This document shows positions 1-64,000 of a stretch of DNA of 64,000 nt, piece after piece. The DNA is from Emcibacter sp. SYSU 3D8. GTDB lineage: Bacteria; Pseudomonadota; Alphaproteobacteria; SMXS01. The DNA lies in NCBI RefSeq assembly GCF_039655875.1, contig NZ_JBBYXK010000002.1, positions 248,001-312,000 of the forward strand. Direction: 5' to 3'. Position 1 is the first letter of the stretch. Every line of letters begins with the position of its first letter. A program made the translations under genes and the position numbers. The notes under the pieces are model-generated. The model was given only the letters and a program-made list of their open reading frames with translations, ran no database searches and was not told the origin of the DNA.

Positions 1-1
1 T

Positions 2-1018
2 CATGCCACCGGCGAGGGACTGACCCGGCCCGAACTGGCGGTGCTGATGGCCTATGCCAAGAACTCGCTGAAGCGGCGCCTCGCCCGCAGCGACCTGCCC
101 GACGATCCCTGGATCTGCAACGACCTGATCGCCTATTTCCCGCCCGCCATGCGCGAGCGTTTCACCGACAGGATCAAGGAGCATCAGCTCCGGCGGAACA
201 TCATCGCCATGACGGTCGGCAACGAGATCGTCAACCGGGCCGGCATCACCTTCGTCACCCGGGTGGCCGAGGAAAGCGGCGCGCCGGTCGACCAGATCGC
301 CACTGCCTACATCGTCGCCCGCGAGGTGATGGGCCTGCAGGCGCTGTGGGACGACATCGACCGGCTGGACAACACCGTGCCGGCCGATGTGCAGACCGGC
401 ATGATCATCGAGGTCAAGGAGCTGCTGCACCGCATGTCCAGCTGGTTCCTGACGCATCTGGGCCTGCCGCTCGACATCCGCACCGTGGTCGAGCGCTTCC
501 AGCCCGGCGTACAGGCATTGCTGGCCTCGAAAGCATTGCTGGAGTTGAGCAGCGGCGACGCCATTGCCGAGCAGGTCAGCCTGCTGGCCGCCAAGGGCGT
601 GCCGGCCGACCTGGCGCACCGGATCGCCAGCCTCGAGCCCATGCTCTCGGCGCCCGACATCGTTCTGCTGAAGGAACGCGATACGGTCCCGCTGGACGAA
701 ATCGCCAGCGCCTATTTCGCCGTCGGGGCGCGCACCGGACTGGACTGGCTGCGCGGCGCCACCGACATGGTCGTCACGAGTGACCATTGGGACCGGCTGG
801 CGCTGGGCAGCATCGTCGACGACCTTTACGACCAGCAGCGCGAGCTGACTGGCATGGCGCTCGCCGAAGGCGGCCTCGAGCCGTGGGCCGACCACCATGC
901 CAAGGCGCTTGACCGCGCCCGGGAACTGATCGCCGAGATGCAATCGAGCGGCAGCATCACCGTCGGCAAGCTGGGTTATGTGGCCCGCCAGATCAGGGGC
1001 GTGTTCGCGTCGATCTGA
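2..1018 (+). CDS. NAD-specific glutamate dehydrogenase, C-terminal part (gene runs off the left edge)
   Basis: This is the last ~338 residues of the very large (about 180 kDa) NAD-dependent glutamate dehydrogenase that converts glutamate to 2-oxoglutarate and ammonia in the cytoplasm. The frame is open from base 2, and the internal ATG at 41 is not a start because the family stretch EGLTRPELAVLMAYAK crosses it. The conserved run that follows (DDPWICNDLIAYFPPAMRERF, then AMTVGNEIVNRAGITFVTR) is typical of the C-terminal helical region of the family. The catalytic domain lies upstream, outside the window. The gene ends 13 bases before the convergent purH stop, with no obvious hairpin between them. 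Confidence 0.93.
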   Translation, partial: HATGEGLTRPELAVLMAYAKNSLKRRLARSDLPDDPWICNDLIAYFPPAMRERFTDRIKEHQLRRNIIAMTVGNEIVNRAGITFVTRVAEESGAPVDQIATAYIVAREVMGLQALWDDIDRLDNTVPADVQTGMIIEVKELLHRMSSWFLTHLGLPLDIRTVVERFQPGVQALLASKALLELSSGDAIAEQVSLLAAKGVPADLAHRIASLEPMLSAPDIVLLKERDTVPLDEIASAYFAVGARTGLDWLRGATDMVVTSDHWDRLALGSIVDDLYDQQRELTGMALAEGGLEPWADHHAKALDRARELIAEMQSSGSITVGKLGYVARQIRGVFASI

Positions 1019-1030
1019 GCGTCTCCCGGC

Positions 1031-2611
1031 CTAATGGCGGAAGTGCCGCATCCCGGTCAGGACCATCGCCAGGCCGGCAGCGTCGGCCGCATCGATCACT
1101 TCCTGGTCGCGCATGGAGCCGCCCGGCTGGATCACCGCCGTCGCGCCCGCCTCGGCGGCGGCCAGCAGGCCGTCGGCGAAGGGGAAGAAGGCGTCGGAGG
1201 CGACCACCGAACCCCTGGTGCGGGGCTCGGCCAGACCTTCGGCCTCGGCAACGTCCTGCGCTTTCCTGGCAGCGATCCGGGCTGAATCGACCCGGCTCAT
1301 CTGGCCGGCGCCGACGCCGACCGTGGCGCCGTCCTTCGCATAGACGATCGTGTTCGACTTGACGTGCTTGCAGACGCGAAAGGCGAACAGCAGGTCGGTC
1401 AGCTCCTGCTCGGTCGGCGCGCGCTTCGTGACCACCTTCAGGCCGTCACGGAACACCCGGCCGTTGTCGCGGTTCTGCAGCAGGTACCCGCCGGCCACCG
1501 ACTTCACCGTCATGCCCGGCGCCGCCGGATCTGGCAGGCCGCCGGTCAGCAACAGGCGCAGGTTCTTCTTGCCGGCGATGATCTCGCGCGCCTGGTCCGT
1601 CGCGTCGGGGGCGATGATCACCTCGGTGAAGATCTTGGCGATCTCGGCCGCGGTCTCGCCGTCGAGCGTGTTGTTGAGGGCGATGATGCCGCCGAACGCG
1701 CTGACCGGATCGCAGGCGAGCGCCCGGCGATAGGCCTCGGCCATGCTGCCGGCGATGGCGACACCGCAGGGATTGGCGTGCTTGACGATGACCACGGCGG
1801 GCGATTCGGCCGGGTCGAACTCGGCCACCGCCTCAAAGGCGGCGTCGGTGTCGTTGAGGTTGTTGTAGCTGAGTTCCTTGCCCTGAAGCTGACGCGCGGA
1901 GGCAACGCCGGGCCGTGTGTCGCCGGTGACATAGAAGGCGGCCTGCTGGTGCGGATTCTCGCCGTAGCGCAGGGTCTGCTGCAGCGTGCCGGCGATCGTC
2001 AGCCGCTCGGGGAAGGTGTCGCCGAGCTGGCCGGCGAACCAGCCCGAAATGGCCGAATCGTATGAGGCTGTGCGCGCATAAGCCTTGGCCGCGAGCCGGC
2101 GGCGGGTTGCCTCGCTGGTCGCGCCGCCATGGGCGGTCATGTCGTCGATCACCGCCTTGTAGTCACCGGCGTCGACAACGACGGTCACGTATTTGTGGTT
2201 CTTGGCTGCCGAGCGGATCATGGCCGGGCCGCCGATGTCGATGTTCTCGATGCACTCGTCGAACCCGGCGCCCTTCGCCACCGTCTCTTCGAACGGATAG
2301 AGGTTGACCACCAGCAGGTCGATGGCGCCGATGTCGTGCTGCTTCATGGCGTCGGCATGCTTGTCCCGCAGGCCCAGAAGGCCGCCATGGACCTTGGGGT
2401 GCAGCGTCTTCACCCGGCCATCCATCATCTCGGGGAAACCCGTATAATCCGCCACTTCCCGCACCGGCACACCCTGCTCCGCAAGCAGCTTGGCCGAGCC
2501 GCCGGTCGACAGGATCTCGACGCCGTGACCCGCGAGGAACCGGCCGAGATCCACCAGGCCGGTCTTGTCGGAAACGGAAAGCAGCGCCCTGCGGATGGGT
2601 TGGTCGGTCAT
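1031..2611 (-). CDS. purH: Bifunctional AICAR formyltransferase / IMP cyclohydrolase
   Basis: PurH catalyses the last two steps of de novo IMP synthesis: formylation of AICAR with 10-formyl-THF, then ring closure. The 526-residue length matches the family. The N-terminal MGS-like cyclohydrolase domain (SVSDKTGL at 12-19, STGGSAKLL at 35-43) is followed by the transformylase domain with LRYGENPHQ at 214-222 and the catalytic KHANPCG at 277-283. It is downstream of and co-directional with the heparinase-like gene (22-base gap) and rpe, so the three probably share a transcript. Linkage of purH to a heparinase II/III gene is common in alphaproteobacteria. Confidence 0.97.
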
Positions 2612-2633
2612 GGCATTCCTTCTTGTTCTTGCG

Positions 2634-4304
2634 TTAGACTTTGAGCAGTCGCCAGTTGATCTGCAGCCGCGACGCGCCGCTGGTGCTGCTGACCACGAGT
2701 TGGCGCGAGGGCTGCACCTTGCCGCGCTCGCCCAGATAGATGCTCTCTTCCACGTTGACGCCGTGGGTGGATTCGAAGCGCCACATGGCGCCGCCCGGCA
2801 GGGTCAACTCGACCGCGCCGCCGTCGACGGTGCGCCGGGCCTCCACTGCGGGGTGCAGATGGAAACGGATGTCGATGGGCGTCTTGGGCCGTTTCTTGCG
2901 GTTGATCGACTTGAGCGCGTCGATCCCTTCGACCACCTTGCCGCTGCGCGCCACCTTCAGGATACGTTCGTGTTCATAGCCGAAGGCCGTGACGTAGCCG
3001 TAATGGGTGATGTCGAGACTGACCGTGTCGTCCATCTCGTCGCGCACGGCCAACACCTTCTTGGGCCGCTTGCCGATGCGCTGGTTCTTCAGGATCGGAA
3101 AAGAGTTCTTGTTGTCGATGATCAGGGTCGAATGGGCAGCGGTCGTCCGGCTCACCTTGTGCACGCCGTCGAACATGATCTCGTCGCTTGAGCCACAATT
3201 GACGATCAGCCTCTCGGTCCCCACCGACATCTCGAACGCATTGGGGCTTGCATGGGCATTGACGCTCAGGTCGCCAAGCGGCGGCGAACCGGCATCGACC
3301 AAAATGACCGTCTGTCCAGCCTGGACCCGCTGAAAGCCCGAATAGATGGCGCCGCCCAGCGGCTTGCCCTGGGCCTTGGCCGCGTCGAGCACCTGGTCGA
3401 TTTCGTCAGCGGAATCCTCGAAACTGCCATTGAACAGCGCCAGCCTGCCGTCGCCCAGCCGAAAGAACCGCAGCATGGGCGTCATGCGGTCGATGGCGCG
3501 CTGGATATAATTGGGCATCTCCTGGTTGGCCGCGCGCAAGTCCGCCTTGAGCGCGACCAGCGCCCGGAGCGCCTCGAACTGATCGCTGGGATTGCGGGTG
3601 ACGATGCAGCCGTCGGCCAATACCAGCCGGTCCAGCTCGCGCTCGAGAAGCTGCAGGCCTCGCGACATCCGCCGCGCGCCTTCAGGCAGGCAAAAGCCGC
3701 TGTAGACGAGGCCGATGACGGCGATCAGGCGGGGCAATCCGTCGCGGGAAATCAGCGCCGTGCGCGCCAGATGCCGCGCCTGACGCGCCATGGAATTCAT
3801 TACCGCGCTGTGGTGCACCAGATCCTGGGTGCTGACCGCCATGGACGCGTTGCTCATCCAGGCGATCAGCCGCTGGGCGATGACATCCGGCTGCCACGCG
3901 ACGGGATCCCACTCCTGGTAGTCCTGCAGCCATTTCCGGATCAGCGATTCCACATGGCGCTTGGCGGCGTCGCCGCCCTGGGCGCGGAAATGCCTCAGCC
4001 AGTTGAAGCTGTGCAAGGCATCCTGCCATGCCTGGCTGGGCGCCGGCAGGCGCCAGGGGTTCTCGTTGGGCGCACTTACCGTGTGGCCGGCGAAGCTGTA
4101 CTGGCCGCGGAACAGCGCATCGGCGACGGCCACATCGCCGCCCCAATGGTTCTTCGGATTGAACTTGATCTGCACGGGATGGGTGCCCTTGAGCACCCGG
4201 CGGTACAGGAACGTGCCGAAGTAATAGGTACGCAGCCGCTGCCGCAACCCGTGCTGCATGCCGCGCGTCGGGTCGATGAATCTGGTTTTCGCCGACTTTG
4301 CCAT
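2634..4304 (-). CDS. Heparinase II/III family protein
   Basis: A 556-residue protein of the heparinase II/III-like family: an N-terminal alpha-helical toroid (about residues 90-320) followed by a beta-rich heparinase II/III domain (about 340-540). The segment with [24 protein letters not shown] and [11 protein letters not shown] matches the family's beta-sandwich core. No signal peptide is visible, which fits the alphaproteobacterial purH-linked subgroup, whose substrate is unknown. It lies between rpe (14-base gap) and purH on the same strand. Polysaccharide lyase activity is only inferred from the family. The start shown gives [15 protein letters not shown], with a purine-rich stretch upstream. 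Confidence 0.88.
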
Positions 4305-4318
4305 GGCGCTCCGGCGGA

Positions 4319-4987
4319 TCAGGCTGAAGGGCCGCGGAGCCGGCGAATGTTATCCGAGTACTGCAACGGTCCTCCCTTGAACGCCGCCGTGCCGGCGACG
4401 AGTACGTCCGCACCGGCCGCGATGACCCTGGCAGCGTTGTCAGCCGTGACACCGCCATCCACTTCCAGGTCGATCGTGCGGCCGCTGCGGTCGATCATGG
4501 TACGCAGTCGCTCGATCTTGGCAAGCTGGCTCTCGATGAAGGACTGCCCGCCAAAGCCCGGATTGACGCTCATCACCAGAACAAGGTCGATGTCGTCCAG
4601 CACGTAATCGATGGCATCGACCGGCGTCGCCGGATTGAGCGATACGCCGGCCCTGGCACCCGTCGCCTTGATCGCCTGGATTGTCCGGTGCAGATGCGGT
4701 CCGGCTTCGGGGTGGACGGTGATGATATCGGCGCCGGCATCGCGAAACGCCTGAATGTACGGATCGACCGGCGATATCATCAGATGAACGTCGAATATCT
4801 TGTCGCTGTGCGGTCGCAGCGCTTTGATGACGGCAGGGCCAATGGTCAGATTGGGTACGAAATGACCGTCCATGACGTCAATATGGATATAATCCGCACC
4901 AGCTGCATCGATCGCGCGGACTTCCTCGCCCAGCTTCGCGAAATCAGCGGATAGGATGGACGGTGAAATCCGGACCTGTTGTTGCAT
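4319..4987 (-). CDS. rpe: Ribulose-phosphate 3-epimerase
   Basis: Rpe interconverts D-ribulose 5-phosphate and D-xylulose 5-phosphate in the pentose phosphate and Calvin pathways. The 222-residue TIM barrel shows all family signatures: [14 protein letters not shown] near the N terminus, the metal and catalytic site HIDVMDGHF at 35-43, the phosphate loop [10 protein letters not shown], and the second catalytic Asp in LEVDGGV. It is the first gene of the rpe-heparinase-purH run and is divergent from the exporter operon that starts at 5157. The 169-base gap upstream must carry both promoters. Confidence 0.97.
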
Positions 4988-5156
4988 GGGATGTGCTTAC
5001 CAACTTGACCCTGAAGCCGCAAGCGCGACGGTCGTTTTTGGCAGCGCCGCGCCCATTTACAGTGCATTCTTCGCCTGCTTACCGCCGGGTAACTAACGAT
5101 GTGGCGGACCCAAGGCGGAATAGTGCGTTTTTCGGGATGGGCTGGTATGACGGCAT

Positions 5157-6170
5157 ATGAATAAGTGGCTGCTACGTTTTCTCCTTCTGGCCGTCGTGCT
5201 GGCTGTTGCTCTCGCGGTATTCTGGTGGCGTACCGGACCGGTGACGGTCGAGGTGGCCCAGGCGCGGATCGGTCCCGCGGTGCAGGCCGTTTACGCGTCG
5301 GGCACGGTCGAGCCGACGGTGATGATGCCGATCGCCCCGAAAATCTCCGGCAGGCTGGATGAATTGCTGGTCGACGAAAGCGCCCAGGTGGTCAAGGGCC
5401 AGAAGCTCGCCGCCTTCGATAGCGAGGAACTGGTCCAGTCGGTGCGCGAATGGGAAGCCCGCGTCCGTTTCGCGCAGAATCAGTATGACCGCGCGGCCAG
5501 CCTGCTGGCGCGCGGCGTCGGCACAGGCGTCGCGCGGGATTCGGCGCGGCACGACCTGGATACGGCGAAGGCGGCCCTCGCCCGGATTCGCAAGCAAACC
5601 AGGGAAATGGTGCTCTATGCGCCCGAGGCCGGACGCATCATCCGCCGCGACGGCGAAGTGGGGCAGGTGTTCTCCGCGGGCCAGGCCCTGTTCTGGATGG
5701 CCTGTTGCGCGCCGCTCCGCGTGTCGGTGGAAGTCGACGAGGAGGACATTCCCAAAGTCGTCCCCGGCCAGAAGGTGCTGATCCAGGCCGACGCCTATCC
5801 GGACAGGGTGCTGGAAGGCACGGTAAGCGAGATCACCCCCAAGGGCGATCCGGTCGCGCGAAGCTTCCGGGTGCGAATCCGCCTGCCCGAGGACACGCCG
5901 CTGCTGATCGGCATGACCGCCGACTGCAACATCATCGCAGACGAGAAACCCAACGCCGTGCTGGTGCCGGCAACCGCCATCAACGAGGGCAAGGTATGGC
6001 TGGTCAAGGACGGCAAGGCCCAGGAACGGGCCGTGGTCACCGGCGCATCCGGCAATGGCTGGACCGAGATCAAGTCCGGCGTGACCAGGGATGACACCTT
6101 CGTGGTCAGCCCGGACGACCGGCTCAATCCCGGACGCGAGGTGAAGGCCCGGCGCGCCGGAACCAATTGA
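5157..6170 (+). CDS. HlyD/MacA-type periplasmic adaptor subunit of an ABC exporter
   Basis: A 337-residue membrane fusion protein with one N-terminal membrane anchor (residues 3-22). It then has a biotinyl-lipoyl-like barrel half (VEPTVMMPIAPKISGRLDELLVDE), a short coiled coil (about 85-140) and a C-terminal beta-barrel region. Such adaptors link an inner-membrane pump to the outer membrane. The stop overlaps the start of the next gene by 4 bases, and the permease and ATPase follow directly, so the three form one operon. The substrate cannot be read from the sequence. MacA-like efflux or lipid/lipoprotein export are both possible. Confidence 0.9.
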   Translation: MNKWLLRFLLLAVVLAVALAVFWWRTGPVTVEVAQARIGPAVQAVYASGTVEPTVMMPIAPKISGRLDELLVDESAQVVKGQKLAAFDSEELVQSVREWEARVRFAQNQYDRAASLLARGVGTGVARDSARHDLDTAKAALARIRKQTREMVLYAPEAGRIIRRDGEVGQVFSAGQALFWMACCAPLRVSVEVDEEDIPKVVPGQKVLIQADAYPDRVLEGTVSEITPKGDPVARSFRVRIRLPEDTPLLIGMTADCNIIADEKPNAVLVPATAINEGKVWLVKDGKAQERAVVTGASGNGWTEIKSGVTRDDTFVVSPDDRLNPGREVKARRAGTN

Positions 6171-7414
6171 TGCCGCTTACGCTGAAGATCGCGGTCACGC
6201 ACCTCAACAGCCGGCGGCGGCAGACGCTGATGTCGCTGCTGGGCGTCATGCTGGGAGTGGCGTTCTTCATGGCGGTGAGTTCGCTGATGCGCGGATCGGA
6301 GCAGGATTTCATCAAGCGCCTGGTCGATTCCGCGCCGCACATCTCGGTGACCGACGAATTCCGCGAGGCGCCGGTTCAGCCGGCGGTCCGCCGGTTCGCC
6401 GACGGCGCGGTGGCCATTTCCAACGTCAAGCCGAAGACCGAGGTCCGCGGCATCCGCGGCTACAAGCAGAAGATGGCGTTCATCGACGACATCCCGGGGC
6501 TGCGGGTCGCGCCCGTCCTGTCGGGCCAGATCATCCTGACCTATGCCGGCAAGGAACAGGGCGTGCTGATGAACGGCGTGGTCCCCGAGCTGATGTCCGG
6601 GGTGAGCGACATCGAGGACAAGATCGTCGCCGGCAACATGCAGGCATTGTCGTCCAATCCCAACGGCATCATCATCGGCCGGGCGCTGGCGCGAAAAATG
6701 AACCTGGACATGGACGACAACGTGACCGTGTCGTCGCCGGTCGGCCTGGTGCGCACCATGAAGATCGTGGGCCTGTTCGAGACCGGCGCGACCGCGGTCG
6801 ACGAAGGCCAGGCCTATGTGCTGCTGAAACGTGCCCAGGTGCTGCTGGACCGGCCGGACCGGGCCAACATGCTGGTGATGCAGCTCGACGATCCCTATGC
6901 CTCACGCGACGTGGCGGCACGGATCGAGAAGCAGATCGGCTACCGGGCGCGGTCCTGGCAGGAGGCATCGGAAAGCCTGCTGTCGGTGCTGCTGGTGCGC
7001 AACATCATCATGTACAGCGTGGTGAGCGCCATCCTGGTGGTGGCGTCGTTCGGCATCTACAATATCATCTCCACCGTGGTGATGGAGAAGCGCCGCGACA
7101 TCGCCATCCTGAAATCCATGGGCTTCACCGCCCGCGACGTCCGCCGCATCTTCCTGTGGGAAGGCACCATCATCGGCCTGATGGGCAGCGTGGGCGGCCT
7201 GACGCTGGGCTATGGCCTGATGTGGGTGCTGTCCACCCTGAGCTTCCAGGTGCCCGGCGTCAGCGTGCCGATCGAGATGCCGCTTTACTGGGGCGTGGAC
7301 CAGGCGCTGCTGGCCTGTGCGTTCGCCGCGCTGAGCGCCATGGGCGCGGCGTATTTTCCGGCGCGCAAGGCCGGCCTGGTGCATCCGGTCGATATCCTGC
7401 GAGGCCAGGCATGA
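6167..7414 (+). CDS. ABC transporter permease, MacB/FtsX family
   Basis: A 415-residue permease with the MacB topology: one N-terminal membrane segment (about 19-40), a large periplasmic MacB_PCD domain (about 45-255), then three membrane segments at the C terminus (about 280-305, 330-355, 375-395). The motif MEKRRDIAILKSMGFTARDVRRIF is the cytoplasmic coupling region typical of FtsX-type permeases. It lacks a fused ATPase, which is supplied by the next gene, as in split LolCDE-like systems. It starts inside the adaptor gene (ATGA overlap), implying translational coupling. Confidence 0.92.
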   Translation: MMPLTLKIAVTHLNSRRRQTLMSLLGVMLGVAFFMAVSSLMRGSEQDFIKRLVDSAPHISVTDEFREAPVQPAVRRFADGAVAISNVKPKTEVRGIRGYKQKMAFIDDIPGLRVAPVLSGQIILTYAGKEQGVLMNGVVPELMSGVSDIEDKIVAGNMQALSSNPNGIIIGRALARKMNLDMDDNVTVSSPVGLVRTMKIVGLFETGATAVDEGQAYVLLKRAQVLLDRPDRANMLVMQLDDPYASRDVAARIEKQIGYRARSWQEASESLLSVLLVRNIIMYSVVSAILVVASFGIYNIISTVVMEKRRDIAILKSMGFTARDVRRIFLWEGTIIGLMGSVGGLTLGYGLMWVLSTLSFQVPGVSVPIEMPLYWGVDQALLACAFAALSAMGAAYFPARKAGLVHPVDILRGQA

Positions 7415-7427
7415 GCGGGGCGCAAAC

Positions 7428-8120
7428 GTGACCGAAGTCCTGCGCGCCGAACATGTCACGCGCGAACTCACCGGCGAAGTGCCGGTGACGCTGGTGCGCG
7501 ACGCCAGCCTGGTGATCAACCGCGGCGAATTCGTCTCGATCATGGGCCCGTCCGGTTCGGGCAAGTCGTCGCTGCTCTATCTTCTGGGGCTGCTCGACAT
7601 GCCGACCTCGGGCACGATCACGCTGGACGGCCAGGCCGTCACGACGCTGACCGAGCGGGAAATCGCGCGCGTGCGCCTCGAGAAGCTGGGCTTCGTGTTT
7701 CAGTTCCATTTCCTGCTGGTCGAGTTCTCGGTTCTCGACAATGTCACGTTGCCGATGGCCAAGCTGGGACGGCTGACCGACAGGGAACAGCGCGAACGGG
7801 CGGAGTCGCTGCTGACCGATCTGGGCATGGGCGACCAGATCCGCAAACGGCCCGACCAGCTTTCCGGCGGCCAGCGCCAGCGGGTGGCCATCGCCCGTGC
7901 GCTGGCCAACGATCCGCTGATCATCCTGGCCGACGAACCGACGGGAAACCTGGATTCGAAGTCCAGCGCCAATGTGCGAGACATTCTGTCCGAGCTGGTG
8001 CACCAGCGGGATAAAACCGTCGTCGCCGTCACTCACGACCCGGACTTCGCCCGCGCCGGCGACCGCCAGATCCACATCATCGATGGCAGGATCGCGACCG
8101 AGGATGTGAGGGCGGACTAA
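7428..8120 (+). CDS. ABC transporter ATP-binding protein (LolD/MacB-type)
   Basis: A 230-residue ATPase with all catalytic motifs: Walker [10 protein letters not shown] at 40-48, Q-loop Gln92, signature LSGGQ at 145-149, and Walker B ending in Asp169-Glu170 with ADEPTGNLD. The sequence following the Q-loop and the signature context place it in the LolD/MacB/FtsE group that partners FtsX-type permeases. It follows the permease by 13 bases and completes the exporter. Its last 4 bases overlap the 3' end of the convergent rsmB gene. Confidence 0.95.
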
Positions 8121-9409
8121 CTTTTCTTGACTAGCCTGGCCACGTAGAAGCCATCCATGCCGCCCTGCTCGCCGAGATGCAGCGGCAGTGTGCGGAGGTC
8201 GCCGTCCGGAGTGATCAGTTCGGCAAGGCCGCCGATCTCGTCCGCCGTCACCGGCTTGCGGCTGAAGCCCTGATGCCCCTTCAGGAACGCATTGACCTGC
8301 TGCGGCCCCTCCTCGGGCTGCAGTGAACACACGCAATAAACCAGCGTGCCGCCCGGCTTCAGCATGCGTGCCGCGTTCTTCAGCAGCTCGGTCTGCACGG
8401 TCTTGACCGAGGTGACGTCGCGCTCGGATTTGAGCAGCGCGACATCCGGATGGCGGCGGATGGTGCCCGTGGCGGAGCACGGCGCATCGAGCAGCACCGC
8501 GTCGGCGGGCGCCGGCGGCGCCCAGGTCGTACCGTCGGCGGTGACGACCTCGACGTCGAGCTTGAGCCGGCGCAGATTGGTATTGAGCGTTCTTACCCGC
8601 GGCGGCGCGCGGTCGACGGCGATCACCGACGCGCCGGCCGACGCCAGTTGCGCCGTCTTGCCGCCCGGGGCGGCGCACAGGTCGATCACGGACTTGCCGG
8701 CAATATCGCCAAACAGCCGCGCGGGCAGCGCCGCCGCCGCATCCTGCACCCACCACGCGCCGTCATTGTAGCCAGCCAGTTCCTCGATTCGGCCCGCGGC
8801 GGTGATGCGAACGGTACCGGTCGCCAGCGCCTGCCCAGCCAGCTTTTGCGCCCACTGCTTCGGATCAAGACCCGGCTTCAGGGTCAGATCGAGCGCCGGC
8901 TCGCGCAGATGCATCTCGGCAATCTGGCGCGCCTTCTGGCCGCCATACGCCTTCGACCAGGAATCCCACAGCCATTTCGGCGTATTCAGTCTCGGTCCGT
9001 CCTGCCGGGCGCGCTTGGCGGCGCCTTCCTGCGACAGGCGGCGCAGTACGGCGTTGACCACGCCCTTGAACGCCGCGACCCGCTTGTCGGCATGGGAATC
9101 GGCCAGCGTCACCGACGTGTCGATGGCGGCATGGGCCGGCGTATTGAGGAACAGAAGCTGCGCGACGCCCAGGCGAAGGATGTCGCGCGGCGCCGACATA
9201 CCGGGCGGCAGCGGTTTTTGCAGGCATCCGTCGATCAGGTCGTCGATCTGGCCAAGCCGGCGCAGGACGGTGGCGCAGAGCTGGCGCACGAACCCCCGAT
9301 CCTGCGGCGTCAGCGGCTCGACCGCGCGGGCAAACGAATCGTCGAAAGCATGGCGCTTGGAAAGCACCGTTTCGAGCAGGGCGAGAGCGGTCTGGCGTGC
9401 AACATCCAT
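8117..9409 (-). CDS. rsmB: 16S rRNA (cytosine-C5) methyltransferase RsmB/Sun family
   Basis: RsmB methylates C967 of 16S rRNA. The protein has an N-terminal NusB-like RNA-binding domain (about 1-140) and a C-terminal SAM-dependent domain with VIDLCAAPGGKTAQLA (SAM binding), DAPCSATGTIRRHPD (motif IV Cys) and YCVCSLQPEEG (catalytic Cys). I chose ATG 9409 (430 residues), giving MDVARQTALALLE, because family members begin here and GAGAG lies just upstream. The frame stays open to an ATG at 9436. In many alphaproteobacteria it sits beside htpX, DUF1674, heparinase and purH. Here exporter and ExoD-like genes intervene. Confidence 0.94.
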   Translation of the reverse strand: MDVARQTALALLETVLSKRHAFDDSFARAVEPLTPQDRGFVRQLCATVLRRLGQIDDLIDGCLQKPLPPGMSAPRDILRLGVAQLLFLNTPAHAAIDTSVTLADSHADKRVAAFKGVVNAVLRRLSQEGAAKRARQDGPRLNTPKWLWDSWSKAYGGQKARQIAEMHLREPALDLTLKPGLDPKQWAQKLAGQALATGTVRITAAGRIEELAGYNDGAWWVQDAAAALPARLFGDIAGKSVIDLCAAPGGKTAQLASAGASVIAVDRAPPRVRTLNTNLRRLKLDVEVVTADGTTWAPPAPADAVLLDAPCSATGTIRRHPDVALLKSERDVTSVKTVQTELLKNAARMLKPGGTLVYCVCSLQPEEGPQQVNAFLKGHQGFSRKPVTADEIGGLAELITPDGDLRTLPLHLGEQGGMDGFYVARLVKKS

Positions 9410-9524
9410 GGGCGCTCTCAGTAGTCGCCGCCGCACGCCGTTTCAAGCGCTGTTTCGAGCGTCGTGAGCATTTCACGGATGCGGGCGCAGACAACGCCCG
9501 GTTGATCTGGTAAGCCTCGATTCC

Positions 9525-10220
9525 GTGAGCACCGACCCACCGCCCGATACAACCGAACCCGACAGCGCAACGAGGGCCGAAGCCGGCCACGCTCGGCCGC
9601 GCGGCCCCAAGCTGTCGGAGTTGCTGACCCAGATCGCCGCCGATCATCCCGACGAGCGCATTTCCATCGCCGACATTACCGTCCGGCTCGATGACCGCGC
9701 GTTCGGCGCGTTAATGTTCATCTTCGCGGTGCCCAACCTGTTGCCCACGCCGCCGGGCACGTCACTGATTCTCGGGGCGCCGCTGGTCTTCCTGGCCCTC
9801 CAGCTCGCCATCGGACGGTCGTCGCCCTGGCTGCCCCAGCTGATCTCGCGCCGTTCCCTGCTGCTGACCGATTTCGCCCGCATCGTGGCGCGTGTGGCGC
9901 CGGTCATGGCGCGGGCCGAACGCCTGATGCGGCCGCGCCTCGTGCTGCTGGCGACGCGGCCGTTCGACCAGTTCATGGGCCTGACGTGCCTGCTGCTTTC
10001 GGTCGTGCTGTTCCTGCCCATTCCGCTCGGCAACATGCCGCCGGCGCTGGCGATCTGCCTGTTCTCGCTGGCGCTGCTGGAGCGCGACGGGCTGGTCTAT
10101 ATCGCCGCCCTGGTGACGGCGGTGCTGTCGGTCGTGCTGATTTCCGGCGTGGTCTACGGGATGATCGTCAGCCTGATCTTCCTGCTCTCCGACGTCCTCG
10201 GGCTGGTCAAGGCCAGCTAG
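9525..10220 (+). CDS. ExoD-family membrane protein
   Basis: A 231-residue protein of the exopolysaccharide synthesis ExoD family. It has an N-terminal soluble portion (LSELLTQIAADHPDERISIADI) then several hydrophobic segments (about 63-90, 145-175, 180-225). The conserved MFIFAVPNLLPTPPGTS stretch is characteristic of the family. ExoD was linked to exopolysaccharide and alkaline tolerance in Sinorhizobium, but the biochemical role is unknown. The start is a GTG. It is convergent with htpX (one base between stop codons) and divergent from rsmB, so it is a single-gene unit inserted between two genes that are often neighbours. Confidence 0.85.
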   Translation: MSTDPPPDTTEPDSATRAEAGHARPRGPKLSELLTQIAADHPDERISIADITVRLDDRAFGALMFIFAVPNLLPTPPGTSLILGAPLVFLALQLAIGRSSPWLPQLISRRSLLLTDFARIVARVAPVMARAERLMRPRLVLLATRPFDQFMGLTCLLLSVVLFLPIPLGNMPPALAICLFSLALLERDGLVYIAALVTAVLSVVLISGVVYGMIVSLIFLLSDVLGLVKAS

Positions 10221-10221
10221 C

Positions 10222-11079
10222 TCAGCCCCAGGGGCCAGGCGCCCCTGCGCCCGCCATCGCCCTGAGCGCGGCGATGCGGTTGGCGGTGTTGGGATGGGTT
10301 GTGAACAGGCCATCCATGGCGCCGCCGTGCAGCGGGTTGATGATGAACATGTGGGCGCTGGCGGGATTCCGTTCGGCTGTGTGATTGTCGATCCGCTGCG
10401 AGCCCATCTCGAGCTTCTCGAGGGCCGAGGCAAGCCACAGCGGCCGGCCGCTGATCTCGGCACCGGCGCGGTCGGCGGCGTATTCGCGGGTGCGCGAAAT
10501 CGCCATCTGCACCAGCATGGCGGCGACCGGCGCCAGGATCATCATGGCGATGGAGCCGATGATGCCCATGGGGTTGTCGCGGCTGCCGCTGGTAAACAGG
10601 GCGAAGTTGGCCAGCATGGAGATCGCGCCGGCGATGGTGGCCGTGATGGTCATGATCAGCGTGTCGCGGTTCCTGATATGACCCAGCTCATGGGCGACGA
10701 CACCAGCCACCTCCTGGTGGCTCAGCAGCCGCAGCAGGCCCGTGGTCACGGCAACCGCCCCGTTTTCCGGGTTGCGCCCGGTGGCGAAGGCGTTGGGCTG
10801 GTCTTCGTCGACGATATAGAGCCTGGGCATGGGAATGCCGGCGTTCTGCGCCAGTTGCGAGACCATTTCATGCAACTCGGGCTCGGAGCGCGCGTCGACC
10901 GGCTGCGCATTGTGCATGCGCAGCAGCATCTTGTCCGAGTTCCAATAGGCGAACAGGTTCATGCCGCCCGCCACAAGCAGGGCGAGAAGCGCGCCGGCAC
11001 TGCCGCCGATCAGGCCGCCGATAAACATGAACAGCGCGGTAAGCGCCGCCATCAGCAGGGTAGTGCGGAACCAGTTCAT
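10222..11079 (-). CDS. htpX: Membrane zinc metalloprotease HtpX
   Basis: HtpX is an inner-membrane M48 protease for quality control of misfolded membrane proteins. The 285-residue protein has two N-terminal membrane segments (about 5-22 and 27-46), the zinc motif HELGH at 130-134, two further membrane segments (about 140-162 and 175-195), and the third zinc ligand Glu199 in [11 protein letters not shown]. The Gly/Pro-rich C-terminal tail is normal for alphaproteobacterial HtpX. It is divergent from the DUF1674 gene, with 92 bases between them. Confidence 0.96.
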
Positions 11080-11171
11080 GGTGTGGTGTTGGACTCATTA
11101 ATGTTGCGAACTTACCGATATGTAAGGATTGTCGGTGTCCATTCAATGAACCTCCCGACGGATTCGCGCAT

Positions 11172-11330
11172 ATGACCAAGCCCACGGAAAAGCAGCCGGA
11201 GACCAGCGCCGAGGATCCGGCGCCGCCCGCCGACACCAGGAAGAAGCCAGCCGAATTCGGCGGCCCCAAGGGACCCGAGCCGACCCGCTACGGCGACTGG
11301 GAACGCAACGGCATCATCAGCGACTTCTAG
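11172..11330 (+). CDS. DUF1674 protein, succinate dehydrogenase assembly factor 4 (SdhAF4)-like
   Basis: A 52-residue protein. The N-terminal half is Pro/Glu/Lys-rich and disordered-looking. The C-terminal block [20 protein letters not shown] followed by DF is the DUF1674 signature, shared with the mitochondrial SdhAF4 chaperone that helps mature the succinate dehydrogenase flavoprotein. No sdh genes are in the window. In alphaproteobacteria this short gene is typically next to htpX and rsmB, as here. Function is inferred from the C-terminal motif only, but the identity of the motif is clear. Confidence 0.88.
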
Positions 11331-11400
11331 GCCGCTCCGACCCCCTGGTTTCCGATTTCGCCCGGTTGTCTTGAACACCGGACGCTCCTGGTCGTAACGT

Positions 11401-11426
11401 CAGTCATTGCGAGCACGCAATGACTG
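11401..11426. repeat. Perfect inverted repeat / hairpin upstream of the MAPEG gene
   Basis: Two perfect 11-base arms (CAGTCATTGCG and CGCAATGACTG) flank a 4-base AGCA loop. The structure lies 70 bases after the DUF1674 stop and 21 bases before the MAPEG start. It is not followed by a T-run, so it is either a weak terminator for DUF1674, a hairpin in the MAPEG 5' untranslated region, or one copy of a short palindromic repeat. The core TCATTGCGAGC resembles short palindromic repeats common in alphaproteobacterial genomes. Confidence 0.7.
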
Positions 11427-11447
11427 GGGACGAGGGAGAACCTAACC

Positions 11448-11846
11448 ATGATCATGGCCAAACTAACCGCGCTGGTGACCGTCGCGGCGATCCTCTACAT
11501 CTTCTTTCTGACCGGCAGGGTCGGCGCGCTGCGCGGCAAGACCGGCGTGGCGGCACCCGCGACCACCGGCGATCCGATCTTCGAGCGCGCATTCCGGGTG
11601 CATATGAACAGCCTGGAACAGCTGGTTGTGTTCCTGCCGGTGCTGTGGCTTTCGGTATCGGTGATCGGCGATGCCTGGAGCGGCCTGATCGGCACCGTGT
11701 GGCTGGCAGGCCGGATCGTCTATGCCTCGGCCTATATGAAGGATCCCGCCAAACGCAGCGCCGGCATGCTGATTACCATGGCGGCAACCATGACGCTGGC
11801 GGTGGTCTCGCTTATCGGTATCGGCCGCGCCTTCCTGGCGACATAG
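11448..11846 (+). CDS. MAPEG family membrane protein
   Basis: A 132-residue four-helix membrane protein of the MAPEG (eicosanoid and glutathione metabolism) family. The pattern fits: a first membrane helix (about 5-24), a polar loop, then the ERAFRVHMNSLEQLVVFLPVLWLS helix bearing the conserved Asn-x-x-Glu, and two further helices (about 85-100 and 108-128). Bacterial members may bind glutathione, but activity is unknown. The preceding GGGAG supports the ATG at 11448, with 11454 possible. A strong hairpin follows the stop. Confidence 0.87.
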   Translation: MIMAKLTALVTVAAILYIFFLTGRVGALRGKTGVAAPATTGDPIFERAFRVHMNSLEQLVVFLPVLWLSVSVIGDAWSGLIGTVWLAGRIVYASAYMKDPAKRSAGMLITMAATMTLAVVSLIGIGRAFLAT

Positions 11847-11858
11847 GCCCGGCGCGCC

Positions 11859-11882
11859 GGGCGGCGCCCGAAGGCGCCGCCC
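11859..11882. terminator. Candidate bidirectional terminator hairpin
   Basis: A perfect 10-base GC stem (GGGCGGCGCC / GGCGCCGCCC) closed by a CGAA tetraloop sits 12 bases after the MAPEG stop and 6 bases beyond the convergent terC stop. It has no T-tract on either side, so it is a stable hairpin placed like a bidirectional terminator rather than a canonical rho-independent one. Confidence 0.6.
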
Positions 11883-11888
11883 GTGCGA

Positions 11889-12620
11889 TCACGTCTCGTG
11901 GGGCGGATGCCGGTTCGCCCGGCGCTTCTGCATCGCCAGGTTCAGCACTTCCACCATCACCGAGAAGCCGATGGCGGCATAGATGTAGCCGCGCGGCAGA
12001 TGCACCCCGAAGCCATCCGCGATCAGCGCCATGCCGATCATCAGCAGGAAGCTGAGCGCCAGCATCTTGGTGGTGGGATGCTTTTGGATGAAATCCGAGA
12101 TCGGGCCGGCCGCGAACAGCATCACGCCGATGGCGATGACCACCGCCGCGATCATCACCTCGATATGCTCGGCCATCCCGATCGCCGTCAGCACCGAGTC
12201 CAGCGAGAACACGATATCGAGCGCCATGATCTGCGCGATGATGAGACCGAACGCCGACGCCGCACCCAGTTTCGGTGTGTCAACGTGCCCTTCCATGGAA
12301 TGGTGTATCTCGATAGTCGCCTTCACGACCAGGAAGACGCCGCCCCCGATCAGGATGATGTCGCGCCACGAGAAGGTCTGCCCCGCCAGTTCAATGAGCG
12401 GCTTTGTGAGCTTGGTCAGCCAGACGATGGCGAACAGCAGCAGCACGCGCATGATCAGCGCGCCGCCAAGCCCCAGCGTCCGCGCCCTGGCCTGTTGCTC
12501 TACCGGAAGCCGCTGCACGAGGAGGGCGATGAAGATGACGTTGTCGATACCAAGAACGATTTCCAGGATCGTCAGGGTCGCCAGCGACGCCCAGACATCC
12601 GGATTGGTCAGCAGATCCAT
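11889..12620 (-). CDS. TerC family integral membrane protein
   Basis: A 243-residue polytopic protein of the TerC/Alx family. It shows the signature acidic membrane motifs LEIVLGIDNVIFIALL near the N terminus and MALDIVFSLDSVLTAIGM in the middle, which carry the conserved Asp residues thought to bind metal. About seven hydrophobic segments are visible. Family members have been linked to manganese export and tellurite resistance. The precise ion here is not determinable. It follows acs on the same strand with an 18-base gap and may be read with it. Confidence 0.9.
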   Translation of the reverse strand: MDLLTNPDVWASLATLTILEIVLGIDNVIFIALLVQRLPVEQQARARTLGLGGALIMRVLLLFAIVWLTKLTKPLIELAGQTFSWRDIILIGGGVFLVVKATIEIHHSMEGHVDTPKLGAASAFGLIIAQIMALDIVFSLDSVLTAIGMAEHIEVMIAAVVIAIGVMLFAAGPISDFIQKHPTTKMLALSFLLMIGMALIADGFGVHLPRGYIYAAIGFSVMVEVLNLAMQKRRANRHPPHET

Positions 12621-12638
12621 ATGGCACCCCTCATCGGT

Positions 12639-14585
<1,947 letters not shown>

Positions 14586-14694
14586 GGTCTCCCTGTCCTG
14601 CCCGGCCGGATGATAGGTGGCTGGCCCACGCCCGCACAATAGCGCGCAAACGTCGTGCGACGAACCGCCGCCGGCGCGCACCACCTGCCCGGTA

Positions 14695-15075
14695 TCATGC
14701 CACCTGCACCTCGTCGCCGCGCACCGCGATGCGCACCGGGGTCAAATATTCGCCCTTGCACGGCCCCTCGATGCACAAGCCGTCCTCGACCCGGAAGCGC
14801 GCGCCGTGATGGCCGCACTGGATGTTCTGGCCGTCGACGTCGAGGAAATGGCCGCGGCGCCAGTCCAGCGGCAGGCTCAAATGCGGGCAGACATCCCGGT
14901 AGGCGTAGACCTTGTCGTCCCACCGCTGGACGAAGATGTCGTAACGCAGCCGCCCATCGCGGAACTGGAACGCCTTCGAGCCGCGCGGCGGCAGCTCGCT
15001 GAGACGGCACAGCACGGAGCCGAAAGACGGGCCGCCGGGCACTTCGTCCAGGCTCTCGGCGCGCGGCCGCTTCAC
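14695..15075 (-). CDS. Rieske [2Fe-2S] domain protein
   Basis: A 126-residue soluble Rieske ferredoxin-like protein. The two cluster boxes are CPHLSLPL and CGHHGARF, each giving one Cys and one His ligand. The N-terminal basic tail ([15 protein letters not shown]) is not a signal peptide. I place the start at GTG 15075, which overlaps the EVE-gene stop by 4 bases (GTGA), because no good ATG is available in the conserved part. It may deliver electrons to an oxygenase or reductase encoded elsewhere. No partner oxygenase is adjacent. Confidence 0.82.
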
Positions 15076-15485
15076 GGCGTGACGCCGCCCATGCCGCAGA
15101 TGATCGTCCATTGCTCGTCGGTCACCGGCACCACGGAAAGCCGGGACTGACGCACGAGACCGAACTCGGCCATGCGCGGGTCGGCCTTGATGTCGGCGAG
15201 CGTGACCGGCTGCGGCACCGGCTTGACCGCCTTCAGATCGACGGTGACGAAGCGGCCGGTGGGATCGGTCGTGTCCGGATAGGCTTCCTTGACCACCTCG
15301 ACCACGCCGACAATCCGCTTCTCGGCGACCGAATGATAGAAGAACGCCTTGTCGCCCTTCTTCATGGCTTTCAGGTTGAGGGCCGCCTGATGATTGCGTA
15401 CGCCGGTCCACGATGTGGTCTTGTCGCGGACCTGGTCGTCCCACGACCACGCGCCCGGCTCGGATTTCACCAGCCAGTACGCCAT
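15072..15485 (-). CDS. EVE domain protein
   Basis: A 137-residue single-domain EVE protein, beginning MAYWLVKSEPGAWSWDDQV and containing TSWTGVRNHQAALNLKAMKKGD and FFYHSVAEKRIVGVVEVVKE, both diagnostic of the EVE (PUA-like) fold. EVE domains bind modified bases in RNA or DNA, and human THYN1 is a homologue. The ATG at 15485 shares one base with the preceding YciI stop (TGATG). The set YciI-EVE downstream of gpsA is a common alphaproteobacterial arrangement, so this is more likely housekeeping than defence. Confidence 0.93.
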   Translation of the reverse strand: MAYWLVKSEPGAWSWDDQVRDKTTSWTGVRNHQAALNLKAMKKGDKAFFYHSVAEKRIVGVVEVVKEAYPDTTDPTGRFVTVDLKAVKPVPQPVTLADIKADPRMAEFGLVRQSRLSVVPVTDEQWTIICGMGGVTP

Positions 15486-15784
15486 CACAACTTCTCCGCC
15501 AGCACGCCCAGCGGCAGCCTGACGGCCGTGATATCGATCCGTTCGAACACGCCCTCGGTCCAGTAGGGATCGTCGAACGCCTTTTCGCGCACCGTCTCGA
15601 TGTCGTCGGCCTCGACGATCAGCATGCTTCCCTTCATGTCGCCGGTGCCCTCGTCGAGCATGGGTCCGGCCAGGATCACCTTCAGCGGCGCGTTCTTGCC
15701 CCAATAGTCCAGATGGCGTGGCCGGGTGGCGGCGCGGCGTTCCTTCGAATCGGACTTGTCCGGCGCGTAGATGACGTACAGCAT
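15485..15784 (-). CDS. YciI family protein
   Basis: A 99-residue YciI-like protein with a ferredoxin-like fold. Visible family features are MLYVIYAPDKSDS at the start, HLDYWGKNAPLKVILAGPML with a conserved His, and the ADDIETVREKAFDDPY segment. YciI proteins are related to the dehalogenase-like muconolactone isomerase fold, but their reaction is unknown. It lies 9 bases after gpsA on the same strand and overlaps the EVE gene by one base. Confidence 0.92.
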   Translation of the reverse strand: MLYVIYAPDKSDSKERRAATRPRHLDYWGKNAPLKVILAGPMLDEGTGDMKGSMLIVEADDIETVREKAFDDPYWTEGVFERIDITAVRLPLGVLAEKL

Positions 15785-15793
15785 GGAATTCTC

Positions 15794-16783
15794 CTAAACG
15801 GTCTCGACCTTGAACGGGCGGCTGAGCAGGCCTTCGATCTCGTCGCCCACCGCCGCCCCGTGATTCAGCACCCGGTCCATGGCGGCGCAGATCGGCATGT
15901 CGATGTCATGCCGGGCCGCCAGCGCGGCAACGCCGCTTGCGGTATAGACGCCTTCGGCGATCGACCGGCGCTCGCCCATCACCTCGGCCAGCGTGCGGCC
16001 CTCGCCGAGCGCCTTGCCCAGCGACATGTTGCGCGACTGGATGCTGCCGCAGGTCAGCACCAGGTCGCCCAGGCCGGACAGGCCCATCAGCGTCTCGCGC
16101 CGGGCGCCCAGCGCCGCGCCGAGGCGCATGATCTCGGCGAGGCCGCGGGTGATCAGCGCCGCCGCCGCGTTGTCGCCGAGCCGCGCGCCCGCGACGATGC
16201 CCGAGGCGATGGCCAGCACGTTCTTCACCGCGCCGCCGATCTGGGCGCCGATGACGTCATGGGACTGGTAAGGCCGGAAACGGTTGTGACCCAGCGCGTC
16301 GATCAGCGACCGGGCCAGCCCGTCGTCCCGCGCCGCCAGGGTAACGGCGGTCGGCAGGTTCTTCGCCAGCTCGGCCGCGAAGGTAGGGCCGGACAATATG
16401 GCCATGTCCATGCCGGGCGCGGTATCGCCGAGCACGTCGCTCATCAGTTGCAGGGTCTTTTGTTCGATGCCCTTGGCGCAGATCACCAGCGGCGCGTCGG
16501 CGCCCGCGTCGACAACCTGGGCGCTGACCGCGCGCATGTGCTGCGCCGGGCAGACCAGAAGGATGGCGTCGGCCGCGGCAGCCTCCGCCATGTCGCCGGT
16601 GGCGCGCAGCGCCGAGTCGAGCGCCACGCCCGGCAGGTAAAGCGGATTCTCGTGGGATTCGTTGACCGCCTGGACCACCTCGGCCTCAAGCGCCCAGAGC
16701 GTCACGCGCCGGCCCGCGCGCACCGCGCTAGCTGCCAGCGCCGTCCCCCAGGCGCCTCCGCCGATGACCCCGATATGGTTCAA
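15794..16783 (-). CDS. gpsA: Glycerol-3-phosphate dehydrogenase [NAD(P)+]
   Basis: GpsA makes sn-glycerol 3-phosphate from dihydroxyacetone phosphate for phospholipid synthesis. The Rossmann motif GVIGGGAWGTALA opens the protein, followed by the AKGIE, SGPTFAAEL and GAVKNVLAIASGI signatures. The catalytic domain follows to residue 329, the usual length. I place the start at TTG 16783, giving LNHIGVIGGG, because GGAGG stands 9 bases upstream and there is no in-frame ATG close by. An open frame continues to 16957 but would add 58 residues unlike the family. It heads the gpsA-YciI-EVE-Rieske run. Confidence 0.94.
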   Translation of the reverse strand: MNHIGVIGGGAWGTALAASAVRAGRRVTLWALEAEVVQAVNESHENPLYLPGVALDSALRATGDMAEAAAADAILLVCPAQHMRAVSAQVVDAGADAPLVICAKGIEQKTLQLMSDVLGDTAPGMDMAILSGPTFAAELAKNLPTAVTLAARDDGLARSLIDALGHNRFRPYQSHDVIGAQIGGAVKNVLAIASGIVAGARLGDNAAAALITRGLAEIMRLGAALGARRETLMGLSGLGDLVLTCGSIQSRNMSLGKALGEGRTLAEVMGERRSIAEGVYTASGVAALAARHDIDMPICAAMDRVLNHGAAVGDEIEGLLSRPFKVETV

Positions 16784-16907
16784 ATCGCGTCCTCCGATAC
16801 GACGTTTATGCCCGCTGCCGCAGGCCGCCGCAAGCCGCGCGCCGAGACATGCCATACCTGCCAACTCCAAGATTGCGCGGCGCACCAAGCCTCCGTAATG
16901 TCGGCCA

Positions 16908-17507
16908 ATGGCAAGCACGCTCAAATCCATGGACGACGTCCGCCGCCGCATCCTCAACGCCGCCGGCGGCCGGTTCAGCCAATATGGCTACGGCAAGACC
17001 AACGTGGCCGAGATCGCCGCGGACTGCCGCATGTCGCCCGGCAACCTCTATCGCTATTTCAAGAACAAGGCCGATATCGCCGAAGTCATCATGCGCGAGG
17101 CCATGGACCAGGTACTGGACGAGCTGCGCTCGGTATTTGCGCTGCCGCACCTGACGATGGCCGGCCAGTTCCGTGAGTTCGTGCTGCGGGAAATGCAATT
17201 CACCTACGACCAGCTCGAGACCTATCCGACCCTGCAGGAGCAGGTCCGCGATCCGCAGGGCAAGGGCCCCATGCTGGCGCAGGAATATCTGACCCGCTCG
17301 CGCTGCCTGCTGGCCGATATCCTGAAAGCCGGCGTCGCCGCCGGCGAGTTCGCCATCGACGATCCCGACGCGGCCGCCTCCTATATCCAGGACGCGACTT
17401 TCCGGTTCCGGTATCCGCAGCTGCACAGCCAGTGCCACCTGCCCGACCTGGAGCCGCAACTGGAAGGCGTCATCCAGCTGCTGCTGACAGGCCTGCAGAA
17501 GCGATAG
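16908..17507 (+). CDS. TetR family transcriptional regulator
   Basis: A 199-residue regulator with an N-terminal TetR helix-turn-helix at about residues 28-60 (NVAEIAADCRMSPGNLYRYF), followed by an all-helical ligand-binding domain. It is divergent from gpsA and convergent with tsaD, whose stop is one base away. It therefore separates two genes that are usually adjacent and co-directional in alphaproteobacteria. The ligand and target are not evident. Divergent placement suggests it could act on the gpsA-side promoter or on itself. Confidence 0.9.
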   Translation: MASTLKSMDDVRRRILNAAGGRFSQYGYGKTNVAEIAADCRMSPGNLYRYFKNKADIAEVIMREAMDQVLDELRSVFALPHLTMAGQFREFVLREMQFTYDQLETYPTLQEQVRDPQGKGPMLAQEYLTRSRCLLADILKAGVAAGEFAIDDPDAAASYIQDATFRFRYPQLHSQCHLPDLEPQLEGVIQLLLTGLQKR

Positions 17508-17508
17508 C

Positions 17509-18561
17509 TCAGGCCTTCACGCCCGCGCCCATGGCCGCCGGTGCGTCCGGGTCGAGCGGCCAGCGCGCCCTGGCCTGGGCTTCCAGCGTGTCGACCAGCC
17601 CCAGCGCGAGCCGCTCCAGTCCCGCCCATGCGATCATGGCGCCGTTGTCGGTGCACAGCGACGGCGGCGGGCAGATCATGGGAAAGCCTTCCCGCTCGCA
17701 CAGCACCGTGAGGCGCGCGCGCAGATACTTGTTGGCGGCGACACCGCCCGAGATGACGAACGCGCCCTTGCCGCCGGTACGGCGCTCGAAAATCTCCATG
17801 GCGCGGCGCGACCGGTCGATCAGCACATCGGCGGCGGCGGCCTGGAAACCGGCGCATAGGTCGGCCTTGTCCTGGTCGGTGGGAACGCCGAGCTTCTCCA
17901 CCTCGCGGCGGATGGCGGACTTCAGGCCCGAGAACGAGAAATGGCAATCGTCGCGGCCGATCAGCGGGCGCGGCAGATCGAAGCGCTTCGGGTCGCCGGT
18001 TTTCGCCGCCGCTTCCACCGCCGGGCCGCCGGGATAGCCCAGCCCCAGCAGCTTGGCGGTCTTGTCGAACGCCTCGCCGACCGCGTCGTCGATGGTGGTT
18101 CCGAGGCGGGTAAACTTCCCCACGCCCTCGACGATCAACAGCTGGCAATGGCCGCCCGAGACCAGCAGCAGCAGATAGGGGAACGCCACCTTGTCGGTCA
18201 TCCGCACCGCCAGACCGTGGGCCTCCAGGTGATTGACGGCGACGAACGGCAGGTTATGCGCGCTGGCCACGGCCTTGGCCGTCATCAGCCCGACCATGAC
18301 GCCGCCGATCAGGCCCGGCCCGGAGGTTACTGCGACGCCGTCGAGGTCGGCCCATGAGACGTCCGCCTCGTCCATGGCCTGGGCGATCAGGCCGTCCAGA
18401 TGGTCGATGTGGGCACGCGCGGCAATCTCGGGCACGACACCGCCATAGGGCCGATGCTCGTCGAGCTGGCTCAGCACCACATTCGACAGAATGCCCCGCT
18501 CGCTGTCGACGACGGCGGCGGCGGTTTCGTCGCAACTGGTTTCGATGCCGAGAACGCGCAC
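17509..18561 (-). CDS. tsaD: tRNA N6-adenosine threonylcarbamoyltransferase
   Basis: TsaD transfers the threonylcarbamoyl group to A37 of ANN-decoding tRNAs. The 350-residue protein starts with [19 protein letters not shown] and has the metal-binding HIDHLDG and NHLEAH motifs, SGGHCQL and [16 protein letters not shown], as in the whole family. It is divergent from hemC (47 bases between starts), an arrangement common in alphaproteobacteria. Confidence 0.97.
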
Positions 18562-18608
18562 TGTCCTGACGCTTCAAGTTCCGTTCGCGGCCTGTTATAG
18601 GCACATTC

Positions 18609-19535
18609 ATGACCGAGACAACCCGCACCATCCGCATCGGCACGCGCGGCAGCCCCCTGGCGCTTGCGCAGGCCCACGAAACCAGGAACCGGCTGCTGGC
18701 GGCGCATCCGCAGCTTCGCGACGACCAGATCGAGATCGTGGCGATCTCCACCAAGGGCGACCGGGTGCTGGACCGGCCGCTGTCCGAGTTGGGCGGCAAG
18801 GGGCTGTTCACCGAGGAAATCGAGAATGGCCTGAAGGCCGGCTCGCTGGACATCGCCGTGCATTCCATGAAGGACATGCCGACAATAATCCACGAGGGGC
18901 TGGGCATTTCGTGCCTGCTGCCGCGCGAGGATGTGCGCGACGCCTTCATCTGTCACAAGGCCGCCAGCATCGAGACGCTGGCACCGGGTATGCTGGTCGG
19001 CACCGCCTCGCTGCGCCGCCAGGCCCAGATATTGCGGCTGCGGCCGGACCTGCGGGTGGCAACTTTCCGCGGCAACGTGCAGTCCCGCCTGCGCAAGCTT
19101 GAGGAAGGCCAGGCCGACGCCACCCTGCTTGCGATGGCCGGGCTGCGGCGGCTGGGGCTGGAGCACGTGGCCGCCGGGCCCATCGACAATCTGCTGCCGG
19201 CCATCGCCCAGGGCGCCATCGGCGTCGAGGCGCGGCTGGACGACGCAGAAATGGCCCAGTTGCTGCTCGCCATCAACGACCAGGCGACCCAGCATTGCGT
19301 CAACGCCGAACGGGCGTTGCTGGCGGCACTGGACGGCTCGTGCAGGACGCCGATTGCCGGCCTGGCCACACTGGCGAATGGCCGCATCCGTCTGCGCGGC
19401 GAGATCCTGACGCCCGACGGACGCGAGTACCATTATGCCGAGCGAGAAGGCCCGGTCAGCGATGCCGCGGCGATGGGCTATGATGCAGGCGCCGAGTTGA
19501 AACGGCGCGGCGGCCCCACCTTCTTCGCGATCTGA
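18609..19535 (+). CDS. hemC: Porphobilinogen deaminase (hydroxymethylbilane synthase)
   Basis: HemC polymerises four porphobilinogens into hydroxymethylbilane. The 308-residue protein begins with IRIGTRGSPLALAQA and has KGLFTEEIE, VHSMKDMP (active-site Asp) and GTASLRRQAQ. Its dipyrromethane-cofactor Cys is in DGSCRTPIAG. It is the first gene of the haem operon and is followed after 2 bases by hemD. Confidence 0.97.
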   Translation: MTETTRTIRIGTRGSPLALAQAHETRNRLLAAHPQLRDDQIEIVAISTKGDRVLDRPLSELGGKGLFTEEIENGLKAGSLDIAVHSMKDMPTIIHEGLGISCLLPREDVRDAFICHKAASIETLAPGMLVGTASLRRQAQILRLRPDLRVATFRGNVQSRLRKLEEGQADATLLAMAGLRRLGLEHVAAGPIDNLLPAIAQGAIGVEARLDDAEMAQLLLAINDQATQHCVNAERALLAALDGSCRTPIAGLATLANGRIRLRGEILTPDGREYHYAEREGPVSDAAAMGYDAGAELKRRGGPTFFAI

Positions 19536-19537
19536 TC

Positions 19538-20242
19538 ATGGCGCGCATCCTCGTCACACGGCCGGAGGAGGATGCAGCATCCTTCGCCGACATCCTCACC
19601 GGGCTGGGCCACCAGGTCCAGATCGAGCCGCTGTTGAGCGTGCGGCTGCGCACGGACGCGTCACTGGACACGGCCGGCGCGCAGGCGCTGCTGTTCACCA
19701 GCGCCAACGGCGTACGCGCCGCGGCACGGCTCACCGAAGAGCGCGGCCTGCCTGCCTTGTGCGTGGGCGATGCAACGGCGCGGGCGGCGCACGAGGCCGG
19801 ATTCGACCGCATCGAGAGCGCCGCGGGCGATGTTCATGATCTCGCTGAGCTGGTGCGCGGCAAATGCCGGCCGGAAGCCGGGCCGCTGGTCCATGTCGCA
19901 GGCACGATCTCGGCGGGCGACCTTGCCGGCGAGTTGACGGCTTCGGGCTTCGAGGTCAGGCGCGCGGTGGTATACGAGACCGAGGCCGCCCTGCGGCTTT
20001 CCGGAGAGGCGCGCGCTGCGCTGGCGGACCGCCGGATCGACGCGGTGACGCTGTTTTCGCCGCGCACGGCGCGAACCTTTGCTAGGATCGTGCAGGAAGC
20101 GGGGCTTGCACACAGACTCGGCACGGTCGACCTGCTGTGCCTGAGCGCCGCAGTGGCGGAGACCCTCGACGCCCTGCCGAGAAGGAGATTGCTGGTGGCC
20201 GCCGAACCGACCCAGAACGCGCTGATCGAGCTGATCCAATGA
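19538..20242 (+). CDS. hemD: Uroporphyrinogen-III synthase
   Basis: HemD cyclises hydroxymethylbilane to uroporphyrinogen III. The family is poorly conserved, but the 234-residue length, the N-terminal ILVTRPEEDAASFADIL, the LLFTSANGVRAAA segment and the late TLFSPRTARTFARIV match it. The position between hemC and the mitofilin-like gene is typical. Its stop overlaps the next start by 4 bases (ATGA). Confidence 0.93.
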   Translation: MARILVTRPEEDAASFADILTGLGHQVQIEPLLSVRLRTDASLDTAGAQALLFTSANGVRAAARLTEERGLPALCVGDATARAAHEAGFDRIESAAGDVHDLAELVRGKCRPEAGPLVHVAGTISAGDLAGELTASGFEVRRAVVYETEAALRLSGEARAALADRRIDAVTLFSPRTARTFARIVQEAGLAHRLGTVDLLCLSAAVAETLDALPRRRLLVAAEPTQNALIELIQ

Positions 20243-21276
20243 CCGACGTCCCACCGAGCGCCGAGAAACCGGCAAAGCCCGCCCGCAAGAAGCGGTCGAT
20301 GCTGCCCTTGCTGGTTGTCGTGCTGCTGGCCGCCATGTTCGCCGCCGGCGTGCTGCTGGCGCCGCGCATCATGGCGTCGCTGCCAGGGTGGATGACCGGC
20401 GCCTCGGCACCGCTACCGGACGCCGCCGTCGCCGCGCCGGCCGAGCCCGCGGCACAATCCGCCGCGCTTCCCGCGCCCGAGGCCGAAGCGCCCGATGACC
20501 TGACCGAGCCTGAGCCGACCGCACCGGTTCCCGATGCCGGCGAACTGGCCCGCCAGGTGGCGGCGCTGGAAATCGACCTGGCCCGACTGCAGGGCGAAGT
20601 GGCGGCGGAGGCATCGACCGCCGAGGCCGTAACCTCCATGGGCAGCCAGATCGCCCACATGCTCAACCAGCTTGCCGAGCAGCAGCAGCGGCTGGCCGTG
20701 CTGGAACAGACCTCGTCCCAGACCTTGCTCAAGCCCATGACGGTGCTGGCGCTCGCGCGCCTGCGCCAGGCGGCCGAGCAGGGGGCGCCCTATGCGGGCG
20801 CGCTGGGCGGCGTGCACCGGCTGCTGGACGGCATGACACTGCCCGAGCCGGCCAGTACGGCGCTGCTGACGCTCGATGCGCACCAGAATCGGGGCGTGGT
20901 CTCGGCCATGGCCCTGCGGGACCAGTTCGCCGAGCATATCGACGACATCATCGACGCCGAATCCGCCCCGGCCGAGGCGTCGTGGTGGGACCGCACGCTG
21001 GCACGGCTGATGAACATGGTCACTGTCCGCCCGACCGGCGAGGTGAAAGGCCAGGATGCGCCGGCGATCGTCGCCCGCGCCGAAGCGGCGCTGAACCGCG
21101 GCGACGTGGACCAGGCGGCAGGCGAGCTGCAGGAATTGTCACCCGCCGCTGCGCTGGCCGCCGCCGACTGGTTGCGACAGGCACAGACCCGCCAATCGGT
21201 TCTGGCCTCGATCGACACGCTGGAGGCCGCGATCCTCGATGAGGCGGCGCCGCAGATCGAGGACGCGCCACAGTGA
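20239..21276 (+). CDS. Mitofilin/COG4223-type membrane protein of the haem operon (HemX-like)
   Basis: From ATG 20239 the protein has 345 residues. A short cytoplasmic tail is followed by one membrane segment (about 20-42) and an Ala/Pro-rich linker. A coiled coil (about 100-165, with repeated ALEIDLARLQGEVAAEAS and MLNQLAEQQQRL) leads into a helical C-terminal domain resembling the mitofilin domain. Such proteins regularly sit between hemD and hemY in alphaproteobacteria and are distant relatives of the mitochondrial MICOS subunit Mic60. The start at 20239 overlaps the hemD stop. An upstream ATG at 20137 lies inside hemD and is rejected. Confidence 0.85.
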   Translation: MTDVPPSAEKPAKPARKKRSMLPLLVVVLLAAMFAAGVLLAPRIMASLPGWMTGASAPLPDAAVAAPAEPAAQSAALPAPEAEAPDDLTEPEPTAPVPDAGELARQVAALEIDLARLQGEVAAEASTAEAVTSMGSQIAHMLNQLAEQQQRLAVLEQTSSQTLLKPMTVLALARLRQAAEQGAPYAGALGGVHRLLDGMTLPEPASTALLTLDAHQNRGVVSAMALRDQFAEHIDDIIDAESAPAEASWWDRTLARLMNMVTVRPTGEVKGQDAPAIVARAEAALNRGDVDQAAGELQELSPAAALAAADWLRQAQTRQSVLASIDTLEAAILDEAAPQIEDAPQ

Positions 21277-23180
21277 CGCAATACGACCAGACCTATGCCC
21301 GCGCCATGGCAGACCCGGAAGGCTTCTGGGGAGACGCCGCCTCGCATATCGATTGGGTCAAGCCGTGGGACAAGGTCTTCGACGACACCGACGCTCCCTT
21401 CTACCGCTGGTTCACCGGCGGCGAGGTGAACACCTGCTACAATTGCCTGGACCGGCACGTGGCGGCGGGACGCGGTGGCCAGAAGGCGTTGATCCACGAC
21501 AGTCCGATCACCGGCACGGTGAGCAGTCTCACCTACAGCGAGTTGCTGGAGCGCGTGTCGAAAGCCGCCGGCGGCCTCAAGGCGCTGGACGTGGCCAAGG
21601 GCGACCGGGTGATCATCTACATGCCGATGATTCCCGAGGCGATCATCGCCATGCTGGCCTGCGCGCGCATTGGGGCGGTCCATTCCGTGGTCTTTGGCGG
21701 GTTCGCCTCCCATGAACTGGCCAGCCGCATCGACGACGCGGAACCGAAGGTCATTCTGTCCGCCTCCTGCGGTATCGAGCCGGGCCGCGTGGTTCCCTAC
21801 AAGCCGCTGCTCGATGCAGCCATCGAGATGAGCACCAGGAAACCCTCGGCCTGCGTCGTCCTGCAGCGGCCGCAGTCACAGGCCGCCCTGACCGAAGGCC
21901 GCGACCATGACTGGACCGCGTGGGAGCATGCCGCCCCGCCCGCCGATTGCGTGGCCGTCGCGGCGACCGATCCGCTCTATGTGCTCTACACGTCCGGGAC
22001 GACCGGGACGCCCAAGGGCATCGTCCGCGACAATGGCGGCCACATGGTCGCACTGGCGTGGTCCATGCGCGACGTCTACGGCATGAAGCCGGGCGAGGTC
22101 TTCTGGGCGGCCAGCGACGTGGGTTGGGTCGTCGGCCATTCCTATATCTGCTACGGCCCGCTGCTGAACGGCAATACCAGCGTGCTGTTCGAGGGCAAGC
22201 CGGTGGGCACGCCGGATGCGGCCACCTATTGGCGGATCATCGAGCGGCACGGCGTGCGCGCCATGTTCACCGCGCCGACAGCGATCCGCGCCATCAGGCA
22301 GCAGGATCCCGAGGGCAAGCTGGCCAGCGACTTCGACCTGAGCGAATTCGCGACCCTGTTCGTTGCCGGCGAGCGCGGCGACCCGGACACCATCCAGTGG
22401 GCCGAGCGTACGCTGAACGTGCCGGTCATCGACCATTGGTGGCAGACCGAGACCGGCTGGCCGATCAACACCAATTTCCGTGGCCTGGGCTTCCTGCCGG
22501 TCAAATACGGCTCCCCGGCCAAGCCGTCACCCGGCTACGACGTGCAGGTGGTGGACGAGGCGGCAATGCCGGTTCGCGCCGGCCAGACCGGGGCGATCGT
22601 CATCCGCCTGCCACTGCCGCCCGGCTGTTTTCCCACATTGTGGGGGAACGACGATGCCTATGTGGAAAAGTACCTGACCGACTATCCCGGCTACTACAAG
22701 ACCGGCGACGCGGGATACATCGACGAGGACGGCTATCTGTTCGTGATGAGCCGGACCGACGACGTGATCAACGTCGCCGGCCATCGGCTGTCGACGGGGG
22801 CCATCGAGGAAGTGCTGGGCGGCCATGCCGACGTGGCCGAATGCGCCTGCTTTGGCGTCGCCGATGCGCTTAAGGGACAAGCGCCCGTGGGACTGGTCGT
22901 GCTGAAGGCAGGCGTCAACCGGCCTCATCCCGAGATCGTCGCCGAACTTGTCCAGCGGGTGCGCGACCACATCGGCCCGGTCGCCGCGTTCAAGACTGCG
23001 GCCGTGGTGGCGCGTCTGCCCAAGACCCGCTCCGGCAAGATCCTGCGCGGCACCATGCAGAAAATCGCCGACGGCGACGCCTGGACCATGCCGGCCACCA
23101 TTGACGACCCGGCCACACTGGACGACGTGGCGCGCGCGCTGCAATCGGTCGGCTATGCGAGGGAGGCCCAACCAGCATGA
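21273..23180 (+). CDS. prpE: Propionyl-CoA synthetase (PrpE-like acyl-CoA synthetase)
   Basis: A 635-residue AMP-forming acyl-CoA synthetase of the PrpE group, starting MTQYDQTYARAMADPEGFWGDAA with DWVKPWDKVFDD. It has LYVLYTSGTTGTPKGIVRDN (P-loop), HWWQTETGWPINTN and a C-terminal [17 protein letters not shown] acylation-site motif. The GLGFLPVKYGSPAKPSPGYDV segment fits PrpE rather than Acs. Its GTG start overlaps the mitofilin-like stop (GTGA) and its stop overlaps the hemY start (ATGA). It is thus translationally linked inside the haem operon, an unusual site. No methylcitrate or propionyl-CoA carboxylase genes are nearby. Confidence 0.93.
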   Translation: MTQYDQTYARAMADPEGFWGDAASHIDWVKPWDKVFDDTDAPFYRWFTGGEVNTCYNCLDRHVAAGRGGQKALIHDSPITGTVSSLTYSELLERVSKAAGGLKALDVAKGDRVIIYMPMIPEAIIAMLACARIGAVHSVVFGGFASHELASRIDDAEPKVILSASCGIEPGRVVPYKPLLDAAIEMSTRKPSACVVLQRPQSQAALTEGRDHDWTAWEHAAPPADCVAVAATDPLYVLYTSGTTGTPKGIVRDNGGHMVALAWSMRDVYGMKPGEVFWAASDVGWVVGHSYICYGPLLNGNTSVLFEGKPVGTPDAATYWRIIERHGVRAMFTAPTAIRAIRQQDPEGKLASDFDLSEFATLFVAGERGDPDTIQWAERTLNVPVIDHWWQTETGWPINTNFRGLGFLPVKYGSPAKPSPGYDVQVVDEAAMPVRAGQTGAIVIRLPLPPGCFPTLWGNDDAYVEKYLTDYPGYYKTGDAGYIDEDGYLFVMSRTDDVINVAGHRLSTGAIEEVLGGHADVAECACFGVADALKGQAPVGLVVLKAGVNRPHPEIVAELVQRVRDHIGPVAAFKTAAVVARLPKTRSGKILRGTMQKIADGDAWTMPATIDDPATLDDVARALQSVGYAREAQPA

Positions 23181-24472
23181 TCCGGCTGCTGTTCGCCCTT
23201 GCCGTCGCGGCCGCCCTGGCGGCGGCGGGCGCGTGGGTGATGGATCACCCCGGACGGGTGGTTATCGATTTCGAGAACCACCGGCTCGACACCTCGGTCG
23301 CCATGCTGGCCATCGCCACAGCGGTACTGATGGTGCTGTCCGCGTTGCTGATGCTGCTGTGGCGCTGGATCACCACTGGCCTTTGGGAGCGCCAGAAGCT
23401 GGCACGCCACCGGCGCGGCTACAACGAACTGGCCTGGGGCCTGTCGTCGCTGATGGAAGGCGACGGCAAGCGTGCCGCCCGCCACGCCAGGAAATTCGAG
23501 GATCTGGTCGGCCAGACGGCCCTGTCCGACGTGCTCGCCGGACAGGCCGCACTTGCCGAAGGCGACATGGCGACGGCCCGCAAGCGGTTCCGGGCGCTGG
23601 AAGGCGACCGCCGCACCAAGGCGCTGGCCCTGCATGGCCTGTTCGCGGTCGATGCCGCGCAGGGCGACCAGCCGGCCATGCTGGCGACCGCGCGCCGGGC
23701 CATCGAACAACTTCCCCGCGCCGACTGGGCGCAGACCGGCCTGTTCGAGAACGCCGTGGCGCTGGCCGACTGGGCTGCCGCCGACAAGGCGCTGCTCGCC
23801 GCCTACCGGTCGAGCCGGGTGACAGAGCAGGAGTTCCGCCACCGCCGTGCCACCATCCGGCTGGCCGAGGCCCGCAAGGCCGAGACGGAAGGCCGCGGGG
23901 ATGACGTACTGAAGCTGGCGCGCGAGGCGATCAAGCTGGAGCCGGCGCTGGTGCCCGCCCGGCTTATGGCCGCCGCCCAGTACCGCAAGAAGGGCGCTGT
24001 GCGCCGGGCTCGCGCCATGGTGCGCGAGGGCTGGCGGCATATGCCTCATCCGGATCTGACGGCGGCATGGCTCGACCTCGCCGACGACACCTCGCCGACG
24101 CGCCGGTACCAGCAACTCGAGGCGCTGATCGGCGACCGGACCAGCATCGATGGTCATCTCGCGCTGGGCAGGCACGCCACCGCCGCGGACCTGCCGGGAC
24201 CTGCGCGCAGCCATCTGAATGCAGCGCTGGAGCTGGGTCCGCAGCGCCGGGTCTATCTGGCGCTGGAGGCGCTGGAGCAGAAACTGGGCAACGATACCGC
24301 CGCGCGGTTCGCCGCCGGCAAGGCGGCTTCCGCGCCGCGCGGTCCTGCGTGGCAATGCAGCAATTGCGGCTACCGCCAGAGCGCCTGGTCCGAACTGTGC
24401 GGCAGCTGCGGCAGCTTCGCGACGCTGGAATGGACCGCCGTCCGCAAGGAAGACGTCAGCTCAGCCGGCTGA
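23177..24472 (+). CDS. HemY-like tetratricopeptide membrane protein
   Basis: A 431-residue HemY N-domain protein: two membrane helices at about 1-22 and 38-63, then TPR-like helical repeats (LSSLMEGDGKRAARHARKFEDL, VLAGQAALAEGDMATARKRF). A C-terminal zinc-ribbon-like segment WQCSNCGYRQSAWSELCGSC has four Cys in two CxxC pairs, similar to the LapB metal-binding tail. This is the E. coli-type HemY of unclear haem function, not protoporphyrinogen oxidase. It ends the hemC operon, and its last 12 bases overlap the 3' end of the convergent fdsD. Confidence 0.88.
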   Translation: MIRLLFALAVAAALAAAGAWVMDHPGRVVIDFENHRLDTSVAMLAIATAVLMVLSALLMLLWRWITTGLWERQKLARHRRGYNELAWGLSSLMEGDGKRAARHARKFEDLVGQTALSDVLAGQAALAEGDMATARKRFRALEGDRRTKALALHGLFAVDAAQGDQPAMLATARRAIEQLPRADWAQTGLFENAVALADWAAADKALLAAYRSSRVTEQEFRHRRATIRLAEARKAETEGRGDDVLKLAREAIKLEPALVPARLMAAAQYRKKGAVRRARAMVREGWRHMPHPDLTAAWLDLADDTSPTRRYQQLEALIGDRTSIDGHLALGRHATAADLPGPARSHLNAALELGPQRRVYLALEALEQKLGNDTAARFAAGKAASAPRGPAWQCSNCGYRQSAWSELCGSCGSFATLEWTAVRKEDVSSAG

Positions 24473-24694
24473 GGCGGTCACGTCCGCCTGTTTCAGCGCC
24501 GCTACGGCGTCGATCACCAGCGGCGCCAGATCTTCGCCGCCGCTGTCCGCATGCGCGTATAACTCCCGGCGCATGCGCGGATCCCAGAAATTGCGGATAT
24601 GACCGGCAATGCCCACGACGGCCTCGTCATGGCCGGACACGGCGAAGAAGTCTGCAATCTGGTTGGCCATGCGGACGATGTCGGCGCTGGCCAT
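24461..24694 (-). CDS. fdsD: Formate dehydrogenase delta subunit
   Basis: A 77-residue FdsD protein (MASADIVRMANQIADFFAVSGHDEAVVGIAGHI) with the family's RNFWDPRMRREL motif. FdsD is the small subunit of soluble NAD-dependent, molybdenum- or tungsten-containing formate dehydrogenases. Its start shares one base with the fdhD stop (TGATG), so it is translationally coupled as the last gene of the fds operon. The open frame upstream to 24961 is antisense-like shadow and not part of the gene. Confidence 0.9.
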   Translation of the reverse strand: MASADIVRMANQIADFFAVSGHDEAVVGIAGHIRNFWDPRMRRELYAHADSGGEDLAPLVIDAVAALKQADVTASAG

Positions 24695-25488
24695 CAGTCC
24701 GCACCGAAGGTGACGATACCGTCCGGCGACAGGCAGGCCAGACCCATCCCCGCCTCCCTCGCCATGGACAGCGCCAGAGTCGTCGGCGCGGAGATGCTCG
24801 CCAGATAGGGCACGCCTAATGCGGCGGCCTTCTGCACCAGTTCGAAGCTGCAGCGGCTGGACAGGGCGACGAACCCATCCGCCGGATCGAGGCCGCCGCG
24901 CAGCAGCGCCCCGAGCAGCTTGTCGAGGGCGTTGTGCCGGCCTACGTCCTCGCGCACGCACCGAATATCACCCGACGGGCCGCACCACGCCGCCGCATGT
25001 ACCGAATGATTCAGCCGGTTGAGCGGCTGGTGCTCCGGCAGCGCCGCCAGCGCACGTGCCGCAGCGTCCGCGCCAACCGGAAACCGCCGCGTCACGGCGC
25101 GAGGTGGCCGCACCGCATCCTCCAGCGAGTCGACACCGCACAGCCCACAGCCGGTGCGGCCGGCGATGGCGCGCTCGCGGCCGGCGCGCTCGGTCAGACG
25201 GCTCGCCCGGATGTCGATGACATAGCCGTTGGCGCTGGCGAGGACGTCAATCTTCGTGATGTCGGCGGCGGTCGGCACCATGCCTTCGCTGATTGCGAAA
25301 CCGACGGCGAAATCCTCCAGATCGGCAGGCGTCACCATCATCACCACGCTCACGCCATTGTTGAACGCAAGAGCCGCCGGTACTTCTTCGGCCAGGTGCC
25401 AGCGGACGTCGCCAGTTGATTCGAGACGGCCGGAGACCATGGCGTCGCCGCCGCGAAAGCGGGGCGCGCGCCGCACCGGCGTGCTCAT
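24694..25488 (-). CDS. fdhD: Formate dehydrogenase accessory sulfurtransferase FdhD
   Basis: FdhD transfers sulfur from a cysteine desulfurase to the molybdenum cofactor, which is needed for formate dehydrogenase activity. The 264-residue protein has the persulfide-carrying CxxC in GRTGCGLCGVDSL, plus RCVREDVGRHNALDKLLG and LSSRCSFELVQKAA, which are family signatures. The start at 25488 overlaps the fdsA stop by 4 bases (ATGA). The long open frame upstream (to 26130) belongs to the fdsA shadow. Confidence 0.94.
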   Translation of the reverse strand: MSTPVRRAPRFRGGDAMVSGRLESTGDVRWHLAEEVPAALAFNNGVSVVMMVTPADLEDFAVGFAISEGMVPTAADITKIDVLASANGYVIDIRASRLTERAGRERAIAGRTGCGLCGVDSLEDAVRPPRAVTRRFPVGADAAARALAALPEHQPLNRLNHSVHAAAWCGPSGDIRCVREDVGRHNALDKLLGALLRGGLDPADGFVALSSRCSFELVQKAAALGVPYLASISAPTTLALSMAREAGMGLACLSPDGIVTFGAD

Positions 25489-28271
25489 TCCGCCGCCTCG
25501 GCGTTCTCCTGAAGGTTCGTCCGCGTGACCTGCACGGCGGTCACCTTGTATTCGGGACAGTTCGTCGCCCAGTCGGAAAACTCGGTGGTGATGACATTGG
25601 TGCCGCTTACCGGGTGGTGGAACGTGGTGTAAACCACGCCCTGCGGCATGCGGTCGGTCACGATCGCATGCAATGCGGTGGTGCCCATTCGGCTGGCTAT
25701 CATGACCCGGTCGCCGTCCGATATGCCGCGTTCCTCGGCATCGTGCGGATGGATCTCCAGAATATCCTCGGCATGCCAGATCACATTGTCGGTCCGCCGT
25801 GTCTGGGCGCCCACATTGTACTGGCTGAGGATTCGGCCGGTGGTGAGGATGAGCGGAAACATGCGGGTCGCGCGCTCCGGCGTCGGCACGAACTCGGTGA
25901 CAACGAAATGGCCCTTGCCGCGCACGAAGCGGTCCAGATGCATAACCGGCGTGCCCTCGGGCGCCGCGTCGTTGCACGGCCATTGCACGCTGCCCAGCCG
26001 GTCCAGCAATTCGAAGCTGACGCCGGCGAAGGTTGGCGTCACACCGGCGATCTCGTCCATGATGGCGGATGCATTCGGGTAGCTCATCGGATAGCCCAGC
26101 GCGGTCGCGAGACGGCAGGCAACCTCCCATTCGTCGAGGCCGGTCGTCGAGGGCATCACCGGACGCACCCTGTTGATCCGCCGTTCCGCATTGGTGAAGG
26201 TGCCGTCCTTCTCGAGAAATGAGGTGCCCGGCAGGAACACGTGGGCAAAGGCCGCGGTCTCGTTCAGGAACAGGTCCTGCACCACAACGCAGTCCATGGC
26301 CTTCAGCGCGGCGGTGACGTGCTTTGTGTTCGGGTCCGACTGGGCGATATCCTCGCCCTGGACAAAGATGGCGCGGAAGCTGCCGTCGAGCGCGGCATTC
26401 AGCATGTTGGGAATGCGCAGGCCCGGCTCCCGCTCAAGCTGGATGCCCCAGACCTTCTCGAACAGGCCGCGGGCGGCGGCGTCGCTGATGTGGCGGTAGC
26501 CGGGCAATTCGTGCGGGAACGAACCCATGTCGCATGCACCCTGCACGTTGTTCTGGCCGCGCAGCGGGTTCACGCCGACGCCCTCGTGTCCGATATTGCC
26601 GGTCGCCATGGCCAGGTTCGCGAGGCCCATCACCATGGTCGAGCCCTGCGAATGCTCGGTCACGCCCAGGCCGTAATAGATGGCGCCGTTGCCGCCGCCG
26701 CCATAAAGCCGCGCCGCGTCGCGGACCAGCGCTGCCGGGACGCCGGTGGCCTCCTCGAGCATTTCTGGCGCGTTCCGCTCATGGGCGATGAAATCGGCCC
26801 AGCGGGCGAAGCTGTCGTCCTCGCAGCGCTCGCCGACGAACGCCTCGTCGACCAGTCCCTCGGTCACGATGACATGGGCCATCGCATTGATCAGGGCGAC
26901 ATTGCCGCCCGGCCGGACGGGCAGGTGCAGCGCCTGCGGCACATGGGGCGCGTCGATCAGGTCGATACGCCGGGGATCGACGACGATCAGCCTGGCGCCC
27001 TGGCGCAGCCGCTGCTTCATGCGCGAGGCGAACACCGGATGGCCGTCGGTGGGGTTGGCGCCGATCACCATGATGACATCGGACTTCGCCACGCTGCGGA
27101 AGTCCTGGGTGCCCGCCGAGGTGCCGAAGGTCTGCTTCAGGCCGTAGCCCGTGGGCGAATGGCAGACGCGGGCGCAGGTATCGACGTTGTTGTTGCCGAA
27201 CGCGGCGCGGATCATCTTCTGCACCACGTAGACTTCCTCGTTGGTGCAGCGCGACGAGGTGATGCCGCCGATGGCGCCGCGCCCATACGTTTCCTGGATC
27301 GTCCGGAAGCGATCGGCCGTGTAGGCGATGGCCTCGTCCCAGCTCACCGCCCGCCACGGATCGGTGATGCGCTCGCGGATCATCGGGTTGAGCACCCGGT
27401 CCTGGTGCATCGCATAGCCCCAGGCGAAGCGGCCCTTGACGCAGGAATGGCCTTCATTGGCGCCGCCGTCCTTGTCCGGGACCATGCGGACCACCTCGTT
27501 CCCCTGCATCTCGGCCTTGAACGAGCAGCCGACGCCGCAATAGGCGCAGGTCGTGAGCACGCTGCGCTCGGGCTGGCCCTTCTCGATCACGGATTTCTCG
27601 ATGAGCGTCGCCGTCGGGCAGGCCTGAACGCACGCGCCGCAGGACACGCATTCGGAGTCGAGGAAATCGTCGCCGCCCGGCGAAACCGCCGAGGCGAAGC
27701 CGCGCCCGTCGATGGTCAGCGCGAACGTCCCCTGCACCTCGTCGCAGGCCCGGACGCAGCGCGAACACAGGATGCACTTGGCCGGATCGAAACTGAAATA
27801 GGGGTTGCTCTCGTCCTTCGGGGCGTCGAAATGATTGGCGCCCTCATAGCCATAGCGCACCTCGCGCAGACCGACCGCGCCCGCCATGTCCTGCAACTCG
27901 CAGTCGCCGTTGGCCGCGCAGGTCAGGCAATCGAGCGGATGATCGGAGATATACAATTCCATCACGCCGCGCCGCAGATCTGCGAGCCGCTTCGTGTGGG
28001 TGCTGACCTGCATGCCCGGGGCGACGGGCGTGGTGCAGGATGCCGGCGTACCCTTGCGTCCTTCGATCTCGACCAGGCACAGCCGGCACGAGCCGAACGC
28101 TTCCAGGCTGTCGGTGGCGCAAAGCCTGGGCACGCTCACTCCCGCCTCCATGGCGGCGCGCATGACCGAGGTGCCTTCCGGCACGGTCACCGCCATGCCG
28201 TCGATCTCGAGCGTCACCGGTGCGCCGTCTCTCCCGGGCGTGCCGAAATCGGTCTCGTGGATCAGGCCCAC
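25485..28271 (-). CDS. fdsA: NAD-dependent formate dehydrogenase, molybdopterin alpha subunit
   Basis: The 928-residue catalytic subunit oxidises formate to CO2. An N-terminal NuoG-like part binds several FeS clusters: a plant-type [2Fe-2S] (CATDSLEAFGSCRLCLVEIE), a His-Cys cluster (CLTCAANGDCELQDM), and two [4Fe-4S] clusters (CILCSRCVRACDEVQG and CVSCGACVQACPTATL). The molybdopterin domain follows, with CAYCGVGCSFKAEM for another [4Fe-4S]. The metal ligand is Cys370 in ARVCHSPTGYG, a Cys rather than selenocysteine enzyme. It overlaps fdsB by 10 bases. The full set of clusters suggests a functional enzyme. Confidence 0.96.
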   Translation of the reverse strand: MGLIHETDFGTPGRDGAPVTLEIDGMAVTVPEGTSVMRAAMEAGVSVPRLCATDSLEAFGSCRLCLVEIEGRKGTPASCTTPVAPGMQVSTHTKRLADLRRGVMELYISDHPLDCLTCAANGDCELQDMAGAVGLREVRYGYEGANHFDAPKDESNPYFSFDPAKCILCSRCVRACDEVQGTFALTIDGRGFASAVSPGGDDFLDSECVSCGACVQACPTATLIEKSVIEKGQPERSVLTTCAYCGVGCSFKAEMQGNEVVRMVPDKDGGANEGHSCVKGRFAWGYAMHQDRVLNPMIRERITDPWRAVSWDEAIAYTADRFRTIQETYGRGAIGGITSSRCTNEEVYVVQKMIRAAFGNNNVDTCARVCHSPTGYGLKQTFGTSAGTQDFRSVAKSDVIMVIGANPTDGHPVFASRMKQRLRQGARLIVVDPRRIDLIDAPHVPQALHLPVRPGGNVALINAMAHVIVTEGLVDEAFVGERCEDDSFARWADFIAHERNAPEMLEEATGVPAALVRDAARLYGGGGNGAIYYGLGVTEHSQGSTMVMGLANLAMATGNIGHEGVGVNPLRGQNNVQGACDMGSFPHELPGYRHISDAAARGLFEKVWGIQLEREPGLRIPNMLNAALDGSFRAIFVQGEDIAQSDPNTKHVTAALKAMDCVVVQDLFLNETAAFAHVFLPGTSFLEKDGTFTNAERRINRVRPVMPSTTGLDEWEVACRLATALGYPMSYPNASAIMDEIAGVTPTFAGVSFELLDRLGSVQWPCNDAAPEGTPVMHLDRFVRGKGHFVVTEFVPTPERATRMFPLILTTGRILSQYNVGAQTRRTDNVIWHAEDILEIHPHDAEERGISDGDRVMIASRMGTTALHAIVTDRMPQGVVYTTFHHPVSGTNVITTEFSDWATNCPEYKVTAVQVTRTNLQENAEAAE

Positions 28272-29821
28272 CTGATGTCTCCCTGGGCAGCGGCCCGCTC
28301 GAAGTCGCCGGGAAAATGATACAGCGCCGTGCGCACCGGCATGGGTGTCAGCCCGCCCAGGGCACAGAGCGAGCCGTCCTTCATCAAGGTGCAGAGGTCA
28401 TCGAGCAGGGCAAGGTTTTTCGCCGGCTCCACGCCTGCCGCGACACGGTCGATGACCTCGACGCCGCGCTGCGCGCCCAAGCGGCATGGCGTACACTTGC
28501 CGCACGATTCAATGGCGCAGAATTCCATGGCAAAGCGTGCCTGTTCCAGCATGTCGGCCCGGTCGTCGAACACCACCAGGCCGCCATGGCCGAGCATGAA
28601 CCCGGCCTCCGCCAGCGCCTCGTAATCAGCCGGCAGGTCGAGCAGGTGCTCGGGGATATAGCCGCCCAGCGGGCCGCCCACCTGCACCGCCTTCAGCGGC
28701 CGGCCGGTCGCGGTACCGCCACCGAAATCCTCGATCAGGGTACGCAGTGTGGTGCCGAACGCCTTCTCGACCAACCCTCCGTTGCGGATGCAGCCGGCGA
28801 GCTGGAACGGCTGGGTGCCGCGCGAATGGCCCATGCCGTAATTCCGGTAAAATGCCGCACCGCGCGCAACGATCATGGGAACGGCGGCCAGCGTCAGCAC
28901 GTTGTTGACCACGGTCGGCCTGCCGAACAGGCCTTCCAGCGCCGGCAGCGGCGGCTTGGCGCGGACCATGCCGCGCTTGCCTTCCAGGCTCTCGAGCATG
29001 GCGGTTTCCTCGCCACAGACATAGGCGCCCGCGCCTTCCCGAATCTCGATGTCGAAGGCCTTGCCCGACTCCCGGATGTCGCCGCCCAGCCAGCCGGCAA
29101 TTCGGGCGGTTTCGATGGCCTGGCGCATCATCTGGATGGCGGCCGGATATTCCGAGCGGATGTAGATGAAGCCCTTCCCGGCGCCGACCGCCAACCCGGC
29201 GATGATCATCCCTTCGATCAACAGGAACGGGTCACCCTCCATCAGCATGCGGTCGGCAAACGTGCCGCTGTCGCCCTCGTCGGCGTTGCAGCACACATAT
29301 TTCACGTCGCCGGGGGCGCCGCGCACCGTGCTCCATTTTACCCCTGCCGGAAAGCCTGCGCCGCCCCGGCCGCGCAGGCCGGATTCGGTTACCGCAGCGA
29401 CGATGTCTTCCGGGGCCATGCCGAGCGCCCGCTCGAGACCCAGAAAACCGCCATGGAACCGGTAGTCGTTGATCGATCGCGGATCGACGATGCCGCACCG
29501 TTCGAACGTCAGGCGTTCCTGCTTGTGGAGCCAGGGCAGATCATCCATCAGGCCAAGGCAGGTGCGGGCCTCGACACCGATGTCGAACATTTCGGTGACG
29601 CATTCAGCCATCGTGCCCTCCGGCTGGAAACCGAAGCGTCCCTCCTGCGTCTCGAGTTCGAACATGGGTTCGAGGAAATAGAGACCGCGACTGCCGGTGC
29701 GCACGATGCGTGGTTCGATTCCGCGCCGCGCCGCTTCCGCGGTGATGGCGCGGACCAGATCGTCGGCACCGACCGAAACCGACGCCGAATCGCTCGAGAC
29801 AAAAAAGGTCTCCGATTTCAC
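28262..29821 (-). CDS. fdsB: NAD-dependent formate dehydrogenase, FMN/NADH-binding beta subunit
   Basis: A 519-residue NuoF-like subunit that passes electrons from the FeS chain to NAD+ through FMN. The N terminus is a thioredoxin-like extension (about 1-120) typical of FdsB. The FMN/NAD domain carries TESGLRGRGGAGFPAGVKW and CNADEGDSGTFADRMLMEGDP, and the C terminus ESCGKCTPCRLGAQRG binds a [4Fe-4S] cluster. It overlaps fdsG by 4 bases and fdsA by 10 bases. Confidence 0.95.
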   Translation of the reverse strand: MKSETFFVSSDSASVSVGADDLVRAITAEAARRGIEPRIVRTGSRGLYFLEPMFELETQEGRFGFQPEGTMAECVTEMFDIGVEARTCLGLMDDLPWLHKQERLTFERCGIVDPRSINDYRFHGGFLGLERALGMAPEDIVAAVTESGLRGRGGAGFPAGVKWSTVRGAPGDVKYVCCNADEGDSGTFADRMLMEGDPFLLIEGMIIAGLAVGAGKGFIYIRSEYPAAIQMMRQAIETARIAGWLGGDIRESGKAFDIEIREGAGAYVCGEETAMLESLEGKRGMVRAKPPLPALEGLFGRPTVVNNVLTLAAVPMIVARGAAFYRNYGMGHSRGTQPFQLAGCIRNGGLVEKAFGTTLRTLIEDFGGGTATGRPLKAVQVGGPLGGYIPEHLLDLPADYEALAEAGFMLGHGGLVVFDDRADMLEQARFAMEFCAIESCGKCTPCRLGAQRGVEVIDRVAAGVEPAKNLALLDDLCTLMKDGSLCALGGLTPMPVRTALYHFPGDFERAAAQGDIRWA

Positions 29822-30312
29822 TCAGCCGCTCCCAGCCGTTCCAGCACCAGGAACTCGGTTGCCCGTCCATAGAGCGCGCCATCCACCGTGACCGCCGGGG
29901 ACAATGCGCAATTGCCGAGGCAATAGACGGCCTCCAGTGTAGTCGCGCCATCCGCCGTGGTCTCGCCAAGGCCGATGTCGAAGCGCCTGGAGAGTTGCTC
30001 GGTGAGGCTCCGCGACCCCATGGCCTGGCATGCTTCCGACTGACAGACCCTGACCACGTGCCGGGCGGGCGGAGCGCGGCGCAGGTCGTGATAAAAGGTC
30101 AGCACGCCGTAAACGTCGGCGTGGGAGAGGTTGAGCGCCCTGGCGACCGGCTCCAGCGCCCCGGCGGGCACATATCCGAACTCGCGCTGGATGGCCTGCA
30201 GAACGACCAGACACGCGCCCTCGACCGCCTCATGCTCCGAGAGAATGCGGCCGATCCTGCCGGCCAGGTCAACGGGCGTCTTAACAATGGTCATTCGTGC
30301 ATCTACGGCCAT
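29818..30312 (-). CDS. fdsG: NAD-dependent formate dehydrogenase, gamma subunit
   Basis: A 164-residue NuoE-like [2Fe-2S] protein. It has CQSEACQAMG and YCLGNCALSP, which supply the four Cys ligands of the thioredoxin-like ferredoxin fold. The helical N-terminal part contains LVVLQAIQREFGYVPAGALE. It is the promoter-proximal gene of the fds operon. Two starts are possible: ATG 30312 (MAVDARMTIVK) or ATG 30294 (MTIVKTPVDL). The family consensus does not decide between them. Confidence 0.93.
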   Translation of the reverse strand: MAVDARMTIVKTPVDLAGRIGRILSEHEAVEGACLVVLQAIQREFGYVPAGALEPVARALNLSHADVYGVLTFYHDLRRAPPARHVVRVCQSEACQAMGSRSLTEQLSRRFDIGLGETTADGATTLEAVYCLGNCALSPAVTVDGALYGRATEFLVLERLGAAE

Positions 30313-30374
30313 GTACCGACCTTACAGGCGGTCAGCTTCTGCGGCACATACGTCATTTTGCCCCGGATTATCGC

Positions 30375-30393
30375 AAAAGTCTCCCGCCGAGAC
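30375..30393 (-). terminator. Weak rho-independent terminator candidate after the Sel1 gene
   Basis: On the minus strand, 21 bases past the Sel1-protein stop, a 5-base stem (GTCTC / GAGAC) with a GGCGG loop is followed at once by TTTT. The stem is short, so efficiency is doubtful. The position between the Sel1 gene and fdsG is right for a terminator. Confidence 0.4.
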
Positions 30394-30413
30394 ACGGGAT
30401 TCTGGCGCGCGTC

Positions 30414-33134
30414 TCAGTTGGTGTCCAGGCCGACGTCGCCATCCGGCGTATCGCCGGCCGGATCGGCGCCCCTGTCCGCCCGGCGCTTGCGGACCTCGCC
30501 AAGCTGTTCGGGCGTCAGCCGCTGCTCGATCGCGCGGGCCGCATCCTGCGCCCGAGTACGGAGCTCGCCGGGCTTCAGCTTGTCGATCGCAACGCCGAGC
30601 CAGAACAGCGCTTCTTCCTGGGCATCGGGCGGCGCATCGGGCTGGCCGGCCAGCAACCCACCCAGCCGGACCTGGGCATCGACCTGGCCGTTGCGGGCCG
30701 CGCGCCGGAACCATTCCAGTGCGCGCTCGTCGTTGACCACGACGCCCTCGCCGCGCGTGTACAGCATGCCCAGCGCATATTGCGATCCGGGATGTCCCTT
30801 TTCCGCCGCCTTGAGGAACCAGTCCTTTGCCGTGGCAGCATCCTGGGGCACGCCATTGCCGTAATAATAGGCTTCGCCCAGGCTGGCCATGGCGCGGATG
30901 TAAGCCAACTCGGCCGACTGCCGGAGATAGTTCATGGATGCCTCCGGGTCGGCCTCCACGCCGTCCCCCCTGGCATACAGCCGGGACAGGTACCACAGTG
31001 ACTCGCCGTCGCCGGCGGCCTCGAACAGCGCGCGAGCACCCGCCGGATCCTTCGCCCCGCCCCAGCCCCAATACAGGCACTTGGCGAGCCACGGTCCTGC
31101 ATTGCTCCAGCCGTTATCGAGCGCGGTCTGGAGCCAACGCCGCGCCGCTACGTCATCGCGCGCCACGCCCACGCCCTGCAGCAACAGGCGTCCGACCCAG
31201 TACTGGGCCACGGCCACGCCGCCTTCAGCGGCCTTGCGATAGCCCTTGTAGGCGGCATCCTTGTCACGCGGGCCGCCGTGGCCTGTCAGCTGCATGTAGG
31301 ACAGGTTCGCAAGTGATCCCAGATTGCCGGCCTCCGCCGCGGCCGAGAACCAGCGACGCGCCTCGATGGCATCATGCGCAACGCCCTTGCCCAGGTAATA
31401 GGCGATGCCGGCCATCCGCTGGCCTTCCACATGGCCTTTCCGGGCCGCTTTCAGGGCCGCGGCGAACGAGGCTGTATCGTTGACGCGGCCAAACCTGGCA
31501 TCGGCGTGGAGCCGGGCCAGAACATAGTCCGCATCGGCCGATCCCATATCCGACGCCGTCTGCAGTTCCGCGATCGCACGTTCCACCAGGGCAGGTGCAT
31601 CGGCAGGTCCGCCGCGCTGGGCCTCGCCAAGCAGCGCGCGGGCCCTCGAGATGCGGCCCTCGGCGCCGTCCGGCACCGGGACCGCCAGCGCCGAGTCTGC
31701 ATAGAGCCGGGAGGCCGCACTGGCGGCCGCCGGGTCCGGCGTCCCGGCCCCGTCCTGCGCCGTGATATACCGCAGTGCCGACCGAGCCTGATCGACCCCG
31801 CCGGCAGCTGCCTGTTCCATCAGCGCGCGCGCCTTGGACGTGTCCTTCGCGACGCCGGCGCCCGTCATATACAGCCCGCCCAACGCGTATTGGGCGTCGG
31901 GATGGCCCGCCTCGGCCGCGCGAGTCCAGAAGCGGGCACTCCTGGTCTGATCGGGAGCCACCCCGTCGCCCCGCGAATAAAGCACGCCAAGATTGTAGAG
32001 ACAGTCCGGTTGCCCCGCCTCGGCGCATCGTTCCAGCCAGGTGCGAGCCTGGGCCGCGTCGGCTGCGGTTCCGATGCCCTCCCGGTAATAGGTGAACAGC
32101 AGCAGCTGGCCATAGACCGACCCCTTGCCAGCCGCCGCCGTCGCCAGGGCGAACGCCTTGGCCGGATCCTGGCCGACGCCCTCGCCCATGCTGTAGGCGG
32201 CGGCGAGCGCGGCTTGTGCGTCCGGCACGCCCTGTTCTGCTGCCTGGCGCAACAGGTCCATGCCGCGTTCTGGTTCCTTCTCGCCGCCGCGGCCGGACAA
32301 CAGCACGACTGCGCCCAGATATTGAGCGTAGGCGTTGCCCAGGCTCGACGCGCGTAGCAGCAGTTCGCGCGCCGCCGTCTCGTCGCGTTCCGTATAGCGG
32401 CCCTCCAGTTGGAGCTGGGCCAGCGAGACCATGCAGAGTTCCGAACCTTCGGCGACAGCCTGGCGGACAAGCTCGGCCATCTGCGCGCCCTTTTCGGGGC
32501 CGGGGTCACCCTCGATGTCCAGCTGGGCCAGGGCACACAGCCCGTCGGACCATCCCTTGTCGTGGGCCAGCTTGAACCAGGTGCGGGCGTGCTCCCGATT
32601 GACCGGCATACCCCAGCCGCGCATGGCATGCAGCCCAAGCTGGTACAATGCCACGGGAACGCCGGCATCGGCGGCCTTCTGCAGCCACTTCACAGCCTCG
32701 TCGTAATCGACGGCCGTACCCATGCCGCGCTGATAGACGTTGCCCAGGATCGCCGCAGCCATGGCGTTGCCCGTTTCAGCCGACCGGACAAGCCACCCGA
32801 ATCCTGCCTCCGGGTCCACGGCGGTGCCGGTGCCGCGATAATAGGAAAGCGCGAGCCGCCACTGCGCGTCCGCGTCGCCCCGCTCCGCTCGCTCCTCCAG
32901 TTCGGAGAACGTCTTCAGCTGCAACAGATAGTCGATATCGCCGCCGCCGTCGTCACCCAGAGGATCGGCGGCGCGCGCGCCGTCCGGACTGACCGCGCTC
33001 ATATCGACACGCGGCATCGCGCTCACGGCTGCCCACGCCGCGCCGGGCAGAACGGCAAGCAACAATATCGCACCGGCGATCAGCGCGCCGGTCAGCGGCC
33101 GTCTGGCATGGCGTTGGAAGATATCTAGCCCCAT
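30414..33134 (-). CDS. Large Sel1-like repeat protein, exported
   Basis: A 906-residue protein with a basic N terminus and a hydrophobic signal segment (about 14-36, ending AAWAAV). The rest is an almost unbroken series of roughly 36-residue Sel1 repeats with the A-x-x-x-L-G-x-x-Y-x-x-G-x-G-V pattern (for example AILGNVYQRGMGTAVDYDEA and SLGEAYYYGNGVPQDAATA). A linker near 470-530 lacks the pattern. Sel1 solenoids act as protein-binding scaffolds, often in envelope or signalling assemblies. It is divergent from a hybrid histidine kinase and could work with it, but that is inference. Confidence 0.88.
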   Translation of the reverse strand: MGLDIFQRHARRPLTGALIAGAILLLAVLPGAAWAAVSAMPRVDMSAVSPDGARAADPLGDDGGGDIDYLLQLKTFSELEERAERGDADAQWRLALSYYRGTGTAVDPEAGFGWLVRSAETGNAMAAAILGNVYQRGMGTAVDYDEAVKWLQKAADAGVPVALYQLGLHAMRGWGMPVNREHARTWFKLAHDKGWSDGLCALAQLDIEGDPGPEKGAQMAELVRQAVAEGSELCMVSLAQLQLEGRYTERDETAARELLLRASSLGNAYAQYLGAVVLLSGRGGEKEPERGMDLLRQAAEQGVPDAQAALAAAYSMGEGVGQDPAKAFALATAAAGKGSVYGQLLLFTYYREGIGTAADAAQARTWLERCAEAGQPDCLYNLGVLYSRGDGVAPDQTRSARFWTRAAEAGHPDAQYALGGLYMTGAGVAKDTSKARALMEQAAAGGVDQARSALRYITAQDGAGTPDPAAASAASRLYADSALAVPVPDGAEGRISRARALLGEAQRGGPADAPALVERAIAELQTASDMGSADADYVLARLHADARFGRVNDTASFAAALKAARKGHVEGQRMAGIAYYLGKGVAHDAIEARRWFSAAAEAGNLGSLANLSYMQLTGHGGPRDKDAAYKGYRKAAEGGVAVAQYWVGRLLLQGVGVARDDVAARRWLQTALDNGWSNAGPWLAKCLYWGWGGAKDPAGARALFEAAGDGESLWYLSRLYARGDGVEADPEASMNYLRQSAELAYIRAMASLGEAYYYGNGVPQDAATAKDWFLKAAEKGHPGSQYALGMLYTRGEGVVVNDERALEWFRRAARNGQVDAQVRLGGLLAGQPDAPPDAQEEALFWLGVAIDKLKPGELRTRAQDAARAIEQRLTPEQLGEVRKRRADRGADPAGDTPDGDVGLDTN

Positions 33135-33347
33135 TGGGGCAGGATAGCGGCGGACATGACCAACCTCTAGACCATCCTTTGCTCAGGCGCGTTTCATCGG
33201 GGTGCGGGACCGTCGCCGGTCTTCCGCTTGCCGCACGGCCGGTCGCTTTGCATGGCCCTGTTGCTTTGCAAAGCAATGAGTCGGCAGTTGCGGCAAATTC
33301 GTTGTAGCATGCCGTTCACGTCGGTGCGGACGGCAGGGGGCAACGCA

Positions 33348-36341
33348 TTGAAATCGCATATGGCTACGTCTGTCCGGCTACTGGTCGTGCTCGTCGCCAC
33401 CATTTCCGTCATCCTCCTGGTCCTGCACGGCCTTCAGATGCGTCTGGACCATGAGCGCGAGGCCAAGCAGGTCCGCGGCGATCTCCACAATCTTACCAAC
33501 GCGCTCGCCGTTCATGCGCGCCAGACCCTAGGCACCATCGACCGGGGCGTCGCCCTGTTCGCCAGCAGGCTCGACCTGGAACAACCAACAGGCAGTGTTC
33601 ACGAGTCGCTGCGCGCCGGAAGGGATACCGCCGTCGGCGTGCTGGAGTTCTACGTCCTTGACGCGAACGGCCGGGTGGTCGCAGCGTCCTATGAACCGGT
33701 ACCGGAACCCACGGAAATGTCCGGGGAGCCGCCCTTCAACGCCGTGCCGACCAAGACCGAGACGGCGCCGCGGATCAGTTCGCCGCTGACCGGTCGCCTC
33801 GGCCGGGCAGCCGGGGCCGAGATAATCCGGCTGGCGCGGCCCCGTTTCAGCCCCGACGGCAATCTCACGGGCTGGGCAGTGGGCACGGTCAGCGTGCGGC
33901 ACTTTCAGACGCTGTTCGAATCCATGATCCTCACGCCGCACACCAATATTGCGCTGGTCCGGACCGATGGGGTGCTGCTTGCCGGCAGCGGCGACGGCGC
34001 GGTTGCTGCCTTTGGACCCGATCGGACGGGAGCATTGTTCGACGGGCCGCTCAAGGACGCCGGCGAGACCGGTTCGTTCTGGGCGGGCGGCACGTCCGCC
34101 ACCGGCGAACGCTCCATGCTCGTCTATTCGCGTGTTCCGGGCATGCCGCTGATGTTGCTCGCGCGCATGCCGGAAAGTGACGTTTTCGCCCGCTGGAAGA
34201 TGCGTGTGCTCATCGGCACGCTTATCGACGTGCTTTTGACGGCGTTCATCATCGGCGCCACGGGACTGGCGGTGCGCGAACTCGGCCTTCGCCAGCGCGA
34301 CCAGGATCGCACCGGCGCCCAGCTCAACCTGCTGGCCGACGCGTCCGTCGACATCTCGAGCCAGCGCAGCACGGATGACGTCCTGCGGCGCGCGGTGGAA
34401 CTGTCGCGCGAGCTCGTGCCCAGTCATCAGGCGGTGATCAGCCTGACCATCGATCAGGACTATGCCCAGGCGGTGCATACGGTCTCGCTGTCCGACAAAT
34501 ACGGCAAATGGCGGAACTACGAGGGCCATGCCGATGGATCAGGCATCTACCGGCTGGTCTGCATGAACAATCAGCCCATGCGCCTGACCCAGAACGAACT
34601 GGAAACCCACACCGCGTGGAAGGGCTTTGGCGCGGCCCGGCATGAGCATCCGCCCATGCGCGGCTGGCTGGCCGTGCCGCTGATCGCCCAGAACGGCAGC
34701 AATATCGGCCTCATCCAGCTATCGGATCGGGAAACCGCCGACTTTGACGACCGCGACGAGGCGGTCTTGATGCAGCTTGCCCAGATGGTTTCGGCCGCCA
34801 TCGAGAATGTTCGGCTGCTGGAGGCGAGAACACGCGCACTGGCGGCGGCAGAACAAGCGCGCGACGAGATTGCCCGCATATTCTCCACCATGTCGGATGG
34901 CCTCTACCACCTGGACATGGACTGGCGCTACACGCGGGTCAACCGGGCCGCCGAAGAGATGTTCACCATCAAGGAGGCAGATGTTCTCGGCAAATCCATG
35001 TGGGAGGTTTTTCCCGAGCTTGTGGACAGCGACGTCCACGCGAAGTTTCGGCAAGCCCGGGAAACCGGCGAACACGCGACACTGGAGAATTACTACGAGC
35101 CGATCGACCGCTATCATCTGGTGAGATTGTTTCCAGGGCCGGACGGCATGACGGTCTATGTGTCCGACATCACCGATCGCAGGCGTGCCGAGCAGCAATT
35201 GCGCCAGGCCCAGAAGATGGAGGCCGTCGGGCAGCTTACCGGCGGCGTGGCCCACGACTTCAACAACCTGCTGACCGTCATTCTCGGCAATGCGGACATG
35301 CTCGTGGAGGAGGTCGGCGCGGACCCGCATCTGCGGAGCATTGCCCAGATGATCCAGACTGCCGCCGAGCGCGGCGCCGACCTGACGCACCGTCTGCTGG
35401 CATTCTCGCGCCGTCAGCCGCTCGCGCCCGTCGTCGTGGACCCCAACCAGCTTGTCGCCGGCCTCGAAGGGCTACTTCGCCGCACGCTGCATGAAAACAT
35501 CGACATCGAACTGGTGCGCGGCGCCGGGTTGTGGAAGGCGGTGGTCGACCGATCGCAACTCGAAAACGCGGTGATCAACATCGTCATCAATGCACGCGAC
35601 GCCATGCCTGGCGGTGGCAAACTGACGATCGAAACCGCGAATACGCGGCTCGACGAAAGCTACACCGAACAGGAAGACATCAACTCCGGACCATATGTGT
35701 TGATCGCCATATCGGACACCGGCGAGGGCATGGATCCGGCAATTCTTGGGCGTGCTTTTGACCCGTTTTTCACGACCAAGCCGGTCGGCAAGGGCAGCGG
35801 CCTCGGTCTGTCCATGGTCTACGGCTTCGTGCGGCAATCGGGCGGCCATGTGAAGCTGTACAGCGAGCCGGGCTATGGGACGACGGTGAAAATCTACCTT
35901 CCCCGCGCCGCAGACGCCAATGAGCAAGTGCGAACGGCTAGCCTGGAAGAAATCAAGCCCGCACGCGGGTCCGAGCGGATCGCCCTTGTCGAGGATGAGG
36001 AGCTCGTGCGCAAGTTCGCGGAACTCAACCTCAAGGCGCTGGGCTATACGGTTTCATCGTTCCCGACCGGTCCCGAATTGCTGCGGGCGATGGACGACGG
36101 ACTCCGCTTCGATCTGCTGTTCACCGATATCGTCCTGCCAGGCGGCATGAACGGCCGGGACATCGCCGTGGAAGTTGTCCGGCGCGTGCCCGGCACCAAG
36201 GTCCTGTACTCATCGGGATATACGGACAATGCCATCGTCCATCACGGCCGGCTCGACGACGGCGTCAACCTGCTGAACAAGCCGTTCCGGAAGGCCGAGA
36301 TGGCCCAGAAAGTCAGAACGGTACTGGACAACACCGGTTAG
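33348..36341 (+). CDS. Hybrid sensor histidine kinase (periplasmic sensor, GAF, PAS, HisKA, HATPase, receiver)
   Basis: Two membrane helices (about residues 6-24 and 280-305, counting from ATG 33360) bracket a ~255-residue periplasmic sensor. Then come a GAF-like domain (about 320-465), a PAS domain (about 490-600), a kinase core with His632 in [11 protein letters not shown], an ATPase with [13 protein letters not shown], and a C-terminal receiver with Asp923 in [12 protein letters not shown]. The start is uncertain. TTG 33348 has a GGGGG stretch 8 bases upstream and is my choice. ATG 33360 has no clear ribosome site, and ATG 33228 adds an unlikely Cys-rich leader. No partner regulator is adjacent. 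Confidence 0.9.
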
Positions 36342-36380
36342 CCGCCTGCCCCGCGTTGCATTGCCGAGGCATGGATACCG

Positions 36381-36674
36381 TCAGTAGCGGTGCCCGTGTC
36401 CCTTGCGGTCGTAATGGCCCCGGTCATGACGGTCGCCGTGCCGATCATGGCGATCATGGCGATCATAGCGATCATGCCGGTGGGTTTCGCGATAATAGAC
36501 GCCGCCCGAATTGCCGTGATAGCCGTCCGTGTAATAGGCGCCGCCAGAACTGCTCCCGCAGGCGGCGAGTCCCAGCATGGCGCCGACGATCGGCACAATG
36601 GCGACGGTTTTCACCCACGGCGAGCGGGTATTTTGATGAACACGATCAGTCATGATGATGTCCTTTCCTGACAT
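36381..36674 (-). CDS. Small lipoprotein with His/Asp/Arg-rich tandem repeats
   Basis: A 97-residue protein with a hydrophobic leader ending in a lipobox (LGLAAC, Cys at about 39) followed by GSSSGG. The mature part has two Tyr/Gly segments and then a tail built of repeated Asp-Arg-His units (HDRYDRHDRHDRHGDRHD) ending GHYDRKGHGHRY. The start may be ATG 36674 or the in-frame ATG at 36653 (MTDRVHQ). The His-Asp tail looks able to bind divalent metal, but no known family is recognised. It is divergent from the arylsulfotransferase-like gene. Confidence 0.72.
   Translation of the reverse strand: MSGKDIIMTDRVHQNTRSPWVKTVAIVPIVGAMLGLAACGSSSGGAYYTDGYHGNSGGVYYRETHRHDRYDRHDRHDRHGDRHDRGHYDRKGHGHRY
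36442..36477. repeat. Four 9-base tandem repeats encoding Asp-Arg-His units
   Basis: Four consecutive copies of CGATCATGG (the last two with one change each) lie within the coding sequence of the His-rich lipoprotein. Because the unit is 9 bases, copy changes would alter the number of Asp-Arg-His triplets without shifting frame. Confidence 0.8.
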
Positions 36675-36903
36675 GGCAGCGAAATAGGCACGCTTGATAT
36701 CAACATAACTCTATGGCTGGTCGCTTGTTCCCCAGCCAATCACCCCCTTTTCTGTCATCTGTCCGGATAGATCAGACATCAACCCACTTCTGAGCACTGA
36801 CCGGGGATTCCGGAACTGTCCTGAACAGGCTTCTTTCCGCCGGGGCAATACTGGCCAGCGTGGTGGCATTGGCCCGCGCGACGCTGTACCTCTATGGTGC
36901 GCC

Positions 36904-38211
36904 GTGAGGCGCTGGAGGAAAGGACCGCAATTGCAGAATAAGGCCTGGATCGGCGTTGGGGTGGCAGGTGTGGCGGCGGTGATTGCCGTTCTCATGCTCT
37001 GGCCGCCGGCCACGCGTTTCGTGCTCGATACCTGGCAGGGCGACGCGCTGCGCGAGGAGCGGCAGGCGATCACGGATCCACTGACCTCGGATCACTGGAG
37101 CGCCGCCCGCGCCGCCGACAAGGGTGTAACGATCTGGGATCCGATCAACGCCGAGCGCGGCTTTACTTTGTACACGTCGGGCGAAGGGCCGATTGCACGG
37201 CTGGTGACCATGACGGGCGCACCGGTCCATGAATGGACCATTCCCTACAGCCGGGCGTGGACTCCGGAAAAGGCTGCCGTCAAGGAGCCTCAGCCCGACG
37301 ATCTGGTGTTTCTGCGCGATGCACGAGTGCTGCCCAATGGCGACCTGATCGCTGTCTTCGAGGCGGCCGGGCACCTGCCGGCGGGCTATGGAATGGTCAA
37401 GGTGGACAAGGATTCACGTCCGGTCTGGAGCTATCTGGAGCGCGCGCACGGCGGGTTCGACATGACGCCCGATGGCCGGGTGCTGGTATTGGTCCAGTCC
37501 ATCCAGCAGGACAGCCGGCCGTCTTCGACCATCGAGACACCTTACCTTGAGGATTTCCTGGTGCTGTTGTCCCCGGCCGGCAAGGAACTGGCGAAAATCT
37601 CGCTGGTCGAGGCGCTGGAGCGTTCGCGCTTCGCCTCGCTTCTGGATAACGCGCCGCCTGACGAACACGACCCGCTGGGCGCGACAAGCGTTCAGTATCT
37701 TGGCGGCAACCCGGTGAAAGGGGCGCCTGACAGCGCGGGCGAACGGGTTTTGCTGTCATTCGGCATGCTCGATGCCGTCGCCATCCTCGATGTACCGAGC
37801 AGGAAGATCGTCTGGGCGAAGCGCGGCGAATGGCAAAGCCAGCACGAGGCCCGCGCGCTGCCGGATGGCGACCTCATGATCGCCGACGCTCCGGCCGACA
37901 ACGAAAGCAGGGTGCAGCAGATCGATCTGTCGACCGGCACGGTCATCTGGTCCTATGGCGGCGGCACCGACGAGCCCTTCGCCAGCGCGACGGGGCTATC
38001 GGCCCGGCGGCTGGCAAACGGCAACACGCTGCTGACCGAGTCCGAAGGCGGCCGGCTGGTCGAGGTCGATGGGACCGGCACCGTGCTGTGGGAATACACC
38101 AACCCGGTCCGCGGCGGGCCGGCCGATTACTACATCCCGGTGGTGGCTGCCGCCCAACGGATCGACGCGCGATCGCTCGACGCCAGCTTTATCGGGTTCA
38201 AACGACCATAG
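36904..38211 (+). CDS. Arylsulfotransferase (ASST)-like beta-propeller protein
   Basis: A 435-residue protein with an N-terminal membrane anchor (about 14-33) and an exported propeller domain. Repeated segments of the type DARVLPNGDLIAVFE, HGGFDMTPDGRVLVLVQ, QSQHEARALPDGDLMIADA and SARRLANGNTLLTESEGGRLVEVD are the blades characteristic of the bacterial arylsulfotransferase family. Several His residues in these blades match the family's active-site region. Actual sulfotransferase activity is unproven, since many relatives are uncharacterised. Its last 14 bases overlap the convergent LLM gene. Confidence 0.8.
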   Translation: MRRWRKGPQLQNKAWIGVGVAGVAAVIAVLMLWPPATRFVLDTWQGDALREERQAITDPLTSDHWSAARAADKGVTIWDPINAERGFTLYTSGEGPIARLVTMTGAPVHEWTIPYSRAWTPEKAAVKEPQPDDLVFLRDARVLPNGDLIAVFEAAGHLPAGYGMVKVDKDSRPVWSYLERAHGGFDMTPDGRVLVLVQSIQQDSRPSSTIETPYLEDFLVLLSPAGKELAKISLVEALERSRFASLLDNAPPDEHDPLGATSVQYLGGNPVKGAPDSAGERVLLSFGMLDAVAILDVPSRKIVWAKRGEWQSQHEARALPDGDLMIADAPADNESRVQQIDLSTGTVIWSYGGGTDEPFASATGLSARRLANGNTLLTESEGGRLVEVDGTGTVLWEYTNPVRGGPADYYIPVVAAAQRIDARSLDASFIGFKRP

Positions 38212-39082
38212 GCGCGGTCTGTCCCGCCTCGATGCGGTGGCGCACCTCGGACATGAAGTCGACATGCGCCTCGATGGTGGTGAAACCCTTGCCCATGGAG
38301 TTGATCGAGGCATGGGTGCCGCCCAGGTCGCGCCAGCGCTTCACCGTATCGACGGTTTCCTGCAGATTGGTGGCGCGGATGGTGATCAGTTCGCGGCCGA
38401 AACCGGCTTCGGGCCGACCGGATTCCTTCAGGTGGTGGCGCACCCGCTCCCAGCCCTGGGTGGCGTGATCGATATCGCCGGCAAAGATGTATCCGTCGCC
38501 CAGCCGGCCGCCCCGCCTGAACGCCGGCTCGGTAAAACCGCCGACCCAGATGGGGATCTGCCGCTTCGGGCGCGGCAGGATGTTACCCTTGTCGATGTGG
38601 TCGAACTTGCCGTCGAAACTCATGACCTGCTCGGACCATAGCCGGCGCAGGAACGGAATCTGCTCGTCGGCGCGGGCGCCGCGGGTTTCGAAGTCCTGGC
38701 CCAGGGCATGGTATTCGACGTAGTTCCAGCCGGTGCCGATGCCGAGACGCAGGCGCTGATGCGACAGCAGGTCCACATCGGCGGCCTGCTGGGCGACCAG
38801 CACGGTCTGGCGCTGCGGCAGGATCAGTACGCCCGTCACCATCTCGAGCCGGTGCGTGATGCCGGCCCAGTAGCCGAACATCACGAACGGGTCGTGGAAC
38901 GGATGGTTCTCGGTATAGGGCCCCCACAGCTTGGGTTCGCGGTCGTGGGAGGCGCCAACCACATGGTCGAACACCAGAATGTGGTCGTAGCCCAGTTTCT
39001 CGACGGCAAGGCCGATGTCGTGCACGGCCTTCGGATCACCCTTCAATTCGGTTTGCGGATAGACGGCGCCCAGTTTCATCAC
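38198..39082 (-). CDS. LLM-class (luciferase-like, F420-dependent type) oxidoreductase
   Basis: A 294-residue TIM-barrel protein of the luciferase-like monooxygenase superfamily, in the F420-dependent-type subgroup. It begins MKLGAVYPQTELKGDPKAVHD and has LEMVTGVLILPQRQTVLVAQQAADVDLLS, the LRLGIGTGWNYVEYHALG substrate/cofactor loop and IPIWVGGFTEPAFRRGGRLGDGY. Cofactor F420 versus FMN cannot be decided from the sequence. It overlaps the upstream NTF2-like gene by 4 bases. A second paralogue is at 57636. Confidence 0.88.
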   Translation of the reverse strand: MMKLGAVYPQTELKGDPKAVHDIGLAVEKLGYDHILVFDHVVGASHDREPKLWGPYTENHPFHDPFVMFGYWAGITHRLEMVTGVLILPQRQTVLVAQQAADVDLLSHQRLRLGIGTGWNYVEYHALGQDFETRGARADEQIPFLRRLWSEQVMSFDGKFDHIDKGNILPRPKRQIPIWVGGFTEPAFRRGGRLGDGYIFAGDIDHATQGWERVRHHLKESGRPEAGFGRELITIRATNLQETVDTVKRWRDLGGTHASINSMGKGFTTIEAHVDFMSEVRHRIEAGQTAPMVV

Positions 39083-39612
39083 GCTCTCCCCAGGTTAGGT
39101 AGCAAACGGTAGGACAGGTCCGAGGTGTCGCGCCTGCCGGGAAGCGGCTGCTGCCCGGGCGTGCCCGGATAGAGAATAGCACCGACGTCGCGGGCGCGCA
39201 CCGGCACCATGGTGCTCATGTCCGACACGAAGACGCGGTCGGCGATACGCCAGCGGCCCTCGGCCTTGCGCCAGGTATCGAGGTATCGGCCATGACCGAT
39301 CAGATCGATCAACTCGTCGCCCTGCTGCATGCGCAGCGTGACCTGCACCATGCTCTCGCTGACCGCCGCCGCGTCGCCGGTGAAGTCGACCAGCATGTTG
39401 CAGACCCGGTGGGTGTGGCAGACCATGGACGCGTGCACCGGCCACAGCCAGTCGACGAAGCCCGCGGGCGACCCGTTGTAGAGGCCGCTATATTCCAGTG
39501 TCGCATCCGGCCAGAAGCAATCCAGCGCCAGTGGCGCGTCCATGCGGTCCATGGAGCGGCAATAGCGATAAAGCGTCTCGTGGATGTCCAGCTTGTCCTC
39601 GGTTCCCGGCAT
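39079..39612 (-). CDS. NTF2-like / SnoaL-type domain protein
   Basis: A 177-residue protein of the nuclear transport factor 2-like fold, SnoaL_4 type. The start DIHETLYRYCRSMDRMDAPL with FWPDATLEYSGLY is the typical N-terminal helix with the conserved Tyr/Arg and Asp. A C-terminal sheet includes GHGRYLDTWRKAEGRWRIADR. Such proteins can be isomerases, dehydratases or ring-hydroxylating dioxygenase small-subunit relatives. It is coupled by a 4-base overlap to the LLM oxidoreductase, suggesting a joint catabolic step of unknown substrate. Confidence 0.83.
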   Translation of the reverse strand: MPGTEDKLDIHETLYRYCRSMDRMDAPLALDCFWPDATLEYSGLYNGSPAGFVDWLWPVHASMVCHTHRVCNMLVDFTGDAAAVSESMVQVTLRMQQGDELIDLIGHGRYLDTWRKAEGRWRIADRVFVSDMSTMVPVRARDVGAILYPGTPGQQPLPGRRDTSDLSYRLLPNLGRA

Positions 39613-39723
39613 GGCGTCCTCCCCTGTTGTGCCCCCGGCACGGCGGGCAGCATGGTTCTACCACGCCGTCAAAGGGACCAGAAACCTGTCAGGACCCGCA
39701 GGGAGAATGCCCGCACTGGTTCC

Positions 39724-40365
39724 CTACCGGCGCAGCAACCGGCCTCCGGAGACGGTCAGTGCAAGGGTCACCAGCGCCACGGCCGCCGCGTGGGCGGCAA
39801 GATCGGTTGCCGTCGCGTCGAACGGGTGGCCGATGTTGAGGAGGGCTGCCGATGCCGCTGCACAGGCAAGCCCCGCGAGCCCCGCCGTCAACATGGGATA
39901 AAGCGGGAAAACCCGGCGCAGCAGCACCACAATGGCGACCGCCAGCGGAATCGATGTGCCGAGGATGAACCTCAGGCATTCCAGATCCTCACCGCCCTGC
40001 CAGCCGCTTTCGGCCCAGTTGCGCAGGCAGCCCATGCCGCTCGCGCCGATCCACAGCAGCGCCGCCGGCAGCGGCAGCAACGCCCACAGGCGCGAGCGCC
40101 CGGGCACGCCCAGTTCGAACGCGGCCTTGGCCGCCAACAGGGCGGTGAGCAGCGCACCCAGCGCGGCAAGCCACAGATCGGTGGCCGAGGCCAGCCGGGC
40201 CATCATGGCATCCATGTCGAATATCAGGGAAAGCCCCGCCGCGATCAGCGACGCGACGCCGAGCCACACCAATGTGAGCCGGTTTGGCGAAGCGGCACGG
40301 CGGACCGGCATCAGGCCGGCGCCCAGGTTGCGGATCAGGGATTCGGTGGAGCGGCTGTCTGTCAT
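39724..40365 (-). CDS. nrsF: NrsF/DUF1109-type membrane anti-sigma factor
   Basis: A 213-residue polytopic protein with six hydrophobic segments (about 31-49, 62-82, 92-110, 135-150, 157-177, 186-205), the DUF1109 pattern. NrsF proteins hold SigF-type ECF sigma factors inactive and release them on stress. In Caulobacter conserved cysteines are needed for the response. Cys113, Cys130 and Cys168 here are candidates. The gene directly follows the sigma factor (TAG then ATG, no gap), as in known sigF-nrsF operons. Confidence 0.85.
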   Translation of the reverse strand: MTDSRSTESLIRNLGAGLMPVRRAASPNRLTLVWLGVASLIAAGLSLIFDMDAMMARLASATDLWLAALGALLTALLAAKAAFELGVPGRSRLWALLPLPAALLWIGASGMGCLRNWAESGWQGGEDLECLRFILGTSIPLAVAIVVLLRRVFPLYPMLTAGLAGLACAAASAALLNIGHPFDATATDLAAHAAAVALVTLALTVSGGRLLRR

Positions 40366-40995
40366 CTAGCCTTCCCAGCCGCTCAGCCGCGTCCGCAGCG
40401 ACTTCAGCGCGCGGTGCAGGTTGACTTTCAGTGCCCCCTGAGACCGGCCGGTAGCCATGGCCGCCTCGGCAAGGGTTCGATCCTTCAGCGTCAATTCCTC
40501 GACGGCCTGACGCTGGCCATCGGGAAGCGAGTCGACGGCGCGGCGCAGGTCACCGTCCAGTTCAGGGCGCGTCGGCCTGACGGGCGCGGGGTCGGCATGA
40601 GACGCGTAAGCCAGCTCGTCATGGACTTCACGCGACCGCTGCCGTCCCTGCCGGCGCAGCAGGTCGATGGCACGGCGATCGGCAATGGTGCGCAGCCACG
40701 CCCGGAACGAGCGGGTGGGGTCGTAGGTGTGGCGCGCCCGGTGAATGGTCAGCAAGGTTTCCTGGACCACGTCGTCGACCGTTTCAGGCGGCACGCCGCG
40801 GCCGCGTGCGACCGCCCGGACGAGGGGAACGGACGCGTGCAACAGCGCATCGTAGGCGGCCTGGTCGCCGGCCTGCGCCGACGCCATCAGCCCGCCCAGA
40901 TGGCGGTCGATCTCGTCCCGTTCACGTTTGTCCACTCTGCTGGTTCCGGAAGCGCGGAACGCGCCTTGATCTAGGCTAAGGACACCTGCTGGCAT
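40366..40995 (-). CDS. sigF: ECF sigma factor, SigF type
   Basis: A 209-residue extracytoplasmic-function sigma factor. Region 2 is visible as VDDVVQETLLTIHRARHTYDPTRSFRAWL followed by RTIADRRAIDLLRRQGRQ. Region 4 is SLPDGQRQAVEELTLKDRTLAEAAMATGRSQGALKVNLHRALKSLR. It lies 25 bases downstream of the molybdoenzyme gene and immediately upstream of the NrsF-type anti-sigma. I use ATG 40995, with AGGGA 8-9 bases upstream. The nearby GTAACC-N16-CGAA promoters match the SigF consensus known from Caulobacter, so it probably drives its own operon. Confidence 0.9.
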   Translation of the reverse strand: MPAGVLSLDQGAFRASGTSRVDKRERDEIDRHLGGLMASAQAGDQAAYDALLHASVPLVRAVARGRGVPPETVDDVVQETLLTIHRARHTYDPTRSFRAWLRTIADRRAIDLLRRQGRQRSREVHDELAYASHADPAPVRPTRPELDGDLRRAVDSLPDGQRQAVEELTLKDRTLAEAAMATGRSQGALKVNLHRALKSLRTRLSGWEG

Positions 40996-41020
40996 TTGGC
41001 AAATCCCTATTCGGTCACCC

Positions 41021-41779
41021 TCAGGATCCGCTGAACCAGTTGTAGCCCTTGTCTTCCCAGTAGCCGCCCGGATAGTCGTTGGTCACGAACAGTGCGGCGA
41101 TGTGCTTGGGATTCTTGAAACCCAGCTTGGTGGGCACGCGCAATTTCATGGGGTAGCCATATTTGCGCGGCAGCGGCGATGCGCCGAAATCCAGCGCCAG
41201 AATGGTTTGCGGGTGAAGCGCCGTGGCCATGTCGATGCTTGAATAGTAACCATCGGCACATTTGAACCCCACGTAACGGGCGCGCCTGTCGGCGCCGATG
41301 CGATCGAGAAAGGTCGCGAAGCGCACGCCGGACCACTCGCCGATGGCGCTCCAGCCCTCCACGCAGATATGCCGGGTGATCTGGCTTTCCTGGGGCAGCG
41401 CGCGCAGTTGATCGACGGTCCAGGGCGCCTTGTCCGCGATCATGCCGGACAGTTCCAGCCTGTAGGTTGACCCGTCGACGACAGGCGCGCGGGTTTCCCG
41501 GTAGAACGCATTGAACGGAAACGGCCGGGTGATATCGGCCCGGGAATAGGTGGGCGCCAGCTTGTCGGGGTCGAACAGCCATGCCTGAACCTTGTCGTTC
41601 CAGCGCGACATGGCCATCAGCGCCCGGTCGACCGAATTGCCTTCGACGAGGTTGCAGCCCGTCAACATGGTGAGCGCCCCCAGCGACAGGCTGCCGCGCA
41701 GGAACAGCCGGCGCTCCATGTCGACCAGGTCGGGTTTGATATCCTCAAGTGACGGCCGTTGCGGTCTGGCGAGGCTCAT
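41021..41779 (-). CDS. Exported molybdopterin oxidoreductase of the sulfite oxidase/YedY (MsrP) family
   Basis: A 252-residue molybdoenzyme. The N terminus carries a twin-arginine motif (ERRLFLRG) and a hydrophobic stretch ending in a lipobox-like LTGC, so it may be a Tat-exported lipoprotein. The molybdenum ligand is the Cys in RHICVEGWSAIGEWSGVRF, the SUOX-fold signature, and the C terminus has FKNPKHIAALFVTNDYPGGYW. YedY/MsrP-type enzymes reduce methionine sulfoxide in envelope proteins with a membrane haem partner. The cytochrome b gene just upstream overlaps it by 4 bases (ATGA). Confidence 0.88.
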   Translation of the reverse strand: MSLARPQRPSLEDIKPDLVDMERRLFLRGSLSLGALTMLTGCNLVEGNSVDRALMAMSRWNDKVQAWLFDPDKLAPTYSRADITRPFPFNAFYRETRAPVVDGSTYRLELSGMIADKAPWTVDQLRALPQESQITRHICVEGWSAIGEWSGVRFATFLDRIGADRRARYVGFKCADGYYSSIDMATALHPQTILALDFGASPLPRKYGYPMKLRVPTKLGFKNPKHIAALFVTNDYPGGYWEDKGYNWFSGS

Positions 41780-42417
41780 GGGTTTGTCTCCGCGTCCTCG
41801 ATTCTGCCACCGACGATCATCGGCGGCAGCGTCTTTGGAACGATCAGCACCAACAGGATATGAACGACAAAGAAGCCGACAATGCCGGCCATGGCGAAAA
41901 AGTGGACGACACGGGCGATATCGTATCCGCCCATCAGCCACGCCAGCGTCTGGAACTGCACCGGTTTCCAGATGGCGAGGCCCGAGACAATGGCGAGCAT
42001 GATCAGCATAATGACGCCCGCGTAAAGCAACCGCTGCACGGCGTTGTACCGGCCTGGCCTGTGCGGCAGCCGGAAGGCGAACGCCGCCCTGACATCGCGC
42101 CAGACGCCGGCGGGCGTGATCGGCAGCAGGTCGCGGCGAAAATGGCCGGAGAACAGCCCATAGGCCAGATAGACCAGCAGGTTGACGGCCAGCACCCACA
42201 TGGCCGCGAAATGCCAGGCGATGGCGCCGGCAAGCCAGCCACCAAGGGTGATCGAAACCGGGAACCGGAAGTCGAAGATCGGAGAGGCGTTGTAGATCTG
42301 CCACCCGCTCATCACCATGGCGATCAAGGCCGCGGCATTGATCCAATGGGTCAACCGGACGATAGAAGGATGGATGGCGCGGTGCGGCCGCGGCTGGGTG
42401 CTGGCGTCGCCGGACAT
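41776..42417 (-). CDS. Cytochrome b561-type membrane subunit (haem partner of the molybdoenzyme)
   Basis: A 213-residue membrane protein with four or five hydrophobic helices. It has candidate haem-ligating His residues in RLTHWINAAALIAMVMSGW, AIAWHFAAMWVLAVNLLVYL and VVHFFAMAGIVGFFVVHILL, the layout of cytochrome b561/thiosulfate-reductase-type b subunits. It is the first gene of the minus-strand operon cytb-molybdoenzyme-sigF-nrsF. An exact SigF-type promoter starts 37 bases upstream of its start codon. It likely carries quinol electrons to the molybdoenzyme. Confidence 0.88.
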   Translation of the reverse strand: MSGDASTQPRPHRAIHPSIVRLTHWINAAALIAMVMSGWQIYNASPIFDFRFPVSITLGGWLAGAIAWHFAAMWVLAVNLLVYLAYGLFSGHFRRDLLPITPAGVWRDVRAAFAFRLPHRPGRYNAVQRLLYAGVIMLIMLAIVSGLAIWKPVQFQTLAWLMGGYDIARVVHFFAMAGIVGFFVVHILLVLIVPKTLPPMIVGGRIEDAETNP

Positions 42418-42453
42418 GCGGTTTACCCCGATGCAGGTCTGTATGAGAACTCA

Positions 42454-42479
42454 TTCGCCGGAGTCAGGCTGCGGGTTAC
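42454..42479 (-). promoter_or_regulatory. SigF-type ECF promoter for cytb-molybdoenzyme-sigF-nrsF
   Basis: On the minus strand GTAACC (42479-42474) is followed by a 16-base spacer and CGAA (42457-42454). This is the exact GTAACC-N16-CGAA form reported for SigF-dependent promoters in Caulobacter. The -10 element lies 36 bases before the cytochrome b start. The assignment to SigF is inference, supported by the sigma gene being in the same operon. Confidence 0.82.
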
Positions 42480-42527
42480 ATCATGCCATGAAAATTTCGC
42501 TCGCGGGGCCCTATTGGCGGCGGGCGT

Positions 42528-42553
42528 GTAACCTTTCATACCGTCCTGCCGAA
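42528..42553 (+). promoter_or_regulatory. SigF-type ECF promoter for msrA-msrB
   Basis: On the plus strand GTAACC (42528-42533), a 16-base spacer and CGAA (42550-42553) form a second exact copy of the SigF promoter pattern, facing away from the first. It ends 49 bases before the msrA start. Two identical-spacing sites back to back in a 185-base divergent region argue strongly against chance. Confidence 0.83.
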
Positions 42554-42602
42554 TGACAGGAGAAGGCCGCGCTCCACCCGGTGCGGCCGCAGGAGAGAGC
42601 CC

Positions 42603-43301
42603 ATGAACCGATTCTTTCACCCGCTTTCCCGCATTCTCGCCACCGCGCTCGCCGCCGCCATGCTGACTGCGCCGCCGGCTGCATCCGCCGAGAAGGCGGT
42701 CGCCATTCCGCCGCCCGCGTTCGATGCGCCGTCCACAGCGACGTCGGCAACCGCGATCCTGGCGGGTGGCTGCTTCTGGGGCGTGCAGGCGGTTTTCCAG
42801 CACACCAGGGGCGTCACCAGCGCCGTCTCCGGCTATGCGGGCGGGACCGTCAAGTCGCCGCGCTACAAGGCCGTGACCTCAGGCCGTACCGGCCACGCGG
42901 AAGCGGTCAAGGTAACCTATGATCCCCGGCAGGTTACCTATGGACAGCTGCTGCACATCTTCTTCTCGGTGGTTCACGACCCCACCCAGCTTAACCGGCA
43001 GGGACCCGACACGGGGACCCAGTACCGCTCGGCGATCTTCACAACCAGCGACAGCCAGATGACGGTTGCGACCGCCTATATCGCCCAGCTCGACAAGGCG
43101 CAGGCCTATCCCAGGTCCATCGTCACCAAGGTGCAGGCTGCGCCGAAATTCTGGCCCGCCGAGAACTATCACCAGGACTACGCCACGCTGCATCCGGAAA
43201 GCCGCTACATCGCCTATTACGATCTGCCGAAGATCGCCAATCTGAAGAAGATGTTCCCGCAGCAGTACCGCGATCAGCCGGTGCTGATCGCCGCGAAATA
43301 G
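42603..43301 (+). CDS. msrA: Peptide-methionine (S)-S-oxide reductase MsrA, exported
   Basis: A 232-residue MsrA with the catalytic motif GGCFWG. The fold residues GVTSAVSGYAGG and the C-terminal ENYHQDY are present. Unlike cytoplasmic MsrA it has an N-terminal signal peptide (MNRFFHPLSRILATALAAAM with cleavage near AASA), so it acts in the periplasm. A strong AGGAGAG ribosome site precedes the ATG. It is 4 bases upstream of msrB and is driven by the SigF-type promoter. Electron supply to a periplasmic MsrA is not evident in the window. Confidence 0.95.
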   Translation: MNRFFHPLSRILATALAAAMLTAPPAASAEKAVAIPPPAFDAPSTATSATAILAGGCFWGVQAVFQHTRGVTSAVSGYAGGTVKSPRYKAVTSGRTGHAEAVKVTYDPRQVTYGQLLHIFFSVVHDPTQLNRQGPDTGTQYRSAIFTTSDSQMTVATAYIAQLDKAQAYPRSIVTKVQAAPKFWPAENYHQDYATLHPESRYIAYYDLPKIANLKKMFPQQYRDQPVLIAAK

Positions 43302-43305
43302 GAGC

Positions 43306-43809
43306 ATGGCCATGTATACCAGACGATCCGTGCTGTTCGGCGGCGCCGGCCTGCTCGCCGCCCTTGGGGCGACGGGTGTGGTGCGGGCCGGCGCGAAATC
43401 CGCAGGCGCCGAGACCTTCGAAGTCACAAAAACCGACGCGGAGTGGCGGGCGCTGCTGAGTCCCGCTGCCTACCGGGTGCTGCGCCGCGAAGGAACCGAG
43501 CCGGCATTCACCAGCCCGCTCGACCACGAGAAGCGCGCCGGCACCTTCAGCTGCGCCGGTTGCGGCCTGCCGCTGTTTTCATCGAAGACCAAGTATGACA
43601 GCGGCACCGGCTGGCCCAGTTTCTGGAGGCCGCTGGCAAACGCCGTGCGCACGAAACCCGACCGCTCGCATGGCTGGGTCCGCACGGAAGTGCACTGCCG
43701 CCGCTGCGGCGGCCATCTGGGGCATGTGTTCAAGGACGGGCCCAGACCAACCGGCCTGCGCTATTGCATCAACGGCCTGTCGCTGACCTTCACGCCCGCC
43801 AAGGCGTGA
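43306..43809 (+). CDS. msrB: Peptide-methionine (R)-S-oxide reductase MsrB, exported
   Basis: A 167-residue MsrB with the two zinc CxxC pairs (CAGCG and CRRCG), the SGTGWPSFW motif and the catalytic Cys in GLRYCINGLSL. The N terminus is a Tat-type leader (TRRSVLFGGAGLLAALGATG with AGA near the cleavage site), again pointing to the periplasm. Together with MsrA it covers both sulfoxide stereoisomers. It is the second gene of the SigF-promoter operon. Confidence 0.95.
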   Translation: MAMYTRRSVLFGGAGLLAALGATGVVRAGAKSAGAETFEVTKTDAEWRALLSPAAYRVLRREGTEPAFTSPLDHEKRAGTFSCAGCGLPLFSSKTKYDSGTGWPSFWRPLANAVRTKPDRSHGWVRTEVHCRRCGGHLGHVFKDGPRPTGLRYCINGLSLTFTPAKA

Positions 43810-43854
43810 AGCAGGCCCCGACCGGGCTTGGCCGCGCGCCAGTGCAGGCCAGAC

Positions 43855-46806
<2,952 letters not shown>

Positions 46807-46808
46807 GG

Positions 46809-47387
46809 CTATGCCCTCGGCTTGACCGAGACGGCAAGCTGCAACAGCCGGGAGCTGAGCTCCAGGCCGTGTTCGGCCGCCTTCTGGTCGTCGATGGAGA
46901 ACCGGACCCGGTTGTCCTTGATGACAAATTGCAGGATTCCCGCCGCGCCGCCCCGGCCATCGTCGGTCACCGTCAAAACCGCTGCGCCGCGCACGGCGGA
47001 TAGGGCCGCGGCGACCTCCTTGTCGTCCGGGCCGCCTACATAGAGAATCTGGCAGCCGGAACCCGGGTCGACCGTCTTGAGCCGCCGGACCACGATCGGG
47101 CGGTCGCCGATACGCTGTCCGCTGACCGCCTTGTCCAGCTTGTCGCCGAACGGGTCGGTGCCGGCGATGCAGACATTGACTGCCGCCGACGGGGACTCGA
47201 ACGCCGAGTCCGGCCAGCGCACGAACGCGCCGAATTTGTACAGATACGCCGCCTTGACTGCGGCCTCGACGGGATTGTCGGCCGCCGCGCTGGCCGCGCC
47301 GGGTCCACCAGCCAGCATCACGCCCAGCGCCAATACGGCGCGGGCGCAGAACCAGGACAGACGCCTGATGCGAATCAGATCTTCCAT
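46809..47387 (-). CDS. YfiR family periplasmic protein
   Basis: A 192-residue YfiR-family protein with a signal peptide (leader to about residue 33, ASAAAD). The family core AAVKAAYLYKFGAFVRWPDSAF, NVCIAGTDPFGDKLDK and CQILYVGGPDDKEVAAAL is visible. In Pseudomonas YfiR is a periplasmic repressor of the diguanylate cyclase YfiN. Here no such cyclase is present, and YfiR sits between a TonB receptor (13-base overlap) and a histidine kinase (2-base gap). The common reading of this arrangement is that YfiR relays a signal to the kinase. Confidence 0.9.
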   Translation of the reverse strand: MEDLIRIRRLSWFCARAVLALGVMLAGGPGAASAAADNPVEAAVKAAYLYKFGAFVRWPDSAFESPSAAVNVCIAGTDPFGDKLDKAVSGQRIGDRPIVVRRLKTVDPGSGCQILYVGGPDDKEVAAALSAVRGAAVLTVTDDGRGGAAGILQFVIKDNRVRFSIDDQKAAEHGLELSSRLLQLAVSVKPRA

Positions 47388-49333
47388 CGGGTGCTCACGA
47401 AGAAGCTGCGCTGGACCAGCCCCATCAGGCCGTCCGTCACGAACTCCTGATGTCTCCGGTGCAGCAAATTGGTTCCTTCGACCGACACATCGAGAAATTC
47501 GGTCACCTGCCAGCTGATGCGCGCATCGGCTTCGACATATGACCCCACCCTGGGATCGGGCAACGCCCCGACGCCCCGCACGGCCGCCTCGAAGGAAATC
47601 CCGTGACCCAGGCTGACCGACGACCGGACGGAGAACTGGTAGTCCGGGTCATTGCCCAGGAATTCCTGACCCACAATCTGGCCGGCGCCCGGCTTGAAGC
47701 CCAGGTCCTGATGCAGCCAGTTGACACCGGCGCTGATCCGCCACCAGTCGGCCGCCTGGTAGGTGGCCCAGGCCTCGATGCCGTAGGTGTGGCCGCGCAT
47801 CAGGTTCTCGAAATGCAGCGGCAATATTGTAACAGGGGTCGGCTCGACGCTCAGAAGATCATCGTAGTCATTGAAGAAGGCGGACACCGAAAGCGTCAGT
47901 TGCGGCAACGGCTGGCCACGATAGCCGATCTGGTAGGCGGTCACCTTTTCTGCCTTGAAGCTCTTGCTGCCGGTCAGGAAGTCGACCGTCCCCAGCCTCA
48001 GCACAATGCCGGTGTCATAGGGCGTGGGTGACCGAACCGCCCGCGACACACCGGCCCACAGCAACGTGTCGTCGCCAACCTTCCACGACAGCCGGGCCGA
48101 GGGCAGTACCGCCAGGCCGGAATAGGGATCGTCCTCGAGCTTGACGCCAAGCACCAGCGTGACCGAGTCGCCGAGGCTGATGCTGTCCTGGATGAAGCCA
48201 TTGGTCAGGTAAAGCGTCCCCCGGTCGGGCACGAACAGCAACGCGTCGTTTCCGGTTATGCGGTAGCGCGATGCGCGCTCGCCGCCACCGATGACCACGT
48301 CGTTCCAATCGCCGACCTGGAAGCTGTACTGGACGTCGATATCGAATGTCCTGATCTCGAAACCGGTGTGTTCGGCATTGGCGTCGAAGCGGCTCGCCTG
48401 ATCGAAATAGGCTTGCACCTGAAGGTTCGATCCGTCGTCGAAGCGGTGCTGCCAGCGCGCCAGGACGTTATCGCCGGAGACATTCTGGTGCGCCAGGGCG
48501 CCCGCCTTTTCCTCGCCGCGGTAGAAATTGCCCTGCAAGGTGACCACGTCGTCGCCCGGGGTCCAGTCCAGGCGGAATCCGCCCTGGGGCTTGTGCCAGC
48601 CTTCCTGGCGCTCGGCGCCGCCCACCTGGTCGAGGCTGCTGTAATCCGTCGCCCTGGCATAAAGGCGGTAGGTGAGCTCGGGTCCGAGCCGGCCGCCGTA
48701 CCGGAGCGCGGCGCCGCGCTCCAGATTGCCGCCCCCCAGTTCGATGACGCCGCCCTGGGTTTCGGCAGAGCTTTTGGTGATGATGTTGACCACGCCGTTT
48801 ACGGCATTGGCCCCCCACAAGGTGGCGCCTGGCCCGCTGATCACCTCGATCCGGTCCACGTCACCGGGCATCACGTCCTGCATGTCCCAGTAGACGCCGC
48901 CATAAAGCGGCGTGTAGACGCTGCGCCCGTCGATCATCACCAGCAGCTTGTTGGTAAGCGTGCCGTTGAAGCCGCGCGACGCGATGGCGAAGCTGTTGGA
49001 GGCGACCTGCGCCACCTGCAGATTGGGCGCCAGCCGCAGCATGTCGGGCACGCTCGTGGCGCCCGCCCGGTCGATGTCGTCGTGGGAGATGACGAAGATG
49101 GCGCCGGCCGCGTCGCTGAGCGGCTCAGGCGTCTTCGATGCCGACGTGATCTCCACATTGGCCAGTTCCTCGATGGACATTTCATTCACATCGAGAAGAG
49201 CGACGCGCTCAGCCGCCGCCGCCGGCCCTGCCGCGAGAGAAACGGCGACGATACCCGCCCCGAAGGCACCCGCCGCGCCGGCGCACCGTTCCCTGATAGT
49301 GTCCCGGCACTTCCGAGATGTTGGCCCACGCAT
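47375..49333 (-). CDS. TonB-dependent receptor
   Basis: A 652-residue outer-membrane receptor. A signal peptide (about 1-41, ending AAAAE) is followed by a plug domain (about 60-170, with ISHDDIDRAGATSVPDMLRLAP, IASRGFNG and VEVISGPGATLWGANAVNGVVNI-type segments). A 22-strand barrel follows to the C terminus. It has no N-terminal secretin/signal-transduction extension. The plug resembles the BtuB/colicin I-type receptors often paired with YfiR and hybrid kinases. The ligand is unknown. It overlaps the YfiR gene by 13 bases. Confidence 0.9.
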   Translation of the reverse strand: MRGPTSRKCRDTIRERCAGAAGAFGAGIVAVSLAAGPAAAAERVALLDVNEMSIEELANVEITSASKTPEPLSDAAGAIFVISHDDIDRAGATSVPDMLRLAPNLQVAQVASNSFAIASRGFNGTLTNKLLVMIDGRSVYTPLYGGVYWDMQDVMPGDVDRIEVISGPGATLWGANAVNGVVNIITKSSAETQGGVIELGGGNLERGAALRYGGRLGPELTYRLYARATDYSSLDQVGGAERQEGWHKPQGGFRLDWTPGDDVVTLQGNFYRGEEKAGALAHQNVSGDNVLARWQHRFDDGSNLQVQAYFDQASRFDANAEHTGFEIRTFDIDVQYSFQVGDWNDVVIGGGERASRYRITGNDALLFVPDRGTLYLTNGFIQDSISLGDSVTLVLGVKLEDDPYSGLAVLPSARLSWKVGDDTLLWAGVSRAVRSPTPYDTGIVLRLGTVDFLTGSKSFKAEKVTAYQIGYRGQPLPQLTLSVSAFFNDYDDLLSVEPTPVTILPLHFENLMRGHTYGIEAWATYQAADWWRISAGVNWLHQDLGFKPGAGQIVGQEFLGNDPDYQFSVRSSVSLGHGISFEAAVRGVGALPDPRVGSYVEADARISWQVTEFLDVSVEGTNLLHRRHQEFVTDGLMGLVQRSFFVSTRWKI

Positions 49334-49384
49334 CCGGAATATTCCTTCCCCGCCCCAGAAAATTTTCCGCTACCTCGCCTGTGC

Positions 49385-50623
49385 TCAGGTCATCTGCCAC
49401 GCGTTGAACCAGCCGACCAGCTCACCCGCAGCCATCGGCTTGGCAATGTAGAACCCCTGTATGCAGTCGGCGCCCAGATCGGCGGCCAGGTTCCATTCGG
49501 CCTGCGTCTCGACGCCCTCGCAGATGGTGGTCAGGCTGAGGCTGCGCGCCAGTTGCAGGCTGGCCTCGAGAATGGCGCGGGTGCGTTCGTTGTCCGGCGC
49601 GCCGGCGACGAATTCCCGGTCGATCTTGAGCTCGCTCACCGGCAGCCGGCTGAGCTGCTCCAGGGTGGCGAAGCCGGTGCCGAAATCGTCGATCGCCAGC
49701 CGGAAGCCCTTCAGGCGCAGGCGGGTGGCGATGTCGAGAAAGGCGGACAGGTCGTCGACCAGGCAACTTTCGGTCACCTCCAGCGTCACCGCGGCCGGGC
49801 TGCCGCCCAGCATGGTCACGATGCGCGCCAGATGATCCGGCATGTCCAGATTGACCATGGAATGGGCCGAGATATTGATCGCCACGTGGATGTCCTGGCC
49901 CTGCGTGCGCCACAGCGTCTGGGCTTCCAGCGCCTTGCCAAGGACGAAGTCGGTCAGCAGGTCGATGGTGTCGGACTGCTCGGCGACGCCGATGAAAGAC
50001 ATCGGGCTGACCAGACCATGCTCGGGGTGGCGCCAGCGCACCAGCGCCTCGCTGCCCCAGATGCGGCCGTCGGCGATCCCCACCTCGGGCTGGAAGTCGA
50101 CATAGAATTCGCGCTCGGCCAGACCCCGGCGGATGTCGTCGTCGGAAATACGCGTGGTGCCGCCCGGACGCTTGCGGGGCGCATGGACCACCGCGTTGGC
50201 GGCGGCGAGAAACTCGCGAACCGCCTCGGCGGGGATGGGTTTGGTCACGTTGCCGAGGATGCGCAGGCCGTGCGACTTCGCAAGGCGGCCGGCCGCGGCC
50301 AGGATGTTCCGGTCCTCGCCGCTCATCAGCACGATGCAGGCCTGGGTATCGAAGCCCGCCAGTCCGCGCAGAGTCTCGATGCCGTCCCGGCCCGGCATTT
50401 GCAGGTCACAGAAGATCAGGTCGAATGGCAGGTCGCCGCTGACCTTGGCCAGCGCCTCGTCGCCGTCGCGCGCCTCTTCCACATAATCGGCGCCGGCATC
50501 GAGCAGGATGTTGCGAATGCTGATCCGGACGAAGGCATTGTCGTCGACGACCAGCACCCGGCGGTGCGACACGCCAGTCCGCACGGCGCCGTCCGGCCTG
50601 CCATCCTCAGTGCTCATGTCCAT
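49385..50623 (-). CDS. Response regulator with EAL c-di-GMP phosphodiesterase domain
   Basis: A 412-residue protein from ATG 50623, with a receiver at about 20-140 (Asp27-Asp28 and phospho-acceptor Asp73 in FCDLQMPGRD) and an EAL domain at about 160-405. The EAL motif is at 192-194 in SEALVRWRHP, and DDFGTGFATLEQL with CEGVET and GFYIAKPM completes the active-site set, so it should hydrolyse c-di-GMP. There is no GGDEF domain. GGAG 6 bases upstream supports this start over ATG 50710. It precedes the TonB receptor on the same strand with a 51-base gap. Confidence 0.92.
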   Translation of the reverse strand: MDMSTEDGRPDGAVRTGVSHRRVLVVDDNAFVRISIRNILLDAGADYVEEARDGDEALAKVSGDLPFDLIFCDLQMPGRDGIETLRGLAGFDTQACIVLMSGEDRNILAAAGRLAKSHGLRILGNVTKPIPAEAVREFLAAANAVVHAPRKRPGGTTRISDDDIRRGLAEREFYVDFQPEVGIADGRIWGSEALVRWRHPEHGLVSPMSFIGVAEQSDTIDLLTDFVLGKALEAQTLWRTQGQDIHVAINISAHSMVNLDMPDHLARIVTMLGGSPAAVTLEVTESCLVDDLSAFLDIATRLRLKGFRLAIDDFGTGFATLEQLSRLPVSELKIDREFVAGAPDNERTRAILEASLQLARSLSLTTICEGVETQAEWNLAADLGADCIQGFYIAKPMAAGELVGWFNAWQMT

Positions 50624-50798
50624 CTGCTCCGCCCCCGAGGAGATTATGTGTCGCGAAAAAATTACGTTCGTATGGTTTGGCTGATGGCAAAATGATACCA
50701 CCGCAACCATAGGCTGTCGATGGCGTCCGGCACGCCGATTCCGGACGGCGAATCCGGAGGTTACGCTATTCTTGGAAGGGTGATTCTACCAGGGAAAG

Positions 50799-50874
50799 TG
50801 GTGCCGCTTAGGTGACTCGAACACCTGACCCTCGCATTACGAATGCGATGCTCTACCAGCTGAGCTAAAGCGGC
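50799..50874 (-). tRNA. tRNA-Thr (anticodon CGU)
   Basis: The minus strand folds as a full cloverleaf. The 7-base acceptor stem is GCCGCTT pairing with AAGCGGC. The D-arm has AGCTCAGCTGGTAGAGC, the anticodon stem TCGCA/TGCGA encloses loop TTCGTAA with anticodon CGT, and the T-arm carries GGTTCGAGTC-like TTCGAGT. The 3' CCA is encoded. It reads ACG threonine codons and stands alone between the EAL regulator and the PEP-CTERM gene. Confidence 0.96.
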
Positions 50875-50916
50875 CCTGGAAAACGCCGCAACGGATAGAC
50901 GATGCGGCGGCCGAAA

Positions 50917-51990
50917 TCAAGGACGGGTTGAGGCCCAGCGCGCACGCCGTGCCAATGTCCGCCGTCCGGTCCACAACAATGCCAGCGCGCCGAGAAGGAG
51001 CAGCCACGTGGCCGGCTCGGGCACGCTTGTCCCGCCGCCGCCGCCGGGACTGGTGTCGCCACCGGGCGGCACCAGCGGCGGGAAGTATGTGCCGGAATAG
51101 GTTCCCAGGTGGAACTCGCCGTTCTGCTGCAGGCTGGCGAACACGGCCGAGCCCTCGATGTAGTTGCTGGTCTGCGCGGCGGCCAGCGGCGCCAGCACCG
51201 AACCGCCCCAGGCGGTCGACAGGGCGAAATTCTTCGCCTCGTAGAAATTCCAGATCACCTTCTCGCCCAGGCCGGTGGTCCCGCCGAGGAAGTTCTTGGC
51301 CAGCGCGATGTTCTCGCCGCTGACGTTGATCACCACCGTGTCGGCCCCGTTCACGTTGAGCGCAATCTCGCTGGCGTTGCCCAGCTGTGCCGCGGTCAGG
51401 TCGAATATCGCCAGCCCCGTCGAATCCGGCGCCGAGATGAAGGTGGCCCGGTTGTTGGCGACGGTCACCGAACTGTTCGAGGCCAGCTGCGACAGCGAAC
51501 CGGACAGGTCGGTCAGGCTGCTCTGCAGCAGGGTCTTCTGCTGGGTCAGGTCGGCCAGGAAATATTGGTCCGACGCGGCCAGGCCCGACAGGACCGTGTT
51601 CTGGTTGACGTTGGTGTTGCTGATGGTGCCGCCCACCTTCACGGTCTGCGCCGGGCCATTCAGGTTGAAGCCGCTGGTGACGTTGCCGCCGATCACCGCG
51701 CCCGAGCCGTTATTGAGGCTCTTGGTGTTGCCGGTGACGTTGCCGACCACGGTCAGGCCCGGCTGTCTGGTCGGAGAGAGAGGCGGCGTGCGGATCATGT
51801 AGTTGGACGAGCTGCCATCGAGATCGCCGCCGATGAACGAGCGGCCCTCGACCTCTGAATTCGACGTGACGTTGCCGAACACGATCAGGTTCCATTCGCG
51901 CAGCGCGTCGGTGCTGACAACGGCCGCGGCAAGCGCCGGCGCCGCGAAAGCCAGCCACAGGGAGCAGGCCAATAGGACGGTTTTCTTCAT
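50917..51990 (-). CDS. Choice-of-anchor-A family protein with PEP-CTERM sorting signal
   Basis: A 357-residue secreted protein with an N-terminal signal peptide (about 1-22, AAPALAAA). The body is a choice-of-anchor-A domain (ALREWNLIVFGNVTSNSEVEGRSFIGGDL, with repeated GNVTSGFNLNG and GNVTGNTKSLN segments). After a Gly/Pro/Ser linker, a C-terminal PEP-CTERM tripartite tail carries VPEPATW, a hydrophobic helix and basic RRTLARR. PEP-CTERM proteins are processed by exosortase and usually linked to extracellular polysaccharide. No exosortase gene is in the window. Confidence 0.9.
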   Translation of the reverse strand: MKKTVLLACSLWLAFAAPALAAAVVSTDALREWNLIVFGNVTSNSEVEGRSFIGGDLDGSSSNYMIRTPPLSPTRQPGLTVVGNVTGNTKSLNNGSGAVIGGNVTSGFNLNGPAQTVKVGGTISNTNVNQNTVLSGLAASDQYFLADLTQQKTLLQSSLTDLSGSLSQLASNSSVTVANNRATFISAPDSTGLAIFDLTAAQLGNASEIALNVNGADTVVINVSGENIALAKNFLGGTTGLGEKVIWNFYEAKNFALSTAWGGSVLAPLAAAQTSNYIEGSAVFASLQQNGEFHLGTYSGTYFPPLVPPGGDTSPGGGGGTSVPEPATWLLLLGALALLWTGRRTLARRARWASTRP

Positions 51991-52050
51991 GGCGGCAGAA
52001 TACCGACGATTGATGCAAATTCAACATACATGGCGGCGGAGCAGGCTGGT

Positions 52051-52689
52051 TCAGAAGTATGGCTGGCCCCAACGGTCCCGGTATACCACCTGGGACAGCG
52101 GACCGCGGCTGACCGGCCCGAATTTTCCCTCGGGCCAGCCCACCGGCAGGATGGCGAAGGATGCAACAGTTTCCGGCAGGCCGAAAATGGCGTCGCATTC
52201 CTTGCCGAACATCATGTGGCGGCAGGTGAGCGTGGAGCCGAGGCCCAGCGACCGCGCCATCAGCAGCATGTTCTGCACCGCCGGATAGACGGACGCGCCG
52301 CTCATGCCGAGCGGCCCCCGCGCACCGACGTCGAGGCACGGCACGATCCACACCGGCACCTCGTGGAAATGCAGCGTCAGGTGGTGCACGGCGGCGACCT
52401 GCCGCTCCAGCTTGTCCCGCGCCTCGCCGGCCGACATGGATGCCAGCCGCTCGGCATAGTGCTTGCCGACACCTTCGTCGTAAGCGCGCTGGTAATAGAC
52501 CTGCACCTGACGTTTGACGTCTGGGTCCTTCACCACAAGGAATCCCCAGTTCTGGGCATTGCCGCCGCTGGGCGCGGCCTGGCCGGCGCGCAGAATCTGC
52601 TCGATCAGCGCGTCGGGCACCGGGTCTGGCTTCAGCCGGCGCATGGCGCGGGTGGTGAATATGATATCGGACAGGCTCGCGTCGGCCAT
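52051..52689 (-). CDS. Nitroreductase family FMN oxidoreductase
   Basis: A 212-residue nitroreductase-like flavoprotein. It starts SDIIFTTRAMRRLKPDPVPDALIEQIL, with the FMN-binding RxxR region and GQAAPSGGNAQNWGF. It also has MLLMARSLGLGSTLT and the C-terminal ILPVGWPEGKFGP. It uses NAD(P)H to reduce quinones or nitroaromatics, or acts in a specific pathway. GGGGAGG precedes the ATG. It is divergent from the cytochrome P450 gene, sharing a 125-base control region. Confidence 0.92.
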   Translation of the reverse strand: MADASLSDIIFTTRAMRRLKPDPVPDALIEQILRAGQAAPSGGNAQNWGFLVVKDPDVKRQVQVYYQRAYDEGVGKHYAERLASMSAGEARDKLERQVAAVHHLTLHFHEVPVWIVPCLDVGARGPLGMSGASVYPAVQNMLLMARSLGLGSTLTCRHMMFGKECDAIFGLPETVASFAILPVGWPEGKFGPVSRGPLSQVVYRDRWGQPYF

Positions 52690-52750
52690 GGTTTCCTCCC
52701 CTGGATAATCAGCCCCATGATCGCGGCAGCAGCGCGCGCCCGCAAGGCCG

Positions 52751-52779
52751 TTGCAGATTTAATGAACCATTGTTAATAT
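52751..52779 (+). promoter_or_regulatory. Sigma70-like promoter for the P450 operon
   Basis: TTGCAG (52751-52756), a 17-base spacer and TAATAT (52774-52779) make a good sigma70-like promoter in the AT-rich gap between the nitroreductase and P450 genes. It would start transcription near 52786, about 29 bases before the P450 start codon. The match is by eye only. Confidence 0.5.
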
Positions 52780-52814
52780 AAATCGCCTCATCAGGGATTT
52801 CCGGGGAGGAAGCC

Positions 52815-54074
52815 ATGGAAGCCGCCGTCAAGCGCCGGGTCGAGGACTACAGCCTCATGGATCACGCGACGCAGAGCGACCCGTTCGAATTCTATGCGGC
52901 GCTGCACGAGCAGTGTCCCGTCTACCGGATGCCCGAGACCGGCTTCTACATGGTCACCAGATATGACGATCTGCGGCAGGTGCTGAAGGATACCGACACC
53001 TTCTCCAACGACGTCAGCGCCAAGGACGGCAAAGGCCTGCAGGGCGATCTGGGCGTGCTGTACGAGGAGATCATTGCCGAGCGCGGCTGGGCCCATGTGC
53101 AGACCCTGCAGCGCACCGATCCGCCCGAGCACTCGCGCTACCGCAAGCTGCTGGACCGGGTGTTCACCGCCAGGCGGGTGCGGGAGATGCTGCCCTATGT
53201 GGACCAGGTGGCCAACGACCTGATCGAATCATGGATCGACGACGGCCGCTGCGAGTTCAACAGCCAGTTCGCCATGCCCATGCCCGGCATCATCATCGCC
53301 GAACAGCTCGGCCTGGGCCGCAAGGACGTGGCCAGGTTCAAGCGCTGGGCCGACGCGCTGATCGCCCTGTCGATCCGCAAGTGGAGCGAGCCGGAGATCC
53401 GCCAGATCGCCGAAACCGAGCTGGAAATGCAGCATTATCTCTTCGATGTGTTCGAGGACCGTCGGAAAAACCCCACCGGCGACCTGATCTCGGCCCTTGT
53501 CCATGCCCATGGCGACGACGAGGAGCCATTGTCCATGCACGAGCTGCAAAACCTGATGCACCAGCTGATCAGCGGCGGCTTCGAGACCACCCAGAGCGCC
53601 ATCGCCCACGGGCTGTGGCTGCTGCTGCGTCACCCCGAGACCATGCAGCGGCTGCGGGGTGACATGAGCCTGATCAAGCCGTTCTGCGAGGAGGCCATGC
53701 GCATCGAAAGCCCCGTCCAGGGACTGGCCCGCAAGACCACGCGCGACGTGGAGCTGAACGGCACGCTGATCCCGGCAGGCTCCCTGGTGCTGACCCGCTA
53801 CGGCGCCGCCAACCGCGACCCGGAGAAGTTCGAGTGCCCGCACCTGTTCGACATCGACCGCAAGAATGCGGGGGCCCAGATCGCCTTCGGCGCGGGCGCG
53901 CATTTCTGCGTCGGCGCCAGCCTGGCCCGGCAGGAGATGGTCAGCTCGTTCACCGCCCTGCTGACAAGGCTGGACGACATCAGGCTGGAGCACGATTTGC
54001 CTCAGCCGGTGCATAATCCCAGCCTGTACTTCATGCCCATGAAGGAGCTGCCGATCACGTTCAAGAAGCGCTGA
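52815..54074 (+). CDS. Cytochrome P450
   Basis: A 419-residue soluble bacterial P450. It has the oxygen-activating I-helix GGFETTQSA, the K-helix ExxR in EEAMRIESP, and the haem loop FGAGAHFCVGASLARQE with thiolate Cys365. The N-terminal helix has no membrane anchor. The I-helix ETT in place of the usual DT is within family variation. It is the first gene of a run with a TetR regulator (2-base gap) and a carboxymuconolactone decarboxylase-like gene. No ferredoxin or ferredoxin reductase is adjacent, so the redox partner is encoded elsewhere. The substrate is unknown. Confidence 0.94.
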   Translation: MEAAVKRRVEDYSLMDHATQSDPFEFYAALHEQCPVYRMPETGFYMVTRYDDLRQVLKDTDTFSNDVSAKDGKGLQGDLGVLYEEIIAERGWAHVQTLQRTDPPEHSRYRKLLDRVFTARRVREMLPYVDQVANDLIESWIDDGRCEFNSQFAMPMPGIIIAEQLGLGRKDVARFKRWADALIALSIRKWSEPEIRQIAETELEMQHYLFDVFEDRRKNPTGDLISALVHAHGDDEEPLSMHELQNLMHQLISGGFETTQSAIAHGLWLLLRHPETMQRLRGDMSLIKPFCEEAMRIESPVQGLARKTTRDVELNGTLIPAGSLVLTRYGAANRDPEKFECPHLFDIDRKNAGAQIAFGAGAHFCVGASLARQEMVSSFTALLTRLDDIRLEHDLPQPVHNPSLYFMPMKELPITFKKR

Positions 54075-54075
54075 C

Positions 54076-54747
54076 ATGGCCGGCGAGCCGGGCACCGGCG
54101 GCCTCACCGCCCGTAATCTGGGAAGGCCGGAAGGTGCCACGGCGGAGGAAACCCGCAAGCGTCTGCTGCAGGCCGCCGCCACCCTGTTTGCCCGCAATGG
54201 CCTGCAAGGCACGACGCTGGGCGAGATCGCCGGGGCGGCGGGTCTGACCGCTCCCGCGATCTACAACCACTTCTCGTCGAAGGATGACCTGTTCATCGCG
54301 GCCGTATGCTCGATGTTCGACGAGATCGCCGCCGCCATCGACGAAACCGTCTCCGCCCCCGGCGGCTGGCTGGCGCAGGTCACGGCGGTGCTGGGCATGA
54401 TCCACGAGCTTTACCGCGAAGACATGGTGCTGCAGCGCCTGGGCCATTCGGCGCTGCTGGAGTGCGCCCGCGACCCGGACCGGTTCGGCGCCATCCGCGC
54501 CGCGCGCGCCCACATCGACGCGCCATTCCAGCGGATCATCGGCGATGCGGTGAACGCGGGCGAACTGCCAGCCGACACGGATGCGACGGTCGCGGGTGCG
54601 GTGCTGGCGTCGTTGGTGATGTCGGGCATCGCCTCCTACACGCTGCTGCACCCGTCGCTCGCCGATTTCGACGGCGCGGTCGACGCCTTCCGCATTCTGG
54701 TGGTGGATGGCCAGCGGAAACCGCTTCGGCTGGTGGGCCAGGGCTGA
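54076..54747 (+). CDS. TetR family transcriptional regulator
   Basis: A 223-residue TetR protein with the DNA-binding helix-turn-helix at about residues 45-75 (TTLGEIAGAAGLTAPAIYNHF) and a helical effector domain. The first ~20 residues are a Gly/Pro-rich extension. It follows the P450 stop by one base and so is likely co-transcribed with it. It is a reasonable candidate for control of the P450 promoter or the divergent nitroreductase, but this is inferred only from position. Confidence 0.92.
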   Translation: MAGEPGTGGLTARNLGRPEGATAEETRKRLLQAAATLFARNGLQGTTLGEIAGAAGLTAPAIYNHFSSKDDLFIAAVCSMFDEIAAAIDETVSAPGGWLAQVTAVLGMIHELYREDMVLQRLGHSALLECARDPDRFGAIRAARAHIDAPFQRIIGDAVNAGELPADTDATVAGAVLASLVMSGIASYTLLHPSLADFDGAVDAFRILVVDGQRKPLRLVGQG

Positions 54748-54777
54748 CATATTCCTCCCGCCATATGGGAGGAACGA

Positions 54778-55350
54778 ATGGTGAAATTTCCGAAGCTGCG
54801 GCGCGGCGACCTGACCGACGAACAGGCGGCCCTGTGGGACGATATCGTCGAGGGACCGCGCAAGGCGAGCATGGGCCCGCCCACCGCCGAACTGGGCGGA
54901 CCGTTCAATGCCTGGCTGCAGATTCCGTCGTTCGGCCACATCGGCTCGAAGATGGGCGAGCGGCTGCGTTTCGGCTCGCTGCTGGGCGGCAGGGAACGCG
55001 AACTGGCGATCCTCACCGTCGGCGCCCACTGGAAGGCGGAATACGAATTCTGGGCCCATGCCCGCATGGCCCGCGCGGAAGGCCTGCCCGAGGCGATCAT
55101 CGAGGCCGTGCGCACCGGCGCCCCGCCGCCCTATGAGAACGACACCCAGCGTCTGGTGCACGAAGTGGCGCGCGACCTCCTGCAGTCCGGCCGGGTCGGC
55201 GACGCCTTGCACGCCGCCGCCAGCGCGGCGCTGGGTTTTCCGAAGCTGGCCGAAGTGACGGCGCTGGTCGGCTATTATTGCCTGGTGTCGTTCACATTGA
55301 ACGTCGCCGACGCGCGCCTGCCCGAGGGCGAGGCGCCGATCTGGCCCTGA
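54778..55350 (+). CDS. Carboxymuconolactone decarboxylase (AhpD-like) family protein
   Basis: A 190-residue AhpD-like protein starting MVKFPKLRRGDLTDEQAALWDDIVEGPR with the family's GPFNAWLQIPSFGHIGSKMGERLRF and RERELAILTVGAHWKAEYEFWAHARMARAEGL. There is no CxxC redox pair, so peroxidase-type AhpD activity is not expected. Ring-lactone decarboxylation or another lyase role is more likely. A GGGAGG stretch 8 bases upstream supports the ATG. It follows the TetR gene by 30 bases. Confidence 0.88.
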   Translation: MVKFPKLRRGDLTDEQAALWDDIVEGPRKASMGPPTAELGGPFNAWLQIPSFGHIGSKMGERLRFGSLLGGRERELAILTVGAHWKAEYEFWAHARMARAEGLPEAIIEAVRTGAPPPYENDTQRLVHEVARDLLQSGRVGDALHAAASAALGFPKLAEVTALVGYYCLVSFTLNVADARLPEGEAPIWP

Positions 55351-55377
55351 CCAGCGACACTGCGATTCCAGGTGTTT

Positions 55378-56298
55378 CTAGCGCTCCGCTTCCGGCTGCG
55401 GGTCCACCTTAGGTCGGATGATCGTGACGCCCGATGCGCCCCGAGGGCCGCGGCGGATCCCGCTGTCACGGCCAGGGCCCTCCGATTCGAACCGCGCCCG
55501 CACCGCGGCTGTGGGATAGGGCGCGCCGCGCCGGTGGCCGGGGTCGTGCTGCCATGTTTCGGTGACGCCGCGGCGGGTCATCCTGAGTTGCCGTGTTTCC
55601 CAGTCGGGGCTGGCGCTGGCATAGGATGCGGCCGCCAGCGTGTTGCACGGCGCGAAGGATATGCCGGCCGAGAGCATGTCGTGGACACGGGGGCCGCGCT
55701 GGCGGGGCCTCCAGATCAGGGGCGGCTTCTCGGGCAGCCACCAGGCGCCGTAGATGGTGGACGGGTCGTAGACCGGCACGCAGATGTCGCGCGGATTGGC
55801 CGGCAGGATGGTGATGAGGTCGCCCGCCACATAGATGTTCTGCTGCAGGCTGGAGCGCAGCGATCCCTGGTCAAGCGCCAGGCCCCGCAACGTCTGTACG
55901 GTCTCGATCACCGCCGGCTGTTCGCGCAGGAACACGTCACCGAGACGGCGCACCCAGTCCGCATGGGCGCCCATCATGGCGAGAACGGCGGGGAACTGCA
56001 GCAGCGCGGAAACAGTCGGCTCCCAGCCCTTGTTGCGGATCTCCATCGCCAGTTCCTGCCCCCGCAACCCGTCGTGCTCTTCCATGAAGCGCACGGCTTC
56101 ACCGACCTCGACGGGATAGGTCGCCGCGGCCAGCACATGGGCGAGCAGCGGGTCGGGATAGAGCGCGACCGGCGCGATGAGCTGGTCCAGATCATCCTGG
56201 CTCACGGGCGCCGGCCTCTCGGCCACGACCAGTGCGGGTGCCGGCGCCGCCGCCAGGCACAGTGTCACGATCACCCAGAACACTCTCAGTTTCGTCAA
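55378..56298 (-). CDS. DUF3300 domain protein, exported
   Basis: A 306-residue protein from TTG 56298. The start gives a clear signal peptide (LTKLRVFWVIVTLCLAAAPA) and has AGGGG 8 bases upstream. ATG 56337 and the longer frame to 56526 lack this fit. The core QDDLDQLIAPVALYPDPLLAHVLAAATYP with RGQELAMEIRNKGWEPTVSALLQFP is the DUF3300 signature, of unknown function. The C-terminal third is Arg/Pro-rich. It is divergent from the MFS gene. Confidence 0.83.
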   Translation of the reverse strand: MTKLRVFWVIVTLCLAAAPAPALVVAERPAPVSQDDLDQLIAPVALYPDPLLAHVLAAATYPVEVGEAVRFMEEHDGLRGQELAMEIRNKGWEPTVSALLQFPAVLAMMGAHADWVRRLGDVFLREQPAVIETVQTLRGLALDQGSLRSSLQQNIYVAGDLITILPANPRDICVPVYDPSTIYGAWWLPEKPPLIWRPRQRGPRVHDMLSAGISFAPCNTLAAASYASASPDWETRQLRMTRRGVTETWQHDPGHRRGAPYPTAAVRARFESEGPGRDSGIRRGPRGASGVTIIRPKVDPQPEAER

Positions 56299-56415
56299 AC
56301 AGATATTCCCCTTGCAGGCGACGCGGCAGTTTCGCATGGCCGCCCTCGCACGGCCAGAATGCAGGTTCCCCACTCGGCCAAAAGCCCTAAGATCGCCGCC
56401 GGGGAGAGTGCCTGC

Positions 56416-57639
56416 ATGAAGATCTACTATGGTTGGTACGTGGTCGCCGTGGCCATGCTGTTCCAGGCGGTGACGTTCGGCCTGGGTACCTACGCCTTCA
56501 CCTTCTGGGTCGAACACTGGATGCATGCATTCGACGCGGGGCGCGGCGACGTGATGTGGGCGATCACCGTCTTTACCATTGCCCTTGGCGTGATGGGACC
56601 AGCCGCCGGCTGGGCGTTCGACCGGGTCTCCATGCGGGTGCTGATCTGCCTGGGCGGGCTATCCTATGCCGCGGGCCTGGCGCTGATCTCGGTTTCCACG
56701 GCGCTCTGGCAGATCGTCGCCATCTATGCCGTGCTGCTGGGCCTTGGCTTCACGCTTGCAGGATCGCTGGGCGGACAGGCCCTCGCCGCCAAATGGTTCC
56801 GGGGCAAGCGCGGACTGGCCATCGGCATCGTCTCGCTGGGCAGTTCGCTCGGCGGCGCGGTGCTGCCGCTGCTGGTTACCGTTCTCGCCCGGGAGTTCGA
56901 CTGGCGCACCGCCCACCAGATCCTCGCCGTATTCGCCGCCCTGGCCATCATCCCGCCGGCCTGGCTGGTTATTCGCAACAGCCCCGAAGCGGCGGGCGTC
57001 GTACCGGACCCCGAAAGCGCCCTGTCGCGGCAGGCCGCCGCCGACGGGCTGCACCGGGAGTGGAGCTATGCCGAGATTCTGCGCGAGCGGACGTTCTGGC
57101 TGATCGTCCTCGGCATCCTGCCGCCTGCGCTGGCCTTTGCCGGTTTCATGGCCAACCTTGGGCCCTATGCCGCGGATGTGGGCATTCCGCCCGCGCTGGG
57201 CGCGTCGCTGATGTCGGTGGTGGCGGTGGCCATGGTCGGCTCAAAGCTGGCGGTCGGCACCCTGTCGGACCGCGTCGACCTGCGCTTCGTCTACTGGGCC
57301 ACCGCTATTCCCTTGATGGTGGCCATGGCAATCATGATCGGCCGGCCCAGCTATCCCGCCATGCTCGCCGTCGCCGCCTGCGCCGGCTTCACCGGCGGCT
57401 CGCACATGGCGCTGCTGGGCGCCATGGTCGGCGCCCGGTTCGGCGCGGCCTCGTTCGGCAAGGTGGCCGGACTGCTGATGCCGTTCCTGACCGTAAGCGC
57501 ACTGGGCGCGGTCATCTCGGGCCGCGTATTCGACCACTTCAACTCCTACGATCCGGCGCTGGAAATATATATGATCGGTGCGCTCGTCGCGGCGGCGGGC
57601 ATGTTTTTCCTGCCAACGAGAAAGCGGACCAAAGCATGA
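56416..57639 (+). CDS. MFS transporter, monocarboxylate/oxalate-formate antiporter-like
   Basis: A 407-residue major facilitator superfamily protein with 12 predicted helices. It starts MKIYYGWYVVAVAMLFQAV, has the loop LGGQALAAKWFRGKRGLAIGI typical of OFA/MCT-type carriers, and a second-half SDRVDLRFVYW loop. GGGGAG upstream supports ATG 56416. The frame open from 55372 crosses the DUF3300 gene and is not coding. The last four bases overlap the LLM oxidoreductase start (ATGA). It is probably importing the LLM enzyme's substrate or a related organic acid. Confidence 0.9.
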   Translation: MKIYYGWYVVAVAMLFQAVTFGLGTYAFTFWVEHWMHAFDAGRGDVMWAITVFTIALGVMGPAAGWAFDRVSMRVLICLGGLSYAAGLALISVSTALWQIVAIYAVLLGLGFTLAGSLGGQALAAKWFRGKRGLAIGIVSLGSSLGGAVLPLLVTVLAREFDWRTAHQILAVFAALAIIPPAWLVIRNSPEAAGVVPDPESALSRQAAADGLHREWSYAEILRERTFWLIVLGILPPALAFAGFMANLGPYAADVGIPPALGASLMSVVAVAMVGSKLAVGTLSDRVDLRFVYWATAIPLMVAMAIMIGRPSYPAMLAVAACAGFTGGSHMALLGAMVGARFGAASFGKVAGLLMPFLTVSALGAVISGRVFDHFNSYDPALEIYMIGALVAAAGMFFLPTRKRTKA

Positions 57640-58496
57640 AATTCGGTATCGGCCCCATCAACAAGGACATCGCCTCGCCCGGCGCCATGATCGCCAATGC
57701 CAGGCTGGCGGAGCAGGCCGGAATCGAATCGGTCTGGACCTTCGAGCATGTCATCATTCCGCTCGAATACGACAGCCGCTATCCCTACAACGCCACGGGC
57801 CGCATGACGGCGATTCCCGAAACCAATTACGTGGACCCCTTGCTGGCGTTGACGGCCATCGCCGCCGAGACCACGACCCTGCGCCTCGGCACCGGCGTGA
57901 ACATCCTGTCGCAGGCCAATCCGCTGCTGCTGGCCAAGCAGGCCGCCAGCCTGGATTTCATTTCCGGAGGCCGGTTCATGCTGGGGGCCGGCATCGGCTG
58001 GCTGAAGGAAGAGTTCGCCGCCATGGGCACGCCGTTCGAGCACCGCGGCGCGCGGTTCGACGACTATATCCAGGCCATGCGCAAGGTCTGGTCGGGCGAT
58101 GTCGTGGAGCACGAAAGCGAGTTTGTCAGCTGGCACAACTTCAAGTCCTACCCGGTGCCGGTGCAGACGCCCCTTCCGGTCCATATCGGCGGCAGCAAAG
58201 GCAAGGTGTTCGAGCGGGTCGCCCGTTATGGCAACGGCTGGTATTCGCCCAGTGGCAGCGTCACCGAACTGACCGAGCAGCTTGCGGTGCTGCGCGATAC
58301 CTGCGACCGGGTCGGCCGCGATTTCAACGAGATCGAGATTACCGGGGTATGGGCGATGAAGGGCGGCGCCGACGCGGTGAAGCGGTTTGCGGACATTGGG
58401 GTCCACCGCCTGACCGTACCCGTATTCGCCCTCTGGCCGGACAAGGCAGCGGACATGATCAAGCAGCTTGGGGACGAGATCGTCCCTGCGACCTGA
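57636..58496 (+). CDS. LLM-class (luciferase-like, F420-dependent type) oxidoreductase
   Basis: A 286-residue luciferase-like oxidoreductase: MKFGIGPINKDIASPGAMIANARLAEQAG, SVWTFEHVIIPLEYDSRYPYN, LRLGTGVNILSQANPLLLAKQAASLDFIS and GGRFMLGAGIGWLKEEFAAMG are family landmarks. The longer frame to 56433 is a shadow of the MFS gene. It overlaps the MFS gene by 4 bases, so the pair is a transporter-enzyme unit. A second paralogue is at 38198. Whether the cofactor is F420 or FMN is not visible. Confidence 0.9.
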   Translation: MKFGIGPINKDIASPGAMIANARLAEQAGIESVWTFEHVIIPLEYDSRYPYNATGRMTAIPETNYVDPLLALTAIAAETTTLRLGTGVNILSQANPLLLAKQAASLDFISGGRFMLGAGIGWLKEEFAAMGTPFEHRGARFDDYIQAMRKVWSGDVVEHESEFVSWHNFKSYPVPVQTPLPVHIGGSKGKVFERVARYGNGWYSPSGSVTELTEQLAVLRDTCDRVGRDFNEIEITGVWAMKGGADAVKRFADIGVHRLTVPVFALWPDKAADMIKQLGDEIVPAT

Positions 58497-58531
58497 GCGA
58501 TCTCAGGCGGCCCTGCCGCGCCGGGACAGGA

Positions 58532-58702
58532 TCAGTGGCGTATTTCGCGGATCGCTAGGCGAATCCGGTTCCAGGTCTCGGCCTGTTCCTTGTCGCCGCG
58601 CTTCTCGCATTCCTGCTGCCGGGAGGCGGCTTCGTATTCCGCCTGGTTGCCGTGTGCCCGGTAGAGCCGCTGGGCATAGTCGATGATCTGTGTCGCTTGC
58701 AT
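58532..58702 (-). CDS. Small conserved-type protein (56 residues), function unknown
   Basis: A 56-residue helical, charged protein beginning MQATQIIDYAQRLYRAHGNQ and ending AETWNRIRLAIREIRH. GGAGAGG stands 4 bases before the ATG. It resembles a short alphaproteobacterial family of unknown function, recognisable by the D-Y-A-x-x-L-Y-x-A-H-G start and the W-x-x-I-R-x-x-I-R-E-x-R end. That comparison is from memory. A longer frame on the same strand (58503-58721) is not supported. It lies between the LLM and MHS transporter genes. Confidence 0.72.
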   Translation of the reverse strand: MQATQIIDYAQRLYRAHGNQAEYEAASRQQECEKRGDKEQAETWNRIRLAIREIRH

Positions 58703-58731
58703 CGAACCTCTCCATTGCCAAACCCTATGTC

Positions 58732-60057
58732 TTAGGTAGGGCCTGGGGCGGAGCGTTCAACCGTGTCCCGGCCAAAGCCCGTCAGCTTCATGTAGATGCC
58801 CGCCACCAGGCCGATGCCGCAGGTTGCGATGACATAATAGGCCGGCGCGAGGGCGCTTTCCCCGAGCAATGCGGCCACCGCAACAGGGGTGAGGCCGCCG
58901 AAAATCGCATAGGCAAGGTTGTACGAAAACGACAATCCGGAGAAGCGCACCGCGGGTGGAAACGCCTTGACCATGACATAGGGAACCGCGCCGACGATGC
59001 CGACGGACAGGCCGGCGAGCGCGTAGAGCGTCATCAGCTGCGACGGATCGGCGACGATCTTGGTATAGAAGCCCCAGACGCAGCCCGCGAGCAGCACGCT
59101 GCCCGCGATGAAGGTCGTGCCCGCACCGTAGCGGTCGATGGCCCAGCCGGCGAACAGGCAGCCCACGGTCAGTGAGGCAACCGCGAGCAAATTGGCGTTG
59201 AACGCGGCTGCCGGCGCAAAGCCGTAGGCGGATTGCAGGATTCCCGGCGTCATCAGGATCACGACGACGATGGCCGCCGTCAGCATCCAGGTGAGCAGCA
59301 TGGACAGCGCCACCGAGCCCGGATGGGCGAGGAGCACGGTTTTCACCGGCAATTCGCGGGCCAGCGCCCTGTGCTGGCGCATTTCCTCGAATACCGGCGT
59401 CTCGCTCAGATAGCGCCGGAGATAGACGCCGAGCAGGCCGAACACGCCGCCGGTCACGAAGGCCAGGCGCCAGCCATAATCGAGAACCTCCTGCGGCGAC
59501 AGGGTCTGGTTGAGGAAGGTGGCCATCAGCGATCCCAGCAGGATGCCGACCGTGAGGCCTGCGGTAAGCGTGCCGCAGGCAAAGCCCATATGCCGCGGCG
59601 GGACATGCTCGGCCACGAATACCCAGGCGCCCGGCACCTCGCCGCCGATGGCCGCGCCCTGGATGATCCGCAGCAGCAGCAGCAGGACCGGCGCGGCGAT
59701 GCCGATGTCGGCGTAGGTGGGCAACAGGCCCATGGCGAAGGTGGGCACGGCCATCAGGAAGATGCTGAAGGTGAACATGCGTTTGCGGCCGACCAGATCG
59801 CCGAAATGCGCCATGACGATGCCGCCCAGAGGCCGCGCCAGATAGCCCGCCGCGAATATGCCGTAGGTCTGGAGTTGCCGCACCCAATCGGACACGTCGG
59901 GCGGGAAGAACAATTTGCTGAGCGCCGCCGTGAAGAACACGAAGATGATGAAGTCGTAGAATTCGAGGGCACCGCCCAGGGCGGACAGCGACAATGTCTT
60001 CACGTCCTGCCGGGACAGCGGACGGCTGGCATGGGCGTCGGCGGCGATGGTGCTCAT
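58732..60057 (-). CDS. MHS family (metabolite:H+ symporter) MFS transporter
   Basis: A 441-residue 12-helix symporter of the MHS group (proline/betaine, alpha-ketoglutarate or citrate carriers). The family hallmark is in the first part: GGALEFYDFIIFVFFTAALSKLFFP, GYLARPLGGIVMAHFGDLVGRKRMF and RIIQGAAIGGEVPGAWVFVAEHVP. The substrate is not predictable from this. It precedes the 56-residue gene on the same strand. Confidence 0.92.
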   Translation of the reverse strand: MSTIAADAHASRPLSRQDVKTLSLSALGGALEFYDFIIFVFFTAALSKLFFPPDVSDWVRQLQTYGIFAAGYLARPLGGIVMAHFGDLVGRKRMFTFSIFLMAVPTFAMGLLPTYADIGIAAPVLLLLLRIIQGAAIGGEVPGAWVFVAEHVPPRHMGFACGTLTAGLTVGILLGSLMATFLNQTLSPQEVLDYGWRLAFVTGGVFGLLGVYLRRYLSETPVFEEMRQHRALARELPVKTVLLAHPGSVALSMLLTWMLTAAIVVVILMTPGILQSAYGFAPAAAFNANLLAVASLTVGCLFAGWAIDRYGAGTTFIAGSVLLAGCVWGFYTKIVADPSQLMTLYALAGLSVGIVGAVPYVMVKAFPPAVRFSGLSFSYNLAYAIFGGLTPVAVAALLGESALAPAYYVIATCGIGLVAGIYMKLTGFGRDTVERSAPGPT

Positions 60058-60281
60058 GCGGCTGCTTCTCGTCGTTCAGGGCTGGCCGCCGATCCTCACC
60101 GGAAGCATTTTCTCAATACTGCATAAGCGGCGGGCCGACTACGGATTTCGCGGCTGACGAGGGCGCCGCGGCGCTGGCACGGACAGTGCGGACCAGACGC
60201 CCGGTCCCGCGACACGGAACCTTCGCCACGGGCATACGTTCACAGGCTGTAGTCGTCTCAGCCGGCTACATACGGGACGGG

Positions 60282-60306
60282 GCCCGCGCGGCGAAAGCCG
60301 CCGGGC
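60282..60306 (-). terminator. Hairpin after the autotransporter gene
   Basis: Fifteen bases past the autotransporter stop, arms GCCCG-(C)-GCGGC and GCCGC-CGGGC pair over a 4-base GAAA/TTTC loop with one bulged base. No T-run follows on the minus strand. It is a probable terminator by position and stability. Confidence 0.5.
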
Positions 60307-60320
60307 TTCGTTCCTATTTG

Positions 60321-63300
60321 TCAGAAGCTGACGCGAACCGTTCCCGACACGATGTGGTTCAGCTTGCCGCCACCGAATTCGGCGTCGTAATCGAACGACA
60401 GCGTCCCGAAATGCGCGCTGAGATCGACGCCGACACCCGCATAATACGTGGTCTTGGCGGCGAGCGCGCCCACGGTCATGAAGTCGTCGGACAGCCGGGT
60501 AGGCAGGTTGTTGCCATCCTTCAGGAAGCCGAAATAGGCCGCATTGGTCGGCCCCTTGTAGCTGAATTCGTGCGTGGCGCCGACGCGGATCTGTGGCTCG
60601 ATAAGGCCGGTGCCGTCTTCGAACCGCATGCCGGCGGTCAGGCCGAAATTGCCGCGCGCAAAACTGACGTCCTGCTCACCCACCACCAGATTGGTCGCCG
60701 CGCCGGAGGTGTCGTTTTCGCCAAGGCCGGTTTCCACATACCCGTTCTCATGCAGCTTCATCCAGCTGAAACTGGCCGCTGCGCCGAGTGTGTAGCGGCC
60801 CATGACGATGTTGTATCCAGCGCGAACATTGGCCGCCATATGATGACCGCTCCACTCGCCAAGCGAGGTGCGCGAGACCGATCCGATGACGATGTTGCGC
60901 TCGCCGTCATAGGAGCTGAAGCCGTAGCCGCCGCTGACGTCGACGAAGAAACCACTGTTCTCCCAACCGGCATAGACATTGAACTGGGTGGTCGAGACCG
61001 CCGTCGGTTTATCGAACGAGGTCTTCTCCTTGTATTCGGACCAGACCTGCGAAAGGCTGATGCCCACCGCGTCGAGACCGAGCAGCGGATAATCCGCGCC
61101 CAGCGCCACGCCATAGCTGTAACCGCCATAGCCGAGCTGATCGGCGAACGGGCTCTGATTGGCGACGAGGACGAGCTGTTCGGCCCAGATTGTCGGCTGG
61201 TTCCGCTTGCTCATCCGCTTGGCGCGCTTGGGATCCTTGCCGGCAATGCGCTCGACCCGCTCCTTGTAGCGCTGATCGAGCTTGTAAATGCCGTCCATAC
61301 GCTTGTTGATGGCGCCGAAGATGGCGGCCTGGGTCTGGAAGATGCCCTGCTGCGTCGCGCCGCTGTTGTCCGGCATGAGCTGGTTGAAGGCGTCCTGGAC
61401 CTCTTCGGCGGTCTTCAGATTAGCCATGGCCGCGCCCATTTCCGTGTCCTGCTCGAGCAGCGTCTTGGTGACGTTGAAGACAGCGGTCTGATTGCCGTTC
61501 AGGCCAAGCTCCTCGGCGGTCGCCCGGTGGACGGTGACAACGAGCTTGCCCGGGTCTTCCTCGTCGATCGCCACGTCGACATTGAAGAACGCCGATGTGT
61601 CCGAGATCATCAGCCCGGTTACGTCCGTTTCGAAGGTCAGCGTCGCCGCATCGACCAGCGTGAAGGTGATATCCTCGGCGGACAGCGTCTTGAAATCGGT
61701 GACCAGGCCGGTCCCGTCGGCAAAGCTCACCGTCCCCGATGCCGTCAGCGTGCCGGCAATGGCGTCGCTGCCGAAGATCGGAACGACCAGGGTGGAATCC
61801 TTGTCGAACGCCGCGTCGCGCACCTGCGCGCCGTCCTCGCTGACGATGGCGAAGGTCGAGCCCTTGACGTCGAGATCGACGCTGCCCTTGGTTGCCGCGA
61901 GGTCGCCCGAGAACATCGCATTGTTCAGCATGAAGGTGTTTTCACCGCCGCCGAAATCGATGGTGCCGGTCTGGGTGCCGCCGTCGAGGGTATAGCTGTC
62001 GTCACCGGTACCAAACAGGACGTCGCCGGCGATGGTGCCCGTATTCAGGACGGATACGTCGACCGTCGACACGCTGAGGTCGATGGCCGTGCCGGTTGAC
62101 GTGATCGGCAGACCCTTGATGTCGGCGCCAATGGTTTCGATCGACGAGATGGTGCCGGTGTTCTCGATGAACTTCAGCGTGTCCGACGCGTCGACGATGG
62201 TAATGGCGTCGCCGTTCACCGATGTCGCCTCGGCCTCCAGCAAGCCCGAATTGGTCAGCTTGTCGAGTTGCGCGCTCTGCTCGATAGACAGGGCATAGGC
62301 GTCGCCGGTCTCGGTGGTGGCCTTGATCGTGCCCACATTGTTCAACTCGGGCAGGATCGCGCCCGAGCCGATGGCAACGGAGGTGGACTTGCCGCTGTCG
62401 GACTTGGTGGTGATGTCGCCGCCGTCGTTCAGGAAGCCGCCGACCACCGTGGTGGTGCCCGTGGCACCGGTCCCCGCGCCCAGACCGATGCGCACGGTCT
62501 CGGCCGGGCCATTATCGGCGGTCGAGCTGCTGGTCATGTCGCCGCGATTGATGATGCCGTAGGCGTCCTCGTCCGCTCCCACCGCGCCGATGGTGAGATT
62601 GCCGCCCACGGTGCCGCCGGCATCGGGGCCGACATGCAGCGCGTTTTCGGGGCCGATGATGGTGATCGTTGCGTCGACGCCGATGTCGTCTTTCTTCAGA
62701 CCGCGAATGGTCTCGACCGTTCCGGCGGTGAGGCTCTTCTCCTCCACATCGGTAAGTCCGTCGCCCGTATTGACAATGCCACCGCTGACGCTACCCGCGA
62801 TCGCCAGGCCGTCGCCGCCCGGCGTTTCCGGGATGGTGATCGTATTGCCCTTGCTGTCGAAGGACTGGCTCGAGCCGACGCCGGTACTGATCGAGCCGTT
62901 GTTGGTGACGCTGCCGGAAACATTGCCGCTGACCAGCACGCCGACACCAGCCTCGCCGGTGGCGGTGATCTGGCCGTCGTTCTTGATGCTGCCGGTCAGC
63001 GATCCGGCGCTGAAGATGCCGGCCGATTCGAAACCGTCGACGGTGATCGTGCCGCCGGTGTCGTTGAGGATGTCGCCGGCCATGCTCGCGCCGGGCTGCA
63101 GATAGATACCGTAATTGCCGCCGTCCTTGGTGTCGTCGTCCGCATCGGTGCCGAGGGAGATGGTCCCCTTGTTGGTGATGTCGCTGGTCACCGATCCGCT
63201 GATCACGATCCCGCGGCTGTCGATGCCGCCGCTGGACTGGATGCGTCCGTTGTTCTCCACCGTGTTGTTGCTGTTGACGGTGACCGCGGTGCCCTTGTCG

Positions 63301-63506
63301 ACCGAAACCGCGCCGCCGGATTCGATGAGGATGTTGCCGGGACCGCTGCTGGCATTGGCGGTGTTGACCGGCTCGGTCACCGTTTTCGTGATGGTCAGGT
63401 CCGCGGCCTCCGAAAGATCGGGCACGCCCATGGTGCTGGCGACGACGAGGCCTCCAGCAATGGCGTAGCCGGCGCGCAATCGGCGGCGGGGTCGGACTTG
63501 ATACAT
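60321..63506 (-). CDS. Autotransporter (type V secretion) with C-terminal beta-barrel
   Basis: A 1061-residue protein. A basic leader with hydrophobic signal (about 8-35, SEAADL) is followed by a ~740-residue passenger rich in Gly, Ser, Thr, Asp and Asn. The passenger has many repeated turns of the kind G-x-I-x-x-x-G/N-x-x-x-G-I (SVTNNGSISTGVGSS, SIKNDGQITATGEAGVGV, DITNKGTISLGTDADDD), as in right-handed beta-helix adhesins. The last ~280 residues are an autotransporter barrel ending in Phe (VSGTVRVSF). No protease site is seen in the passenger. The function (adhesion or surface display) is inferred. Confidence 0.92.
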   Translation of the reverse strand: MYQVRPRRRLRAGYAIAGGLVVASTMGVPDLSEAADLTITKTVTEPVNTANASSGPGNILIESGGAVSVDKGTAVTVNSNNTVENNGRIQSSGGIDSRGIVISGSVTSDITNKGTISLGTDADDDTKDGGNYGIYLQPGASMAGDILNDTGGTITVDGFESAGIFSAGSLTGSIKNDGQITATGEAGVGVLVSGNVSGSVTNNGSISTGVGSSQSFDSKGNTITIPETPGGDGLAIAGSVSGGIVNTGDGLTDVEEKSLTAGTVETIRGLKKDDIGVDATITIIGPENALHVGPDAGGTVGGNLTIGAVGADEDAYGIINRGDMTSSSTADNGPAETVRIGLGAGTGATGTTTVVGGFLNDGGDITTKSDSGKSTSVAIGSGAILPELNNVGTIKATTETGDAYALSIEQSAQLDKLTNSGLLEAEATSVNGDAITIVDASDTLKFIENTGTISSIETIGADIKGLPITSTGTAIDLSVSTVDVSVLNTGTIAGDVLFGTGDDSYTLDGGTQTGTIDFGGGENTFMLNNAMFSGDLAATKGSVDLDVKGSTFAIVSEDGAQVRDAAFDKDSTLVVPIFGSDAIAGTLTASGTVSFADGTGLVTDFKTLSAEDITFTLVDAATLTFETDVTGLMISDTSAFFNVDVAIDEEDPGKLVVTVHRATAEELGLNGNQTAVFNVTKTLLEQDTEMGAAMANLKTAEEVQDAFNQLMPDNSGATQQGIFQTQAAIFGAINKRMDGIYKLDQRYKERVERIAGKDPKRAKRMSKRNQPTIWAEQLVLVANQSPFADQLGYGGYSYGVALGADYPLLGLDAVGISLSQVWSEYKEKTSFDKPTAVSTTQFNVYAGWENSGFFVDVSGGYGFSSYDGERNIVIGSVSRTSLGEWSGHHMAANVRAGYNIVMGRYTLGAAASFSWMKLHENGYVETGLGENDTSGAATNLVVGEQDVSFARGNFGLTAGMRFEDGTGLIEPQIRVGATHEFSYKGPTNAAYFGFLKDGNNLPTRLSDDFMTVGALAAKTTYYAGVGVDLSAHFGTLSFDYDAEFGGGKLNHIVSGTVRVSF

Positions 63507-64000
63507 TCAGAAGCCTCTCGGGTGATTCAACTGCGCGAGCGCAATCTCAACTGTTCACAGGGTAAATTGCAAGCGCCCAACTGTGCAAATCACGGTTGGG
63601 CAAGACGGATGGAACGGAAAACGGCCAGTGCCGACGATGACGCCTCCCTAGTCTTTCCCCTTTACACCCACGCGCCTACGTCCCGTGCGCGCGGCAGTGG
63701 TCGCACAGGACGTAGGCGTTGGGAAAGGCTTCGCCGCGTTTGGTGGAAAAGATTCCCCGGGTGTGGCGAAAACGCATCACCTTCAGGGTCATAGCCCGAT
63801 ACCGCTTGACATGGGCACGAAGCAGGCGCACTTACCCTGCAGACCTACCGTGACCGCGCGATACGCCCTGATGGCGTTTCCTTCCGGACAGGTCACCGAA
63901 AAACCCCGCTTGATTTCCAGGTGCGCGTGGAAAAGGCAACACGCTGAGAGCGTCCGCGATGACCGCGTGCGCCCGGCGCGGAAGGACTCTGTTTAAGTGA
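63507..64000. other. Right-end intergenic region with no confident gene
   Basis: The 494 bases upstream of the autotransporter carry its promoter region and an imperfect inverted repeat (63673-63718). A 38-51 codon minus-strand frame (63676-63792 or to GTG 63831) ends LCDHCRAHG with a CxxC, but its last codons form one arm of the inverted repeat, so coding is doubtful. A plus-strand frame from 63685 to 63996 has no recognisable domain. No tRNA or mobile element is visible. Confidence 0.6.
63673..63718. repeat. Imperfect inverted repeat (11-base arms plus inner 5-base stem)
   Basis: CGCCTACGTCC (63673-63683) is matched by its exact complement GGACGTAGGCG (63708-63718). After one mismatch the stem continues with GTGCG/CGCAC over a 12-base loop, giving about 16 paired bases. 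There is no T-run. It lies about 170 bases upstream of the autotransporter start and may be an operator, a hairpin in the leader or a relic of a terminator. Confidence 0.75.

Follow-up and report, generated by a model that had tools for sequence, protein, structure and literature searches.

Back-to-back SigF-type promoter motifs between msrA-msrB and a molybdenum oxidoreductase-sigF-nrsF gene group in Emcibacter sp. SYSU 3D8, and an anti-sigma factor with histidine at the presumed sensor-cysteine position

The window analyzed here is a stretch of 64,000 nucleotides from Emcibacter sp. SYSU 3D8 (contig NZ_JBBYXK010000002.1, positions 248,001 to 312,000, forward strand), in which two groups of genes diverge from a common intergenic region. 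On the minus strand, the gene of a b561-type cytochrome (PF01292; 41776..42417) overlaps by 4 bases the gene of a molybdenum (Mo) oxidoreductase (PF00174; 41021..41779), a distant MsrP/YedY relative whose Tat-like start precedes a lipobox-like LTGC. The next gene, sigF (40366..40995), starts 25 bases past the Mo enzyme gene and encodes an ECF16-type ECF sigma factor in which ECF regions 2 and 4 were found, although its score against the best NCBIfam model (PRK12512, a named model and not the formal ECF16 profile) was below the cut-off (122 vs. 198). It is abutted by nrsF (39724..40365), the product of which is a membrane anti-sigma factor of the NrsF/DUF1109 family (PF06532, 59.9 bits at a cut-off of 26.8) with C113, C130, and H180. 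The sigma gene is therefore located in one of the two operons, as originally predicted, and its anti-sigma gene adjoins it. On the plus strand, msrA (42603..43301; signal-like N-terminus, TIGR00401 over cut-off) is followed by msrB (43306..43809; Tat-like RRSVL start, TIGR00357 over cut-off). Downstream of nrsF, a SnoaL_4 protein is encoded (39079..39612, minus strand), for which a role was sought and none found. Its gene lies near nrsF in all six genus genomes with NrsF, and its copies are 72-93% identical to the window copy; in four of the five other genomes it is the best conserved neighbor compared. Possibly, it belongs to the nrsF operon. One genus member (G006) has a CGTAACG-N16-CGAA between nrsF and the SnoaL_4 gene.

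Two exact copies of GTAACC-N16-CGAA, one per strand, had been predicted in the divergent region and were located at 42454-42479 (minus strand) and 42528-42553 (plus strand). As the prediction had it, the window holds no further exact match, the mean number expected by chance being 0.02, and two matches occurred in none of 100 shuffles. Both boxes are preceded by T and thus read TGTAACC. The left predicted SigF-type promoter (TGTAACC-N16-CGAA, then TGAG) spans 42454..42480 on the minus strand and the right one (followed by TGAC) 42527..42553 on the plus strand, and both sites are kept in five aligned genus genomes. Their reading as SigF-type promoters is supported by this conservation and by the ECF16 promoter consensus, tGTAACc-N16-CGAA (PMC3420878; this and the other papers are cited from excerpts), which is found here ahead of the operon that holds sigF. 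Transcription from the motifs and co-transcription of the genes behind them are presumed. The start of Bradyrhizobium ecfF was mapped ~6 bases past CGAA (PMC3420878), and with the same offset the leaders would measure ~30 bases on the cytochrome side and ~43 bases on the msrA side. Between the genes, neither sigma-70-like promoters (1 vs. 0.9 in shuffles) nor terminators (3 vs. 2.8) were in excess. An additional element, RTGRCATRR (42481..42489, minus strand), abuts the left -35 box; it was present in 5/5 cytochrome-sigF promoters of the genus and in 0/74 motif instances at other loci, and is perhaps where a second regulator acts on the sigF operon. A sigma-54 reading of this element, considered only by eye, was given up.

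NrsF is present in six of the seven genus genomes, this one included, and absent from G005 (78% complete). In five of these six (again including this one) the whole layout is kept: the genes of the cytochrome, the Mo enzyme, SigF, and NrsF run one way, msrA-msrB runs the other way, and each side has its motif; nrsF adjoins sigF in all six. The sites vary slightly (N17 on the left in G001, TGTAACT and CGTAACC on the right in G002 and G006, respectively). When the five genomes were aligned, 20/22 motif columns were invariant vs. 9/69 columns of the spacers and the middle (p = 2.7e-11), the latter made up of 4/16 and 2/16 in the two spacers and 3/37 in the middle. The leaders (12/36 and 20/49 invariant columns) and the additional element (5/9) stand outside this contrast. 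In the sixth genome, G003, the motif stands directly ahead of sigF, none of the enzyme genes of either operon was found in the 15 kb fetched around it, and one msrB is located elsewhere in the genome. As the genus genomes are related, counts obtained from them are not independent.

A motif count over the genome and its relatives, proposed with the original prediction, was weak evidence with the bare 10-base pattern and became specific with a longer one. In the whole genome (4,066,951 bases) GTAACC-N16-CGAA occurred 7 times vs. 5 for the reversed pattern, and the five copies outside the divergent region were situated within long open frames (four) or where a frame of the opposite strand begins (one). 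The bare motif fails to distinguish genuine sites from chance matches genome-wide, and its count was rejected as proof since the reversed control is nearly as high; it was replaced by a T-extended pattern and by a comparison of genomes with and without NrsF. TGTAACC-N16-CGAA was found 3 times vs. 0 for the reversed pattern in this genome (15 vs. 2 across the seven genus genomes), and TGTAACN{16,18}CGAAT 22 times vs. 3 across the seven. Sixteen of these 22 matches precede genes of the proposed regulon; five lie outside it (L187 in G002, L182, L188, and L193 in G003, and L199 in G000, inside a 774-codon frame), and the remaining one is L185 in G005. Although no NrsF was found in G005, this genome has an exact TGTAACC-N16-CGAA match in common with G004: the identical sequence TGTAACCCGCATTTCGCTTGAGTCGAA occurs in both (L206 in G004, L207 in G005), 26 bases ahead of a gene that we take to be dapF-like.

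The comparison drew on 41 genomes, seven from the genus, three from its family, and the remainder from the class. In the 10 NrsF-bearing genomes TGTAACN{16,18}CGAAT was counted 32 times vs. 3 for the reversed control, as against 32 times vs. 41 in the 31 lacking NrsF (Fisher p = 1e-6 for the excess). Of the former counts, 21 vs. 3 come from the six genus members, whose counts are not independent of one another, and 11 vs. 0 from the four other genomes. The motif might have been equally frequent elsewhere, the outcome that would have spoken against the original prediction; the extended form exceeded its control only where NrsF is present. At 75 class loci (78 minus two without a sigma factor found and one with too little upstream sequence), YGTAAC-N16..18-CGAA was found near the sigF start in the sense direction at 19, on the opposite strand at 33, and on both at 5, while the reversed letters, searched on the sense strand only, were found at 0/75. 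Motifs on both strands near sigF are hence not unique to the genus. In a distant alphaproteobacterium (G019), contig C24 (17960-18043) bears two TGTAAC-N-CGAAT motifs arranged back to back at a distance of 28 bases, and contig C13 has three motifs of this type around msrA and sigF. Methylobacterium sp. Leaf118 shows the order sigF-nrsF, motif (N15), and a pair of cytochrome b and Mo enzyme genes.

The last 450 bases of sigF, intended as control windows, contained the motif in the sense direction at 12/75 class loci and antisense at none, and were later read as harboring nested promoters. In a second, overlapping set the motif was found at 2/86 loci (L066, and L029 again), with 0 antisense and 1 in reversed letters. 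It is situated in the linker that joins regions 2 and 4, ~205-240 bases before the end of sigF and shortly ahead of nrsF. Ten of the 14 rows of one sigma clade carry it (L029, L132, L133, L134, L136, L141, L148, L155, L158, and L168), as do L149, L154, and L066 outside of these ten, the linker position in L149 and L154 being different from that in the clade. In 9 of these 10 rows of the clade CGAA is followed by T, a base outside the search pattern, despite differing encoded residues. This looks like a nested promoter that would give the anti-sigma gene its own SigF control; the window's own operon is without such a motif.

The predicted SigF regulon, as read from motif positions, consists of sigF itself, the exported MsrA and MsrB, and a DUF1223 protein. 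YGTAAC-N17-CGAA precedes the DUF1223 gene in all four genus genomes that have one (here at position 124726 of contig C3), and YGTAACC-N16-CGAA precedes DUF2282-DUF692 genes in all three that have these; a search for DUF2282 in the present genome found none. Operons of the latter type are SigF targets in Caulobacter (PMC3511200) and belong to bufferin clusters, near which sigma and NrsF genes occur (PMC12452194). G002 has one more site, ahead of a redoxin gene. This genome has a further msrA and a further msrB on another contig, and no motif was found in their fetched flanks.

The characterized proteins NrsF, OsrA, and AbcS have two conserved cysteines, C131/C181 or C129/C179 (PMC3511200, PMC3420878, PMC8315932). 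In OsrA, the C129S exchange destroyed EcfF binding, and C179S left binding intact and abolished the response to H2O2 (PMC3420878). An internal C131-C181 disulfide under stress was excluded by the Caulobacter authors, as single mutants still respond (PMC3511200). In the window NrsF the first cysteine corresponds to C130, and the place of the second is taken by H180, preceded by G179, with no cysteine nearby; another cysteine, C113, is located in the loop ahead of C130. By its sequence the protein belongs in PF06532 and outside the C131/C181 subtype.

NrsF was surveyed in 385 genomes of the class, of which 80 yielded 90 places; 78 proteins (4 of them from the genus) were compared, the other 12 being fragments and the weakest matches. 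C130 is present in all 78. The second position is occupied by C in 37, H in 34, E in 6, and D in 1, i.e., the sensor-column cysteine is missing in 41/78 (40/78 if a slip of one residue is allowed). C113 was found in 30/78, always together with H180, and together with the second cysteine in 0/78 at the exact columns (1/78, L176, with a one-residue slip). Among the 11 proteins with neither, 8 have a CxxC at 130-133 and 3 are without an obvious partner cysteine. Aspartate stands at 183 in 27/30 of the C113 group, 26/37 of the second-cysteine group, and 7/11 of those with neither. In a set selected by sigma similarity (87 rows minus the misaligned L065 and the reference copy), C113 occurs in 71/85 and is accompanied in 20 of these by a cysteine beside H180, mostly in Dyella, Rhodanobacter, and their kin and in the genus member G006. 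Strict mutual exclusivity of C113 and the second cysteine was rejected on account of L176 and these 20/85; it is a tendency and not a rule. Two alignments were made: A4, whose 59 rows are the window protein and 58 out of 71 candidates, all picked for C113 and C130, so that the invariance of H180 is its one informative feature, and A5, with 36 of the 37 rows picked for the second cysteine. The residue types follow the sigma tree, on which the H type needs three changes; as the tree allows a single origin of the H type, the co-variation may represent one event. In three enterobacterial SigF-NrsF pairs (L081, L090, and L110; Kluyvera, Kosakonia) the usual His-Cys is reversed to Cys-His at 179-180 and C113 is lacking.

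Judged by its residues, the window NrsF appears to belong to a large C113/C130/H180 subfamily in which C113 would stand in for the sensor cysteine. A position alternating between C, H, E, and D resembles a metal ligand, and with C130 fixed, Cys/His/Glu/Asp at 180, and a helper cysteine at 113 or 133, this swappable pattern might fit a metal-binding redox switch better than a fixed cysteine pair, a preference that we put forward tentatively. NrsF could then be a periplasmic metal-binding redox switch with a swappable second ligand, the membrane analogue of zinc anti-sigma factors like RsrA, which we offer as a conceivable model and rate below its opposite. No solved relative of NrsF was found by sequence. 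No description of C113-type NrsF proteins was met in the literature searched, among which the main ECF re-classification paper did not appear, so that an earlier notice is possible; none was described in the excerpts of PMC3511200, PMC8315932, PMC3420878, PMC6180224, PMC9751292, PMC12452194, PMC8103513, and PMC4598750.

Taken as a whole, the best explanation, which we hold with good confidence, is that the motifs serve as divergent promoters for SigF, the ECF16-type sigma factor whose gene lies in the left operon; this factor would be held by NrsF, released upon stress, and direct the two operons and the DUF1223 gene. Together the twin promoters probably switch on the repair of oxidized extracytoplasmic proteins and their own sigma factor. 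By analogy with the relatives, from which the holding and release of SigF by NrsF and the use of this motif by SigF are taken over, SigF would be held at rest by the membrane protein NrsF until periplasmic oxidative (or metal) stress alters the latter and SigF is freed. RNA polymerase with SigF would then transcribe both operons: the msrA-msrB products would repair oxidized methionine in exported proteins, and the cytochrome b-Mo oxidoreductase-sigF-nrsF operon would add a second exported redox enzyme and renew both the switch (sigF) and, because nrsF directly follows, the brake. Elsewhere in the genome SigF would also drive the secreted DUF1223 protein. The sensing site is likely C113 with C130 and H180, as sensing of the C179 type (Bradyrhizobium OsrA) would be impossible with a histidine at that place. 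Chromate, hypochlorite, or peroxide as the trigger is borrowed from relatives, an analogy that is not fully supported and is weakened by the lack of their second (sensor) cysteine.

The original prediction of a self-amplifying switch holds insofar as sigF lies within the left operon behind a motif of its own type; with nrsF encoded on the same message, the loop may instead limit itself and produce a pulse or a set level. This alternative, which concerns the dynamics and not the promoters, has somewhat less than an even chance in our estimation. It gains from the adjacency of the two genes here and throughout the NrsF-bearing genus members, from the additional SigF-type motif inside sigF, just before nrsF, in some other alphaproteobacteria, and from Caulobacter, where sigF is weakly autoregulated (a point that also counts against the best explanation) and its operon is not strongly autoregulated under metal stress (PMC3511200); in Bradyrhizobium, however, ecfF has a mapped promoter of its own and is 18.8-fold up without OsrA (PMC3420878).

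Both promoters had been proposed to face genes for methionine sulfoxide repair, and for the right one, ahead of msrA-msrB, this was borne out. The left Mo enzyme reached 77.5 bits against the MsrP model, well under the cut-off of 207, and PF01292 is the only Pfam match of its cytochrome partner, which also has a weak resemblance to the formate dehydrogenase N cytochrome; MsrQ comes from a different family of membrane proteins. Sulfite oxidases are also among the solved relatives of the Mo enzyme, and so the pair might not be a methionine sulfoxide reductase and could act on another small periplasmic substrate (e.g., sulfite or another sulfoxide). We consider this possible, yet the less probable option: the best solved relative is 1xdq, deposited as a bacterial sulfite oxidase, which we take to be YedY/MsrP, and the genes are linked to msrA-msrB, with the same promoter type, in five genus genomes.

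That the motifs are real ECF promoters read mainly by a sigma factor other than the neighboring SigF would agree with the activity that the Caulobacter sigF promoter region keeps without SigF (PMC3511200) and with the additional element at the left -35 box, but it is improbable, given that the motif excess follows NrsF presence over the 41 genomes, that this genome yielded a single NrsF, and that ECF16 sigma factors use this motif (PMC3511200, PMC8315932, PMC3420878). Chance coincidence, for which only the near-equal genome-wide counts of the bare pattern speak, was ruled out for practical purposes by the expectation for the window and by a pair that kept its position and motif in five genomes with differing spacers.

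With SigF as the reader of both motifs, the locus would constitute a small regulon, open to experimental testing, for methionine repair in the envelope of a lineage that has received little study. The presumed stress-sensor cysteine of ECF16 anti-sigma factors is missing in about half of the NrsF proteins sampled, and natural variants with swapped residues make oxidant or metal sensing directly testable. As judged from sequence, bacterial stress switches of this kind are already known; the present one has a sensor protein without the cysteine of the studied sensors.

The layout is known in kind from Caulobacter SigF and Bradyrhizobium EcfF. Caulobacter crescentus SigF-NrsF resembles it in the GTAACC-N16-CGAA promoter, the sigF-nrsF pair, a YedY-like target (CC2748; here a YedY-like gene), and the location of sigF beside another SigF operon, CC3254-CC3257 (PMC3511200), which by our own reading of the gene numbers is divergent. 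Unlike the proposal made here, the msrA genes of Caulobacter are not SigF-dependent; the operon beside its sigF belongs to the DUF2282-DUF692 type, absent from this genome, and its NrsF has C131 and C181, the second being His here (PMC3511200). Bradyrhizobium japonicum EcfF-OsrA likewise comprises an ECF16 sigma factor with its own promoter of the same type and a six-helix anti-sigma factor, OsrA, and is autoregulated and controls methionine sulfoxide reductase genes; its motif differs, GTAAC(g,a)-N14-15-(c,t)CG(t,a), the excerpt mentions no Mo enzyme operon such as the one present here, and its sensor is C179, where the window protein has His (PMC3420878). In Brucella melitensis, the ECF16 pair BcrS-AbcS is linked to MsrP/MsrQ-like genes (bcrXQP), has the consensus (T/C)GTAAC-N17-CGAA, and serves HOCl resistance, but differs in the methionine-rich scavenger BcrX, the MsrQ homologue, and C129 and C179 of AbcS, with no msrA in the text searched (PMC8315932). 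The zinc anti-sigma factor RsrA would be comparable only if NrsF carries a metal that is released on oxidation; RsrA is soluble and has a HisXXXCysXXCys motif (PMC4598750), whereas NrsF is a membrane protein of PF06532.
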